The notes under the pieces were generated by a model, which searched no databases, had not been told where the DNA came from, and worked only from the letters and a program-made list of their open reading frames with translations. 47,827 nt of DNA from a candidate division WS1 bacterium. Its GTDB lineage: Bacteria > Armatimonadota > Zipacnadia > Zipacnadales > UBA5352. A program made the position numbers and the translations under genes. How positions within the stretch are numbered: position 1 is the first letter of the stretch; every line of letters starts with the position of its first letter. Positions 1-47,827 of this stretch are shown piece by piece. The stretch is taken from the NCBI GenBank assembly GCA_003566775.1, contig PXBW01000037.1, forward strand, positions 1-47,827. The letters are read 5' to 3'.

Positions 1-386
1 AAGGCAAAGGCGTAGTTTCCTCCGTAGGCGCCGTGGATCGCACGCGGAGTGCCGCGATAGCCGCCACCGCTTGGGCACCGGTATATGTCCCAGTTCATCA
101 CGTACGGATGCAACAGGTCCTGCCAGGCGATGTAATCGTGACCGATATCGGGAAGATCAGTTTCGCTGCGTCCACTCGAGAGCAGATATATGGGCATTAC
201 CTCATCGTAATCCTGCACGTACATCATCAACGCGGTCCCTATCTGCCTCACATTGGACAGGCAGGACGTCTGCCGGGCTCGCTCCCGAGCCCTTGCAAAG
301 ACGGGAAAGAGGATTGCGGCGAGTATCGCGATGATCGCGATTACCACCAGCAACTCGATCAGTGTGAAACCTCGATTCATGCGCAT
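1..386 (-). CDS. Prepilin-like N-methylated secreted protein, DUF1559/type II secretion G-H family (3' end outside window)
   Basis: The reverse strand encodes at least 128 residues beginning [13 protein letters not shown], a class III prepilin signal: a short basic leader, Gly before Phe+1 and Glu+5. A long hydrophobic helix follows, then [16 protein letters not shown] and a [10 protein letters not shown] segment. These match the pseudopilin-like family (N-methyl domain plus DUF1559-like region) that is abundant in Armatimonadota and Planctomycetota. A signal peptidase of the PilD type would cleave after the Gly and leave the protein membrane-anchored or assembled into pseudopili. AAAGGAGA lies about 7 bases upstream and supports the ATG at 386; a second ATG two codons later is also possible. 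The C-terminal part lies beyond the window edge. The family is clear but the cargo or function of this copy is not. Confidence 0.85.
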
Positions 387-710
387 CAAACTTCTCCTTT
401 CGTGTCGCTTCATTACGCGTGTCATCAGACTACGCGTTCGACGTTTAACGGATGGCACCTGGCACGCCCGCCGGCGCCAACCGGTTAAGACAGTGTATTA
501 GCCTGCATATGCACCGGGAGTATGAGCCAATCCAGCATCAATCAAGGGGACACCCTCGCGGCGAGGGCGCGGCTCACGTGATTTCACGGATCTTAGTCTA
601 TGTATGTTAGGGAGATATCGCGGTACACAGGCCCGTCCGCCCTGCGTCGGATGATCAACACCTCTATCCGCAACCCCAAAATAGCACATTGTACGGTTCA
701 TGGCAACTAT
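387..710. other. Intergenic stretch without a recognisable gene
   Basis: About 320 bases separate the prepilin-like gene from the end of the solute-binding protein gene. I see only the ribosome-binding site of the prepilin gene and a short GC palindrome near 553-567 (CCCTCGC/GCGAGGG) with no T tract. The open frames here have no coding character. A promoter for the prepilin gene is presumably present, but no hexamer pair stands out. Confidence 0.5.
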
Positions 711-2171
711 CTACTGCCTCGCTCGTTCGAGTGCCTCCGAGGGCGTGAGACGTCCGCTGATCGCCCATGCGAATGCGTCGGCAAGCTCCCCTCGACGGCG
801 CTCCCACGTGGACATGGTTACGCCCTCCCCCCCCTCGAGCGCGGGGATATGCCCCGACCACGGCTTCCTGTCCGCGAACTCCTGTGCGAGAGCGCGCGTG
901 GCCGGCACTGCCGGCAGGGTGGTCAGCGCCCGCTGACTCTCCTGCTCTGCGATGTACTGCAGAAAACGCAGCGCATTCTCTCGCCGGCCGCTGTTCTCAA
1001 AGACCACCAGCCAATCTACCTCGACCTGACCGACGCCCCTGTCGGTCATGGGCAGGGGCGCGGTGCTCCATTCCATTTCATCCTCATCCTGCGCCGGTCG
1101 CCGCAATGCGCCTGCCGCCTGCGGCCGGGCGATCATCATCGCAAGCCTCCCCTCGGCGAACAGATCGACGAGATCGCTCTCGCTCCACGTCAACACCTCC
1201 GGTTGCAGCCCCCCTCGCGCCTGCACCGCCACTAGTAGCTCCAGCGCCCGCACGATAGGGTCCGGCTCATCTTCATCATCCTGATCTTCGTCCGCGTCCT
1301 CCTCGTTATCCCGCTCGTTCGCGTCTCTTGTCTCCCCATCACGTGCATCGTCCCGGTCATCGCGTTCCCTGCGCCCAGGACCGAAAGCGGAGGCAAGCGT
1401 GTGCAGGAGCTTCTCCCCCCCGCCACCGGGGCCGGGAACGCCGAGGCCGTAGCAGTGTGGTGGGTCGGCAAGCACCTCCGCCGCCTCGATAAGCTCTTCA
1501 GGGGTCCGTGGCACCGAGAGCCCCGCCTCCTCAAACAGGTCGGTGCGATAGTAGAGCGCCGGAGTGCCGACCGACCAGGGCACTCCCCCTGCCCGGCCTC
1601 GCGCCCGACGCACCACTGAAGGCGCAAATTCGTCGCGCAGTGTCGCCCGCAGATCCGAAGGCAGCTCAATCAGGTGATCGCGGTAGTCATACGCCATCAT
1701 CTCGGGCAGCACAGTCACGTCCGGCGCGTGATCTCGGTATCGACCGCACCAACGCCGCACGAGATCATCAAGCAGATCGATGTCGTGCCACTCAAGCGCA
1801 ATTACAATATCGGGATTCGCCCGTTGAAAGCTGAACACGAGTTCCGAGAGCAACTCGCGTTCTCCGGGAGTGCCGCTCTCCCAGAGAGTGATCTGCAGAT
1901 TCGTCCGCGGCCTGGGTGTGTCGGCGTGAACGCTCGAGGTCGAGAGCGTGCTGAGGAGCAACGTAATCAGGAGAGTGGCGAGGATAAGGCATGCGCCGGA
2001 GCCGAGGCACACCTCCCCCACGCCGCTCACACAGCCCTGGCGGCCCTGCGCGAACGCACGCTTCTCCGTGTGAACAGGCACGGCCGCGACTGTGGAGTCG
2101 CGGCCGCCATGTTTCGTCCTCGGATCTACCGTCACGTCAATCGCCCCGGAGCAATCCGGCTCAAAGCCCAA
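711..2171 (-). CDS. Extracellular solute-binding protein (ABC family 1, sugar type) with an acidic insertion
   Basis: The protein has 486 residues. A hydrophobic signal or anchor segment (about 57-83) precedes a mature domain starting LQITLWESGTPGERELL, which is typical of family 1 sugar-binding lipoprotein-like receptors. Further family features are the GGVPWSVGTPALYYRTDLFEEAGL block, FAEGRLAMMI, and a C-terminal helix region. Such proteins deliver oligosaccharides or polyols to ABC importers, but no permease or ATPase gene is adjacent, so this copy is an orphan or has another role. Residues about 266-304 form an Asp/Glu/Arg-rich low-complexity insertion inside the fold. The start is uncertain: the TTG at 2171 directly abuts AGGAGG and overlaps the end of the upstream gene by 11 bases, and GTG codons nearer the signal segment are alternatives. 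It is translated with the Met-rich gene upstream. Confidence 0.82.
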   Translation of the reverse strand: MGFEPDCSGAIDVTVDPRTKHGGRDSTVAAVPVHTEKRAFAQGRQGCVSGVGEVCLGSGACLILATLLITLLLSTLSTSSVHADTPRPRTNLQITLWESGTPGERELLSELVFSFQRANPDIVIALEWHDIDLLDDLVRRWCGRYRDHAPDVTVLPEMMAYDYRDHLIELPSDLRATLRDEFAPSVVRRARGRAGGVPWSVGTPALYYRTDLFEEAGLSVPRTPEELIEAAEVLADPPHCYGLGVPGPGGGGEKLLHTLASAFGPGRRERDDRDDARDGETRDANERDNEEDADEDQDDEDEPDPIVRALELLVAVQARGGLQPEVLTWSESDLVDLFAEGRLAMMIARPQAAGALRRPAQDEDEMEWSTAPLPMTDRGVGQVEVDWLVVFENSGRRENALRFLQYIAEQESQRALTTLPAVPATRALAQEFADRKPWSGHIPALEGGEGVTMSTWERRRGELADAFAWAISGRLTPSEALERARQ

Positions 2172-3792
2172 CCTCCTGAATGTTGAGCTGTACCCGAACG
2201 CGAACCTTCATCGGCTCCACCGGCTCGGGCGCCGCCATTCCTGGCCCCATGCCCGGATAATCATACATGTCGTCACGCCAGCGCGGCGGAGCGTCATACT
2301 CATCCATATCGCGTCGACCACGCTGCCGGGGATCATACCTCTCTTCGGGAGGCATGTAATCCATCGGGTCCTCGTAGTACATTCCCGGTTCGTCACCGTA
2401 CTCCATGCCCATCTGTGCCACCTGCGGGCGAGGAATCTCCAGCGTGTGGGTGACCATATCGACGATCCGAATCGGCCGCTGCAGTTCCCATGACCAGTAG
2501 GTAATCCGCTCGCCGGTATAGGACGTGTCCTGTTCAGGGGTGGCCGCCCCCGTGCCCGGGCCCATCCCCATATCGTCCTCGAAGCCGGGTGGCCCCATTC
2601 CGGGCATCATCTCATCGTAGTACATATCGTCCCCGAACTCATCCATCTCGGCGCCCGCCATGCCCGGCGCGCCACTGACCGGGATGGTGATCTTGTCCTC
2701 ATCCACGTTGTATGTGCTGCGAATCCTGGCCGTTCGGTATCCGCTTACCCACTCGAAGCCCTCGAGCGTGTGCTGCGCTCGCACCGTCGTCGTCTCAAAC
2801 CTGGTCGGAGCCGTAGCCTCCGCGCGCGGGGCCATCCCCACATCCTCTTCCATCATTCCGTAGCCCTCAGGGTGCATCTCATGAGGCATCCCGTACGGGT
2901 CATCCATCCACATGTCATCTTCCATGCCCATTCCGGGAGCCGCGGCTGTAGCGGTGCCCTTCAACGGGTCTGGCCATATCTTGATGCGACCCTCCCAGGA
3001 ATCGCCCTGTCGGAGCGGGCGGTCGGGGATCGGCACGGTTAGCTCCGCGAGTTCGAACTCGGGGTCGTCGCTGTGCCTGCGGCGCATTTCGCCGTCGCGA
3101 AGCGCGCGATAGGTTATCCTGTCTCCCGCACGCTCGAGCACCTGTACCTCACCGTCACCGACCTGCGCGCCTGAGGAGCCCACGATCACGTATAGAATCG
3201 CGTGTCCCGCGGCATAGGTCGGACTCATCGCACGGTTCTTCCAGTTGGAGACGAGTGCACCGTCGAACTGTCGCGCCAGCTCCCACACATCCTCGGGATC
3301 TTCCTCATCCGAAGCGGGTGTCATCGTCCAACTCCCCTCGGCGCGGTACTTCACCTCGACGTTCCGGTCGTAGAAGAGCCGCAGTTGCACTTCCTCCGGC
3401 GCGTCGACCGCTTCCACCTCGTTCCTGACGGTGACGGTGATCTCCGCCTCGTTGATCTTCTCTCCACTTGGATTCAGGGCTACCGCCGTGATTGTATACT
3501 GTCCGTCATCGTAGAGGTAGTTCCCCTCGTCATCCCGGGCGCGCGTGTTCCACAGATAGCTGAAGGGCGGAGTGACCGCCGCGACGAAGTCGCCATCGTC
3601 GTCCTGGGAGATCTTGTAGGAGATCCAGCCCTCGTCGGGACTAGGCTTGGTAGCCTGCAGCCTCACCATGTCACGCACGGTGTCGCCGTCCTCGGGGGTG
3701 ACGAAGCGCACGCCCTGGGCACTCGCAGAGATGCACATGCCCAGGAGCATGATCGCGATCAGAGCTGTCATCGGTACTATGTGGCGTCGCAT
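2161..3792 (-). CDS. Secreted protein with an Ig-like domain and Met/Asp/Gly/Tyr-rich segments, function unknown
   Basis: The protein has 543 residues with a clean signal peptide (MRRHIVPMTALIAIMLLGMC, cleavage near ASA-QG). Residues about 27-125 resemble a bacterial Ig-like domain (VRFVTPEDGDTVRDMVRL ... ITAVALNPSG). The central part is beta-rich and is interrupted by three low-complexity segments rich in Met, Asp, Gly and Tyr, at nucleotides about 2840-2945, 2548-2680 and 2210-2420; the first has nine Met in 34 residues. It ends with a short beta strand, VRVRVQLNIQEV. The start has GGGGA eight bases upstream. It lies between the HIT gene and the solute-binding gene on the same strand, with a 45-base gap on one side and an 11-base overlap on the other. 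I do not recognise a family. Metal binding by the Met-rich segments is possible but unproven. Confidence 0.8.
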   Translation of the reverse strand: MRRHIVPMTALIAIMLLGMCISASAQGVRFVTPEDGDTVRDMVRLQATKPSPDEGWISYKISQDDDGDFVAAVTPPFSYLWNTRARDDEGNYLYDDGQYTITAVALNPSGEKINEAEITVTVRNEVEAVDAPEEVQLRLFYDRNVEVKYRAEGSWTMTPASDEEDPEDVWELARQFDGALVSNWKNRAMSPTYAAGHAILYVIVGSSGAQVGDGEVQVLERAGDRITYRALRDGEMRRRHSDDPEFELAELTVPIPDRPLRQGDSWEGRIKIWPDPLKGTATAAAPGMGMEDDMWMDDPYGMPHEMHPEGYGMMEEDVGMAPRAEATAPTRFETTTVRAQHTLEGFEWVSGYRTARIRSTYNVDEDKITIPVSGAPGMAGAEMDEFGDDMYYDEMMPGMGPPGFEDDMGMGPGTGAATPEQDTSYTGERITYWSWELQRPIRIVDMVTHTLEIPRPQVAQMGMEYGDEPGMYYEDPMDYMPPEERYDPRQRGRRDMDEYDAPPRWRDDMYDYPGMGPGMAAPEPVEPMKVRVRVQLNIQEVGL

Positions 3793-3837
3793 CGCTCTTC
3801 CCCTTTCTAACTTCCTGACCTCAAGTCGCCAAGGCTG

Positions 3838-4338
3838 TTACTGATCCTCGCCGGTCACCAGTCTGTCGATTACCGGCTTGAGTTGCTCGAAACTCTCCTC
3901 GAGGCTCTGAGGTACAACTCGTGTCTCGGCAACGGTCGTCATGTAATTTGTGTCACCGTTCCAGCGAGGAACGATGTGCATATGCAGATGATCGCCGATA
4001 CCCGCCCCCGCTGCCTCCCCGATGTTCATGCCTATGTTCAACCCCTGCGGATGAAGCGCCTCCCGCACCGTCTGCGCTGCGAGGCCCGTAAGATCCCACA
4101 GTTCACAACCGGCCTCTTGCGTGAGTTCCGCCAGCGTCCCGACGTGCGCGTGGGGCACAACCATCAGATGCCCGCTATTGTAGGGATAGGTGTTGAGTAT
4201 AACAACATTATGCTCACCGCGGAGCAGAACGTGATTGCTATCGTCTTCGTCAGACGCAATCTTGAGGCAGAACACGCAGCCCTCGGGCCGCTCACCCGCC
4301 ACGTACCCGATCCGCCATGGTGCCCACATTCGCCGCAA
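3838..4338 (-). CDS. HIT family nucleotide hydrolase/transferase
   Basis: This is a histidine-triad protein of about 166 residues. It opens MWAPWRIGYV, as in the Ap4A phosphorylase/hydrolase-like HIT branch, and has GCVFC near the N-terminus and the triad HLHMHIVPRW near the C-terminus, whose middle His is the expected nucleophile. Such enzymes split AMP from dinucleoside polyphosphates or nucleotidyl amides in the cytoplasm. An ATG at 4362 is in frame. However, the strong AAGGAGG at 4345-4353 lies downstream of it, and the predicted transcript start near 4357 would leave that ATG off the message. The TTG at 4338 (about 7 bases from the ribosome-binding site) is therefore preferred, with ATG at 4329 as the alternative. 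It is the first gene of a set with the Met-rich and solute-binding genes. Confidence 0.9.
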   Translation of the reverse strand: MRRMWAPWRIGYVAGERPEGCVFCLKIASDEDDSNHVLLRGEHNVVILNTYPYNSGHLMVVPHAHVGTLAELTQEAGCELWDLTGLAAQTVREALHPQGLNIGMNIGEAAGAGIGDHLHMHIVPRWNGDTNYMTTVAETRVVPQSLEESFEQLKPVIDRLVTGEDQ

Positions 4339-4364
4339 CAGATGCTCCTCCTTCTCTACCATGC

Positions 4365-4393
4365 ATTATATTCGCGCACATGGAAAGTGTCAA
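4365..4393 (-). promoter_or_regulatory. Consensus sigma70 promoter of the HIT gene
   Basis: On the minus strand, TTGACA (4388-4393) and TATAAT (4365-4370) are separated by exactly 17 bases: a perfect housekeeping promoter. Transcription should start near 4357, a few bases before the ribosome-binding site of the HIT gene. Confidence 0.9.
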
Positions 4394-4652
4394 CGACGCT
4401 TTCACCATACGGTCCATGCGGGCATCGCGGGACGCGTAATTCAGTTATACAGACGCACAAAGCGGCCGGAAGTTCGCAGCGGGCATCACGCGGAAACATC
4501 CCGTCGCAACGACCGAATAAGGGCGGTCTCCCTTCGAAATGGCCTGCATCGCTCGAACCTACTATGTACTCACACCCAACGCCGGTTCGCCGCCGGCGCT
4601 GCTTTGCCCTCCAGTGGCACACGAAGAAGTGCTACATCATTCGAAATCGTAC

Positions 4653-4681
4653 TGGACAGACCACGTCATGACTGATAAGAT
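4653..4681 (+). promoter_or_regulatory. Probable sigma70 promoter of the small lipoprotein gene
   Basis: TGGACA (4653-4658) and TAAGAT (4676-4681) are spaced 17 bases apart on the plus strand, about 80 bases before the lipoprotein start. This is divergent from the HIT promoter. The rest of the 4394-4760 intergenic region shows nothing else I can name. Confidence 0.6.
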
Positions 4682-4760
4682 AAGCGGCAGAGGTTGCTCC
4701 GGTCGGACCGGCGAAAATGGCTGTGCCGGGTTATCATGGTCCATTGAGGAGAGACAGTCA

Positions 4761-4994
4761 GTGAAGACAGGATATCTTGTCCTCGCCATTATGATTGTGC
4801 TGACGCTTATGCTCGTTGCCTGCGACGGTGATGGCACTCCATTCGGCGAGAGACCAGACGATGGCCACGAGTTCGACCCTCCCGTTTACGATCCACCAGC
4901 CGATGATCCGGCACCACCTCCGCCGCCTGCGCCGACGCCTCCGGACGACAACGATGATGTACTGATGCCGCCGCCCCCACCGATCTTCGACTGA
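4761..4994 (+). CDS. Small Pro/Asp-rich lipoprotein
   Basis: The product has 77 residues and a lipoprotein signal peptide: MKTGYLVLAIMIVLTLMLVAC, with lipobox LVAC and the acylated Cys at residue 21. The mature part is unstructured, made of Pro, Asp and Ala runs with several PPPP stretches, and ends MPPPPPIFD. The GTG start is chosen because GAGGAGAG lies about 6 bases upstream and the hydrophobic segment follows at once. The gene has its own promoter and is followed by a strong terminator, so it is monocistronic. No homologue is recognised. A Pro-rich stalk displayed on the cell surface or spanning the periplasm is a plausible but unsupported idea. Confidence 0.75.
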   Translation: MKTGYLVLAIMIVLTLMLVACDGDGTPFGERPDDGHEFDPPVYDPPADDPAPPPPPAPTPPDDNDDVLMPPPPPIFD

Positions 4995-5020
4995 CCGCCG
5001 GCATCGCCGGGAAAATGCGG

Positions 5021-5057
5021 AGCACACCCGTGTCAGCGGGTGTGCTCGTCGTTTTCT
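5021..5057. terminator. Bidirectional rho-independent terminator
   Basis: A perfect 10-bp stem (AGCACACCCG at 5021-5030, CGGGTGTGCT at 5037-5046) with a 6-base loop is followed by GTTTT on the plus strand. It is flanked by a TTTT tract (5012-5015) on the minus strand. It separates the convergent lipoprotein gene and the 645-residue secreted protein gene. Confidence 0.85.
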
Positions 5058-5094
5058 CCCTGCGCCGATAGGCCTTCACCGCGACCACATCTCA

Positions 5095-7032
5095 TCACTC
5101 CGCGACGAAATCGATCACCTCTCCCCCCTCGATCATGGTCAGGCCGGGTGATATCCAGAGGTAGCTGTCGGGTAGTTCGAATGGGAGCTTCCTCGACACC
5201 AGTCGATTGCGCATCATCTCATGCTCGAGGCCGATACGCGGCTTCTCGCCTCGCAGCGTCATCTCGTGGAAACGGTAGCGCGCATACCTCTGATCCACTC
5301 TGGGCGTGATCTCATGCCTTCCGGGGATCCGTCGCTCCTCCTCATCCTCGATTCGCTCCCTTTCCTCTCGTATGTTCTGGTTGACGCGACGGCCCGCGAT
5401 ATGGCCCGCGAACTCATCGAGCGAACCGAACTCATCCATGGGTGCAACCTCAACCAGTACCCCAACCCGGACATCATAAAGCGGCTGCGACAGAGCGTAC
5501 CGCGCCCTGCGACCGAAGATCGTCAACCGCAGCGTGTCCATCTCGCCCTCCGCAAACCACTCCACCCTTGCGGGCTTCCTGTCCGAGACGGGACTATCCG
5601 GAGCCCCGACAGCAAGGATCCTCACACCGATATACGAACTCCCGCGGCGCACCGCAATCGTCCCGCCCTGCCCAATCGCCTCAGGCTCACCGATCCACTC
5701 CTCGGTGTTGATCAGAACGCGATCGATCTGATCGCGGGGCCCGAGCACACCTCTCACGCCGACCCGCAGCCGCCGCCCCACCCCGACCTCATCGAAGTCA
5801 AAGCTGCTGATCGAGAGCGGCCCCGCCTGCGCACTGTGAACCGTTGCCGGGCCTCCAAACACGTAGAAGTAACTCGCCGGGCGCTCCTGCACATCATAAG
5901 TCGCCAGAATCGGGATCGATGAACCGGTGACGGTGCCACTCATCGTCCCCAGCGACAGGCCACGCGTCCTCCAGGTGCATGTGCTGAACTGCTCCGGCGC
6001 CTGTCGCTCCGGATCCGGTGTCCGCGTGCGCATCTCGAGTTCGGAATCGATCTGTTCGAGGGCGAGCAGTTCCTCGTCCGGGCGAAATCCGGAGAGCGCG
6101 AAGTACATCGCAAGCGGTGTGACCTGTGTCATACCTTCGAGAGCCGAGGGAAGATCGCAGGCCAACAGGTAACGCGCAACTCCGCCCTCGCCCAGGTAGT
6201 CGGCGGCGTAGGCGCGTCCAACCGCCCCCGTCACCATCGCAATCTCAGGATCGTAGCGCTGCAGCATGTCCGCATAGCAGATACCCAGCGCGGCCTCCGC
6301 TGCGTCACGCGCCTGATCGTCCGGTGCGTGCTGCCATGCCCAGCGCAGCCCACCAATGCGCAGTGCGTCGAAGGTCGGGCTGTGAACACCGCCCGGGCCC
6401 CGTCTGCGCAGCGCCTCCAGCGTGCTGCCAACTACCTTTCCGCCTTCGCTCGCCGCCGCGTCGTCTCCCGTCACCTCTGCGAGGCTCATCACGGCTCCCG
6501 CCCACATCGCTCCACCGTAACCTCGGCGCGGGCGCTCGCGCATGTTCAACAGGCCCTCAGCGGCCAGCGCGGCCCGCTGCTCAAGATCCCCGCGCAGGTC
6601 ACGCCCCTCAACGGTCCGCGCGAGATGCGCCAGCGTCGGCGCGATATACATCGTTGCATCCGCGCTGTAGTCCTCAGCCTCATCAGCGAACCAGCGGAAA
6701 AGCCCGCGCGTGGGGGACCCTTCGACCGTATCCTGATGCTCGAGCACCGCGGAGACGACCTGCCTCGCCAGCTCTTCCTCTGTGTTAGAGGCAAGCAGTG
6801 CCACGGCGAAGTTGAGATTGGTCTCAGCTATGTTGCGCTTTCCTCTACTGTCAACCAGCAGGGGGCTCTCCAACTCGCCGTCGGCATCCGCCGGCATCTC
6901 TTCATACACCTGCAGCCCCTGCTCCGCAACCAGTTGTGCTATCTCCTCACCATGATGGGACGCCGCCGCGGCGGGCAGCGTCAACAGGACTGCGAGCAGA
7001 GGCGCGAGACAGCGTGACATACGCATTGACAT
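5095..7032 (-). CDS. Large secreted protein, helical-repeat plus beta-rich, function unknown
   Basis: The protein has 645 residues with a typical signal peptide (SRCLAPLLAVLLTLPAAAA, cleavage before SHHGEE). The N-terminal half (about 30-340) is alpha-helical, with repeating amphipathic helices that suggest an alpha/alpha toroid. From about 355 it becomes beta-rich (FSTCTWRTRGLSLGTMSG, then strand-dense segments), and residues about 550-585 form a charged EREERERIEDEEER-type helix. This toroid plus beta-sandwich layout resembles polysaccharide lyases and heparinase-like proteins, but I cannot match catalytic residues, so no activity is assigned. ATG codons at 7032 and 7026 are both possible behind GGGAG; the second has the better spacing. 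Terminators on both sides make it a single-gene unit. Confidence 0.8.
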   Translation of the reverse strand: MSMRMSRCLAPLLAVLLTLPAAAASHHGEEIAQLVAEQGLQVYEEMPADADGELESPLLVDSRGKRNIAETNLNFAVALLASNTEEELARQVVSAVLEHQDTVEGSPTRGLFRWFADEAEDYSADATMYIAPTLAHLARTVEGRDLRGDLEQRAALAAEGLLNMRERPRRGYGGAMWAGAVMSLAEVTGDDAAASEGGKVVGSTLEALRRRGPGGVHSPTFDALRIGGLRWAWQHAPDDQARDAAEAALGICYADMLQRYDPEIAMVTGAVGRAYAADYLGEGGVARYLLACDLPSALEGMTQVTPLAMYFALSGFRPDEELLALEQIDSELEMRTRTPDPERQAPEQFSTCTWRTRGLSLGTMSGTVTGSSIPILATYDVQERPASYFYVFGGPATVHSAQAGPLSISSFDFDEVGVGRRLRVGVRGVLGPRDQIDRVLINTEEWIGEPEAIGQGGTIAVRRGSSYIGVRILAVGAPDSPVSDRKPARVEWFAEGEMDTLRLTIFGRRARYALSQPLYDVRVGVLVEVAPMDEFGSLDEFAGHIAGRRVNQNIREERERIEDEEERRIPGRHEITPRVDQRYARYRFHEMTLRGEKPRIGLEHEMMRNRLVSRKLPFELPDSYLWISPGLTMIEGGEVIDFVAE

Positions 7033-7097
7033 CAGACTCCCTGTTAATGGACTATCTCCATAGACTGCTGTACCGGCGTCTGAGTTTCGTGCGATCG

Positions 7098-7128
7098 AAA
7101 AAAAGAGGCCGCCACAGCCGTGGCGGCC
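7098..7128 (-). terminator. Rho-independent terminator closing the ribosomal operon
   Basis: A perfect 9-bp stem (GGCCGCCAC / GTGGCGGCC) with a 4-base loop is followed, on the minus strand, by CT and seven T residues (7098-7104 read as A on the plus strand). It lies about 100 bases after the rpsI stop codon. Confidence 0.93.
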
Positions 7129-7226
7129 CCACTCTCGATCATGGTAAGCGCGCTTGCGAAAAAGTCACTTCCGTGCAGCAGCCATCACGGAGCAGCAACG
7201 CCTTTTCGACCGCCCCGCAGACCTCC

Positions 7227-7622
7227 TCAGCGCTTCGAGAACTGCTTGCCTCGTCGCGCCTTTCGGAAGCCCGCGTGCTTGCGCTCCTTGACGCGCGGAT
7301 CGCGGGTCAGAAGGCCCGCTGGACCCAGCAGACCGCGATGATCGGGATTCGCATCCACGAGAGCATTGGCGATGCCGTGTCGAACCGCGCCTGCCTGTCC
7401 CGACAGACCGCCTCCGCTTACGATGCACTTTGCATCGTACCGACCAACGGTGTCGGTGGTCTCGAACGGCTCCCTCACTACGATCGCGAGTCTCTCGCGC
7501 TTGAGGTAATCGCGCGCGCTCATCTCGTTAATCGTGATGTCTCCCGAACCGCCCGGGATCAGCCAGACCTTTGCGACGGCGGACTTGCGCCGCCCCGTTC
7601 CGTATCCCTCATGCTTTGCCAA
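7227..7622 (-). CDS. rpsI: 30S ribosomal protein S9 (uS9)
   Basis: The product has 131 residues and carries the family marks GYGTGRRKSAVAKVWL near the N-terminus, GGGLSGQAGAVRHGIANAL in the middle and the C-terminal KQFSKR tail. That tail reaches the P-site tRNA anticodon in the 30S subunit. The start is TTG: GGAGGAG lies 6 bases upstream, and the first codons give AKHEGYGTGRRK at the usual position. It is the last gene of the super-operon, 37 bases after rplM, as in many bacteria where rplM-rpsI follow truA. The operon terminator lies downstream. Confidence 0.97.
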   Translation of the reverse strand: MAKHEGYGTGRRKSAVAKVWLIPGGSGDITINEMSARDYLKRERLAIVVREPFETTDTVGRYDAKCIVSGGGLSGQAGAVRHGIANALVDANPDHRGLLGPAGLLTRDPRVKERKHAGFRKARRGKQFSKR

Positions 7623-7659
7623 AGTCGTCTCCTCCTGCGTTTGGTATCGCCTGCGCGCT

Positions 7660-8097
7660 CTACTTCTCCGGCAGCGGCTCGGGCTGCTGTGCCGAATGCG
7701 GGTGCTCCGAGCCACTATAAACCTTCAGCTTCCGCAACATCTTCCGGCCGAGTGGCGTGTGCGGCAGCATTCCCTTCACCGCTCGCCTGATGACCTCCTC
7801 AGGCTCGGTCTCGAGCAACTCGGCGTAAGTCTTCGACCGCAGGTGTCCGGGATAACCCGTGTGCCAGTAATGCCGCTTGTCCACAGCCTTGTTGCCGGTC
7901 AACCTGACCGCGTCGGCATCGACCACGATCACGTGATCTCCGCAATCAACGTGTGGCGTAAAGTCGGGCCGATGCTTGCCACGCAGTACCGCCGCGATCT
8001 CGCTGGCAAGCCTTCCCAGCACCCTCCCGCGGGCGCTCACGACAAACCATCGCCGCTCGATATCCGCCGCGTTGGCCGAAAGTGTCTTGTTCTGCAT
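7660..8097 (-). CDS. rplM: 50S ribosomal protein L13 (uL13)
   Basis: The product has 145 residues. Family segments are RRWFVVSARGRVLGRLAS, HVDCGDHVIVVDADAVRLTGNK, YWHTGYPGHLRS and the RAVKGMLPHTPLGRKMLRKLKVY block; it ends in a variable His/Pro/Glu tail. L13 is an early-assembling protein of the 50S subunit. Two consecutive ATG codons are present (8100 and 8097). AGGAGG is spaced 7 bases from the second and only 4 from the first, so the second is preferred. It is followed by rpsI and preceded by truA. Confidence 0.97.
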   Translation of the reverse strand: MQNKTLSANAADIERRWFVVSARGRVLGRLASEIAAVLRGKHRPDFTPHVDCGDHVIVVDADAVRLTGNKAVDKRHYWHTGYPGHLRSKTYAELLETEPEEVIRRAVKGMLPHTPLGRKMLRKLKVYSGSEHPHSAQQPEPLPEK

Positions 8098-8135
8098 CAT
8101 ACTTCCTCCTCAAGGGTGAGGCCGATCGCCCCACC

Positions 8136-8870
8136 TCAGTAGCTCACCTTGATCAGACTCAGCCCCTGCGGCGGCGCGACTGTCCTGCACCGGCAACGAT
8201 CTCGACTTCTCAGGATTCGCTGCACCTCAGTGACCGACAGCGCTCCGATGCCCGCATCCACCAGCGCCCCAACGAGCCGCCGCACCATCATGTAAAGGAA
8301 ACCATCCGCCTCCGCACGTATCTCCACCAGTTCACCGTGCCGCTCAACATCAAGACGCCTCAGATCCCGCACCGTGTCCTGTACCTCGCTGCCCGATGAA
8401 CTGAAGCCGACGAAATCGTGTCTCCCCCGCAAACTGCCGGCGGCCTCTCTCATCAGCGGCAAATCCAACGGCTTTGCCAGGTGCCACGCGTAACGCCCGA
8501 TGAACGGCGAAGGCAACTCCCGGTTCAGTACCCGGTAACCGTAGAGCTTCCCGAGCGCGTCGTAGCGCGGGTGGAACTCCTGCGGCACTTCACGAGCCTC
8601 AACAGCCGACACCGTATCCGGCAGGAGCCCGTTGAGTGCATGCACAATCCGCGCGGTCGGCACCGGACTTTCCGTGTCAAACGTTACGGTCTGCCCGAAG
8701 GCATGAACCCCGGCGTCGGTGCGTCCTGCCCCGAGGATCGTCACCGACTCGCCGAGCAGTCGGCTCAGCGCCTCCTCCAACTCAAGTTGCACGGTGGGCA
8801 ATCCGGGCTGTCGCTGGAAGCCGTGGTAATCGGTACCGTCGTACTGCACCACCAGCGATACCCTTCGCAT
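8136..8870 (-). CDS. truA: tRNA pseudouridine(38-40) synthase
   Basis: The protein has 244 residues, the usual TruA length. It isomerises uridines 38-40 in the tRNA anticodon stem-loop to pseudouridine. The catalytic Asp is at residue 52 in GAGRTDAGVHA. Other family motifs are YDGTDYHGFQRQP near the N-terminus, YRVLNRELPSPF, HDFVGFSSSGSE and FLYMMVRRLVGALVDAG near the C-terminus. It lies between rplQ and rplM with short gaps, the arrangement seen in many bacteria, and is co-transcribed with the ribosomal genes. Nothing appears truncated. Confidence 0.97.
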   Translation of the reverse strand: MRRVSLVVQYDGTDYHGFQRQPGLPTVQLELEEALSRLLGESVTILGAGRTDAGVHAFGQTVTFDTESPVPTARIVHALNGLLPDTVSAVEAREVPQEFHPRYDALGKLYGYRVLNRELPSPFIGRYAWHLAKPLDLPLMREAAGSLRGRHDFVGFSSSGSEVQDTVRDLRRLDVERHGELVEIRAEADGFLYMMVRRLVGALVDAGIGALSVTEVQRILRSRDRCRCRTVAPPQGLSLIKVSY

Positions 8871-8889
8871 CTGGTCACCCGCCGCAATC

Positions 8890-9243
8890 TCAGTCGGTCA
8901 ACTCCAGGATAGCCATCTCGGCATTGTCACCCGTCCGCCTGCCCGCGCGAATCACCCGCGTGTATCCGCCGTTGCGCTCGGCATACCGAGGCGCGACGTC
9001 CTCGAACAGATAGTCAACAAGATCCCTGTCACGAATCTTCTTCAGCACCTGGCGTCGCGCGTGAAGGTCGCCACCCTTTGCGGTGGAGATGAGCTTCTCC
9101 ACCATCCGTTGGGTCTCCTTGGCCTTCTGCACGGTTGTCTTGATGCGTCCATGACGCAGCAGCGAATCCATCTGACTGCGCAGCATGGCAAGGCGCTGAT
9201 CCGTCGGGCGCCCGAGTTTTCTGTGATCCTTGCGATGTCGCAT
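8890..9243 (-). CDS. rplQ: 50S ribosomal protein L17 (bL17)
   Basis: The product has 117 residues and begins [17 protein letters not shown], the invariant L17 start. It continues [69 protein letters not shown]17 sits near the exit of the 50S peptide tunnel. It is the last gene of the classical alpha operon, directly after rpoA. The 39-base gap to rpoA contains a small GC palindrome without a T tract. Confidence 0.97.
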
Positions 9244-9282
9244 TATTATTCCTCACATGCGCCGCTCGCGGCGCCCGATGCT

Positions 9283-10269
9283 CTAACCGTCCTCTTCCTC
9301 GACAAGCTCTTCGGCCTCTTCAGGCTCCGCCAGCGTCAGATCGAGCGCGGCCAGATTCTCGATGACCTCCTCGAGCGACCGCTTCCCGAAGTTACGTATG
9401 TCCAGCAATTCGTCCTCGGTCTTCACCACCAGGTCGCCGACGGTGTTTATGTGCTCCTTCTTAAGGCAGTTGAAGGTTCGGACCGAGAAGTCCAACTCCT
9501 CAATAGGCTGGTTCAGTAGCTTGGCCTCAACCTCGTCCTCCTCGGGAACCTCCTCCACCTCTTCCTCCTCGGGCATCTCGATCTCCGCAAAGACCGTGAT
9601 GTACCCCACAAGTATCTCCGCGGCCTCACGAACCGCGTCTTCGGGGATGATAGTCCCGTCACCCCACACCTCAAGCATCAGCCGATCGAGATCCGTGCGG
9701 TGCCCGAGACGCGTGGGTTCAACACGATAGGTGCAGCGAGCGATCGGCGCGAACAAAGCGTCCAGCGCGATCACATCGCCGGGCCGCTTCTCGCGACCGG
9801 GCTCCTCAACTGGATGGTAGCCCGTATCTCGCGCGACCCACAGATCCATGTAAAGACTCGCGTCGTCATCGGTGATCGTCGCAATGTGGATGTCGGGGTT
9901 GATGATCTCGATGCCCGGAGGGCACTTGATGTCACCACCGACTATCTCACCTTCGCCCTCCGCCTCGATGTGGGCGATCTTCTCATCCTCATCATCCGCC
10001 TCCTCATGGAACTTGATCGCAAGCTCCTTGAGATTGAGGCATATCTCCGTGGCGTCCTCATAGACGCCATCGATGGTTGTGAAGGCGTGCGGGACCCCCT
10101 CGATCCTTACATCCGTCACCGCGGCCCCCGGTATGTGCGCCAGAAGCACGCGTCTGAACGCGCTTCCCAGCGTGTGCCCGAAACCCCTCTCCAGCGGCTC
10201 GATAGCAAACTTTCCGTACTTGTCGGAAAGCTCCAGCGCCACCATGCTGGGGGCGAGCTCCTCTATCAT
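9283..10269 (-). CDS. rpoA: DNA-directed RNA polymerase subunit alpha
   Basis: The protein has 328 residues. The N-terminal dimerisation and assembly domain contains FAIEPLERGFGHTLGSAFRRVLL, and the C-terminal domain contains IEELDFSVRTFNCLKKEHINTVGDL and NFGKRSLEEV, which contacts UP-element DNA and activators. The two are joined by an unusually acidic linker (nucleotides about 9528-9590, runs of Glu), and the C-terminus ends in EEAEELVEEEDG. The start is the ATG at 10269: AAGGAGAG precedes it by 6 bases and the sequence from MIEEL matches the family. A frame open to 10311 is a non-coding extension. It lies between rpsD and rplQ as in the standard alpha operon. Confidence 0.97.
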   Translation of the reverse strand: MIEELAPSMVALELSDKYGKFAIEPLERGFGHTLGSAFRRVLLAHIPGAAVTDVRIEGVPHAFTTIDGVYEDATEICLNLKELAIKFHEEADDEDEKIAHIEAEGEGEIVGGDIKCPPGIEIINPDIHIATITDDDASLYMDLWVARDTGYHPVEEPGREKRPGDVIALDALFAPIARCTYRVEPTRLGHRTDLDRLMLEVWGDGTIIPEDAVREAAEILVGYITVFAEIEMPEEEEVEEVPEEDEVEAKLLNQPIEELDFSVRTFNCLKKEHINTVGDLVVKTEDELLDIRNFGKRSLEEVIENLAALDLTLAEPEEAEELVEEEDG

Positions 10270-10311
10270 GGAAGACTCTCCTTCGTCGCCTGTTCCGGCC
10301 AACGCGACCAT

Positions 10312-10941
10312 TTAGCGCGAGTAGAATTCGACTACCTGCTGCTCGTCAACATCGACCTGAATGTCATCTGGTTCCGGCAGTCGCGTCACCGTGATTACTC
10401 GCCTGTCACTGTCAACATCCAGCCACTCCGGGGCGCTGTACCCCCGCTCGATGGCTGCGACCACAGGCTGCAGATCTCTGTGCCCCTCCCGCACCTCGAT
10501 CTCGTCACCCTCCTCGACGATTCGTGAGGGTATGTCGCAGATCGTGCCGTTCACGGTGATATGCCGATGACGCACAATCTGGCGAGCCTGATTCTGACTG
10601 GAGGCGAAGCCTCCCAGGCGAAGCACGCTGTCGAGACGTCGCTCGAGCAGCGACAGCAACACGAAGCCGGTCACGCCCTTCGCCTTCAGGGCCATGTCCA
10701 CGTAGCCTCGAAATTGCTTCTCCATCACGCCGTAGATCGTCCGCATCTTCTGCTTCTCACGAAGCTGCAGGGCGTAATCCGACGGCCGCCTGCGACCGCG
10801 CCGCTGACCACCCTGCTCGCCGGGCGGATAACTCTTCCTGTCCACCGCGCACTTGGGGCCGTGGCAGCGCTCGCCCTTCAGAAACAGCTTCTGTCCCTCG
10901 CGCCGGCATAGCCGACATACTGGTCCGGTATAACGCGCCAT
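10312..10941 (-). CDS. rpsD: 30S ribosomal protein S4 (uS4), zinc-finger form
   Basis: The product has 209 residues and begins MARYTGPVCRLCRREG. Four Cys in the first 31 residues (C-x2-C ... C-x4-C type) give the zinc-binding C+ form. The S4 RNA-binding domain is recognisable at SLLERRLDSVLRLGGFASSQNQARQIVRHRHITVNG. S4 initiates 30S assembly on the 16S 5' domain and in many bacteria represses its own operon. It lies directly before rpoA, consistent with the usual rpsM-rpsK-rpsD-rpoA order. I did not identify an S4-binding leader structure here. Confidence 0.97.
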   Translation of the reverse strand: MARYTGPVCRLCRREGQKLFLKGERCHGPKCAVDRKSYPPGEQGGQRRGRRRPSDYALQLREKQKMRTIYGVMEKQFRGYVDMALKAKGVTGFVLLSLLERRLDSVLRLGGFASSQNQARQIVRHRHITVNGTICDIPSRIVEEGDEIEVREGHRDLQPVVAAIERGYSAPEWLDVDSDRRVITVTRLPEPDDIQVDVDEQQVVEFYSR

Positions 10942-11007
10942 CTAACCTTTCACCTCCGCAGGCGACCGTGCGGCCCTCGGGACGCCGGCCTGCCTGCTGC
11001 TGCACTC

Positions 11008-11463
11008 CTACATTCGTCGTCGCTTTTTCGGACGGCAGCCGTTATGCGGCTGCGGTGTTATGTCCTTGATCTCGCCTACGTCCATCCCGACACCCTGCAT
11101 CGCTCGAACCGCGGTCTCCCGGCCCGATCCCGGCCCCTTCGTGAACACCTCGAGCCGGCGGATGCCGATATCCATCGCCTTGCGCGCGGCATTCTCGGCC
11201 GCAAGCTGAGCCGCGAAGGGCGTCCCCTTCCGGGTGCCCTCAAAGCCCACCGTGCCGCCGCTGGCCCACGTTACCGTGTTCCCGCGTTCATCGGTGATCG
11301 TGATGATCGTATTGTTAAACGTTGACTTGATGTACGCCCTGCCCCGCGCACCCCTGCCGCGCCCGCGCTGCGCGCGCTGTCTCTCGGTTGACTCCGCCTG
11401 CTCGGCCGTAGGCGCTGCTTCCTCTTCCTCAGGCGCTGAGGCCTGCTCGCGCTCGTCTGCCAT
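11008..11463 (-). CDS. rpsK: 30S ribosomal protein S11 (uS11) with acidic N-terminal extension
   Basis: The product has 151 residues, against about 125-130 usually. Residues 1-40 are an extra segment, first Glu/Ala-rich and then Arg/Gly-rich ([13 protein letters not shown]). The conserved body follows: [59 protein letters not shown] and the [14 protein letters not shown]-terminus. S11 lies in the 30S platform beside the mRNA path. The reading frame, a start behind GGAGG-like AGGAGGCAAGAGC, and short gaps to rpsM and rpsD support expression as given. Confidence 0.96.
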
Positions 11464-11506
11464 GCTCTTGCCTCCTGTATGATCTCACCGGACACGACCG
11501 CTACCA

Positions 11507-11890
11507 TCAGGTCTTCGCGGTGGGCTGTCGCCTTCCGGCCACGGTCTTCCTCTTACCCTTACGAGTGCGCGCATTCGTCCGCGTGCGCTGACCCCGCACG
11601 GGCAGTCCACGCCGATGCCTCTGACCGCGATATGTCCCGGTCTCGATCAAACGCTGGATGTTCGCGGCAACCTCACGCCGCTTGTCTCCCTCGATCGTGT
11701 AATCGCGATCTATGATCTCGCGCACTCGCGCCGCTTCCTGTTCCGTCAGATCGCGCATCTTCGTCTGTGGATCGATCTGTGCCTGCTCGCGAATCCGCTT
11801 CGCCGTCGAGCGCCCGATACCGTAAATATACGTCAGGGCAATCTCGACCCGCTTATTCGCAGGCAGATCTACGCCGGCAATTCTGGGCAC
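11507..11890 (-). CDS. rpsM: 30S ribosomal protein S13 (uS13)
   Basis: The product has 127 residues and begins [30 protein letters not shown]. It includes the basic C-terminal motif [26 protein letters not shown]13 contacts the 50S subunit and P-site tRNA at the head of the 30S subunit. The length and all family motifs are ordinary. It follows rpmJ by about 50 bases and precedes rpsK, as in the standard alpha operon. Confidence 0.97.
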
Positions 11891-11942
11891 GGAAAATCCT
11901 CCTCCATCGTATTCAGTGTTGACGCTCGCATCGTGACACGCA

Positions 11943-12056
11943 TTAACCCTGCCGCTGCTTGTGCCGCGGATTCGAACAGACTACATGCACGACGCCCTTG
12001 CGCCGGATTATCTTGCACTTGTCGCAACGCCTCTTCACTGACGACTGTACCTTCAC
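11943..12056 (-). CDS. rpmJ: 50S ribosomal protein L36 (bL36), zinc-binding form
   Basis: This very short gene encodes 37 residues: [20 protein letters not shown] followed by a segment ending [11 protein letters not shown]. The C-x2-C ... C-x4-H ligands show the zinc-binding C+ form. The start is taken as the GTG at 12056, because AGGAG lies 9 bases upstream and this gives the canonical 37-residue protein. An in-frame ATG at 12065 abuts the ribosome-binding site and is unlikely to be used. It sits between infA and rpsM as usual. Confidence 0.95.
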
Positions 12057-12106
12057 TACCACCATCTCCTCATAAGAAGGCGAAGAGTTGCAGGACGCAC
12101 TGCTCT

Positions 12107-12129
12107 CAGGGCGATATCACGCCGCCCTG
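12107..12129 (-). other. Stem-loop between infA and rpmJ
   Basis: A 7-bp perfect inverted repeat (CAGGGCG / CGCCCTG) with a 9-base loop lies in the 136-base infA-rpmJ spacer, the longest gap in this part of the operon. There is no T tract, so it is not an obvious terminator. An mRNA processing or control role is only a guess. Confidence 0.3.
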
Positions 12130-12192
12130 ATCATGTACGCAGTGATCCCCTTGCCGCACCACGAGCGAGCCTCGTCAAATGACCGCTCCTCG

Positions 12193-12435
12193 TTACTTGT
12201 GCAGCCAGACGATCCGCCCGCGCGACAGATCGTACGGCGATATCTCCACCGTAACCTGGTCGCCCGGCATGATGCGGATATACCTCATGCGGATCTTGCC
12301 GCAGACATGAGCCAGAAGTTCGTGCCCGTTCTCCAACTCAACCTTAAACACCGCGTCCGGAAGCTTCTCCATCACGGTGCCCAGCACGCGAAGCATCTTA
12401 GGCTCTTTCTTCTGCTTGGTCTGCTTCTTCGCCAT
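12193..12435 (-). CDS. infA: Translation initiation factor IF-1
   Basis: The product has 80 residues. A Lys-rich start ([13 protein letters not shown]) is followed by the S1-like OB fold: [62 protein letters not shown]-1 binds the 30S A site during initiation. It is a few residues longer than the usual 71-73 because of the basic N-terminus. It lies between map and rpmJ as in many Gram-positive-like alpha operons. Confidence 0.97.
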
Positions 12436-12466
12436 AAGTTTATCGTGCCTCTTTTTCTTGCGCCTC

Positions 12467-13255
12467 TCAGGGCGCTGTCAGTATCCAGTGGCCGTCATCT
12501 GTGACTGCCACTGTGTGCTCGAAATGTGCTGAAAGACTCCCGTCACGGGTGCGGACCTTCCATCCGTCCGCATCCTGACATACATCTGCTCCCCCTGCGT
12601 TCACCATCGGCTCTATCGCCAGGGTCATTCCGGCCTGCAACTCGACCTCGTAACACGCTCGATCCGCATCATCGACAAAGTTGGGCACCTGTGGCGGCTC
12701 ATGTATCTCGGAGCCGATACCGTGCCCGATCAATGCCCGCACCACGCTGAAGCCCGCGCCCTCGGCATGACCCTGCACCGCGGTGGCGACGTCCCGGATC
12801 GTGTTGCCCGGCTCCACCTGCTCGATCGCAAGCTGAAGTGACTCCCGGGTCACCTCAATCAGCCGCTGCGCCTCCCCGCCGATCTCTCCCACGCCCACGG
12901 TGAACGCCCCGTCGGCATGATATCCTTCCCACATCACGCCCAGATCCGCCCCGAAGATGTCGCCCTCCTCGAGGACCTCATCCTCGGACGGAATGCCGTG
13001 AACGACTACCTCGTTCACCTGTGAACAGATCGTCGCCGGATAGCCCTGATAGCCCTTGAAAGATGGCTTCGCCCCGGCGTCGAGAATAGTCTCCTCGGCA
13101 ATACAGTCAAGCTGCGCGCTTGTCACACCTGGAGCGATCGCCTCACGCAGTCGCGCGATCGTCCGCGCATGTATCTTCCCAGCGTGGCGCATGGTCTCCA
13201 GTTCGGTCTGCGTCTTCAGACGCGGCTGTTCACCTACTATGCGTGGTGAGAACAT
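12467..13255 (-). CDS. map: Methionine aminopeptidase, type I
   Basis: The protein has 262 residues. It removes the initiator Met from nascent proteins. All five metal ligands are visible: Asp104 (FGADLGVMW), Asp115 ([11 protein letters not shown]), His178 ([14 protein letters not shown]), Glu215 (LAIEPM) and Glu246 (HFEHTVAV). The N-terminus carries about 15 residues more than the usual start before [12 protein letters not shown]. The gene begins two bases after the adk stop codon, so translation is probably coupled. The secY-adk-map-infA order is the common one. Confidence 0.97.
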
Positions 13256-13257
13256 CC

Positions 13258-13923
13258 TCAGCCCCGCACTGCGGGCAGCACACGCTCGGCGATCTCCTCC
13301 GGCGGTCCCTCTCCGGAGATTTGCGCGAGAAGTCCGCGCTCGTCATAGTAATCGATAAGCGGCTCAGTCTGATCGGCATACACTCTCAGCCGCTCCCGGA
13401 TGGCCTCGGGCCGATCGTCGCTTCGCTGCTCGATCTCCCCGTTACATTCCGGCTTCGGGCAGACGCCTCCGTCCTCAACATCGGAGTAATCGATATGGTA
13501 GATCTCACCGCACTCGGAGCATACCCGCCGACCGGCCAGTCGCCGCACCAGTTCTTCCTCACTCACATCGAGGTTGATGACCTTCAGCGGCTCGCGGTCC
13601 AGTTCATCGAGCACTTCCTCCAGAGCTTCCGCCTGCGGCACAGTCCGCGGGAAGCCGTCGAGCAGAAAGCCGTCCTCGCAGTCGGGCTCTGCCAGACGCT
13701 CGCGAGCGATAGCGATCACCAACTCGTCCGGGACCAGTTCGCCGCGGTCCATGTAGCCCTTCGCCTGCTGGCCAAGCTCGGTCCCCTCCGCCACCGCCAT
13801 CCGGAGTATGTCGCCGGTGGAGATATGCGGTATGCCCAACTCCTCCGAGAGCATCTTCGCCTGGGTGCCCTTTCCGGCTCCGGGTGCGCCCAGCATTACC
13901 AGATTGTGCTCTTTCCCTGCCAT
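13258..13923 (-). CDS. adk: Adenylate kinase, zinc LID form
   Basis: The protein has 221 residues and interconverts ATP plus AMP with two ADP. The P-loop is GAPGAGKGTQ near residue 13; the AMP-binding segment is STGDILRMAV, and DGFPRTVPQAEAL is the family signature. The LID has CSEC and CPKPEC pairs, giving a four-Cys zinc site as in Bacillus-type enzymes. The ATG at 13923 is preferred over the TTG one codon upstream. It lies directly after secY and is followed at once by map. Confidence 0.97.
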   Translation of the reverse strand: MAGKEHNLVMLGAPGAGKGTQAKMLSEELGIPHISTGDILRMAVAEGTELGQQAKGYMDRGELVPDELVIAIARERLAEPDCEDGFLLDGFPRTVPQAEALEEVLDELDREPLKVINLDVSEEELVRRLAGRRVCSECGEIYHIDYSDVEDGGVCPKPECNGEIEQRSDDRPEAIRERLRVYADQTEPLIDYYDERGLLAQISGEGPPEEIAERVLPAVRG

Positions 13924-13938
13924 CAATCCCCGCTCCCT

Positions 13939-15273
13939 CTACTTCAAGAAGCCCTTGTAATGACGCATCAGCAACTGCGCCTCGATCTGTTGCGTGGTGT
14001 GAAGCGCCACGCCCACTACGATCAGCAGCGAGGTCCCTCCAACAAGAGTGAAGGTCGTCACACCGGTAATGTCACCCACATAGAATTGCATCAGCGCCAC
14101 CACACCCAGGAACAGCGCGCCCGCCAGCGTGATACGGTAGAGTATCCTGTCGAGGTAGTCACGCGTGCTCTGTCCCGGACGTATCCCTGGAACCGCTCCA
14201 CCGTTCTTCTGCAGATTCTCCGAGATCTGCTCCGGGTTGAAGGTGACCGCGGTGTAGAAGTACGTGAATATGATCACCAGCACGAAATAGAGGAAGGACG
14301 CGAAGATATTCTCACCCGGTGAGGTAAACTGCACCAGCGAGAACATCGCCCTGCTAACCGCCTCTTCTCCGATACGGAAGGTCTCTGCAATCCGTGCCGT
14401 CATGGCCGGGGAACTCAGACCCTGAGCGATCTGCCCGGGGAACATCGCCACCGAGATGGCGAAGATAATCGGCATAACCCCCGCCTGATTCACCTTCAGC
14501 GGAAGGTAGCTGGTCTGTCCACCGTACACCCGCTGCCCGCGCACCCGCTTCGCATACTGCACCGGGATCTTACGCTCCGCCTGCTCGAAGATCACGATCA
14601 CATAAACCGTGGCGTACATGATGATCCCGAGGAACGCGATATTGGCCAGCGAGATCTCTCCACCCTGCAGGAGACGGACCGTCGCTGCGACCTCCTGAGG
14701 CATGTAGGTGATGATTCCCGCGAAAATCAGAATCGACACGCCCTGCCCGATGCCGTGCTCGGTCACAAGATCGGCCATCCACATCAGGAAACACGTGCCC
14801 GCGACCAGCATCAACACCACGTAGAGCATGAGCAGCGTGTCGCCGATGAACGCCTGGTTACCGCGCAGGAAGGCGATCATCCCGAACGCCTGCAGCACGC
14901 AGACCACGAGTGTGAGATACTTCGTCCACGCGTTGATCTTCTGTCGCCCGTACTCGCCCTCCTTCTGAAGCTCTTCGAGGGCAGGGATCGCCATCGCCAG
15001 AAGCTGCATGATAATCGCCGCAGAGATATAGGGCATTATGCCAAGCGCCATCACTGAGAAGCGCCGCAGCGATCCTCCCGCGAAGGCGTCGAGTAGTTCG
15101 CCGAGCCCGCCAACGCCGCGGAAAAGCTGCTCGAGCTGTGCCCTGTCTATCCCCGGCAGCGGTACGTGCGCGCATGCCACATAGACGCCGAGCATAGCGA
15201 ATACGAACAGTATCCGCTTGCGCAGGTCCGGAACGCGCATCGCCTGTGCGAAGGAAGACAATCGCTCTCTCAT
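13939..15273 (-). CDS. secY: Protein translocase subunit SecY
   Basis: The protein has 444 residues with about ten membrane spans, forming the channel of the SecYEG translocon. Recognisable parts are the plug and first loop region ([16 protein letters not shown]), [15 protein letters not shown] in TM2, [50 protein letters not shown], and the cytoplasmic loop ending [31 protein letters not shown]. The start codon overlaps the rplO stop by four bases (ATGA), so translation is coupled. It is the last gene of the spc section and precedes adk. Confidence 0.97.
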
Positions 15274-15734
15274 TCGTCGATCACCTCCACGAGGCCGTCC
15301 GCGGCCTCGATCTTCTCGCGTGCCGAGGCGCTGAAAGCGTGCGCCCGCACTGTCAACGGCCGGTCAATCTCGCCGGTCCCGAGAATCTTGACACCGTCAA
15401 GAACCTTGCTGATCAGGCCGCAGGCGAGCAGCGCCTCAGGTGTCACCTCGGCGTCCGCCTCGAACTTCTCGCCCAGGCTGCCCACATTGACCACCGCGTA
15501 CTCCCTGCGGAAGATGCCGATATTGTGCGCAGCGCTTGAGATACCGCGCAGAGTCGGGACTCGCCGATACAGCGGCGTCTGTCCACCCTCAAAGCCGGGG
15601 GCGATACTCGACCTGTGCTTCTGCCCCTTCTCACCACGCCCGGCAGTCTTACCCTGGCCCGCGGCGATTCCCCGGCCAACGCGCTTTTTCGACTTACGTC
15701 CTCTCTTGTTCGGGCGAAGGCTTCCAAGATCCAT
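15270..15734 (-). CDS. rplO: 50S ribosomal protein L15 (uL15)
   Basis: The product has 154 residues, starting [22 protein letters not shown] and containing [17 protein letters not shown] and [17 protein letters not shown], the signature of L15. The C-terminal half is the globular domain ([11 protein letters not shown] ... [17 protein letters not shown]). The ATG at 15734 is chosen because it gives the usual start behind AGGAG; the frame is open further upstream without coding signs. It overlaps secY by four bases and follows rpmD. Confidence 0.97.
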
Positions 15735-15750
15735 CACAAAAACGCTCCTA

Positions 15751-15939
15751 TTACCCTTCTGCGGGTTCGATTTCAACAAGATGGGAGACCGTGCGAATCA
15801 TCCCTCGCATCGCCTCGTTGTCCGGCACCACATTGCTCTGTCCGATGCCGCGCAGGCCGAGCGAACGAACCGTCTCACGAAGTTTCGGCTTGACGCCGAT
15901 CGTACTGCGCCTCTGCGTCCCCTTTATGCTGTCAGCCAT
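15751..15939 (-). CDS. rpmD: 50S ribosomal protein L30 (uL30)
   Basis: The product has 62 residues, the normal length of bacterial L30. It reads [20 protein letters not shown], then [23 protein letters not shown] and HLVEIEP, all diagnostic. In nearly all bacteria this gene follows rpsE; here it starts only 14 bases after the rplR stop codon, so rpsE is missing from its expected position. The ATG at 15939 has a weak GA-rich leader in front of it. Confidence 0.95.
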
Positions 15940-15953
15940 GATCTCTCGCCACC

Positions 15954-16325
15954 CTAAAAGTCCAGTCCTGCTTCTCGAGCCGCGTCCGCAAGCGCGGCGA
16001 CTCGACCATGATACTTCCGCCCGCCGGTATCGAAGCACACCTGCTCGATGTCCTGCGCAAGCGCACGTTCGGCGATTACACGTCCGACCACCTTTGCGGC
16101 GTCACTATTGATCGTGGAGGCATCGCACTGGTCCGCGACCTCGTCCTCCACCGTTGCCGCCGAGACCATCGTCTCTCCGGCCCAGTCATCCACAACCTGT
16201 GTGTAGATATGGTTCAGACTGATGAACACCGCCAGCCTTGGCCTCTCGGGCGTGCCGACCAGCTTACGGCGGCCACGCATGTGCCGCTTCTTCCTCTGTG
16301 CTTTTCGATCTACTTCAGCTTTCAC
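15954..16325 (-). CDS. rplR: 50S ribosomal protein L18 (uL18)
   Basis: The product has 123 residues and carries the basic N-terminus KAQRKKRHMRGRRKLVGTPERPRLAVFISLNHIYTQVV and the C-terminal FDTGGRKYHGRVAALADAAREAGLDF signature. L18 binds 5S rRNA. Both ends of the protein are intact, so the loss of rpsE just downstream has not damaged it. It follows rplF by about 40 bases. Confidence 0.97.
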   Translation of the reverse strand: MKAEVDRKAQRKKRHMRGRRKLVGTPERPRLAVFISLNHIYTQVVDDWAGETMVSAATVEDEVADQCDASTINSDAAKVVGRVIAERALAQDIEQVCFDTGGRKYHGRVAALADAAREAGLDF

Positions 16326-16367
16326 TTATGACACCTCGGCGTCGTCGCCGCCTGGGATTGAACCGTC

Positions 16368-16922
16368 TTACATATCCGCTCCGACCTTCGCAGCCTTACC
16401 GGCCTTGCGCCGGATATGCTCACCTTCATACCGCACGCCCTTGCCCTTGTAGGGCTCGGCCGGGCGCGACATCCTTATCTCTGCCGCCAACTGTCCCACC
16501 TTCTGCTTGTCGGCGCCTCGGACGATCACCTTCGTGTTCTCCTCCACCGCAACCTCAACGCCCTCCGGAGGATCGAAGATCACCTCATGGGAGAACCCGA
16601 GCCGCATGACGAGCTTCGTCCCATCCATCTCCGCCCGATAGCCAATGCCGTGGATCTCCAGCCTCTTCTCAAAGCCCTCGGTCACGCCCTCGATCATGTT
16701 CGCCAGAAGCGCGCGAGTCAGGCCGTGGAGGGAACGATCCTCTCGATTGTCGCTCGGTCGCTCAATGCTGATCACATCGTCCGCCAGCGCGATATCCATC
16801 CGCCTGTTCAACTGCTGCGTCAGTTCGCCGTTCGGTCCGCGAACTGTCGCGACATTGCGATCATCGATGTCCACCGAAACTCCGCTCGGTACCTCGATGG
16901 GCATACTTCCTATCCTGGACAT
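16368..16922 (-). CDS. rplF: 50S ribosomal protein L6 (uL6)
   Basis: The product has 184 residues, starting MSRIGSMPIEVPSGVSVDI. Two L6 repeats are visible, and the C-terminal RNA-binding motif appears as MSRPAEPYKGKGVRYEGEHIRRKAGKAAK. L6 lies near the sarcin-ricin loop and elongation-factor site. The length is ordinary. It lies between rpsH and rplR as in the standard spc operon. Confidence 0.97.
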   Translation of the reverse strand: MSRIGSMPIEVPSGVSVDIDDRNVATVRGPNGELTQQLNRRMDIALADDVISIERPSDNREDRSLHGLTRALLANMIEGVTEGFEKRLEIHGIGYRAEMDGTKLVMRLGFSHEVIFDPPEGVEVAVEENTKVIVRGADKQKVGQLAAEIRMSRPAEPYKGKGVRYEGEHIRRKAGKAAKVGADM

Positions 16923-16946
16923 GGTGCAAATCTCCCTGTCGAAGGT

Positions 16947-17342
16947 TTACCAGATCTGTCCTACTACCTCGCCACCGATACCGCGCTCACGCGCCTGGCG
17001 ATCTGTCAGCACGCCCTGGCTGGTGCTGATAATCGCAACGCCGAGACCCCCGAGCACGCGCGGCAGCTCATCCTTGCCCGCGTATACCCGGCGTCCGGGC
17101 TTGCTGATACGCTTCAAGCCCTGGATTACCGGCTCCCGGTGCTCATCGTAGCGAAGCCTGATCCGCACCGTGCGCCCGCGATTGATGAGCTGATAGCCCC
17201 GGATGTATCCCTCGCGATGCAGTATCTTCGCGATCTCGAGGTGCATCTTCGAGACCGGTACGTCCACGTCAAGATGCCGCGCGATGGCGGCGTTGCGCAC
17301 GCGCGTCAGCATATCTGAGATCGGATCTGTCAAAACAGCCAT
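16947..17342 (-). CDS. rpsH: 30S ribosomal protein S8 (uS8)
   Basis: The product has 131 residues, starting [19 protein letters not shown]. It includes [17 protein letters not shown], the [31 protein letters not shown] core and a C-terminal [15 protein letters not shown]8 binds helix 21 of 16S rRNA and, in E. coli, represses the spc operon by binding the rplE region; whether that applies here cannot be seen. It is preceded by rpsN and followed by rplF. Confidence 0.97.
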
Positions 17343-17423
17343 TGCTTTCCTCCTGCGAGCGCCACGGCTGCGACCGTTACGCCTCTGAACGCCTCTGCGT
17401 CCCTGTCGCTGTCTCAGCCCGTG

Positions 17424-17609
17424 TTACCAGCTTGCCTTGCGAACGCCGGGTATATTGCCCTCAAGGGCGTTCTCCCTGAAGCAGATGCGGCAGATACCGA
17501 ACTTCCTCATGTAACCCCGCCTCCTGCCACACAGTCCGCACCGGTTATAATCCCGCGTGCTGAACTTGTGCTCGCGCTTCGCATCGATTATCCACGATTT
17601 CTTAGCCAC
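17424..17609 (-). CDS. rpsN: 30S ribosomal protein S14 type Z (uS14)
   Basis: The product has 61 residues, starting [32 protein letters not shown] and ending [22 protein letters not shown]. The CGLC and CRIC pairs bind zinc, placing it in the short type-Z class rather than the long E. coli form. It sits in the head of the 30S subunit. It lies 30 bases after rplE and before rpsH, as expected. Confidence 0.97.
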
Positions 17610-17639
17610 GGTTCACAAGCCTCCTGAACTCTTTACGGC

Positions 17640-18221
17640 TCAGCCTCGCTCCAGAGGCAGGCCGAGAGCCATCAGAAGCTCCCGCGCCTCCTCGTCGGTT
17701 TCGGCAGTCGTCACTATCGCAATGTCGAGGCCCCGCGAACTCTCCACCTCGTCATAGCTTAGCTCCGGGAAGATCAGTTCGTCGTCGATTCCCAGGCTGT
17801 AGTTCCCGCGACCATCAAAGGCGTCGGCGGGCAGTCCGCGGAAGTCCCTGATACGCGGTAGCGCTACGTTGAAAAGACGGTCGATGAACTCCCACATTCG
17901 GTTGCCGCGCAAGGTGACGCGCAGGCCGATCGGCTGCCCCTTCTGGATGCCGAAGTTCGAGATCGCCCTTCGCGCCCGGGTCACCGCCGGCATCTGCCCC
18001 GCGATCAGCGAAAGCTCGCGCCGCGCGGCATCGAGCGACTCAATATCGCTCTGCGCCTCCGGCACGCTCATGTTGACGCTTACCTTCCGAGGACGCGGCA
18101 CCTCCAACACATTGTCGTAATCAAAGCGCTCGGTCAGCGCCTCCATGATCTCGTCCTCAAACCTTGCCTTCAGGCGAGGCTTCTGCGAAACAACAGCTTC
18201 CTTTGTCTCTGTATCAGTCAT
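17640..18221 (-). CDS. rplE: 50S ribosomal protein L5 (uL5)
   Basis: The product has 193 residues from the ATG at 18221. Family segments are LEVPRPRKVSVNMSVPEA, GQMPAVTRARRAISNFGIQKGQPIGLRVTLRG, MWEFIDRLFNVALPRIRDFRG and GRGNYSLGIDDELIFPELSYD. L5 binds 5S rRNA and contacts S13 and tRNA across the subunit interface. GGTGGGA lies 6 bases ahead of the chosen start; the frame is open to 18323, but that extension overlaps rplX and has no family match. The N-terminus carries about ten residues more than E. coli L5. Confidence 0.96.
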   Translation of the reverse strand: MTDTETKEAVVSQKPRLKARFEDEIMEALTERFDYDNVLEVPRPRKVSVNMSVPEAQSDIESLDAARRELSLIAGQMPAVTRARRAISNFGIQKGQPIGLRVTLRGNRMWEFIDRLFNVALPRIRDFRGLPADAFDGRGNYSLGIDDELIFPELSYDEVESSRGLDIAIVTTAETDEEARELLMALGLPLERG

Positions 18222-18261
18222 TATCTGTCCCACCGATCCTGGCGGCTCGCCGCCCGGGAGG

Positions 18262-18624
18262 TCACTCGTAGTATATGTCCGCGCCGCACTTCTTGCATAC
18301 GCGGACCTTCCGGCCTTCCTCATCTACCCGCCTGCCCACCCGGGTGCGTTCATCGCACTCGGTGCAGACCAGCATCACATTGGACGCGTCGATCGGCGCG
18401 GGTCTGTCCATGATCCCGCCCTGCTGCATCTGCTGTGTCTGCCGCACAGCCTTCTTGACGATGTTGATCCCGTCAATGGTCACGCGGTTCGTCTCCGGAT
18501 CGACGTCGATCACCTCACCGCGGCGCACCCGACCCGGCATCGAACGATCCTTGCCCGCGATGACCTCGACCGTGTCCCCGACCTTGATCCGCATCTTCCG
18601 CTTGCTACCTCTGTTGCGCCCCAT
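18262..18624 (-). CDS. rplX: 50S ribosomal protein L24 (uL24) with C-terminal zinc ribbon
   Basis: The product has 120 residues. The KOW motif is MRIKVGDTVEVIAGKDRSMPGRVRR. The C-terminus has a CTEC and CKKC pair, a zinc ribbon found in many non-proteobacterial L24 proteins. L24 starts 50S assembly on 23S domain I and lies at the tunnel exit. The ATG at 18624 (MGRNRGSKRK) has GGGAG at 9 bases; the downstream ATG at 18594 would give the more common short N-terminus. It lies between rplN and rplE. Confidence 0.96.
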   Translation of the reverse strand: MGRNRGSKRKMRIKVGDTVEVIAGKDRSMPGRVRRGEVIDVDPETNRVTIDGINIVKKAVRQTQQMQQGGIMDRPAPIDASNVMLVCTECDERTRVGRRVDEEGRKVRVCKKCGADIYYE

Positions 18625-18643
18625 CGCTGACAACTCCCTAATC

Positions 18644-19012
18644 TCAAATGACCTCGGGGGCCAGAGAGACGATCCTCATGTATTCTCTGTCACGCAGTTC
18701 TCGCGCAACCGGACCGAATACGCGCGTGCACTGCGGATTCTTGTTCTCATCCACTATCACCGCAGCGTTGTCATCGAACGCGATAACCGAGCCGTCCTCC
18801 CGCTGCACGCGATCCTTGCAGCGCACGACCACGGCACGCACGACCTCCCCCTTCGGGATTGTGCTCTGCGGTGTGACTGCCTTCGTCGAGCAGATTATCT
18901 CGTCACCGAGCGTGGCGTACCTCGCGCCGCTCTTCCCCATCACGCGAATACAAAACAGCGCGCGCACTCCTGAGTTATCGGCGACCTTCAACCTTGTCGT
19001 GTTCTGTATCAT
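18644..19012 (-). CDS. rplN: 50S ribosomal protein L14 (uL14)
   Basis: The product has 122 residues, the standard L14 length, starting [26 protein letters not shown]. It contains [35 protein letters not shown] and [27 protein letters not shown]14 lies at the subunit interface and is the docking site of the silencing factor RsfS. It is normally the gene directly after rpsQ; here an EF-G paralogue separates the two. Confidence 0.97.
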
Positions 19013-19071
19013 TTTCGCTTACCTCATTGCTGCACATGTCGAAGGTAACACGGGCCGGCTTGCCCGCGGGC

Positions 19072-21141
19072 TTACTCTTCGTCGCTCTCCTCGCGCTGCT
19101 TCGCTTCGGCAATTGCCTGATCCGTCAGATGTGCCGGAAGCTCCTCGTAGTGCGAGAAAGACATCTCGTAACTTGCGCGACCCTGTGAGATCGAGCGAAG
19201 GTCGGCCGCATAGCGCATCATCTCGCTCTGCGGCACCTGGGCCTTGATCGCCTGCATGGTGCCGACCTGCTCGGTGCCGATGATCTTGCCCCGCTTCGAG
19301 TTGAGATCGCTCATGATGTCGCCCATGATGTCCTCGGGGCCGGTCACAGTCACGTCCATGATTGGCTCCAGCAGCACGGGCTGGGCCTGCTGCATCGCAT
19401 TGCGCAGCGCGATCCCCGCCGCTGTCTGAAACGCCATATCCGACGAGTCAACTGGATGGGAACTGCCGTCATCGAGCGTCACCCGCATGTCAACAATCGG
19501 ATACCCGGCAAGGTGCCCCCGCTCCATACCCTGCACGATGCCCTTCTCCACGGCGGGAATGTAGTTCGTCGGCACTGACCCGCCCTTGATCTCGTTGACG
19601 AACTCGAAGCCCTCACCCCGCGGCAGCGGCTCCACGCGGATCCAGACGTCGCCGAACTGCCCGCGTCCGCCCGTCTGCTTCTTGTGCCGCCCCTGCACCC
19701 GCACCGCTCGCCGAACCGTTTCCCGGTAGGCCACACGCGGCTCGCTCATCTGCACATCGACATCGTACTGCTTCTGAAGCTTCGCGACCGCAACATCGAG
19801 ATGCATCGGCCCGAGCCCCTTCAGCAGCAACTCACCGGTCTCAGTGTTGCGCTCGTACTTCAGACCCATGTCCTCCGCAGTCAGTCGCGTCAGCGCATCG
19901 GACATCTTGTCCGCGTCCGCTCTCGAGGCCGCGGTTACTGCCACTGCATACATCGAATCCGGCGCGCCGGGCCGCGGGATCTCCAGCTCACTGCCCTGCT
20001 CCGCGAGAGTATCGCCGGTGGCCGTATCGTCGAGTCTTACAGCCGACCCCATGTCGCCGGCGACCAACTGCTCGACGTTCTCGCTCTCGCGAGCCTGGTT
20101 GACCCCCAGGCTCGACAGGCGCTCCCGCTCCTCACTGCGTGGATTGTACACATCCTGGTCCGCTGATACGGTGCCCGACACGACGCGCATCAGACTCATC
20201 TGCCCCACGTAGGGATCGGTCAGCGTCTTGAACACCATCAGGGCCACCGGGCCGTCGGGATCGGCCGTCAACTCGACCTCTTCCTCGCCCTCCACGCCCG
20301 TGCGCGGTGCCGCATCGGCGGGCGATGTCGCGACATCTGCGACGAAATCCATCAGCGGCGTGATGCCCGTCTCCGCCGTCGCGGCAGTGCACAGCACCGG
20401 TACCAGCGTCCCGGCGGCGACCGCCGTCTTCAAGCCCCCGATCAGCTCATCCTCGCTTAACGTTCCCTCTTCGAAATACTGCATCATAAGATCGTCATCG
20501 CTGGCGGCGACGGCGTCTATGAGTCTCTCCCGTGCCTCTTCCACCGCGTCCTCCATCTCCGCGGGGATATCCGTCTCCTCCCCCGCGCCCATGAACGCCT
20601 TCTGTGCAAGCAGGTCCACGACGCCCTCGAACGCCTCTCCCTGCCCGATGGGCAGTTGGACGCCCACGGCCTCACAATCGGGAAGACTCTCGTTCATGCT
20701 GGCGACCGCCTCGTCGAAATCCGCCCGCTCGGCGTTGAGCTTGTTCACCACGCCGATAACCGACACACCCGTGTCACGCGCCGCCTCATACATCTTGATC
20801 GTGTGCACTTCGACGCCCGCCGCCGCGTCCATTACCAGCAGCGCATTCTCCACCGCCCACAGCCCGTAGAGCGCATCCACGTAAAACTCAGAGTAGCCGG
20901 GGCAGTCAATGATGTTTATCTTTGAGCCACCATGCTCGACATGGCAAAGCGCCGGGGAGATCGAGATGTTCCGCTCTCGCTCCTGTTCCTCGAAGTCCGC
21001 CACCGCAGTCCCATCATCTACCGAGCCCAACTGCTGCACCGCCCCCGACACGTGCAGCATGGCCTCATTCAGCGAAGTCTTGCCCACGCCCCGGTGACCG
21101 ACAAGCGCAATGTTGCGCAGGTCCTCTGGTTGCCAACTCAC
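19072..21141 (-). CDS. Elongation factor G-like GTPase (EF-G2 type), divergent
   Basis: The protein has 689 residues with the full EF-G domain set: G domain, domain II (ALMVFKTLTDPYVGQMSLMRVVSG), III (GLGPMHLDVAVAKLQ), IV ([20 protein letters not shown] ... DSSDMAFQTAAGIALRNAM) and V (ISQGRASYEMSFSHYEELP). The P-loop is GHRGVGKT (15-22). The G3 motif is DCPGYSEF with Tyr83 where canonical EF-G has the catalytic His, and G4 is NKLN (133-136) instead of NKMD, with Asn where Asp reads the guanine base. These changes, and the clear second fusA in the same operon, place it with EF-G2/FusA2-like proteins, whose role is unsettled (translocation variant, recycling or another ribosome-linked function). 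The start is GTG with AGGAGG eight bases upstream. It lies between rpsQ and rplN, so it is expressed with the ribosome. Confidence 0.93.
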   Translation of the reverse strand: MSWQPEDLRNIALVGHRGVGKTSLNEAMLHVSGAVQQLGSVDDGTAVADFEEQERERNISISPALCHVEHGGSKINIIDCPGYSEFYVDALYGLWAVENALLVMDAAAGVEVHTIKMYEAARDTGVSVIGVVNKLNAERADFDEAVASMNESLPDCEAVGVQLPIGQGEAFEGVVDLLAQKAFMGAGEETDIPAEMEDAVEEARERLIDAVAASDDDLMMQYFEEGTLSEDELIGGLKTAVAAGTLVPVLCTAATAETGITPLMDFVADVATSPADAAPRTGVEGEEEVELTADPDGPVALMVFKTLTDPYVGQMSLMRVVSGTVSADQDVYNPRSEERERLSSLGVNQARESENVEQLVAGDMGSAVRLDDTATGDTLAEQGSELEIPRPGAPDSMYAVAVTAASRADADKMSDALTRLTAEDMGLKYERNTETGELLLKGLGPMHLDVAVAKLQKQYDVDVQMSEPRVAYRETVRRAVRVQGRHKKQTGGRGQFGDVWIRVEPLPRGEGFEFVNEIKGGSVPTNYIPAVEKGIVQGMERGHLAGYPIVDMRVTLDDGSSHPVDSSDMAFQTAAGIALRNAMQQAQPVLLEPIMDVTVTGPEDIMGDIMSDLNSKRGKIIGTEQVGTMQAIKAQVPQSEMMRYAADLRSISQGRASYEMSFSHYEELPAHLTDQAIAEAKQREESDEE

Positions 21142-21180
21142 TTGGTCTTCCTCCTACTGCTGCTTTCGGCGTCTCGCCTC

Positions 21181-21444
21181 TCACTCGGCGCGCCGGAGAA
21201 TATCCACGACACGCCAGGACTTGCTCTTGCTCAGAGGTCGGCACTCCATGATCCGCACCTGGTCCCCGGTCCGACACTCGTTCCGCTCATCGTGTGCCTT
21301 GAATTTCGTGCTTCGCCTGAGCACCTTGTCATAGAGCGGGTGGCGGGTGGTGCGTTCCACCTCCACGACCACCGTCTTCTCCATCCTGTCGCTCACGACA
21401 ATGCCCTCGCGGGTCGGCTTCCTGCTAACAGAGCGCTCACTCAT
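21181..21444 (-). CDS. rpsQ: 30S ribosomal protein S17 (uS17)
   Basis: The product has 87 residues with the motifs [39 protein letters not shown] and [28 protein letters not shown]17 is a primary 16S-binding protein of OB fold. The length is ordinary. It follows rpmC by about 23 bases; downstream, instead of rplN, comes the EF-G2-type gene after a 39-base gap. Confidence 0.97.
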
Positions 21445-21467
21445 CGCGGTCCTGCCTCTCTCTGCAT

Positions 21468-21704
21468 TCAGCGGCTCCGGTCGATGCCGAGCCGGCGCTC
21501 CTGAAGGATAGTGTTTATGCGTGCAATCGCCTTGCGATACTTGCGGATCCGCATCGGATCATCGATCTGTCCGGAGGCGGTCCGAAATCGCAGATTCTGA
21601 AGGCTCTCGACGATCTGGCCCCGCAGTTCGAGCAGTTCGTTATCCGTGCTGTCCCGACATGCTTCCATGAAGTCGGTAGTGCTGTGCGCATCATCGGGCA
21701 TCAT
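21468..21704 (-). CDS. rpmC: 50S ribosomal protein L29 (uL29)
   Basis: The product has 78 residues. Its core, [50 protein letters not shown], is diagnostic. The N-terminus is about ten residues longer than usual ([18 protein letters not shown]). The first ATG overlaps the rplP stop by four bases, with GGGAGG ten bases upstream inside rplP; an internal ATG at 21668 would give the common length but has no ribosome-binding site. L29 sits at the tunnel exit near the SRP and trigger-factor docking site. Confidence 0.95.
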
Positions 21705-22120
21705 CGGTCAAGGCCCTCCCTGCTGACGAACTGCGTCTTAATTGGAAGCTTATGCCCGGCGAGGCGCATCGCCTCGCGCGCCACGTCGGCGCTCACACCG
21801 GCCATCTCGAACAACACTCGACCGGGCTTGACAACGGCCACGTAATACTCCGGCGCGCCCTTGCCCTTCCCCATCGGCATCTCCTGACCCCGACTCGTAA
21901 CCGCCTTGTCGGGGAAGATGCGAATCCAGACCTTCCCGCCACGCTGGGCATATCGCGTCATCGCCACACGTGCCGCCTCAATCTGCCTCGAAGTGATCCA
22001 CGCGGGCTCGACGGCCATCAGGCCGAAGTCGCCGAAGTCCACGTTGCAGCCACGCTGCGCCTTGCCCTTCATCCTGCCTCTTTGCTGCTTACGGTGTTTC
22101 GTGCGCTTGGGCATCAACAT
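21701..22120 (-). CDS. rplP: 50S ribosomal protein L16 (uL16)
   Basis: The product has 139 residues, starting [24 protein letters not shown], with [70 protein letters not shown] and a C-terminal [13 protein letters not shown]16 supports the A-site tRNA elbow and the peptidyl-transferase centre. The ATG at 22120 has AGGAGG nine bases upstream and lies inside the last codons of rpsC, giving a 32-base overlap in another frame. The internal ATG at 22114 is the alternative. Confidence 0.96.
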
Positions 22121-23117
22121 CGCCGGTGTCCTCCTCGGCGTTATCGTCGTCATCTACTGCGTCTTCAAGCTCATCCTCTACGTCCGGTTCGGCGCGCTCG
22201 GCGGCATCCATCCCGCTCACCGCCACCGTCTCGTCCGGCGCCGCGGTCTCGGTCGAGGCGCTCACAGTCTCACTCTCGGCCTCGTCCGCCTCTGTGAGAA
22301 GCTCATCAATCGCGGCTTCCTCGCCCTCGCCGGCTGGCTCTGAGGGCTCTTCAGTCGCCTCGCTCGGGGTCTCCTCCGGCCGGGCCGCCGAAGCTTCCTG
22401 CTCTGCGGCCTCTTCGGCCTCGACTTCGGCGGCTTCGCGCTTCTCTTTCTCCGCCTCAACCTGTCCCTCGGGTGGACTCGGCGGAGGTGGCAGGATCTCC
22501 CCGTTACACACATACACCTGTACGCCGATATGCCCATATCCGGTGACCGCCTCGGAGAAACCCTTCTCCACGTCGGCGCGCAGAGTGTGCAGGGGCACAC
22601 TCCCCTCGGGGCCGACCCGCTCGGTTCGCGCGATCTCAGCGCCCATCAGCCGACCGCTCACTGCGATCCGGATCCCGTCCACACCGGCGCGCCTCGCCCG
22701 CTCCACCGCCTGGCCCATCGCACGCCTGATCGACGCTCTGCGCTCGATCTGACTGGCGATCTCCTCGGCGATAAGCTGGGCCCGCGTCTCGGGCGCCTTC
22801 GTCTCCTCAACGTTGACGCGCACTCTACCGGTCATCATCTCATCGAGGTCGCGCCGCAGTCGATCGACGTCCGCGCCTCCGCGCCCGATGATGATACCCG
22901 GTTTCGCGCTCTCGATCGTGATCGTGACCGCGTCGGCCGTGCGCTCAATTATCACATCGGAGATGCCGGCATGATGGTGCCGCTCCTGAATGATCTTGCG
23001 CGCGTTCAAGTCCTCGACCAGTTGATTACGGTACTCCATGCCCTCCGCGAACCACTTGCTCCGCGTGTCGCGGATGACCCCGAGACGGAACCCGTAAGGA
23101 TTTACTTTCTGACCCAT
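22089..23117 (-). CDS. rpsC: 30S ribosomal protein S3 (uS3) with long acidic C-terminal tail
   Basis: The product has 342 residues, against about 210-240 in most bacteria. Residues 1-210 are normal S3: [27 protein letters not shown] domain with [18 protein letters not shown], then [39 protein letters not shown]. From about 215 to the end it is low-complexity Glu/Ala/Asp/Thr/Ser, ending in runs of Asp and Glu. The reading frame is intact, and the tail also carries the rplP ribosome-binding site and start, overlapping 32 bases. S3 forms the mRNA entry tunnel with S4 and S5; the tail would hang off the solvent side. The core assignment is certain; the role of the tail is unknown. Confidence 0.97.
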
Positions 23118-23186
23118 CCGGTCTTCAGCTCCCAGATATGTGCGCCAGTTTGTTGTCGCCCTCTGCGACGACGATCGCCCGACCTG

Positions 23187-23528
23187 TTACTCCTCTGCCC
23201 CGTCGCTAAGGATGACCGTGACGTGGCAGGTGCGCTTCTTTATACGATCCGCCCGGCCCCGTGCCCGCGGTTTGATACGGGGGATCGTCATACCCTCATC
23301 GACGAAGGCCCTCTCTACCGTGAGATCCTCAGCGTCGAGATTGTGATTGTTCTCGGCGTTTGCGATCGCCGACGCCAGCACCTTCTCAAGCTCCCGGCAT
23401 GCCGGACTCGACTGGACCGCAAGTATCGCGCGCGCCTCATCGATATGCTTGCCTACGATCAACTTCGTGTAACGCCGCACCTTGCGCGGCCCGCGTCTGA
23501 GATACTTCGCCTGTGCCTTAACTTCCAT
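23187..23528 (-). CDS. rplV: 50S ribosomal protein L22 (uL22)
   Basis: The product has 113 residues, starting MEVKAQAKYLRRGPRKVRRYTKLIVGK. The long beta-hairpin segment that lines the peptide tunnel is visible as TVERAFVDEGMTIPRIKPRARGRADRIKKRTCHVTVILS. The ATG at 23528 has GGGAG eight bases upstream; a TTG five codons earlier is unlikely. It lies between rpsS and rpsC in the usual S10 order. Confidence 0.97.
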   Translation of the reverse strand: MEVKAQAKYLRRGPRKVRRYTKLIVGKHIDEARAILAVQSSPACRELEKVLASAIANAENNHNLDAEDLTVERAFVDEGMTIPRIKPRARGRADRIKKRTCHVTVILSDGAEE

Positions 23529-23551
23529 TGTGCTATCTCCCAACTGACGGC

Positions 23552-23860
23552 TTAGCCGCGCTCTCCGGGCCGCACCGAAGTCACTCGTTCGCCACCGGGA
23601 CGCCCCGGCCGCATTCCGCGGAACGTGCGCGTGGGCGCAAACTCGCCCAGCTTATGCCCCACCATGTTCTCACTGATGTACACCGGCACGTGCTTGCGAC
23701 CGTCATATACCGCGATGGTGTGTCCCACCATCTCCGGGAAGATTGTCGATCGCCTTGACCACGTGCGAATGATCTTCTTCTCACCGGCCCGGTTCATCTC
23801 CCGGACCTTCGACAGCAGATGCTCGTCTGCGAAAGGGCCCTTCTTCAGTGATCTTGCCAT
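23552..23860 (-). CDS. rpsS: 30S ribosomal protein S19 (uS19)
   Basis: The product has 102 residues, starting [23 protein letters not shown]. It contains [55 protein letters not shown], which is diagnostic. The C-terminal tail is Arg/Gly/Pro-rich and about ten residues longer than E. coli S19. S19 lies in the 30S head, bound with S13. It follows rplB and precedes rplV. Confidence 0.97.
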
Positions 23861-23892
23861 TAGCTCGCTTCGCTCCTTGTGCGAAGACTGTA

Positions 23893-24729
23893 TTACTTCC
23901 GCGCGTAGCGCCGCCGCACGATGAACCGGTTCGACGGCTTACTCCGCTTGCGGGTTCGCTTTCCGAGTGTCCGCTTGCCCCACGGACTGCGCGGAGAGTC
24001 ATGACCGATCGGGGCCTTGCCCTCACCGCCACCATGCGGGTGGTCAACCGGATTCATCGCGGAGCCTCGGACCGTTGGCCGCTTGCCCATCCAGCGCTTG
24101 CGGCCCGCCTTGCCGAGTTGCACGTTGTCGTGATCCACGTTGCCCACGCGCCCGATGGTCGCCCGGCAGCGTACGTCAACCATCCGCATCTCACCGGACG
24201 GCAACTCCAGCAGAGCGTACCGCCCCTCGCGTGCGACGAACTGGGCCTCCGATCCGGCACTACGCGCAAGCTGCGCGCCCCGTCCCGGCGTCAACTCCAC
24301 GCAGTGCACGACCGTCCCCAGGGGAATGTTCTCCAGCGGGAGCGTGTTGCCCACGCGTATCGGCGAGTCAGGGCCCGAGATCACCCGCGAACCCTCGGCT
24401 ATCCCGTCCGGTGCGATAATGTAGCGCTTCTCACCGTCGGCGTAGTGCAATAGCGCCAGATGCGCCGAGCGATTCGGATCGTACTCAAGCGCCGCCACCT
24501 TCGCCGGGACGCCGTCCTTGTCCCGCCGGAAGTCGATCTCGCGCAGCCGCCGCTTGTGCCCGCCACCCTGATGGCGCACCGTCACCTTGCCGCGAACGTT
24601 CCGCCCGGCAGACTTGTTGCGGCGTCCCCGGGTGAGATTCCGCTCGGGCTTCTTCTTACTGACATCGCGTTCAGGGGTGATATGCTGCCGCTGCCCCGGA
24701 CTTGTTGGTTTTCGTCGCCTCAATGCCAT
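23893..24729 (-). CDS. rplB: 50S ribosomal protein L2 (uL2)
   Basis: The product has 278 residues, the normal length. It begins [17 protein letters not shown] and includes [48 protein letters not shown] and the essential C-terminal [18 protein letters not shown] loop, whose His lies near the peptidyl-transferase centre. The ATG at 24729 has AGGAG ten bases upstream. It lies between rplW and rpsS. Confidence 0.97.
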
Positions 24730-24776
24730 CGATCGCACTCTCCTGTGTCTCGGTGCGTGTATCTCTGCTTTCCCCG

Positions 24777-25094
24777 CTAACCGCCCATCTCCACTACGTC
24801 GATGCTGTCACCCTCCGCCAGGGTCACTACTGCCTTCTTGCGCTCGGCGGTGCGACCGGTGCGGTGGCGGTAGCTGCGCCGACGTTCCTTACCCGCGATG
24901 CGCATCGTGTTTACCTTCGTCACGTTGACATCGAACAGCGCCTCGACCGCGCGCCTGATCTCGATCTTGTTCGCGCTCGGCGCCACTTCGAACGTGTAGC
25001 GATTCTTCAACTCGGATTGCCGCATGCTCTTCTCCGTAACCACCGGGCGTCGGATGATCTCCCGATAGTAGTTCATCTTCTCAGTCGTCAGCAT
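24777..25094 (-). CDS. rplW: 50S ribosomal protein L23 (uL23)
   Basis: The product has 105 residues: [56 protein letters not shown] followed by a basic loop and [17 protein letters not shown]23 is the docking site for trigger factor and SRP at the tunnel exit. The ATG at 25094 has GGGAG nine bases upstream and overlaps rplD by 14 bases; the ATG at 25076 would remove the overlap. Confidence 0.97.
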
Positions 25095-25728
25095 TCGCTC
25101 TCACTCCCTCGCACAGCGCCTCGAGGCCCGCTTCACTGATGATTATCGTGTCGGCCCAGAGCACGTCACGGGCATTGATATGAGGCGACTCTCGCATCAG
25201 GAGACCCTCGATGTTGCGCCCGCTCTTGTAAACCTTCTCATCCTGAGCCTCATCACGCCCGAGAAGCATCAGCACACGCCCCTCGGCACCGAGATCCTCT
25301 AGCATCGCCACGAATTGAGCGGTGGATATCTCATCCGCCGCAACCTCGTCCACGATCAGGATCGCGTTGTCGTGTATCCTGGCCGAAAGGGCCGCGTATA
25401 ACGCCTTGCGCCGCATCTTGCGGCTCAGTCGCGGCTTGCGGCGCGGACCGCGCGGACCGTGTGCCACGCCTCCGCCCACGAACAGCGGAGCGGACTGCGC
25501 GCCGTGCCGCGCGCGACCCGTGCCCTTCTGCCGGTACCACTTCGCGCCGGTCATGCGGATATCCGCGCGTCCCTTGGTTCGAGCAGAATCCTGATTCATC
25601 GCTCGTTCGACTGCAACAACGGCCTGGTGAATTAGATCGTGATTCACCGCGGTGCCGAATACCTCGTCGGCGAGTTCTACCTGGCCAACCTTTTCGCCCT
25701 GCCTGTCGTAAAGGGCTACCTCGGGCAT
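25081..25728 (-). CDS. rplD: 50S ribosomal protein L4 (uL4)
   Basis: The product has 215 residues. Its diagnostic extended loop, which reaches the peptide tunnel, is TKGRADIRMTGAKWYRQKGTGRARHGAQSAPLFVGGGVAHGPRGPR. The globular part follows (KALYAALSARIHDNAILIVDEV ... LMRESPHINARDVLWADTIIISEAGLEAL). In E. coli L4 represses the S10 operon through the mRNA leader; no such leader is evident here because the S10 genes continue directly from fusA. It lies between rplC and rplW. Confidence 0.97.
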   Translation of the reverse strand: MPEVALYDRQGEKVGQVELADEVFGTAVNHDLIHQAVVAVERAMNQDSARTKGRADIRMTGAKWYRQKGTGRARHGAQSAPLFVGGGVAHGPRGPRRKPRLSRKMRRKALYAALSARIHDNAILIVDEVAADEISTAQFVAMLEDLGAEGRVLMLLGRDEAQDEKVYKSGRNIEGLLMRESPHINARDVLWADTIIISEAGLEALCEGVRANADD

Positions 25729-25730
25729 TA

Positions 25731-26372
25731 TCAGCGACCTCCCTCGGCGGACTTCTGACGCTTGATCTCCAGCAGACCACCGTTGGGTCCGGGGATCGAG
25801 CCCTTTATCAGCAGCACATTGCGGTCGGCATCGACCCGAACCACCGTCAGGCCCTGGGTCGTGGTTCGCGCCGCTCCCATCTGTCCGGGGCCGCGCTTAC
25901 CCGGGAAGACCCTCTGCGGATCGGTCGCCCCGGCAGACTGCGGGGCACGATGAACCTTCGAGCCGTGGCTGGCCGGACCGCCTTTGAAGCCGTGACGCTT
26001 CATCGCACCGGCAAATCCCCTGCCCTTGCTGGTTCCGGTAACCTCCACGGTCTGCCCCTCTTCGAACATCTCGACCGTAACCTCGCTGCCCGGCTCAAGC
26101 TCCTCGTCACCGCCGACGCTGAACTCCCGCAGATAGCGGTGAGCGTCGATGTTTCGCGACATGAAGTGCCCGAGCATCGGCTCATTGAGCTTCCTGGTCG
26201 GGATCTGCTCGAACCCGAGTTGAACCGCCTCGTAGCCGTCCGTCTCCGCCGTCTTACGTTGCACAACCACGCAGGGACCCGCCTCTACGACTGTCACGGG
26301 GATCGCTTGCCCCGATTCAGCGTCGTAGATCCGCGTCATCCCTACCTTTTTTCCCAATAATCCCGTCGGCAT
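25731..26372 (-). CDS. rplC: 50S ribosomal protein L3 (uL3)
   Basis: The product has 213 residues from the ATG at 26372, giving the family start MPTGLLGKKVGMTRIYD. The extended loop is visible as TGTSKGRGFAGAMKRHGFKGGPASHGSKVHRAPQSAGATDPQRVFPGKRGPGQMG. L3 is one of the first proteins to bind 23S rRNA. A frame open four codons upstream begins MVTA and is not needed. It follows rpsJ by about 30 bases. Confidence 0.97.
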   Translation of the reverse strand: MPTGLLGKKVGMTRIYDAESGQAIPVTVVEAGPCVVVQRKTAETDGYEAVQLGFEQIPTRKLNEPMLGHFMSRNIDAHRYLREFSVGGDEELEPGSEVTVEMFEEGQTVEVTGTSKGRGFAGAMKRHGFKGGPASHGSKVHRAPQSAGATDPQRVFPGKRGPGQMGAARTTTQGLTVVRVDADRNVLLIKGSIPGPNGGLLEIKRQKSAEGGR

Positions 26373-26402
26373 TGCTGTCACCAACCGTCAGACGTTTCGC
26401 GC

Positions 26403-26729
26403 TTACGATGTGTACGTCTTGATCGCAACGTCAACCCCGCCGGGCAGATCCAGCTTCATCAGCGCATCCACCGTGCGAGTAGTCGAATCCAATATGTCGA
26501 TCAGGCGCTTGTGTATCCGCATCTCGAAGTGCTCCATCGATCTGCTCGCCCGCCCAAGCGCAGTGGGCTTCACCACGCAGTGTACGTGCTTCTTGGTGGG
26601 CAGCGGGATCGGCCCCGACACTCGTGCGCCGGTTCGCTCAGCCGTCTCCACGATCTTCTGCGCCGAGCGATCCAGCAGCTTGTGATCGAATGCCTTCAGT
26701 CTGATCCGTATCTTGTTGGTATTGGCCAT
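26403..26729 (-). CDS. rpsJ: 30S ribosomal protein S10 (uS10)
   Basis: The product has 108 residues with [40 protein letters not shown], then [38 protein letters not shown]10 lies in the 30S head and also partners NusB in antitermination. GGAGG precedes the ATG by nine bases. In the standard layout tuf lies between fusA and this gene; here only a 48-base spacer separates them, with a small GGGCC/GGCCC hairpin. Confidence 0.97.
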
Positions 26730-26777
26730 CTGCTGAAACCTCCGGGCCGCGGTGGCCCATTCATCTATACCTCAACG

Positions 26778-28844
26778 TCAGCGAAGCAGTTCCTGCTGCT
26801 GCTCCTGTGGCACCGGCTGATACGAATCCGGCTCCATCGTGTACGTCGCCCGGCCCTGTGTGAGCGAGCGCAGCGCCGTCGCGTAGCCGAACATGTTTGC
26901 AAGCGGAACTCGCAGTTCGATCACCCGGGTGTCGCCCGTCGAGGCCTTCACCTCCACGATCTGCGCCCGCCGGGTCGTCAGATCGTTGACCACGTCGCCG
27001 AAATACTGCTCCGGAGTGATTACCTCCGCCGCCATCACCGGCTCCAGCAGCACCGGGGCGCCCGCCTCAAAAGCCCGCTGGAACGCGAGGCTCGCTGCGA
27101 CCTTGAAGGCCACGTCCGAAGAATCCACCTCGTGAAATGAACCGCCCGTCACGGTGCAACGAATCCCCACGGCCGGATAACCCCCCAGCGTACCGGCGCC
27201 CATCGCTTCCTCCACACCGGCCTCCACCGCCCCCTTGAACTCCTGTGGGATCTCGTCCCCCTTGCTCTCATCCTCATACTCCAGCCGCATCTCCGGATCG
27301 ATCGGTTCGAGTTGCAACACCACATGACCGTACTGCCCGCGCCCCCCAGTCTGCTTCACGAACCGGCCCTCGCCGTCGGTTGCCGACCTGATGGTCTCAC
27401 GGTATGCCACACGCGGCTGGCCGGTGTTTACCTCCACGTCGAACTCGCGCTTGAGCCGGTCAACGATCACCTCGAGGTGCAACTCCCCCATTCCCGATAT
27501 GAGTTGCTGACCCGTCTCGTCGGCTACCTCGAGACGGGGCGTTGGATCCTCCTGCGTCAGACGGTTCAATGCCTGACCCACCCGGTCCTCGTCCACCTGA
27601 GACTTCGGTTCGATCACCATCGAAATGACCGGTTCTGGAAAGACCATTCGCTCGAGTACGATCGGCGCGTTCTGCGCGCACAGCGTGTCACCGGTCGTGG
27701 TGTCATCGAGGCCGACCGCGGCCACGATATCACCGGGCCCGATCTCCTCAATCTCTTCTCGCCGGTTGGCATGCATGCGCAGAAGCCTCTGAATGCGCTG
27801 GGTCTGACCGTTATCCGCGTTGAGAACTCTGTCTCCGACCGCCACGGAACCGGAGTAGCAGCGTATGTAGGTGATGTGTCCGACGAATGGATCCACCGCG
27901 ACCTTGAAGGCCAGCGCCGAAAACGGCTCCGCCGGGTCCGGCGCGCGCGTCTCCTCCTCGCCCGTCTCCGGATGAACCGCGACGACCGGTGGCACATCGG
28001 TTGGAGCGGGCAGGCAGTGCACAATCGCATCGATCAGCGGCTGAATGCCCCGGTTGCTAAGAGACGACCCGCACAGCACGGGAACGAGTTCGCAGGCGAT
28101 AGTCGCCTCCCGAATCGTCTGCCACATCTCCTCCGGCGTCGGATCCTCACCGGCGAAGAACTTCTCCTCGAGATCAGGGTTGATGTCGGCCAGGCTCACC
28201 ACGAGATGCTCGCGAAACGCGGAGACCAGGTCGCGCATCTTCTCCGGGATCTCGATCTCCTGGGGCGGATCATCCTTGTCCTCGGAGAACTGCCACGCCT
28301 TCTGCTCGATCAGATCGACCAGCCCGCGATGCTCCTCTTCTCTCCCGATCGGAAGCTGGACCGCCACTGCTTCGGCCCCCAGCCGCTTGCGCATCTCGTG
28401 CAGCACATCATGAAAATCCGCGCCGATGCGGTCCATCTTGTTCACGAACGCGAGTCGCGGGATATTGTAGGTGCTCGCCTGCCGCCAGACCGTCTCCGAC
28501 TGTGGCTGGACCCCGCCGACGGCGCAGAAGATAATGCATACCCCGTCCAGCACCCGCAGCGAACGCTCCACCTCTACCGTGAAGTCCACGTGCCCTGGCG
28601 TATCGATTATGTTGATACGATGATCCTTCCAGTGACAGGTCGTGGCGGCAGAGGTGATGGTGATGCCCCGTTCCATCTCCAGAGGCATCCAGTCCATCGT
28701 GGCATCGCCGTCATGCACCTCCCCCATCCGATGCACCTTGCCCGTGTAGTACAGGATGCGCTCGGTGGTGGTGGTCTTCCCCGCATCGATGTGCGCGGCG
28801 AAGCCAATGTTCCGGGTTTTTTCCAGCGTCTTCTCGAACGCCAC
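26778..28844 (-). CDS. fusA: Elongation factor G
   Basis: The protein has 688 residues, canonical EF-G. The G motifs are [15 protein letters not shown] (17-31), RGITIT in switch I, DTPGHVDF with the catalytic His, and [10 protein letters not shown]. Domains II-V follow, with [17 protein letters not shown] and [20 protein letters not shown] in domain IV and [20 protein letters not shown] at the C-terminus. It drives tRNA-mRNA translocation and, with RRF, ribosome recycling. The start is GTG with GGGTGAA seven bases upstream. It follows rpsG after 129 bases. A second EF-G-like gene lies further down the same operon. Confidence 0.97.
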
Positions 28845-28973
28845 AACAGTTCACCCGTGTGCAATCTCAACGTCTTGGGATCTCAGCGGCCCGGAGGCAC
28901 TGTAATCGTTCTACTGCGACCGATCGGCGGCTCAGAGGCTACCGGCGAAGCGAGGCTTCGATGCTCGACCAGC

Positions 28974-29444
28974 TTACCAGCGATAGTGTGAGTAGGCCTT
29001 GTTCGCCTCGGCCATCCGGTGCATCTCCTCGCGACGGCGGACTGCTTCCCCCTCGCGATTCGATGCGTCCATCAACTCTCCCGCGAAGCGCTCTACCATC
29101 GTGCGCTCGTTCCGGGTGCGTGCCGCGTTCACTATCCAGCGCACGGCAAGCGTCACCTGGCGTCGGGTGTCAACCTCCACCGGCACCTGGTAGGTCGCGC
29201 CACCCACTCGACGGGGGCGCACCTCCAGGTTCGGCATCACATTGCGCATCGCGTTACGCACCACGATGAGCGGATTCTCTCCCATGCGTTCGCCGATCAG
29301 CTGCATCGCACCGTAGAATATCTTCTCGGCCGATGCCTTGTCGCCACCCTGGAGTATCTTGTTCACGAAACGCGTCACCAGGCGGCTGCCGAATATCTCG
29401 TCCGGCTTAAGCTCGCGCTTCGGCGCGGGGCCCTTTCTGGGCAA
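28974..29444 (-). CDS. rpsG: 30S ribosomal protein S7 (uS7)
   Basis: The product has 156 residues, starting MPRKGPAPKRELKPDEIFGSRLVTRFVNKILQGGDKASAEKIFYGAMQLI. It contains PLIVVRNAMRNVMPNLEVRPRRVGGATYQVPVEV and a C-terminal EEMHRMAEANKAYSHYRW. S7 nucleates assembly of the 30S head and lies at the E site. It lies between rpsL and fusA, as in the str operon of most bacteria. Confidence 0.97.
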   Translation of the reverse strand: MPRKGPAPKRELKPDEIFGSRLVTRFVNKILQGGDKASAEKIFYGAMQLIGERMGENPLIVVRNAMRNVMPNLEVRPRRVGGATYQVPVEVDTRRQVTLAVRWIVNAARTRNERTMVERFAGELMDASNREGEAVRRREEMHRMAEANKAYSHYRW

Positions 29445-29519
29445 TCGGATGCACCTCTTTCGATTCTGATGCGACCTTCAATCCTGCGACACTCAACGAC
29501 CTGCGAACTCGATCTGTGC

Positions 29520-29933
29520 CTAACTCGGCTTCTTCGTGCCGTACTTGGAACGCGCCTGGCGCCGATCCTCAACACCGGCCACATCAAGCGTACCGCGAAC
29601 CACGTGATACTTCACTGAGTTGAGGTCCTTCACACGTCCGCCGCGCACCAGCACGATGCTGTGCGGCGCCACGTTGTGACCCTCACCCGGGATGTAGGCC
29701 GTGACCTCCTGCCGGTTGAAGAGACGAACTCGACATACCTTGCGCAGCGCGGAGTTCGGCTTCTTCGGCGTCTGCGCCCACACACGCGTCACGACACCAC
29801 GACGCTGTGGCGCTCCATCCACCTTCGTGGACTTGCGCTTAATCGAGTTCCAGTTGTACTTCAGTGCCGGAGCCTTCTGCTTCTTACGCTTCTTCTCGCG
29901 ACCCTTACGCACAAGCTGATTGATCGTGGGCAT
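29520..29933 (-). CDS. rpsL: 30S ribosomal protein S12 (uS12), variant loop and insertion
   Basis: The product has 137 residues. The decoding loop [17 protein letters not shown], with both Lys, is intact. Two differences from E. coli and most bacteria are seen. An insertion of about 14 residues ([14 protein letters not shown]) lies between PALK and GAPQRRGV. The second conserved loop reads [13 protein letters not shown] where nearly all bacterial S12 have KDLPGVRYH, so the Pro at the classical streptomycin locus is Asn. The rest ([34 protein letters not shown]) is ordinary. S12 monitors codon-anticodon pairing. It is the first gene of the super-operon, behind a leader of about 320 bases. Confidence 0.97.
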
Positions 29934-30005
29934 AACCTGATCCCTTTCTACGCTCGCTGCCTGCTACGCTCGACACACTCCGAACTCCCGGACCGCAACG
30001 ACTCG

Positions 30006-30030
30006 AAAACCCCTCCGACACAGGGAGGGG
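30006..30030 (-). terminator. Terminator-like hairpin in the str-operon leader (possible attenuator)
   Basis: On the minus strand a perfect 7-bp stem (CCCCTCC / GGAGGGG) with a 7-base loop is followed by TTTT. It lies 72 bases before the rpsL start and about 230 bases after the predicted transcript start, so most transcripts meet it before the coding region. TGTGTCGG is repeated before and inside the hairpin. The T tract is short, so efficiency may be partial, as expected of an attenuator. Confidence 0.55.
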
Positions 30031-30067
30031 CCGACACAATTAATCCCACCGAGTTCAGCGTCCGCTG

Positions 30068-30109
30068 TCAGCAGACACCCCTGATTCGGAGAAATCTTCG
30101 CTTAGGCAT
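30068..30109 (-). CDS. Possible 13-residue leader peptide of the str operon
   Basis: A short open frame on the leader RNA reads MPKRRFLRIRGVC. It has five Arg and one Lys in 13 residues. AAAGGGG lies three bases before the ATG, closer than ideal. The stop codon falls 38 bases before the terminator-like hairpin, the geometry of a translation-coupled attenuator. The AGGGG of its ribosome-binding site could also pair with CCCCT of the hairpin. A frame this short can arise by chance, so the call is tentative. Confidence 0.35.
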   Translation of the reverse strand: MPKRRFLRIRGVC

Positions 30110-30263
30110 GCGCCCCTTTGTGCGATGACCGCTCACGAGCCCGTCGCAAGTCCGGCCCGAGTTTTTTCCAGCCCCACCACAAAAACGTGCCACTTCGGGT
30201 AGTTCGCGGCCGCGATTCCCTGGTTGCGTGAGTGCGACCCGCTTGCCCGAGTAGCGAAGAGTC

Positions 30264-30292
30264 ATTATAGAGGCGGCCCGGCGCGTTGTCAA
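30264..30292 (-). promoter_or_regulatory. Consensus sigma70 promoter of the ribosomal super-operon
   Basis: On the minus strand TTGACA (30287-30292) and TATAAT (30264-30269) are exactly 17 bases apart. Transcription should start near 30257, giving a leader of about 320 bases before rpsL. No other equally good promoter was seen down to rpsI, so it may drive all 38 genes. Confidence 0.92.
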
Positions 30293-30370
30293 GGCTTTTG
30301 CGGGCGATTTTTTTCGAATACATCAGAATCACCCTGCACCTGCACCCTCAAACGCCGGTCACCGCTCCTC

Positions 30371-30388
30371 AGAGCGCTTCAGCGCTCT
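30371..30388 (-). other. Stem-loop at the end of the histidine kinase gene
   Basis: A 7-bp perfect inverted repeat (AGAGCGC / GCGCTCT) with a 4-base loop lies directly at the kinase stop codon. No T tract follows, so it is at best a 3'-end stabiliser or weak terminator separating the kinase from the ribosomal promoter. Confidence 0.35.
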
Positions 30389-33300
30389 CAATGGTCCGAG
30401 ATGGCCTCATGGCTGACGAGGTCGTCTAAAGTCTTCTCCAGATCCGCCAGCTTGAACGGTTTGTGAATGTGAGCGAGGCCGGTGCGATCGAGGAAATGCT
30501 GGACTTCTACGCTGAGCACATCTCCCGTCGCGATCACCGTTCGCTGGACCTGATCGGGCCGCTCCTCCAGCAGACGCCTGCAAACCTCATCGCCGTTGAT
30601 CCCCGGCAGGCGCATGTCACAGACTATCGCATCGAAGTCCTCGGCCAGGGCGAATTCGAGCCCCTCTTCACCGGTGGCCGCAACTGTCACCGCGTAGCCC
30701 GCTCGCTGCAGATACTCCGACATCAGCACCCGCAGCGGCGCCTCATCATCGATCAGCAACACCCTGACACCGTCTCTTTCGGTCGAAATCTCTTCCGGCT
30801 CCTCGTCGGCGTCCCGCTCGGTGGGTCCGGGCATCGATGAGGCGTCCGCCACCGGCAGAGTCACGGTGAATACCGCACCTGCCCCCGCAGAATTCTCCGC
30901 CCTGATCGTGCCACCATGCAGGTCGAGAATCTGCCTGCAGATGCTCAAACCAAGACCGACCCCTTCGCCCCGCTCCTTCGTGGTAGCGAATGGCTCGAAT
31001 ATCCGCTTCAGCATGCTACTGGGGATGCCCGGTCCGGTGTCCTCAACCCTGACATAGACCTGCTCCCCGTCCTCTCCGGTGGTCACCGTGATCTCACCCC
31101 CCCCATTCTCCTGCAGAGCATCGAAGGCGTTCTCAATCAGATTGTATATTACCTGCTGAATCTGGTTGTAATCACCAACCACCTCGCTCAGGCCATCCGC
31201 GAGGTCCGCCTTCAGCGCAATATCGGCGGCCCGCAAGTCGTAGGCACGCAGATCGAAGACCCCCTGGATCAGAGCGTTGAGATCGAAGCTCGCCGAATCG
31301 TTGTCGGTCTGATGTGCGAAGTTGAGCAGCCCCTGCGCGATGGCCCGGCATCGATCCGCCTCCTGCGCAATTATGTCTATACCGTCGGCCGACGGCGTGT
31401 CGGCAAGCCGCTCGCTGAGAAGCTCGGCATACCCCCCGATCGTGGTCAGCGGATTGTTCAACTCGTGCGCGATACCGGCGATCAGTTTGCCTGCGGATGC
31501 GAGCCTGTCCGCCTGGATGAGTTGCGCAGTCAGAGCAGTCTCAGCGGTTACATCGCGGGCAATACCCTGAATCACCTTCTTCTCCGAGCCGTTACGGCGA
31601 ACGACATTCGCCCTCAGTTGAAGCACCACAACATCATCGTCGGCGCCGATCATCCTCAGCTCTATCTGGCGCCCGTCACTGCCCCCAGCAATGAGATCTT
31701 CCAGATAGCGACGAGCTTCTTCCATCGATTCGGGAGCCACAAGGTCCCAGAACCTGGTCTTTCTGAACTCCTCCCGTGAGTAACCCAGTATCCTCACCGC
31801 GGCGGAATTCACGTACAGGAAGCTCCCATCGATGTCATGGACGTAGATGATGTCATTCGCGTTCTCCGCCAACTCCCGATAGCGCCGCTCGGAATGCGCG
31901 AGACGCTCTTCGGCTCGTCGACGCGAAGTCACGTCTCGCGCAACTCTTACGCATCCCACAACCCCCTCCGAATCATCACGCACCGGCGTCACCCGCACCT
32001 GATGAACTCTGCCCCTCGTGCGATGTATGCTCGCGCCGGGCGAGGCCCCGGTCTCAACACAGGCAGCAAGTGTTTCGTCCTGCCCTTCAGAATCGCCCGG
32101 CAGGTCACTGATTCTCCTCCCAACGATCTCTCTCTCGGTCAGCCCGGTGAAGGCCATGGCGGCTGAGTTCGCAAGCTTAATGCGTCCATCCACATCATGA
32201 ACCGTCACGATTTCCGTTATGCTGTCGAATGTCTGCCTCCAACGATCGCGTGCCTCGCGTGTCTGCTCCATCAGCACCATATGCTGCAGGATTACTCCCA
32301 GCTGGGTGCCCGCGCTTTCGAGTGTCGTTGCGCTCGCTTCCGTGAACTCCCTATTCGAAGGCAGAGCCATTACCAGCACACCCACACAGTCTTCGAGACC
32401 GATCAGCGGCACGGCCACCGCGTCCATCCCCCCCTCCCCGTTATACGATAGCCGTACCTCCACCGGGCGGCGATGCTTCACCGCACTCCCGATACCCTCG
32501 TCCGATCCCACAGCCATCTGTTCCGGCAACTCCACCTCCTCGTCGCCACGCCGATGAGCGAGCCATAGCTCCCCGCACTCACTGCGATCGATCAGGTAGA
32601 CAGCGACGAAGCTTGTCTCCAGCAGATCTCTCAGTTCGCGCGAGACAGTCTCGATCATTGACTGGAGATCCGGTGAGGCAACCGCTGCGCTCGTCACCCG
32701 GTCCATCAGCCTCAGACGTCTCTGACGATCGAGCGCATTCCGCTCCGCTCGACAGACGTGCACCACGAGGGCGTTACCGATGAAGATGCTCCCAAGCACC
32801 CAGACAACGTGGCTGATCCAGAAGCCGCTCTCCGGAGACCATAAGGGCATGACCCCGATCATGATCGAGCTTCCCCAGAGGAAATACGCCGCGCCGAACA
32901 TCCGAGATAGCTCATTCCCGAGCAGCCGACTATCCCATGTAATCCACGTGCAGGCGACCATCGCCGCCGCCACGGCGACGCGCAGGCCGTTCTGGAATGT
33001 CACGAGGCCGTCCTCGGAGCCGGCTCGCGTCACGGCCTCACGCAGTGCCTCTGAGAAGGGCAGTGCCCAGACCACCAGTACGCCTCCGAGCGCGACCGCA
33101 GCGGCGCCGGTGAGTAGCGTTCGCCCCACCGCCCCTGTCTCGCCGTTCCGCTCGGTGCCTGCAACGAGGAAGAGCGTGCCGCACACGAGCAGCAGGCCGA
33201 TGATGACGAGGGCGAGTGTCTCGCTGGCGTAGTGGAGAACCGGATCCGAGAGGGTCAACTGTGCCGAGATTATCTGCAGCGCGATTACCGTGAACGCTAT

Positions 33301-33462
33301 CGCGGTCAACAGGTAGCCAACTTCGCGCTCGCGATCGTACAGGATCAGGAGCAGATACGTACCTGCCACCAGACAGATGAAGTTGATGACTGTCAGAAGA
33401 TGGAATGCGCTGGTCGCGAACGGACCGATTGCGTGATGGATCAAGTGCGTCCACCCCCGCAC
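30388..33462 (-). CDS. Membrane-bound hybrid sensor histidine kinase (7TM-GAF-PAS-PAS-HisKA-HATPase-REC)
   Basis: The protein has 1024 residues. About seven membrane helices (15-238) are followed by a GAF domain (about 255-400), two PAS domains (about 405-515 and 522-645), the dimerisation domain with phospho-acceptor His666 (GIAHELNNPLTTIGGY), and an ATPase domain (N778 in NLIENAF, DTGPGIP 808-814, GVGLGLS 834-840). A C-terminal receiver follows, with Asp905/906, phospho-acceptor Asp949 and Lys1001. A Glu-rich linker joins ATPase and receiver. No separate response regulator or phosphotransfer gene is adjacent, so output is unknown. The GTG at 33462 begins the first membrane helix but has a poor ribosome-binding site. 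A good promoter lies 60 bases upstream. The signal sensed cannot be read from sequence. Confidence 0.93.
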   Translation of the reverse strand: MRGWTHLIHHAIGPFATSAFHLLTVINFICLVAGTYLLLILYDREREVGYLLTAIAFTVIALQIISAQLTLSDPVLHYASETLALVIIGLLLVCGTLFLVAGTERNGETGAVGRTLLTGAAAVALGGVLVVWALPFSEALREAVTRAGSEDGLVTFQNGLRVAVAAAMVACTWITWDSRLLGNELSRMFGAAYFLWGSSIMIGVMPLWSPESGFWISHVVWVLGSIFIGNALVVHVCRAERNALDRQRRLRLMDRVTSAAVASPDLQSMIETVSRELRDLLETSFVAVYLIDRSECGELWLAHRRGDEEVELPEQMAVGSDEGIGSAVKHRRPVEVRLSYNGEGGMDAVAVPLIGLEDCVGVLVMALPSNREFTEASATTLESAGTQLGVILQHMVLMEQTREARDRWRQTFDSITEIVTVHDVDGRIKLANSAAMAFTGLTEREIVGRRISDLPGDSEGQDETLAACVETGASPGASIHRTRGRVHQVRVTPVRDDSEGVVGCVRVARDVTSRRRAEERLAHSERRYRELAENANDIIYVHDIDGSFLYVNSAAVRILGYSREEFRKTRFWDLVAPESMEEARRYLEDLIAGGSDGRQIELRMIGADDDVVVLQLRANVVRRNGSEKKVIQGIARDVTAETALTAQLIQADRLASAGKLIAGIAHELNNPLTTIGGYAELLSERLADTPSADGIDIIAQEADRCRAIAQGLLNFAHQTDNDSASFDLNALIQGVFDLRAYDLRAADIALKADLADGLSEVVGDYNQIQQVIYNLIENAFDALQENGGGEITVTTGEDGEQVYVRVEDTGPGIPSSMLKRIFEPFATTKERGEGVGLGLSICRQILDLHGGTIRAENSAGAGAVFTVTLPVADASSMPGPTERDADEEPEEISTERDGVRVLLIDDEAPLRVLMSEYLQRAGYAVTVAATGEEGLEFALAEDFDAIVCDMRLPGINGDEVCRRLLEERPDQVQRTVIATGDVLSVEVQHFLDRTGLAHIHKPFKLADLEKTLDDLVSHEAISDH

Positions 33463-33521
33463 GGAGAAGTAACCTGCGCAGGCTCCAGATGATTGCCTCT
33501 CAACCGTGTCGATCCCCGACT

Positions 33522-33550
33522 ATACTACACGGAGAGGGGTTCCTGGTCAA
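33522..33550 (-). promoter_or_regulatory. Sigma70 promoter of the histidine kinase gene
   Basis: On the minus strand TTGACC (33545-33550) and TAGTAT (33522-33527) are 17 bases apart. The predicted start near 33515 leaves a leader of about 50 bases before the kinase GTG. Confidence 0.7.
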
Positions 33551-33717
33551 CGACCGGGCGGCTTGGGAGGGATGATCCCGGCCTTCCATCTGCAGGCCCG
33601 ATACCCACAATCCGGCGCGGGGAGACTGCCTGTAAAGCTGCGTTCGCCTGTTGAGGAGTCCGACCATCTCGCCGTTCCTCCCCGAGGCCCCTCCTGACGC
33701 TACTCTCACTGCTGACC

Positions 33718-35127
33718 TCAGATGTACGCCTGGTCGTGCTCGGGTCCCGACTGCCCCGGCCCGAGATCGCCGCCGGTCTCATCTCCATGCGTCTCGACGT
33801 AATCCTCAAGCCACGCCTCCATCTCCGCCGCCACCTCCGGGTGCTCGTCGATTACGTTCTCAAGCTCCTCGGGATCGGCCTCCAGGTCGTAAAGCTCCTT
33901 GCGCGGCGCATGCGCTCCGCCCTCCGGCACCTCGGTCCACGGCGCCACGTAGTTCCAGCGCTGATTGCGTACCGAAGCGTGCCAGCCGAAGCAGGTGATG
34001 ATCTGCTCGACTTCACTCTCGCTCCCATCGACCGCCAGCGGCCAGATGTTCTCGCCGTTGCACCGCGCCGGCACCTCCTCACCCATCATCGACAGCACCG
34101 TGGGCATAATGTCCTGGTGTTGCACGAATCCCCGCACACGGGCTCCCGCCGCTTCCCCCCTCGAATGCCGGATGATGAGCGGCACCTGTGTCACCTGGTT
34201 GCGCAGGCGGTTGGCTGACTTATGAATCTCACCCTGCTCTCCCATCATCCCGCCGTGGTCTGAGGTGAAGACGATGATCGTGTCATCGAGCAGGTCCTCG
34301 TCCGCGAGTCTGTCGAGGAAGCGACCGACCCACGCATCGACAAGGCTGCACTCCCCGGCGTATCCGGCCCTGATCGTCCGAAAATCCTCCTCAGTCATGT
34401 TCTCGGTGGTGGCGGGCGGGAAGGCGGACTTATACGGATCGAAGTTCGGATCGTACTTCCGCCCGTACTCGACCGGCGGGTCCCACGGCTCATGCGGGTC
34501 GAACATGTCGATCCACATGAAGAAGGGGTAATCACCGGGAAATCCCTCCACCCATTCCATCGCCTTCGTCATCACGCGCCCGCTGAAGCTGTCGCTCTCA
34601 TCCCGCCACCGCACCCGCCCGTTGATGTGCTGCACCAGCCAGTGTCGCGGGTCCTGCGGACCGCCGCTCCAGCCTGTCACGGTCGGCCAGACTTCCCTCA
34701 CGCGCTCGAGGTCGCGCCGGTTGTACCGGTCATCCTCCACGCCCCGGATCCAGTACCAGTACTCCATCCCCCGGTGAAAGTTCTTCCCCGGCTTCATCAT
34801 GTGATAGACATCCGTGATCATGCACGTCGCGTAGTCTCGGCCGAGCAGGTGCTCGGCGAGAGTCACATCCTCGGAGTAAAGCGGATGCCAGCCGGGCAGA
34901 TTCACCTTATCGGAGTGCTGATGATGAGACTCCATCGGGATTATGCCTCTGCCGGTCAACATCACCCGGCGCGCCGGCAGCGTCGGCAGCCCCTCGGCGA
35001 AGGCCTGCTCGTAAACCGCGCCCTCCCGCGCCAATGCGTCCAGATTCGGCGTCTCAATCCACTCGTTGCCGTAACAGCCGAGATAGTCCCATCTGAAGGT
35101 GTCTGAGCAGATCAGCACGAGATTCAT
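33718..35127 (-). CDS. Sulfatase/phosphatase-fold hydrolase with Thr at the formylglycine position
   Basis: The protein has 469 residues and belongs to the alkaline phosphatase superfamily, arylsulfatase branch. Metal-site segments are LICSDTFRWDYLGCYG (Asp9), FTSDHGGMMGEQGEIHKSA (Asp290, His291, Lys303), and the C-terminal RKELYDLEADPEELENV is typical of sulfatases. The nucleophile motif, normally C/S-x-P-x-R, reads TLPARRVMLTGR, so Thr49 replaces the Cys or Ser that becomes formylglycine. No signal peptide is present, so it is cytoplasmic. The start at 35127 has GGGGAG about ten bases upstream; the frame is open 24 codons further without support. It follows the YetA-like gene by 114 bases, and the two may act on the same glycan. 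A phosphoesterase activity is as likely as a sulfatase one. Confidence 0.88.
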   Translation of the reverse strand: MNLVLICSDTFRWDYLGCYGNEWIETPNLDALAREGAVYEQAFAEGLPTLPARRVMLTGRGIIPMESHHQHSDKVNLPGWHPLYSEDVTLAEHLLGRDYATCMITDVYHMMKPGKNFHRGMEYWYWIRGVEDDRYNRRDLERVREVWPTVTGWSGGPQDPRHWLVQHINGRVRWRDESDSFSGRVMTKAMEWVEGFPGDYPFFMWIDMFDPHEPWDPPVEYGRKYDPNFDPYKSAFPPATTENMTEEDFRTIRAGYAGECSLVDAWVGRFLDRLADEDLLDDTIIVFTSDHGGMMGEQGEIHKSANRLRNQVTQVPLIIRHSRGEAAGARVRGFVQHQDIMPTVLSMMGEEVPARCNGENIWPLAVDGSESEVEQIITCFGWHASVRNQRWNYVAPWTEVPEGGAHAPRKELYDLEADPEELENVIDEHPEVAAEMEAWLEDYVETHGDETGGDLGPGQSGPEHDQAYI

Positions 35128-35241
35128 GGCATCGCTCCCCTGAGTTATCGATTCCCGCATCACCGTGGGCCCCGCATTCGACACACGCTGGGCCCACAAT
35201 CGACCTGCAGCCGCTCTGGCTATCGCCCAATCACGGCTCCC

Positions 35242-37476
35242 TCACTCATCGCGCAGGAGGCCCGCTTCGACTGCGCAGCGGTAGAAACGTCCGATTGGCA
35301 GCAGGCTTGCGGCGAATGACTTCGGTCCCGGTCCTCGCGAATTGATCACAGCGTCACCACTGACGTACTTACCACCTGACCAGCCGCCCGCACTCCGCGC
35401 AAGCGATAATTCGAAGCTGTCTATCCCCGCGCGGAGGTACTTCGCATCGCCGGTGATCCTGTACGCGTGCGCGAGACCCTGAAGCGATTGCGTCCCGGCG
35501 CCGCGCCTCTGCAGGCTCGGAAGCTCTTTGTAGTAGAAGCGGCCATCCGGCATCATGCAGTGCTCGAGCAGATCGTCAATCGCCTGCACTACCATCCGCT
35601 CGACCCGCTCCTCGGGACGTGCCCGGTAGTAGCACATCAGCCCGTTGACCGCGACGGTTATCATGAAGGGCACCCGCACAAGAGTGTGATCCGTGTAGGG
35701 GGCGAGCCATGCCCCGTGCTCATTCATCCACTCTTCAAAGTGCCCCACGATCAGTTCCGCCGGCTCCAGCCATGCCTCATCGTGCGTCTCCTCGTAAAGC
35801 GCGACCAGGCTGCGGATGGCCCAGCCGGTCTCTCGCGCGGAGAATGCACCGACGCCTCGCTCCATCATTCGCTCGAGATGCCGCACCACATTGCCCCCGA
35901 TACCGAGTGCGGTCTGCAATGCGAACTCGTCGCCGGTCTGATGGTAGTAATCGAGAATACCCTCCACCCACTCATGTGAGACGGTTATTCCGCCGGTCGC
36001 GTGGCAGGCTGAGTGTACCACCATCCCCTCATGCCGCAACGAATCCTCACTGTAATGGCACACATCGACCTCCATCCAGTGCTCGGCCGATACCAGCAGG
36101 TAGTCGAGCATCCGCCGCTCCCCGGTCCTCGCGAACATGATCAGCGCAGCGCGGGGCAGGTCGTACTCCAGGTTGCAGTAAACCAGATCGCCGCGACCAC
36201 GCCCCTGATCGGTGTATCCGCGCTCGGGAGCATCGCCCCAGTGCAGCATTCCGAAGGCGCGGGTGCGATTGTCCGCGAGATCGAACAGCTTCCGCTCCAC
36301 CCGCCGAACCGGATCATCGACGAACAGATCCGGAAGTACGTCGGCCGCGCGATAGACCTCCGGAGGGAGGATGGGCCGATCCGGCATCTGATACTGAAGA
36401 CCGCGCACGATCAAGTCCTGCTGCGTCTCATCGCCGCTGTGCGCATGCAACAGGACCCTGTGCCCCTTCGCCATGCCACGCAGTAGCGTCAGCACTTCTG
36501 AGTCGGGCGGCACTATCTCCACGCCCAGGCCGTCCGCCCCGGCACTGAGTGCCTTCGGGAAGTTCTGATAGGCCTGGAAGATAGTGGCCGCGAGCCCACC
36601 ACGGTCAGGGTGGCGCCAGTGTCCGGTGAAAGTTCCGTAGTTGACCTCGGGGATCTGCTCGTTGGAGGTGTAGAGCAGGTGCTCTGCATCTATGACCCGG
36701 CGAAGCCTCTCCTCTCCCGCTCCCGTCTCGGTCGATGAGCGGTAGTTTGAGACCGTGATCGCGCTCTCCACGCCGTCGCTCGGAACATCCGGGCCCACCG
36801 CCAGAGTAACCGCCTCCACCGGCAGTTCCTCACCGGCTTCGCGGTTGATCACCCGGTAGTGAAGCTCACACCACGGCTTGCCCGCCCACGCGGTGACGCG
36901 CGCGCGGAAGTCCAGCACCTCTTTCCCATCCGCCGCGCGGTGAATGCCCTCCGCTTCGAGCACGAGCCGAACCGGTCCCCGCTCGGCCACCCGCCAGCCG
37001 TCGGCACCCACGGTCGCCTGCAACGTCTCTCCATCAATCGTCAGGTCCGGCCCTGCAAGCTCGCCGTCCACTACGACCTCGCGGCCGTCAACCGAGATCG
37101 ATCGCAGGAGGCCGCCCTCGCCCTCACCCGCGAGCACCAGCATGAGCGGACCGGTCTCAATGCGCGGCGCACCGTCAACGTCTTTCACCCGCGCGACCTT
37201 CTCCGGCGCGGGTGCAGCGCTCCCCACGATCAACTCATAGTCCGTCGATGCGTTGCCGGGAAGATCCACCAGCATGTCAACCAGTAGCCACCTGACTGAG
37301 CCATCCGGCCACAGGGCGGTCGGGCGCGCCTGTGTCGGCATCGGCTCGCCTTTGCGACTGATCGTCACCGGATCATCGGGTGAAAGTCGACCCTCGGGAA
37401 ACGGCACCGCACATCTTGCCGGCTCTGCTGCTCGGTCGAATCGGGACAGTTTGGGAAAGTGCACACTGATACTCAT
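35242..37476 (-). CDS. YetA/PcRGLX-like protein (exo-rhamnogalacturonan lyase-related fold)
   Basis: The protein has 744 residues without a signal peptide. The N-terminal segment PFPEGRLSPDDPVTI ... PMPTQARPTALWPDGSVRWLLVDM matches the RIFT-barrel domain of the PcRGLX/YetA family as I recall it. A central beta-sandwich (about 100-370, with VNYGTFTGHWRHPDRGGLAATIFQAYQNFPKAL) and an alpha/alpha toroid C-terminus (about 375-740, with HYSEDSLRHEGMVVHSACHATGGITVSHEW) follow. Family members include rhamnogalacturonan exo-lyases, but substrate and activity of this copy are not proven. The ATG at 37476 lacks a good ribosome-binding site. It precedes the sulfatase-fold gene on the same strand, and a 10-bp palindrome lies just upstream. 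Confidence 0.75.
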   Translation of the reverse strand: MSISVHFPKLSRFDRAAEPARCAVPFPEGRLSPDDPVTISRKGEPMPTQARPTALWPDGSVRWLLVDMLVDLPGNASTDYELIVGSAAPAPEKVARVKDVDGAPRIETGPLMLVLAGEGEGGLLRSISVDGREVVVDGELAGPDLTIDGETLQATVGADGWRVAERGPVRLVLEAEGIHRAADGKEVLDFRARVTAWAGKPWCELHYRVINREAGEELPVEAVTLAVGPDVPSDGVESAITVSNYRSSTETGAGEERLRRVIDAEHLLYTSNEQIPEVNYGTFTGHWRHPDRGGLAATIFQAYQNFPKALSAGADGLGVEIVPPDSEVLTLLRGMAKGHRVLLHAHSGDETQQDLIVRGLQYQMPDRPILPPEVYRAADVLPDLFVDDPVRRVERKLFDLADNRTRAFGMLHWGDAPERGYTDQGRGRGDLVYCNLEYDLPRAALIMFARTGERRMLDYLLVSAEHWMEVDVCHYSEDSLRHEGMVVHSACHATGGITVSHEWVEGILDYYHQTGDEFALQTALGIGGNVVRHLERMMERGVGAFSARETGWAIRSLVALYEETHDEAWLEPAELIVGHFEEWMNEHGAWLAPYTDHTLVRVPFMITVAVNGLMCYYRARPEERVERMVVQAIDDLLEHCMMPDGRFYYKELPSLQRRGAGTQSLQGLAHAYRITGDAKYLRAGIDSFELSLARSAGGWSGGKYVSGDAVINSRGPGPKSFAASLLPIGRFYRCAVEAGLLRDE

Positions 37477-37494
37477 TGGGGGCTTAAACCACCG

Positions 37495-37523
37495 CAGGCG
37501 CGTCAGATATATCGACGCGCCTG
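37495..37523. promoter_or_regulatory. Perfect 10-bp palindrome upstream of the YetA-like gene
   Basis: CAGGCGCGTC and GACGCGCCTG flank a 9-base AT-rich spacer (AGATATATC), 19 bases before the YetA-like start and 36 bases after the stress-protein gene. It lacks a clear T tract, so an operator or a weak hairpin are both possible. Confidence 0.4.
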
Positions 37524-37559
37524 TATTCTATCAGTAAGAGGCGGGGACCTCCCGCTATC

Positions 37560-38486
37560 TCAGGTCTCCTGCTCCGCTTCTTCTTCCGACTCTTCTTCTT
37601 CCGACTCTTCTTCGCGGAAGAACCTCTGCGGAAGCATCAGCACAGGCACCGGCGAGATGCGCGCAACCTTCAGAGCCACGCTACCCAGCACAAGCTCCTC
37701 GAGTACTCCCTGCCCGTGCGTGGCCATCACTATCAGCGAGACGTCATCCTGCTCGGCCGTATCCGCGATGAACGGGGCTGGTGACCTTGCGTCCACCATC
37801 GTGCTGACGTCATCGACCCCCGCCTCATGAAGCTCATCGGCAAGTGCCTGCAGGCGCCTGCGATCCTCCTCGCGATACTCCTCCAGTCCGGCGATCTCGT
37901 GCTCTGTAGCCCGTATGTCTTCCGCATGCAGCAGCGTAACGCGCGAATCCCACTCCAGCACTAGGGACTTCATCCACTCGAACGCGGCATCTGCCGCCTC
38001 CGAGAAGTCCGTCGGGAACAGAATGTGACTGTGCGGCTGAGCGGGCAATACGTCGCAGGAGATGCCTTCCTCAGTCTCGCACAGGTCCATCCGCACGATC
38101 AGCACCGGCACAGAGGCGTGGTGCAACAGCGACATCGCCACACTACCGAGCAGTATCCGCTTGATCATCGATCGTCCCTGCGAGCCAACGATCAAACCCG
38201 ATACACCGTGCTCTTCTGCCATGATCGCGATCTTCGTTGCCGGGCGTCCCACCTGCACGTCGGTCTCAACCTCAAGTCCCGAATCGCGCAGCCGATCCGC
38301 CTGATTCGCGATCAACTCCTCGGCACTCTGCATCAGTGGCTCGATCGCTCCCCCCGAGCCGACGATCTCCACCACGTGCGCAAGCACCACCTTCTCGAGG
38401 CCGATCCCCCGCAGCCTCGGCACGTAATCGAGCACCGCAATCGATGGCTCCGACAGATCGGTCGCGACCATTACCTTCTCAAGCAT
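37560..38486 (-). CDS. Tandem-domain universal stress protein
   Basis: The protein has 308 residues with two Usp domains. The first starts MLEKVMVATDLSEPSIAVLDYV and has the nucleotide-binding motif GSQGRSMIKRILLGSVA. The second starts HILFPTDFSEAADAAFEWM and has ATHGQGVLEELVLGSVA. Both keep the G-x2-G-x9-G-S pattern of ATP-binding members. The C-terminus is a Glu/Ser tail coded by a 15-base tandem repeat. The ATG at 38486 has GGAGG nine bases upstream; the frame is open six codons further. Its role is stress tolerance in general terms. It lies on the same strand after the ArsR-permease-thioredoxin set but 270 bases away, so it may be separate. Confidence 0.92.
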   Translation of the reverse strand: MLEKVMVATDLSEPSIAVLDYVPRLRGIGLEKVVLAHVVEIVGSGGAIEPLMQSAEELIANQADRLRDSGLEVETDVQVGRPATKIAIMAEEHGVSGLIVGSQGRSMIKRILLGSVAMSLLHHASVPVLIVRMDLCETEEGISCDVLPAQPHSHILFPTDFSEAADAAFEWMKSLVLEWDSRVTLLHAEDIRATEHEIAGLEEYREEDRRRLQALADELHEAGVDDVSTMVDARSPAPFIADTAEQDDVSLIVMATHGQGVLEELVLGSVALKVARISPVPVLMLPQRFFREEESEEEESEEEAEQET

Positions 38487-38611
38487 GTCAGTCACCCTCC
38501 GCATGCCTCGCTGGAAATCTCCGCTCTCTCACAGAAGCTATTCGCCACGAGACCGCAAATACATTCTCCCGCTCCGAAAGCGTGTTGCATCATTGCAGGT
38601 CCCAACCGCCT

Positions 38612-38644
38612 GAGGCTCCCACAGCGGACCGCGGCAGGAGCCTC
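38612..38644. other. Long imperfect stem-loop between thioredoxin-like and stress-protein genes
   Basis: GAGGCTCC and GGAGCCTC flank a GC-rich 17-base centre that can pair further. On the plus strand TTCT follows; on the minus strand there is no T tract. It may end or protect the transcript of the metal-resistance set. The rest of the 270-base gap shows nothing recognisable. Confidence 0.35.
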
Positions 38645-38755
38645 TTCTCGGCCTCCCCGAGCCATGATAGTGCGCGGGCAGGGGGCTGCGACATGACAGC
38701 CAGCAGTCCCCGCCCGTTCTCCGCCCGATTAAACGCCACGGTCCGACCCTATACA

Positions 38756-38992
38756 CTACGCCCCGGCCAGAATCGCTTCGATCTCCTCCACCGAGGCCAC
38801 CTTACCTGAGACCTTCACTTCCCCGTCGATTGCCAGGGCGGGCGTCGTCATCACGCCAAACTCCATGATCTCAGGCAGCTTATCTATCTTCACTACCTCG
38901 GCCTCCATCCCCGCATTCTCAACTGCCCTCTCCGCGTTGGCTGTGAGTTTCTTGCACTTGGGGCATCCTGTGCCCAGTACCTGCACCTTCAT
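38756..38992 (-). CDS. Small redox-active thioredoxin-fold protein (CPKC)
   Basis: The product has 78 residues: MKVQVLGTGCPKCKKLTANA with the active-site pair C10/C13, the cis-Pro loop MTTPALAIDGEVKVSG, and a short C-terminal helix. It belongs to the 'redox-active disulfide protein 2' / thioredoxin_3 group of about 75-80 residues that often accompanies DUF318-type permeases and ArsR regulators. GGAGGT precedes the ATG by six bases. It lies 33 bases after the permease gene and is surely co-transcribed. A role in metal(loid) thiol exchange or passing ligand to the permease is inferred from context. Confidence 0.92.
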   Translation of the reverse strand: MKVQVLGTGCPKCKKLTANAERAVENAGMEAEVVKIDKLPEIMEFGVMTTPALAIDGEVKVSGKVASVEEIEAILAGA

Positions 38993-39025
38993 TCCGGCAC
39001 CTCCGTTATCGTTATTCTGCTTGCG

Positions 39026-40201
39026 TCATGTCACCATCATACCGTAGGCATAACCTGCGATCGTCGAAAGAACTACGACCACTCCGATGAACACCAGCGT
39101 CTTCTTCGTCCCCAGTACCCCGCGGATCACCAGCATGTTTGGCAGCGACAGAGCCGGCCCGGCCAGCAGCAGTGCGAGTGCGGGCCCCTGCCCCATCCCG
39201 CTCCCGATCAACCCCTCGAGGATTGGAATCTCGGTGAGCGTTGCGAAATACATCAGCGAGCCCACCAGCGATGCGGCAAAGTTAGCGAGCAGCGAATTGC
39301 CGCCGACCGCTTCCGCTATCCATCGCGCCGGGATGATACCGTGGTCTGTCCCGGGCATTCCCAGCAGGAAACCCGCGACCAGCACTCCCGCGAACAACAG
39401 CGGCATGATAAGATCGGTGAAGGTCCAGGTCTCATCGAGCCAGTCCTGAATCTCCTCGCGCGTATGCCAGCGCCACAGCATCAGCCCGAGCACCGCCAGC
39501 AACGGGATCACGATCCACCACTTAACCTGATAGATCTCCCACCACAGGCCTGCCTGCTCTTCCGGGCGCGCCCACGCCGCAAAGATCAGGATCAATACCA
39601 TCACCCCGATGAATGACGCGACCTTCCACAGAGGCTGCGTATCATCGTCTTCCTCCGCGAACTCGCTCTCGCACTGGGCCAGCCTTTCCTCCTCCTCGGC
39701 GCGGAACAGGCGCTGCATGATAACACCGATCACCACCCCGAAGACAATAGCCGCCACCGCACGCGCAGCACCCATCTGCAGCCCCAGCACTCGTGCCGTC
39801 AGAATTATCGCAAGCACGTTGATGGCAGGTCCGGCGTAAAGAAACGCCGAGGCCGGACCGATCCCCGCACCCTGTGAGTATATCCCAGCGAAGAGCGGCA
39901 GCACGGTGCACGAGCAGACCGCCAGCACCGTCCCCGAAGTCGAAGCCACCCCGTAGCATACGAATCGGTTCGCCTTCGGCCCGAGATACTTCATCACCGA
40001 CTCTCTGCGGATAAACACCGCGATCGCCCCGGCGATGAAGAACGCGGGCACCAGACAGTGGAGCACATGCGCACGGGCGTAGTACTGCAGTAACAGCCAC
40101 ATGTCCCACAGGGCGGTCTGCACCCGGGGATGGCTCAGAGGCACCAGGTAGATCGCGAGGAACACGACAACGTAAAGCGCAAGCTTCTGACGACTCGACA
40201 T
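39026..40201 (-). CDS. DUF318/ArsP-like permease (metal(loid) efflux type)
   Basis: The membrane protein has 391 residues and about eight to ten helices in two homologous halves. The first half has CYGVASTSGTVLAVCSCTVLPLFAGIYSQGAGIGPASAFLYAGPAINVLAII, the second SLMYFATLTEIPILEGLIGSGMGQGPALALLLAGPALSLPNMLVI; both are typical of the PF03773 permeases that export organoarsenicals or other metal(loid) compounds. A charged loop (about 190-215) separates them. The Cys in the CSCT motif are intact. The ATG at 40201 has AGGGGA upstream; the frame runs on into arsR but the extension has no family match. It lies between arsR and the thioredoxin-like gene. The exact substrate is not known. Confidence 0.9.
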   Translation of the reverse strand: MSSRQKLALYVVVFLAIYLVPLSHPRVQTALWDMWLLLQYYARAHVLHCLVPAFFIAGAIAVFIRRESVMKYLGPKANRFVCYGVASTSGTVLAVCSCTVLPLFAGIYSQGAGIGPASAFLYAGPAINVLAIILTARVLGLQMGAARAVAAIVFGVVIGVIMQRLFRAEEEERLAQCESEFAEEDDDTQPLWKVASFIGVMVLILIFAAWARPEEQAGLWWEIYQVKWWIVIPLLAVLGLMLWRWHTREEIQDWLDETWTFTDLIMPLLFAGVLVAGFLLGMPGTDHGIIPARWIAEAVGGNSLLANFAASLVGSLMYFATLTEIPILEGLIGSGMGQGPALALLLAGPALSLPNMLVIRGVLGTKKTLVFIGVVVVLSTIAGYAYGMMVT

Positions 40202-40277
40202 GAGCTTCAGGTTCCCCTTCGTATGCGTGACAGCGCCTTCCAGGCGCTTATTCCAGTGCGCGAACGTCCGCTGCTCG

Positions 40278-40595
40278 TCATGTCTCCACTGACTCGGCCA
40301 TGCGCTCGGCCGCATCGCGCCGCACCGCATCAATACAGTGGAAAAGTTCCATGATACACGGAACGAGGAGGCGGTAGTACCCCTGATTGCCCTCGCGCCT
40401 GCCCGTCACAATCCCCGCGTTCTTCATCTGCGCCAGATGACGCGACACCGTCGGCATCGTTGCGTCAACAAGCTCCTGAAGCTCACAGACGCAGCGCTCA
40501 CCCTCGGCAAGCGCCTCGACGAAGATGATCCGCGAGGGATGCGCCAGCGCCTTGACAACCTCCGCCCGAGCCTCATAAACCGCGTAGTCTTCCAC
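40278..40595 (-). CDS. ArsR-family metal(loid)-sensing repressor
   Basis: The product has 105 residues with a winged helix: LAHPSRIIFVEALAEGERCVCELQELVDATMPTVSRHLAQMKNAGIVTGRREGNQGYYRL. The ERCVCEL motif (Cys35, Cys37) is the As(III)/Sb(III)-type site of ArsR proteins. A further Cys lies at PCIMELFHC near the C-terminus. The start is GTG behind AGGAAGGG. It is the first gene of a set with the permease and thioredoxin-like genes, and a palindromic operator overlaps the promoter just upstream, so autorepression is likely. Confidence 0.93.
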   Translation of the reverse strand: MEDYAVYEARAEVVKALAHPSRIIFVEALAEGERCVCELQELVDATMPTVSRHLAQMKNAGIVTGRREGNQGYYRLLVPCIMELFHCIDAVRRDAAERMAESVET

Positions 40596-40703
40596 GTAAA
40601 CACCCTTCCTGGTCGATCGACGGTATTCGGGCCTCTGGCGGCTCCGTGACCGGCACTCCGCAAACCCTCGGACCCGCAGGACCTCCCGAATCGCTATCTA
40701 TCT

Positions 40704-40734
40704 GCTATTTTAGCTAAATAGCTAATAATGTCAA
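40704..40734 (-). promoter_or_regulatory. Promoter and palindromic operator of the arsR set
   Basis: On the minus strand TTGACA (40729-40734) and TAAAAT (40707-40712) are 16 bases apart. A 7-5-7 palindrome, GCTATTT-N5-AAATAGC (40704-40722), covers the -10 box and part of the spacer, and TAGCTA is repeated beside it. This is where ArsR would block polymerase. The remaining arsR-oxidoreductase spacer (to 40972) shows no clear plus-strand promoter. Confidence 0.75.
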
Positions 40735-40972
40735 GTGCAGGGGGGAAAAATCCGGCCACCCTGCGCAGAAGAGCGGTGGCGTGTCTCCATGGCCCCGGAA
40801 CCGCACCGCCCCAATCCTCTGATGATATTCAACCGGTCCGGTGGCATCCTGGTGCTTCCCATCCACCGCCCTTACTGCCGGAGAGGACGCGAAGCCTTCG
40901 TTGAACCGAGGTGTCACCGAACGAGCGGCGAAAAGAGTACCCGATATCGCAGATGGTCACGGGAGTGATTCA

Positions 40973-41857
40973 ATGGTACGAATCGGAATGCTGTTCGGCG
41001 CAGGCAGCAAAGGTGAGACCGGATCGTTCCACTCCAATGTCTGGGCCTCGATCCTGAACGGCTTCGATCCCGCGCGCGCCCAGGCAGAGGACTGGCCGCA
41101 GATCGGTGGCGACCAGCCCCGCATCGACGGCGGCCGCATCGTCAGTCTGTGGGACCCGGACCGGGAAAGGGCCCGGCGCATGGCACGAGTCTACGGCATC
41201 GAGCGGGCCTGCGACAGTCCTGAGGAGCTTGCCGACAGCGTGGACGCCGCCCTGTTCGTTGAGGATGGAAGCTTCGATAAGCTGCCCCACATCAGACCGC
41301 TGCTCGAGCGCGGACTCCCCTGCTACCTCGACAAACCTCTCGCGCAGCGCGCCGAGGAAGCCGCGGAGATCGTTGATCTCGCCCACAGGCACGGCGCACC
41401 GCTGCTCTCATGCTCGGGATGGCGCTTCTGTGACGGAGCCGGGTACCTGCGCGAACAGATGGACCAGATCGGCGGCGCGAAACTGCTCATCGGCATCATC
41501 TCGATGTCCAGCTTTGACGTCTACGCGATCCACGGCGTTGAGATGGCGCTTGAACTGATAGGATCGGGCGTCGAGGAAGTTACGGGAATCGGCCGCGAGG
41601 GCGCCAGAGTCGCCTGCCTGCGCTGGTCCGACGGCAGACAGGCCGTGCTGCATCTATACGATCGATCCATCAGGGCAGGGCGTCGCTTCATCATCTACGG
41701 CCCTGACGGCCCGGCGGAGACCGCGGACCTCGGGGAGATTCATCCGCCTCTGCTCGAGCGCTTTCTTGAGATGTGTCGGACCCGCGAGAGCCCCCTCGAC
41801 AATGCCGAGATGATCGAGGCGGTTGAAATCCTTGAGAGAATCCGCGAGCAACCGTAG
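40973..41857 (+). CDS. Gfo/Idh/MocA-like oxidoreductase, short form (copy 1)
   Basis: The product has 294 residues, shorter than the usual 330-390. The N-terminus reads MVRIGMLFGAGSKGETGSFH and continues NVWASILNGFDP in place of a classic Gly-rich NAD loop. The fold is shown by RIVSLWDPDRERARRMARVYGIERACDSPEELADSVDAALF, then LPCYLDKPLAQRAEEA, where DKP stands for the usual EKP with its catalytic Lys. The C-terminal sheet domain is small. The ATG has GGGAG seven bases upstream. The next gene, 108 bases downstream, is a paralogue of the same layout. The substrate is unknown; a sugar or polyol derivative is usual for the family. Confidence 0.88.
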   Translation: MVRIGMLFGAGSKGETGSFHSNVWASILNGFDPARAQAEDWPQIGGDQPRIDGGRIVSLWDPDRERARRMARVYGIERACDSPEELADSVDAALFVEDGSFDKLPHIRPLLERGLPCYLDKPLAQRAEEAAEIVDLAHRHGAPLLSCSGWRFCDGAGYLREQMDQIGGAKLLIGIISMSSFDVYAIHGVEMALELIGSGVEEVTGIGREGARVACLRWSDGRQAVLHLYDRSIRAGRRFIIYGPDGPAETADLGEIHPPLLERFLEMCRTRESPLDNAEMIEAVEILERIREQP

Positions 41858-41965
41858 CACTGCCGCAGATGAACCTCGCATTGCAGGTAAGATCACGATC
41901 GATGATGAATCATGCCCGCGCCAGGACGTTTAGACTCACACATTTCGAATGAGGATGAGATATCC

Positions 41966-42880
41966 ATGATTCGCCTGGGCCTCACTGCAGCGGTTCATTT
42001 CGAAGGGGAGCGCGGCTGCCACCACGGGAACGCATTCTCCTCCATGTTCAACGGATGGAATCGTGAGCGCGCGGAAGAGCTTGGCTTCCCCACCGGCGGC
42101 GCCACCGATGATCGCGTCGAAGGCGCGAGAGTCGTCAGGATCTATGACGAGGACCGCGAGGGCGCCGAGATGATGGCGCAGATTTACGACATCGACGAGG
42201 TCTGCGACTCGCCTGAGGAACTCGCGGAGGGTACCGACGCGGTTATCGCCGCCGACAGCGGAGAGTTTGACAAGTGGAAGCTCGTGGTGCCGGCGCTGGA
42301 AGCGGGTCTGCCCACCTTCATTGACAAGCCGCTGGCCGAGACCCCCGGCGAGGCGCAGGAGATCGTTGACCTCGCGACGCAGCATGATGCGCCGCTGATG
42401 TCCTGCTCGAGCTTCAGATGGTGCGACGCCGCGCGCGAGATGCGTCAGCAACTCTCGGACCTCGGCACGCTCGAACTGCTGTCCGGCGTAAGCGGGCAGG
42501 GCAAGTACCACGTCTATGCGATCCATCCCGTTGAGTTGGTTTACGGCATCCTCGGCCCGGGCACCCGAACGGTTATCAACGTCGGAGAGGAGGACCGTGA
42601 CATCGTGCACATGCGCCGTGACGATGGCACTCAGGTAGTGCTCAACATGTTCTACCGGGAGGTCATCGCGGGAGGGCAGATGTTCACACTCTGTGGCTCC
42701 GGGGGATGGCACACCGTCACTGAACTCGGCGCGCTCTACCATCCGATGATGGAGGCGTTCCTCACCATGGCACGCACCCGGGAGATGCCGGTCGGTGCCG
42801 CAGAGATGGTCGAAGTCATCGCTGTAGTCGAGGCGGCACGACGCTCGCGCGAAAAAGGCGGAGTCGAGATCACCGTCTGA
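41966..42880 (+). CDS. Gfo/Idh/MocA-like oxidoreductase, short form (copy 2)
   Basis: The product has 304 residues and is paralogous to the gene before it. It starts MIRLGLTAAVHFEGERGCHH followed by GNAFSSMFNGWNRERAEELGFP, again with an H-x-N-x3-S-x2-NG pattern instead of a Gly-rich loop. RVVRIYDEDREGAEMMAQIYDIDEVCDSPEELAEGTDAVI and LPTFIDKPLAETPGEA show the Rossmann part and the DKP Lys; YAIHPVELVYGI lies in the second domain. The ATG has GAGGA ten bases upstream. It ends four bases before the convergent M56 peptidase gene. The pair may form a hetero-oligomer or act on related substrates. Confidence 0.88.
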   Translation: MIRLGLTAAVHFEGERGCHHGNAFSSMFNGWNRERAEELGFPTGGATDDRVEGARVVRIYDEDREGAEMMAQIYDIDEVCDSPEELAEGTDAVIAADSGEFDKWKLVVPALEAGLPTFIDKPLAETPGEAQEIVDLATQHDAPLMSCSSFRWCDAAREMRQQLSDLGTLELLSGVSGQGKYHVYAIHPVELVYGILGPGTRTVINVGEEDRDIVHMRRDDGTQVVLNMFYREVIAGGQMFTLCGSGGWHTVTELGALYHPMMEAFLTMARTREMPVGAAEMVEVIAVVEAARRSREKGGVEITV

Positions 42881-42884
42881 CCAT

Positions 42885-43898
42885 TCAGTTCAGCGCCGCG
42901 ATCAGTTGCTCGAAGGCACAGAATAGAGTGTCATCGACCGGCCGACGCGCCGCAATCAGAAGCAGAGCAACCACCACAAGCCCCACGACGGCCGCGGCCA
43001 TTCCTCTCCAGGGATGACTCGCGGCCGTCTCTGCTTCCACGGAGATACACTCCAGACGCCGCCGGCGCAGATCGATAAGCGCCGGCGCGGGAATCAGCAG
43101 CGTGGCGATGGAGGGCGTCGCAGGTCGTGAGCGCGTCGCCTCACCGGCCACGGCCAGTGCGTTCTTCAGCACCACAGGCGAGACGCCCATAAGTATCGCC
43201 GCATCGTCCGCCGCGGTCTCCTGTGCCTCACGCAGACGATCGCGATAGTACCACGCGGGCGGCGACAGCGCCTGCACTGTTGCGCATACCTCAGCCACCA
43301 GTCGCATCAGATTGTCGAACCTGCGGGCGTGGGCTCTCTCATGCGCCACGATCGCCGCAAGCTCCGCCGAGTCAAGAGAGCTTCGCAGCGACGATGAAAC
43401 CACGATCACCGGACGCAGCAAGCCCGCATTGAACGACACCGAACGGTCGAGATCCACCAGCAGTACATCCTCCGCCTCTTCTTCGAGTGGAACCCCACTG
43501 GAGAGCATCATCCGACGCAGCAGATGACTGCCGATAATCGTGGCGATAAGACGTATCAGCGCCACACACATCAGCAGCAGCGCGAGCCACCCAAAAGCGC
43601 GCATCGCGAAAGCGCCTGCGGGCGCATTCAGCAGCGGCAGCAGACACAGGTGCGGGCGCAGACCGGCAATGTGCGGCGACGCTGCCACGCCTTCGCCATG
43701 GAGAGAGTACGCGAGAAGAGATGCCCCGATGCCGACCACAGGAGGCAGAATCAGCGACGCCAGCCAGACTCTCGCCCGGCTGGCGGCATGGAACTCCCCG
43801 GCGGTCTCAGCAAGCGCCGCCGCCGGCAGCGCCATCAGCAGACTCAACGCGAAGGCCGTGGCGACGAGTATCGCCGCTCCCGCCATCAGCCACGTCAT
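42885..43898 (-). CDS. BlaR1-like M56 membrane metallopeptidase without sensor domain
   Basis: The protein has 337 residues. Three to four N-terminal membrane helices precede a cytoplasmic zinc peptidase domain with HERAH (His186, His190) and the third-ligand region REAQETAADDAA. A late helix (about 300-320) is followed by only some 17 residues, so the external sensor domain of BlaR1/MecR1 is missing. In the family, such peptidases cleave the partner BlaI-type repressor when triggered. Its start overlaps the blaI-like stop by one base, so the two are translationally coupled. No beta-lactamase gene is nearby. The trigger is unknown. Confidence 0.92.
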   Translation of the reverse strand: MTWLMAGAAILVATAFALSLLMALPAAALAETAGEFHAASRARVWLASLILPPVVGIGASLLAYSLHGEGVAASPHIAGLRPHLCLLPLLNAPAGAFAMRAFGWLALLLMCVALIRLIATIIGSHLLRRMMLSSGVPLEEEAEDVLLVDLDRSVSFNAGLLRPVIVVSSSLRSSLDSAELAAIVAHERAHARRFDNLMRLVAEVCATVQALSPPAWYYRDRLREAQETAADDAAILMGVSPVVLKNALAVAGEATRSRPATPSIATLLIPAPALIDLRRRRLECISVEAETAASHPWRGMAAAVVGLVVVALLLIAARRPVDDTLFCAFEQLIAALN

Positions 43899-44374
43899 CA
43901 GCTCTCCCGATCGCTCCTCCGGCGCCTGCGATGCTCGTCTACAAGATCGGCGAGTTCATCGAGCCGATCCGGTGATGAGTCTCCCATCGCCTCGACGAAG
44001 TACGATATCGCGGGCTCCGCGAAGCTCGACAGCAGGCCGTCAATAACCCGACGCGTTACATTGCGCCCAAGCTCTCCACGCGTCAGCGCGGGCCAGTAAA
44101 AGTAAGCCCGACCCTGCTGCTCGCGCTCCAGCAGGCCCTTCTCATGCAGGCGACTCATTGTGGTCATGATCGTGGTGTACGCGGCCTCCTTACCCTGCTC
44201 CTCAAGCGCCGCGCGCACATCCTCCACGGACACCCTTTCCCCCGCATCCCATATAGCCTCCATCACCTGCGCCTCGAGAGTCCCCAGCGCCTGCTCCAGC
44301 CCGCTCCTGTCGAGCTTGAATACCGACAGATCCGGCTCATGGTCATCCCTTGGATTGTCCCCTTGCCCGCTCAT
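43898..44374 (-). CDS. BlaI/MecI-family transcriptional repressor
   Basis: The product has 158 residues. The winged helix LGTLEAQVMEAIWDAGERVSVEDVRAALEEQGKEAAYTTIMTTMSRLHEKGLLEREQQGRAYFY is characteristic, with the recognition helix at AAYTTIMTTMSRL. The C-terminus provides dimerisation and ends in an Arg-rich tail. An N-terminal extension of about 25 residues (SGQGDNPRDDHEPDLSV) precedes the usual start. It represses its own operon with the M56 peptidase through the palindrome over the -10 box just upstream. Target genes elsewhere are possible. Confidence 0.93.
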   Translation of the reverse strand: MSGQGDNPRDDHEPDLSVFKLDRSGLEQALGTLEAQVMEAIWDAGERVSVEDVRAALEEQGKEAAYTTIMTTMSRLHEKGLLEREQQGRAYFYWPALTRGELGRNVTRRVIDGLLSSFAEPAISYFVEAMGDSSPDRLDELADLVDEHRRRRRSDRES

Positions 44375-44421
44375 CTCAACTCCACCCTGGCCTTAACCTG
44401 TCCGAAGTCGCGCGATGCTTG

Positions 44422-44459
44422 CTACTATGTATTATAGTAGACGCGTAAGCCTTTGTCCA
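44422..44459 (-). promoter_or_regulatory. Promoter and palindromic operator of the BlaI-M56 pair
   Basis: On the minus strand TGGACA (44454-44459) and TATAAT (44431-44436) are 17 bases apart. A 7-5-7 palindrome, CTACTAT-N5-ATAGTAG (44422-44440), covers the -10 box. It has the TACT/AGTA character of BlaI operators, so BlaI would shut off its own promoter. Confidence 0.8.
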
Positions 44460-44520
44460 GTTCATTCTCGCGGGCAGATTCCCCGACCGCAGGTCCCGAA
44501 CAACTCCCGAACACTCGGCA

Positions 44521-45294
44521 TCACTCGATCCCGGCGACGGATTCGAGCACCCACGTGGGTTCGATCGATGAGCCCTCCAATTCGTCCCGCGCTGTGACGC
44601 CCGTCAACACAAGCGCGGTGTCGAGGCCGGACTCCTGCCCCATCTCCATGTCAGTGTCAAGCCGGTCTCCAACCATCAGACATTGCTCCGCACTGAGGCC
44701 TATCTCCGCCAGCGCCATCTCCGTGATAATCGGCGAAGGCTTGCCGATCATGATGTCGAGCTTTCGGCCGGTCGAGGCCTCGAGATAGGCGATGATCGCC
44801 CCGGTATCAGGAACGGTCTTACCTCCCTCAAGCGGACAGACCGTGTCCGGATTGGTCGCACAGAACAGCGCCCCGCGCCGCAGGGCCTGATGGGCGGCAT
44901 CAAGCTGCGGCCATGAGATAGTCCGGTCCCATGACGCAAGGACTATCTCAGCCTCCTCGTGATCCTCTGTCAATCGCACCCCCGCCTCAGTCAACTCCTC
45001 GTTCAGAGCGGCCTCACCCATCGATAGCACCGATGCACCCGGATGCTCTGCCGCGAGATACCGCGCCGAGGCCAGCGGGGAGTTGACGACATCCCCCGCC
45101 TCAGTCGCAATGCCCAGCTTCGACAGCTTCTCCGCGTAACTCTCCCGTCGCGCAATCGGCTTGTTCGAGAGAAACTGCACTCGCGCCGAGCGTGCCCGGA
45201 GCCTTGCCACCGTCTCGGCTGCTCCCGGGATCAACTCCTCGCCAAGATAGATCGTTCCGTCGAGATCAAACAGATACCCCGCGTATGACTTCAC
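44521..45294 (-). CDS. HAD-superfamily phosphatase, NagD-like (class IIA)
   Basis: The protein has 257 residues from the GTG at 45294, the usual NagD length. Motif I is YLFDLDGTIYLGEE (Asp10, Asp12), motif II is FLSNKPIARRESYAEKLSKLG, motif III is near IMIGKPSPIITEMAL, and motif IV is VGDRLDTDMEMGQ. The IIA cap lies between. Such enzymes dephosphorylate nucleotides, sugar phosphates or p-nitrophenyl phosphate; the natural substrate is unknown. AAGGG precedes the GTG by seven bases. An in-frame ATG at 45360 has no ribosome-binding site and would add 22 polar residues. It lies after the phosphodiesterase-fold gene on the same strand. Confidence 0.93.
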   Translation of the reverse strand: MKSYAGYLFDLDGTIYLGEELIPGAAETVARLRARSARVQFLSNKPIARRESYAEKLSKLGIATEAGDVVNSPLASARYLAAEHPGASVLSMGEAALNEELTEAGVRLTEDHEEAEIVLASWDRTISWPQLDAAHQALRRGALFCATNPDTVCPLEGGKTVPDTGAIIAYLEASTGRKLDIMIGKPSPIITEMALAEIGLSAEQCLMVGDRLDTDMEMGQESGLDTALVLTGVTARDELEGSSIEPTWVLESVAGIE

Positions 45295-45398
45295 GTCTTC
45301 ACCCTTCTCATCCGGCTTGTTTCCGTACCGCCACTTCCTCTGGTCTCTCGCGTTCTCCATTCATCGCGTGCGACGATATCATCCGTCGCTTCTGATAC

Positions 45399-45434
45399 AG
45401 GCCCCCGACGGGACCGGCAAGCCCCGTTCGGGCC
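45399..45434. other. Intergenic stem-loop between the HAD and phosphodiesterase-fold genes
   Basis: AGGCCC...GGGCCT and an inner ACGGG/CCCGT pair can form an interrupted hairpin. Neither strand carries a T tract. A transcript-end or pause function is possible, not shown. Confidence 0.3.
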
Positions 45435-45494
45435 TCATCAAACTCACATTCGATTCATGGCCCCAAGCGAGGCGCGATACGCGTCGCACACGCG

Positions 45495-47162
45495 CTACGG
45501 CTCCTCGCCGGGCCCTCCAATGCACGCTTCCACGGCCCGCGACGCCTCTTCGATCCGCGCATGATCCTCTACCACGCGTGGCAGACTTCGGTCGAAAATA
45601 CGGATCGGATGATCGGCCCGCCACCGCTGTGTGACCGCCTGTTCGAGAACCCGCCCATCGAGGTAACCGGGGACACCCTCGCCCGCGAGATACATGATCG
45701 TTGCGGTTATGTCCTCGACGCGCGCTCCTTCAATCCTGGCGCCGCGCCGAATCCCCGCGCCCGCCGCCACGATTATCCCCTCGGCCCCCGGTGTCCCGGA
45801 CGGGAAATGCCCCCCGGACGGACGCGCAACCCGCACCCGACCGTCGAGACCGGTGGCCGTCAGGCCGGTCACCACGTGCGGCGACCGCCAGCGCGTCACT
45901 ATGTGTGGAATCCGGTCCACATAGGGACCGGAACACACCCGTTCACGCGGCTGAGCCCACTCCAGCGGACGCCTCCCGGTTGCGGGATCGATCGCCGTTT
46001 GCAGCGCTCCGATAACCTGCAGCTTCAGGCGATCGACCTGTCCGGGGTCAACGCAGCCCAGCGGAAACTCGCTCATGAGGTTCAGGTGCATCTGTCCCCC
46101 GGGCGCGGGAATCACTGAGCTTCGCTCGTAATCAAGCCACGCGTCTTCGGAGTTTCCCCTCCGGTCATCGTCATCCTCAGACTCCGGGAGCATCTCCGCG
46201 ATACCTTCCGGAAGCACCTCGCGGATCACTGAGAGAAAGTCATGCGCGCCACGGCTCACACCTGTTGCAACCGAATGCCACCAGCCTCGGGCGGAGGAAC
46301 GCGTCCGCAGCAATCCCAGATACGCCATCAACTCGGGAAGGCACGATGCTACCCTGCTGTTGAGAGAGGTTCCGTATGGAGAGATTACCAGCACCTGATC
46401 GTCAGGACCAAGTAGATCGAGCAGCCTTCCGATGACTGCGTCAATCTCGCGGTGAATGACGGTCAGGAGCTTACCGTGCGCTGCATGAAGGTCATCCCGA
46501 AAGTCCAGGTGATTGCGATCGAAGAGATGCCAGTACCACCGCAGAATGCGCCCGAGTTCGCTGAAGCTTATGGCGAACACGTCCCATCGGCCGTCATCCA
46601 GCAGTTTCTCGGCAACCGACGCTTTCGCCCGTAGCGCCGCGACCGCTTCCTCGACCCCGTCCTCGTAGCTCCCTGCGGCTGCATGATGCCTTGCATCAAC
46701 GTGCAACGGGCTTTCCTTGAGGCTGCGCCTTACGAGATCCCTCACCCGCCGCGGATATGCGAAAGCCTCGTCATCACTTGAGGGAGCCAGCCATCCGGAT
46801 ACGGTCACCCACTCGGCCTCCGGAGCCGGATAGGTCATCGGGACAAAGAACGTCCCAACGGACCGACCCCGGTCGGCGAGAAGCTGAGAGAGCGACGGGA
46901 CCCGCAACATGCGCGAGTTTGCCGCCCGCCACTGGTAACTCTTTGGCACCAGATTGTGCAGCGCCCAGACACCGTGCTTGCCCGGATTGACTCCGGTGAG
47001 TACGCTCGACCATGCGCAGATCGGATCGGTGTTCGCTGCCGATTGCAGACGGCCGTACACACCGTGCCGCATCAACGACCGCAGCGCCGGCATCTGGCCG
47101 GTCGAGGTGAGTCGTTCCACCAGCTCGGGGGTGGCGCCATCGATGCTGACTACCAGCAGCAT
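45495..47162 (-). CDS. Type I phosphodiesterase/nucleotide pyrophosphatase-fold protein with lost catalytic residues
   Basis: The protein has 555 residues and no signal peptide. It has the fold marks of the PF01663 family: VVSIDGATPELVERL (Asp8), MPALRSLMRHGVYGRLQS, WSSVLTGVNPGKHGVWAL and a final GGHFPSGTPGAEGIIVAAGAGI. Residues that bind metal or act as nucleophile in relatives are changed. P47 stands where T-x-P-A-W is usual (a nearby Thr45 exists). G204 and R208 stand in place of the Asp and His of V-D-R-I-H-H, and SPYG (261-264) replaces SDHG. It is therefore probably inactive as a canonical phosphoesterase, or acts by another mechanism. The intact frame suggests selection for the fold. 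It precedes the HAD gene on the same strand. Confidence 0.88.
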   Translation of the reverse strand: MLLVVSIDGATPELVERLTSTGQMPALRSLMRHGVYGRLQSAANTDPICAWSSVLTGVNPGKHGVWALHNLVPKSYQWRAANSRMLRVPSLSQLLADRGRSVGTFFVPMTYPAPEAEWVTVSGWLAPSSDDEAFAYPRRVRDLVRRSLKESPLHVDARHHAAAGSYEDGVEEAVAALRAKASVAEKLLDDGRWDVFAISFSELGRILRWYWHLFDRNHLDFRDDLHAAHGKLLTVIHREIDAVIGRLLDLLGPDDQVLVISPYGTSLNSRVASCLPELMAYLGLLRTRSSARGWWHSVATGVSRGAHDFLSVIREVLPEGIAEMLPESEDDDDRRGNSEDAWLDYERSSVIPAPGGQMHLNLMSEFPLGCVDPGQVDRLKLQVIGALQTAIDPATGRRPLEWAQPRERVCSGPYVDRIPHIVTRWRSPHVVTGLTATGLDGRVRVARPSGGHFPSGTPGAEGIIVAAGAGIRRGARIEGARVEDITATIMYLAGEGVPGYLDGRVLEQAVTQRWRADHPIRIFDRSLPRVVEDHARIEEASRAVEACIGGPGEEP

Positions 47163-47287
47163 GACGCCTCCACCGCCCGACGCCGACAGTCCCCGATACC
47201 TGTCATCTCATGGTCTCTCTGCGTCACCGTCACGTCTCCGTTCCAGACCCGCGGCAATATTCACAACTGTTGCCCGCGCCGCCGGCG

Positions 47288-47296
47288 ATTATACCA
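47288..47296 (-). promoter_or_regulatory. Extended -10 promoter candidate of the phosphodiesterase-fold gene
   Basis: On the minus strand TGGTATAAT gives a perfect -10 box with the TGn extension, about 125 bases before the start codon. The -35 region (GGACGA at 17 bases) is weak, as is common for extended -10 promoters. Confidence 0.45.
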
Positions 47297-47714
47297 TCGC
47301 ATTGATCTCTTCGTCCGGCGCGGGGTCATCCGCCTCACGCCACCGTCCGCGTCGTGCCATGTATACCGGGCACCGACTCCATCCACGCCGCCCGCCCCCA
47401 CCTCCGTCATTCGTGAATCGACCGGGAAAGTGTGTGTCGAAGAACCTGACCCTCTGAACCTGTCCCCCCATGGCTCGCGCTCAGTCCCCCGCTGCCCTCG
47501 GGAGGGTGCAGCGCGGGCATCAAGATGGCCGCACCCGAGCCTCACTGTGCACCCTTCCGCCCCGCAACGAACTCAGGCGGGCGAACCGCCGGATCCCACG
47601 TCTCCGCCGGGTAGCCCCCCGCGGATCACATCTGCGATGAAGTCCCCCAGCCTCACATAAGAGAGGACAGTTTACTGCAATCACACCCCGCAGACAAGCT
47701 CGCGACACGCCGGA
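47297..47714. other. Intergenic stretch without a recognisable gene
   Basis: About 420 bases lie between the phosphodiesterase-fold promoter and the stop codon of the partial gene at the window end. Short open frames on both strands are Arg/Pro-rich translations of GC-rich DNA without coding character. I see no RNA gene, repeat or clear terminator. Confidence 0.5.
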
Positions 47715-47827
47715 TCAGGCAAAGAACGCCAGCACGACGTTGGCACCCCACCCCAACCCCAGCACTACCAGCACCCACTGCGCCACCCTCGATGACAGCA
47801 TCCACCCCGGAAGAGGCGGCCGCCCCC
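47715..47827 (-). CDS. 3' end of a gene for a membrane protein (start outside window)
   Basis: The minus-strand frame open to the window edge ends with a TGA at 47715-47717. Its last residues are RVAQWVLVVLGLGWGANVVLAFFA, a basic residue followed by one hydrophobic helix that ends the protein. The fragment has 36 readable residues, too few to name. Same-strand position suggests it lies upstream of the phosphodiesterase-fold gene, about 550 bases away. Confidence 0.45.
   Translation of the reverse strand, partial: GRPPLPGWMLSSRVAQWVLVVLGLGWGANVVLAFFA

Follow-up and report, generated by a model that had tools for sequence, protein, structure and literature searches.

The ribosomal protein gene rpsE lies outside the spc operon across the class Zipacnadia (WS1; Armatimonadota), as a stand-alone gene with a predicted promoter and leader hairpin

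The window, that is, the whole stretch of 47,827 nucleotides analysed here from a candidate division WS1 bacterium, carries most of the spc and alpha ribosomal protein operons in the order L16-L29-S17-(EF-G)-L14-L24-L5-S14-S8-L6-L18-L30-L15-secY-adk-map-IF1-L36-S13-S11-S4-rpoA-L17. Only rpsE, encoding S5, is missing from the spc operon, and the genes that flank its usual position are intact, the pattern of a single-gene translocation. The first-pass annotation had noted this absence at the rplR/rpmD junction, and it was confirmed here: the gap measures 14 nt, and both flanking genes score above their NCBIfam cut-offs (Table 1).

Table 1. Features at the rplR-rpmD junction of the window and at the relocated rpsE locus.
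Feature	Position	Strand	Remarks
rplR-rpmD junction, site of rpsE in other Armatimonadota	15940..15953	-	14 nt
rplR (L18), intact upstream flank	15954..16325	-	TIGR00060, 130.5 bits vs cut-off 87.85
rpmD (L30), intact downstream flank	15751..15939	-	TIGR01308, 67.7 bits vs cut-off 44.65
rplO (L15)	15270..15779	-	TIGR01071; listed start overlaps rpmD, later start likely
rplF (L6), spc operon gene upstream of rplR	16368..16922	-	TIGR03654
secY, downstream spc operon gene	13939..15273	-	TIGR00967
Relocated rpsE, outside the window	G000:C141:17572-18210	-	212 aa, both Pfam S5 domains
Promoter and leader hairpin of relocated rpsE	C141:18246-18308	-	predicted from sequence

Other features of the window were also observed. 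An elongation factor G-like gene of the NF009381 subfamily (19072-21141, minus strand) lies in the spc region with S17 on one side and L14 on the other; it occupies this position class-wide, and in many other inspected Armatimonadota it is found between L5 and S14. At 26778-28844 there is a second EF-G-like gene. The S3 protein (22089-23117, minus strand) has 342 residues, of which a tail of about 139 follows the end of the C-terminal domain near residue 203.

The first-pass annotation had proposed a profile search for S5, and the draft genome of the window (4.41 Mb, 368 contigs, 91% complete) was accordingly searched in six frames with PF00333 and with PF03719. Exactly one S5 was found with either domain, on contig C141, so that the gene does lie elsewhere in the genome as had been predicted; no second copy was detected with these profiles in any of the 368 contigs. 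The window contig (C300) gave zero matches, in agreement with the earlier reading that no frame in it resembles S5, and a divergent S5 hidden in the window is rejected by the same search. The protein encoded on C141 exceeds the cut-offs for both domains (PF00333, 73.6 bits; PF03719, 85.4 bits) and is of the bacterial type, with 182.4 bits for TIGR01021 (cut-off 164) compared with 83.9 bits for the archaeal/eukaryotic TIGR01020, below its cut-off of 182. The suggestion that a highly divergent form might exist therefore stood only in part: by domain and family tests this is an ordinary bacterial S5, whereas the S5 branch on the class stem is unusually long, as discussed below. Its nearest named relatives are found in MAGs of Candidatus Zipacnadia, candidate division WS1 and Armatimonadetes bacterium, and C141 matches the window in composition (GC 0.62; tetranucleotides, r = 0.989). 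It was also observed that the C-terminal tail of S5 in the class is variable, mostly strongly acidic and up to about 130 residues long; most inspected outgroup tails are shorter.

The class Zipacnadia is the GTDB class UBA5377, named from marine sediment MAGs in a paper whose text does not mention ribosomal proteins (PMC10290634). The genome of the window was assigned to it from its S5 relatives and kinship codes. Forty-six genomes of the class, all of them drafts, were searched for S5 and L18. S5 was found in 41 and L18 in 44, and the five genomes without any S5 probably reflect binning gaps. A single copy of S5 is present per genome, away from the operon. In each of the 39 genomes having both genes, these are on different contigs; as the assemblies are drafts, chromosomal distance is not readable from them. 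The junction could be read directly in 32 class genomes as L18-L30-L15 or L18-L15, with S5 in none, and the comparison with relatives that had been recommended at first pass gave S5 in all 16 outgroup junctions read directly within the phylum. In a phylum-wide sample of 141 genomes, 118 genomes outside the class have both S5 and L18, and in 115 of these S5 adjoins L18 on one contig (adjacency read from coordinates). The other three (G094, G099 and G135) are split where contigs end, and S5-L30-L15 stands at the margin of another contig. Outside the phylum, 12 outgroup loci from a plasmid collection were inspected, and S5 follows L18 in all eight that are annotated. Given that S5 is off L18 throughout the class and after L18 in the rest of the phylum, a single relocation on the class stem is indicated. 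It is thus highly probable that the departure of rpsE from the spc operon was a single event on the Zipacnadia stem and that the gene has been passed on ever since in one copy, standing alone.

A later change concerns L30. It is absent genome-wide from all 10 tested genomes of the genera g8, g19 and g20 of family f3 (for example L101, L112 and L115), several of which are more than 90% complete, and the junctions of G011, G024 and G036 leave no room for L30 between L18 and L15. Genus g13 of the same family retains L30. L30 has therefore also since been lost in a sub-lineage of the class.

The S5 sequences of 39 class genomes formed one clade (support 98/93), in keeping with a single event and vertical inheritance thereafter. 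When nine operon proteins were used to fix the topology, the branch of the class stem was 0.408 for S5 versus 0.000-0.182 for 12 neighbours, although the S5 value would be inflated if the true placement of S5 differs from the fixed tree; the share of change within the class was ordinary for S5. The move may have come with a burst of change or with the substitution of a foreign copy for the native gene, and the data do not decide which. Under the second course, the class ancestor would have gained an rpsE of foreign origin at another chromosomal site, after which its native copy would have been lost. Such a displacement would predict exactly the misplacement that inflates the stem, and it would suit the long stem with ordinary later change as well as the mean identities of class S5, which are 46.6% to other Armatimonadota and 46.9% to other phyla, unlike the neighbour proteins, which are nearer their own phylum. 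Yet a clade uniting class S5 with other Armatimonadota S5 was not rejected (AU p = 0.40), a placement that is itself also without support, and the placements of S5 beside Fusobacterium or Vescimonas were unstable and affected by long branches. No donor was found among the outgroups compared; the best identities were below 50%, and the other groups all resemble one another more than any of them resembles class S5. A viral or phage source was rejected as well, there being no relative in viral contigs and only matches below 50% identity in phage collections, several on bacterial-looking records. Displacement of the native gene is accordingly regarded as the less probable course, at perhaps one chance in a handful. 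A burst of change at the time of relocation, which the long stem branch fits, is favoured, since none of the sampled donors is closer.

The relocated gene has a distinctive upstream region. A promoter-like site, TTGACA-17/18-TAnnnT, nearly always with an extended -10 TGn, precedes rpsE in 37 of 40 class loci, and a GC-rich hairpin lies immediately 3' of it, shortly after the predicted transcription start. In about 23 of the 40, a terminator-like site was recognized that begins no more than about 55 nt from the rpsE stop. The relocated rpsE thus looks like a self-contained unit, with a sigma-70-type promoter, a leader hairpin and often a terminator, the functions of which we infer from sequence.

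The hairpin stem is GCCCCCG/CGGGGGC in the family of the window, GCCTCCC/GGGAGGC in others and GGCTTCCTGT/ATAGGAAGCC in genus g9, and its loop varies freely in sequence and length (3-12 nt) with no conserved internal loop or bulge. It folded better than shuffles of its own leader (p < 0.05) in 26 of 37 loci and not significantly so in the other 11, the p-values being non-independent across related genomes and the hairpins GC-rich. Folding of the whole leader was clearly better than that of shuffles in one of three leaders tested. The whole-leader multiple alignment (A1) was misaligned and was not used for covariation, which was instead assessed on 32 hairpins. In these, 97.7% of the stem cells are paired, a figure favoured by the choice of the hairpins as stems before alignment and by the exclusion of the most evident exceptions, namely G015, G035, G042 and G045 together with loci lacking a clear promoter. 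Changes on both sides were seen in four of the seven pairs, the strongest single sign being pair 4, in which U-A is replaced by C-G or G-C in ten rows, and covariation was 0.359 compared with 0.158 after shuffling and at most 0.164 after sliding. By covariation, therefore, the structure of the rpsE leader hairpin is conserved. A combined promoter-plus-hairpin pattern matched 22 times in 41 whole genomes, and 21 of these matches are rpsE leaders; as the pattern was built from rpsE leaders, only its rarity elsewhere is informative. The sole match elsewhere is at G032:C267:7152-7207. No comparable hairpin was found directly downstream of five other promoter-like sites in the window. The covarying leader hairpin is thus essentially private to rpsE. 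A search against Rfam returned no RNA family except one tRNA on four loci. In the window, the rpsL leader of the str operon (29990-30050, minus strand) has a CCCCTCC...GGAGGGG hairpin followed by TTTT, which resembles an attenuator; a TTGACA-17-TATAAT promoter near 30292 stands well upstream of it.

What the rpsE hairpin does may be considered against two known kinds of leader. Stabilising 5' hairpins of the ompA type are known on highly expressed mRNAs, and like them the rpsE hairpin is GC-rich, near the 5' end and downstream of a strong (predicted) promoter; unlike them, its GCCYCC...GGRGGY form occurs essentially only at rpsE in these genomes. Autoregulatory leaders are known for several ribosomal proteins, such as S15, S4, L20 and S6:S18, and the rpsE leader shares with these a conserved structured 5' region ahead of a ribosomal protein gene. 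It differs in its simplicity, being a hairpin that has no conserved loop, no motif resembling rRNA and no Rfam match. In an intact operon, S5 is co-expressed with its neighbours, and a gene gone from the operon would need a new control of dosage. The hairpin might then bind a ribosomal protein, be it free S5 or another one, that represses rpsE and so takes the place of the operon-level control that was lost. Its conservation by structure and its near restriction to rpsE would agree with such a role, but the freely varying loop, the lack of any conserved internal loop or bulge like those of known ribosomal-protein leaders and the Rfam result all speak against it. A switch in which the 5' arm of the hairpin pairs with the ribosome-binding site was also considered; such pairing is possible in families f3 and f6 and is not kept in f1, where the 5' arm became CCCCC and the Shine-Dalgarno sequence did not follow, so that masking of the ribosome-binding site is not conserved. 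Autoregulation is consequently considered unlikely, if worth keeping in view, and slightly more doubtful still is the fuller proposal that the hairpin is a new rpsE-specific autoregulatory element which arose on the loss of operon-level control, the translocated gene having evolved its own feedback. Protection or insulation of the 5' end of the message appears to be the most likely role.

The following course of events is proposed. A copy of rpsE would have landed elsewhere in the genome, where it gained, or to which it carried, a strong promoter; once this duplicate had a promoter, the operon copy could have been deleted cleanly. The gene would then have been transcribed from the predicted promoter as its own unit, with the hairpin shielding or insulating a highly expressed mRNA at its 5' end, and own transcription may have freed it from operon-level co-regulation, allowing it to be shuffled as a portable cassette. 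The genes that flank rpsE differ between class families and the promoter-leader unit is constant. Such variation in chromosomal context might suggest that rpsE was excised several times independently in different families, but the loss itself, the promoter-hairpin unit and the single S5 clade are common to all families, and later movement of one cassette accounts for the varied contexts, which makes repeated excision very improbable. An artefact of assembly or binning, be it loss of rpsE from its contig or a contaminant gene on C141, might be feared in so fragmented and incomplete a draft but has a negligible probability, as the S5-less junction recurs in 32 class assemblies, some from different projects judging by their record titles (which also rejects an assembly gap between rplR and rpmD), C141 is composed like the window and, within the genus, the surroundings of S5 are conserved in part. 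The original reading of a clean relocation, as opposed to decay or an assembly gap, is thus borne out by the genome and by the junctions of relatives.

Few gene orders in bacteria are as conserved as that of the S10-spc-alpha cluster, a fact usually explained by the need for matched output of ribosomal proteins. Removals of single genes from the cluster have been described in Gammaproteobacteria and Bacilli, with rplJL, rpmJ, rpsN and secY as the cases given (Brandis, 2021; PMC8046335); rpsE is absent from the text of that paper. These cases resemble the present one in that one gene has left an otherwise intact operon and is found elsewhere, an effective translocation. The escapes of rpmJ and rpsN described there rest on pre-existing second copies or isoforms and that of secY on one species, whereas in Zipacnadia the relocation affects a core 30S gene, extends through a whole class and comes with a conserved leader of the gene's own. 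No report of rpsE outside the operon was found in the open-access literature. The class-wide escape of rpsE is therefore a new case of a known phenomenon, single-gene escape from the S10-spc-alpha cluster, for which no earlier report was found.

In practical terms, the arrangement provides a ready marker for the class, and pipelines that expect S5 beside L18 will miss its rpsE. More broadly, even the most conserved bacterial gene cluster can permanently lose a core member. The finding raises two questions: by what means the amount of S5 is kept in balance now that the operon no longer includes its gene, and whether this task has passed to the private promoter and hairpin. A whole class living with a core 30S gene outside the cluster makes the co-regulation argument testable.

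Follow-up and report, generated by a model that had tools for sequence, protein, structure and literature searches.

The orphan gene and its surroundings

The window, by which we mean the whole 47,827-nucleotide stretch of DNA analysed here, carries near one end a minus-strand gene whose frame runs unbroken for 555 codons, from an ATG at 47162 to a stop at 45495, so that the intact 555-residue frame described in an earlier, sequence-only reading is real. Its product is a member of the Pfam family PF01663 (Phosphodiest; E-value 4.4e-22; score 79.6 bits, cut-off 23). The gene and the features discussed below are collected in Table 1. Upstream, both the window and its contig end inside a gene for a DUF2752-protein homologue, the remaining end of which is 53% identical over 32 residues to a protein of G003, a relative from the same family, and is more weakly similar to two others. 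The DUF2752 protein gene precedes a Wza-like gene in the relatives; in the window, 552 bp separate its end from the start of our ORF, and the relatives have Wza and Wzz genes in that place. The perfect extended -10 element upstream of the gene is the single match to TGGTATAAT within the window (0.14 expected), which weakly suggests a possible promoter of the gene's own; a two-hexamer promoter scan found none.

Table 1. Features of the pseudoenzyme gene and its flanks (window coordinates).
Feature	Position	Strand	Remarks
Putative 555-aa pseudo-phosphodiesterase with predicted NPP/alkaline-phosphatase superfamily fold	45495..47162	-	ORF, PF01663, fold model
D8 codon (IDGA)	47139..47141	-	sole kept catalytic position of seven
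P47 codon, nucleophile column	47022..47024	-	Pro in 9/9 orthologues
Codons 204-208	46539..46553	-	D to G204, H to R208
P262-Y263 codons	46374..46379	-	replacing D-H of SDHG
P458 codon	45789..45791	-	column of the family's last ligand His
H452 codon (GGH)	45807..45809	-	outside the family ligand column
C-terminal end of DUF2752-protein homologue	47715..47825	-	window and contig end inside
HAD hydrolase gene	44521..45360	-	downstream of the pseudoenzyme gene
Perfect extended -10 element TGGTATAAT	47288..47296	-	about 126 bp before the start codon

The HAD gene that follows in the window is found, in relatives, on contigs other than that of the polysaccharide locus, lying beside a PNP_UDP_1 phosphorylase gene (presumably MTAP) in four of six loci, the other two being at or near a contig end. 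Elsewhere in the window organism's own genome, contig C101 carries a PNP_UDP_1 phosphorylase gene followed by DUF4268, Trm112 methyltransferase and GH106-like genes; in the relative G001 the polysaccharide locus itself continues with a Trm112-type methyltransferase, GT4 glycosyltransferases and a GH106-like gene. The own genome's polysaccharide locus thus looks split, with pieces on contigs C300 and C101, and both junctions (that in the window and that on C101) fit one exchange that divided the locus. A chimeric contig could also have produced these new neighbours but is unlikely given the complementary pieces on C101. Neither the phosphodiesterase gene that follows the pseudoenzyme gene in relatives (the sister enzyme, below), for which there is no second match, nor the Wzz partner (best match 26%, over part of its length) was found in the own genome, an absence that is no proof because this genome is 91% complete. 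Wza-like proteins have ten matches elsewhere in it, at 31-37% identity.

Beyond the HAD gene, we observed that the HAD, BlaI-type repressor and M56 peptidase genes are consecutive at 42885-45360 on the minus strand, with the HAD-BlaI adjacency present also in five of the six relatives' loci read and M56 in three. Two adjacent plus-strand GFO/IDH/MocA oxidoreductase genes (40841-41857 and 41912-42880) are perhaps a tandem duplication; three relatives each have a single locus for the pair, which matches at 37-39% with the first gene and at 65-75% with the second. An ArsP-type permease gene adjoins an ArsR-family repressor gene at 39026-40595 on the minus strand.

Predicted fold and catalytic positions

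An AlphaFold2 model built from a 64-row alignment (among the nine orthologues described below, made for the window protein alone) had a mean pLDDT of 91.7 and a pTM of 0.90. Its closest structures were ENPP3 (Z 27.9, rmsd 3.4, 356 aligned), ENPP5 (Z 27.5) and the Xac NPP (Z 27.4), which we count as tied, as we do all structure matches differing by less than 1 Z. Because these best structural matches of the model are NPPs, the NPP/alkaline-phosphatase superfamily fold is kept in the protein as predicted. A model of the sister enzyme from G006 gave a Z of about 29 and the same kind of predicted fold. By inspection the window protein appears to be cytoplasmic, because it begins directly at the first beta strand.

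The catalytic site was followed at seven aligned positions which, as established for NPPs and PhnA, we take to be the metal ligands and the nucleophile. The alignment held the window protein and 160 relatives, 161 of 200 matches having been retained after duplicates and short matches were dropped. The window protein reads D8, P47, G204, R208, P262, Y263 and P458, and so keeps D8 alone: the Thr/Ser nucleophile is absent, the profile aligning P47 with the Thr of the Xac NPP and with that of PhnA, and D8 is also all that is retained of the six Asp/His metal ligands of NPP enzymes. Outside the orthologue group the set D-[ST]-D-H-D-H-H is complete in 143 of 152 aligned relatives. The remaining nine comprise five truncated sequences, the sister gene of G008, which is apparently frameshifted at its C-terminal end, and L090, L089 and the short L115, which have true substitutions. 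In the archaeal relative L089 (7992-9569), M and Y stand at the D204 and H208 columns and the five remaining positions are kept; this is possibly another, partial loss, judged from the alignment. At single columns the wider family hardly varies: of 149 non-orthologues having a letter in the nucleophile column, 148 have S or T, and of 150 having one in column 458, 149 have His.

The losses first listed from the sequence alone (Thr/Ser to P47, D to G204, H to R208 and the D-H of SDHG to P262-Y263) are therefore real. The same reading took three motifs as kept, and here IDGA (with D8) and LTGVNPGKHG stand while the last GGH does not. H452 of this GGH lies six residues upstream of column 458, where the family alignment puts the near-invariant last ligand His and the window protein has P458, and we therefore reject H452 as a kept ligand and count six of the seven positions as lost. 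Eight orthologues, the window protein among them, have column 452 itself; six carry Arg in it, while the window protein and that of G008 carry His.

Orthologues, operon and constraint in the relatives

We searched 46 genomes of Zipacnadia, a class of Armatimonadota that PMC10290634 proposes. At a threshold of E<=1e-80, orthologues were present in nine of ten genomes of the window organism's family, its own included, and in none of the 36 Zipacnadia genomes outside that family; the one family genome lacking a match, G004, is 59% complete. The weaker matches in the 36 outside genomes fall, where aligned, in the group that keeps its site. A single-sequence scan of genome contigs found no relative. 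The organisms bearing orthologues include candidate division WS1, Candidatus Zipacnadia (two) and Armatimonadetes UBA5352. The pseudoenzyme, present in nine of ten family genomes, is thus no lone oddity, and since P47 and R208 are common to eight relatives' separate genomes, a sequencing or annotation artefact was also rejected.

P47 and R208 are invariant across all nine orthologues: of the substitutions whose conservation the sequence-only reading had proposed to check, these two are conserved, with the nucleophile or H208 restored in none of the nine. D8 is kept in eight and is E in one; D204 is D in seven, E in one and G in the window protein alone. Column 262 may be G, A, T, P or V, a variability exceeding that of 83% of columns (seven full-length rows), and this column varies while the fold motifs are conserved. 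Column 263 is Y, H or C, and column 458 is P, A or Q, the Q standing near the frame break of G007. As clade-specific we counted residues that are fixed in the orthologues having a letter and whose frequency among the remaining relatives is at most 5%; beside P47 and R208 these include H420 (Asp in 145 relatives), W118 (Gly in 147), C410, Y345 and A487. The pseudoenzyme frames of G005 and G007 are apparently broken, once each. Together with the apparent frameshift in the sister gene of G008, these breaks concern L057 13328-15259, L058 7072-8636 and L056 9096-10600, and they are either assembly errors or real decay.

In FastTree analysis of 156 rows (five truncated rows of the 161 and the seven catalytic columns having been omitted), a branch (support 100, stem 1.17) separates the nine orthologues from all the other rows; the program's output warned of long branches, and the tree gave no resolved sister group for this clade.

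In relatives the gene sits in an operon-like arrangement. A gene for a protein with Wzz and GNVR domains lies 52-67 bp upstream of it in all eight. Six of these relatives show a DUF2752 homologue, a Wza-like gene and the Wzz gene in that order; in G002 and G006 the contig stops too early to show it. Wzz and Wza are pointers to exopolysaccharide or capsule export. A PF01663 sister gene comes after the pseudoenzyme gene in all eight and appears whole in seven, being apparently frameshifted in G008. Among the six relatives with an unbroken pseudoenzyme gene (G005 and G007 not being counted), the inferred start of the sister gene overlaps the pseudoenzyme stop by four bases in two, G002 and G003, and falls one base past that stop in four. 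Away from the family this setting is rare: when loci of the wider PF01663 family were scored by similarity to the own family's proteins, Wzz/Wza genes appeared at just 2 of 76, so the export-locus link is shown for the window organism's family alone; GT4 genes were present at 19 of the 76. In distant microbes (L066, L068, L072, L073, L093 and others) we also observed clustering of PF01663-like genes: of the 79 loci in which such a gene was counted, 35 have two to six close together.

The pseudoenzyme is under purifying selection in the relatives. Between G003 and G002 its dN is 0.132 and dS 0.961, where the sister gene has 0.195 and 0.807. Both genes were measured in ten genome pairs, and dN is lower in the pseudoenzyme in seven of them and higher in three. 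Mean column entropy is 0.92 for seven pseudoenzymes and 0.95 for eight sister proteins. From dN/dS and entropy, therefore, the relatives' pseudoenzyme is constrained about as tightly as the sister enzyme. The view of the sequence-only reading that this is a pseudoenzyme gains support, on sequence evidence, from the absence of any restored site, from this purifying selection and from the operon position in relatives, which suggest a retained though probably non-catalytic role.

A putative role in exopolysaccharide export

We consider that the ancestral phosphate-cutting chemistry has very probably gone from the window protein, because the sequence offers no nucleophile and at most two ligand candidates, and because the D262 column is variable. 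It is very improbable that the protein is an enzyme of the ancestral type still, working either through ligands that have migrated (H452 among them) or with one metal only. Such an enzyme might explain why D8 persists in eight orthologues and D204 in seven, and why a His stands at column 452 in the window protein and in G008, by spacing presumably near the site of the NPP GSHG motif; against it are the Arg of the six other orthologues at that column, the Arg208 and Pro47 of all nine, and a window protein left with D8 from the seven positions plus H452 as a possible second ligand.

The reading we prefer, at a probability of about 0.5, is of a clade-specific NPP/alkaline-phosphatase pseudoenzyme acting as a non-catalytic partner in exopolysaccharide export. 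The pseudoenzyme would have had a single origin, probably by duplication, and would have lost its nucleophile and binuclear metal site inside a locus for exopolysaccharide export in a single Zipacnadia family. Through overlapping or one-base-apart genes it may be made in step with the sister phosphodiesterase, which it could then regulate or scaffold at the Wzz co-polymerase/Wza export machine. We give about even odds to a non-catalytic partnership, be it with the neighbouring phosphodiesterase or with the export machine, a proposal drawn from the gene coupling and constraint and from analogy with pseudoenzyme-enzyme pairs. The absent activity, the physical partnership and the polysaccharide role are what we infer from these data. 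The window copy would be an orphan with an intact frame, which either functions by itself or is beginning to decay; that the own genome keeps the pseudoenzyme without its partner argues against a strictly obligate partnership. Also weighing against the preferred reading are the apparent breaks in two orthologues and one sister gene, the long window branch (below) and the scarcity of Wzz/Wza genes at loci of the wider PF01663 family.

Decay deserves weight here, and it is possible, though we think it doubtful, that the window gene is a non-functional relic, its operon lost, with its extra odd residues neutral. This would fit the failure to find the sister enzyme and Wzz partner in the own genome, the scatter of the locus over C300 and C101, and a G204 found in no other orthologue. 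It would also fit the rate of change: across seven of the nine orthologues (both broken-frame ones being omitted) the window branch, at 0.52 changes per site, exceeds the 0.12-0.29 of five but not the 0.78 of G008, and 20 of 176 otherwise-invariant columns are broken in it, against 6-9 in the five and 40 of 196 in G008, while its p12/p3 is 0.066 against 0.036-0.055, with third positions saturated. Four control genes were compared over those of six relatives having each. BlaI shows no long window branch (0.11) and the oxidoreductase only a moderate one (0.16), points which favour a relic. In the oxidoreductase and in M56 (0.49) the window branch is comparable to the others; in HAD it is clearly long (0.30), which speaks against a relic. 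With HAD the only clearly long control, some relaxation on the orphan is possible, and the long branch and broken invariants may mean relaxed constraint. A relic would, however, have to have kept an unbroken frame through 555 codons and the perfect extended -10 upstream, and the window-G001 dN/dS is about 0.17 by NG86 (with dS near saturation). The losses at 47, 208 and 458, moreover, predate the split of the locus, since operon-bound orthologues have them too.

A new use for the old pocket would also account for a gene kept by its own genome without a partner. We think it unlikely that R208, H420, W118 and other clade invariants form a new ligand site or chemistry, such as metal-free binding of a nucleotide-sugar or lipid-linked phosphate: the fixing of P47, R208, H420, W118, C410, Y345 and A487, each at 5% or less elsewhere, points that way, but several clade invariants may be structural and column 262 is variable. 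Decidedly unlikely, in our estimation, is a version which joins such a pocket to export control, in which a metal-free sensor or scaffold would bind a phosphorylated sugar or lipid carrier (via Pro47, Arg208, perhaps His420 and Trp118), set the activity of the sister enzyme or the Wzz co-polymerase, and survive operon break-up because it can work alone.

The dead paralogue, whose gene in six relatives is coupled to the sister gene, opens the way to directly testing the function of cytoplasmic PF01663 proteins beside polysaccharide genes. The orphan window copy is a natural test of the pseudoenzyme's need for a partner, and the apparently broken-up locus suggests how a pseudoenzyme may outlive its operon. 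Among the matches listed in a licence-limited literature search, none was an alkaline-phosphatase-superfamily pseudoenzyme in a bacterial polysaccharide locus.

Compared with known systems, the window protein resembles the NPPs (Xac NPP, ENPP1/3/5) in predicted fold over residues 1-522, and a sequence profile aligns its IDG and nucleophile regions with theirs; unlike them, it is without six of the seven catalytic positions. With PhnA (TIGR02335) it shares weak N-terminal sequence similarity over residues 3-103 but is without the nucleophile, and phosphonoacetate hydrolase identity was rejected at 20.5 bits, far under the cut-off of 407.55. The sister enzyme (the TPNYQSASAW clade) has 29-34% identity, the same kind of predicted fold and, in relatives, the same operon; it differs in having Ser at the nucleophile column, and seven of the eight sister genes retain all seven positions, that of G008 being apparently frameshifted before the last. 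Both pseudoenzymes and pairings of a dead with a live paralogue are already known as kinds. The main text of PMC10211241, which has no match for alkaline phosphatase or phosphodiesterase, describes such pairs in an inactive S-adenosylmethionine decarboxylase homologue, MTMR13-MTMR2 and Fam20A-Fam20C. As in those pairs (PMC10211241), an inactive relative is retained beside an active one in the operons of this Zipacnadia family; the folds are other ones, and the partnership shown there is, for the window protein, a proposed one.
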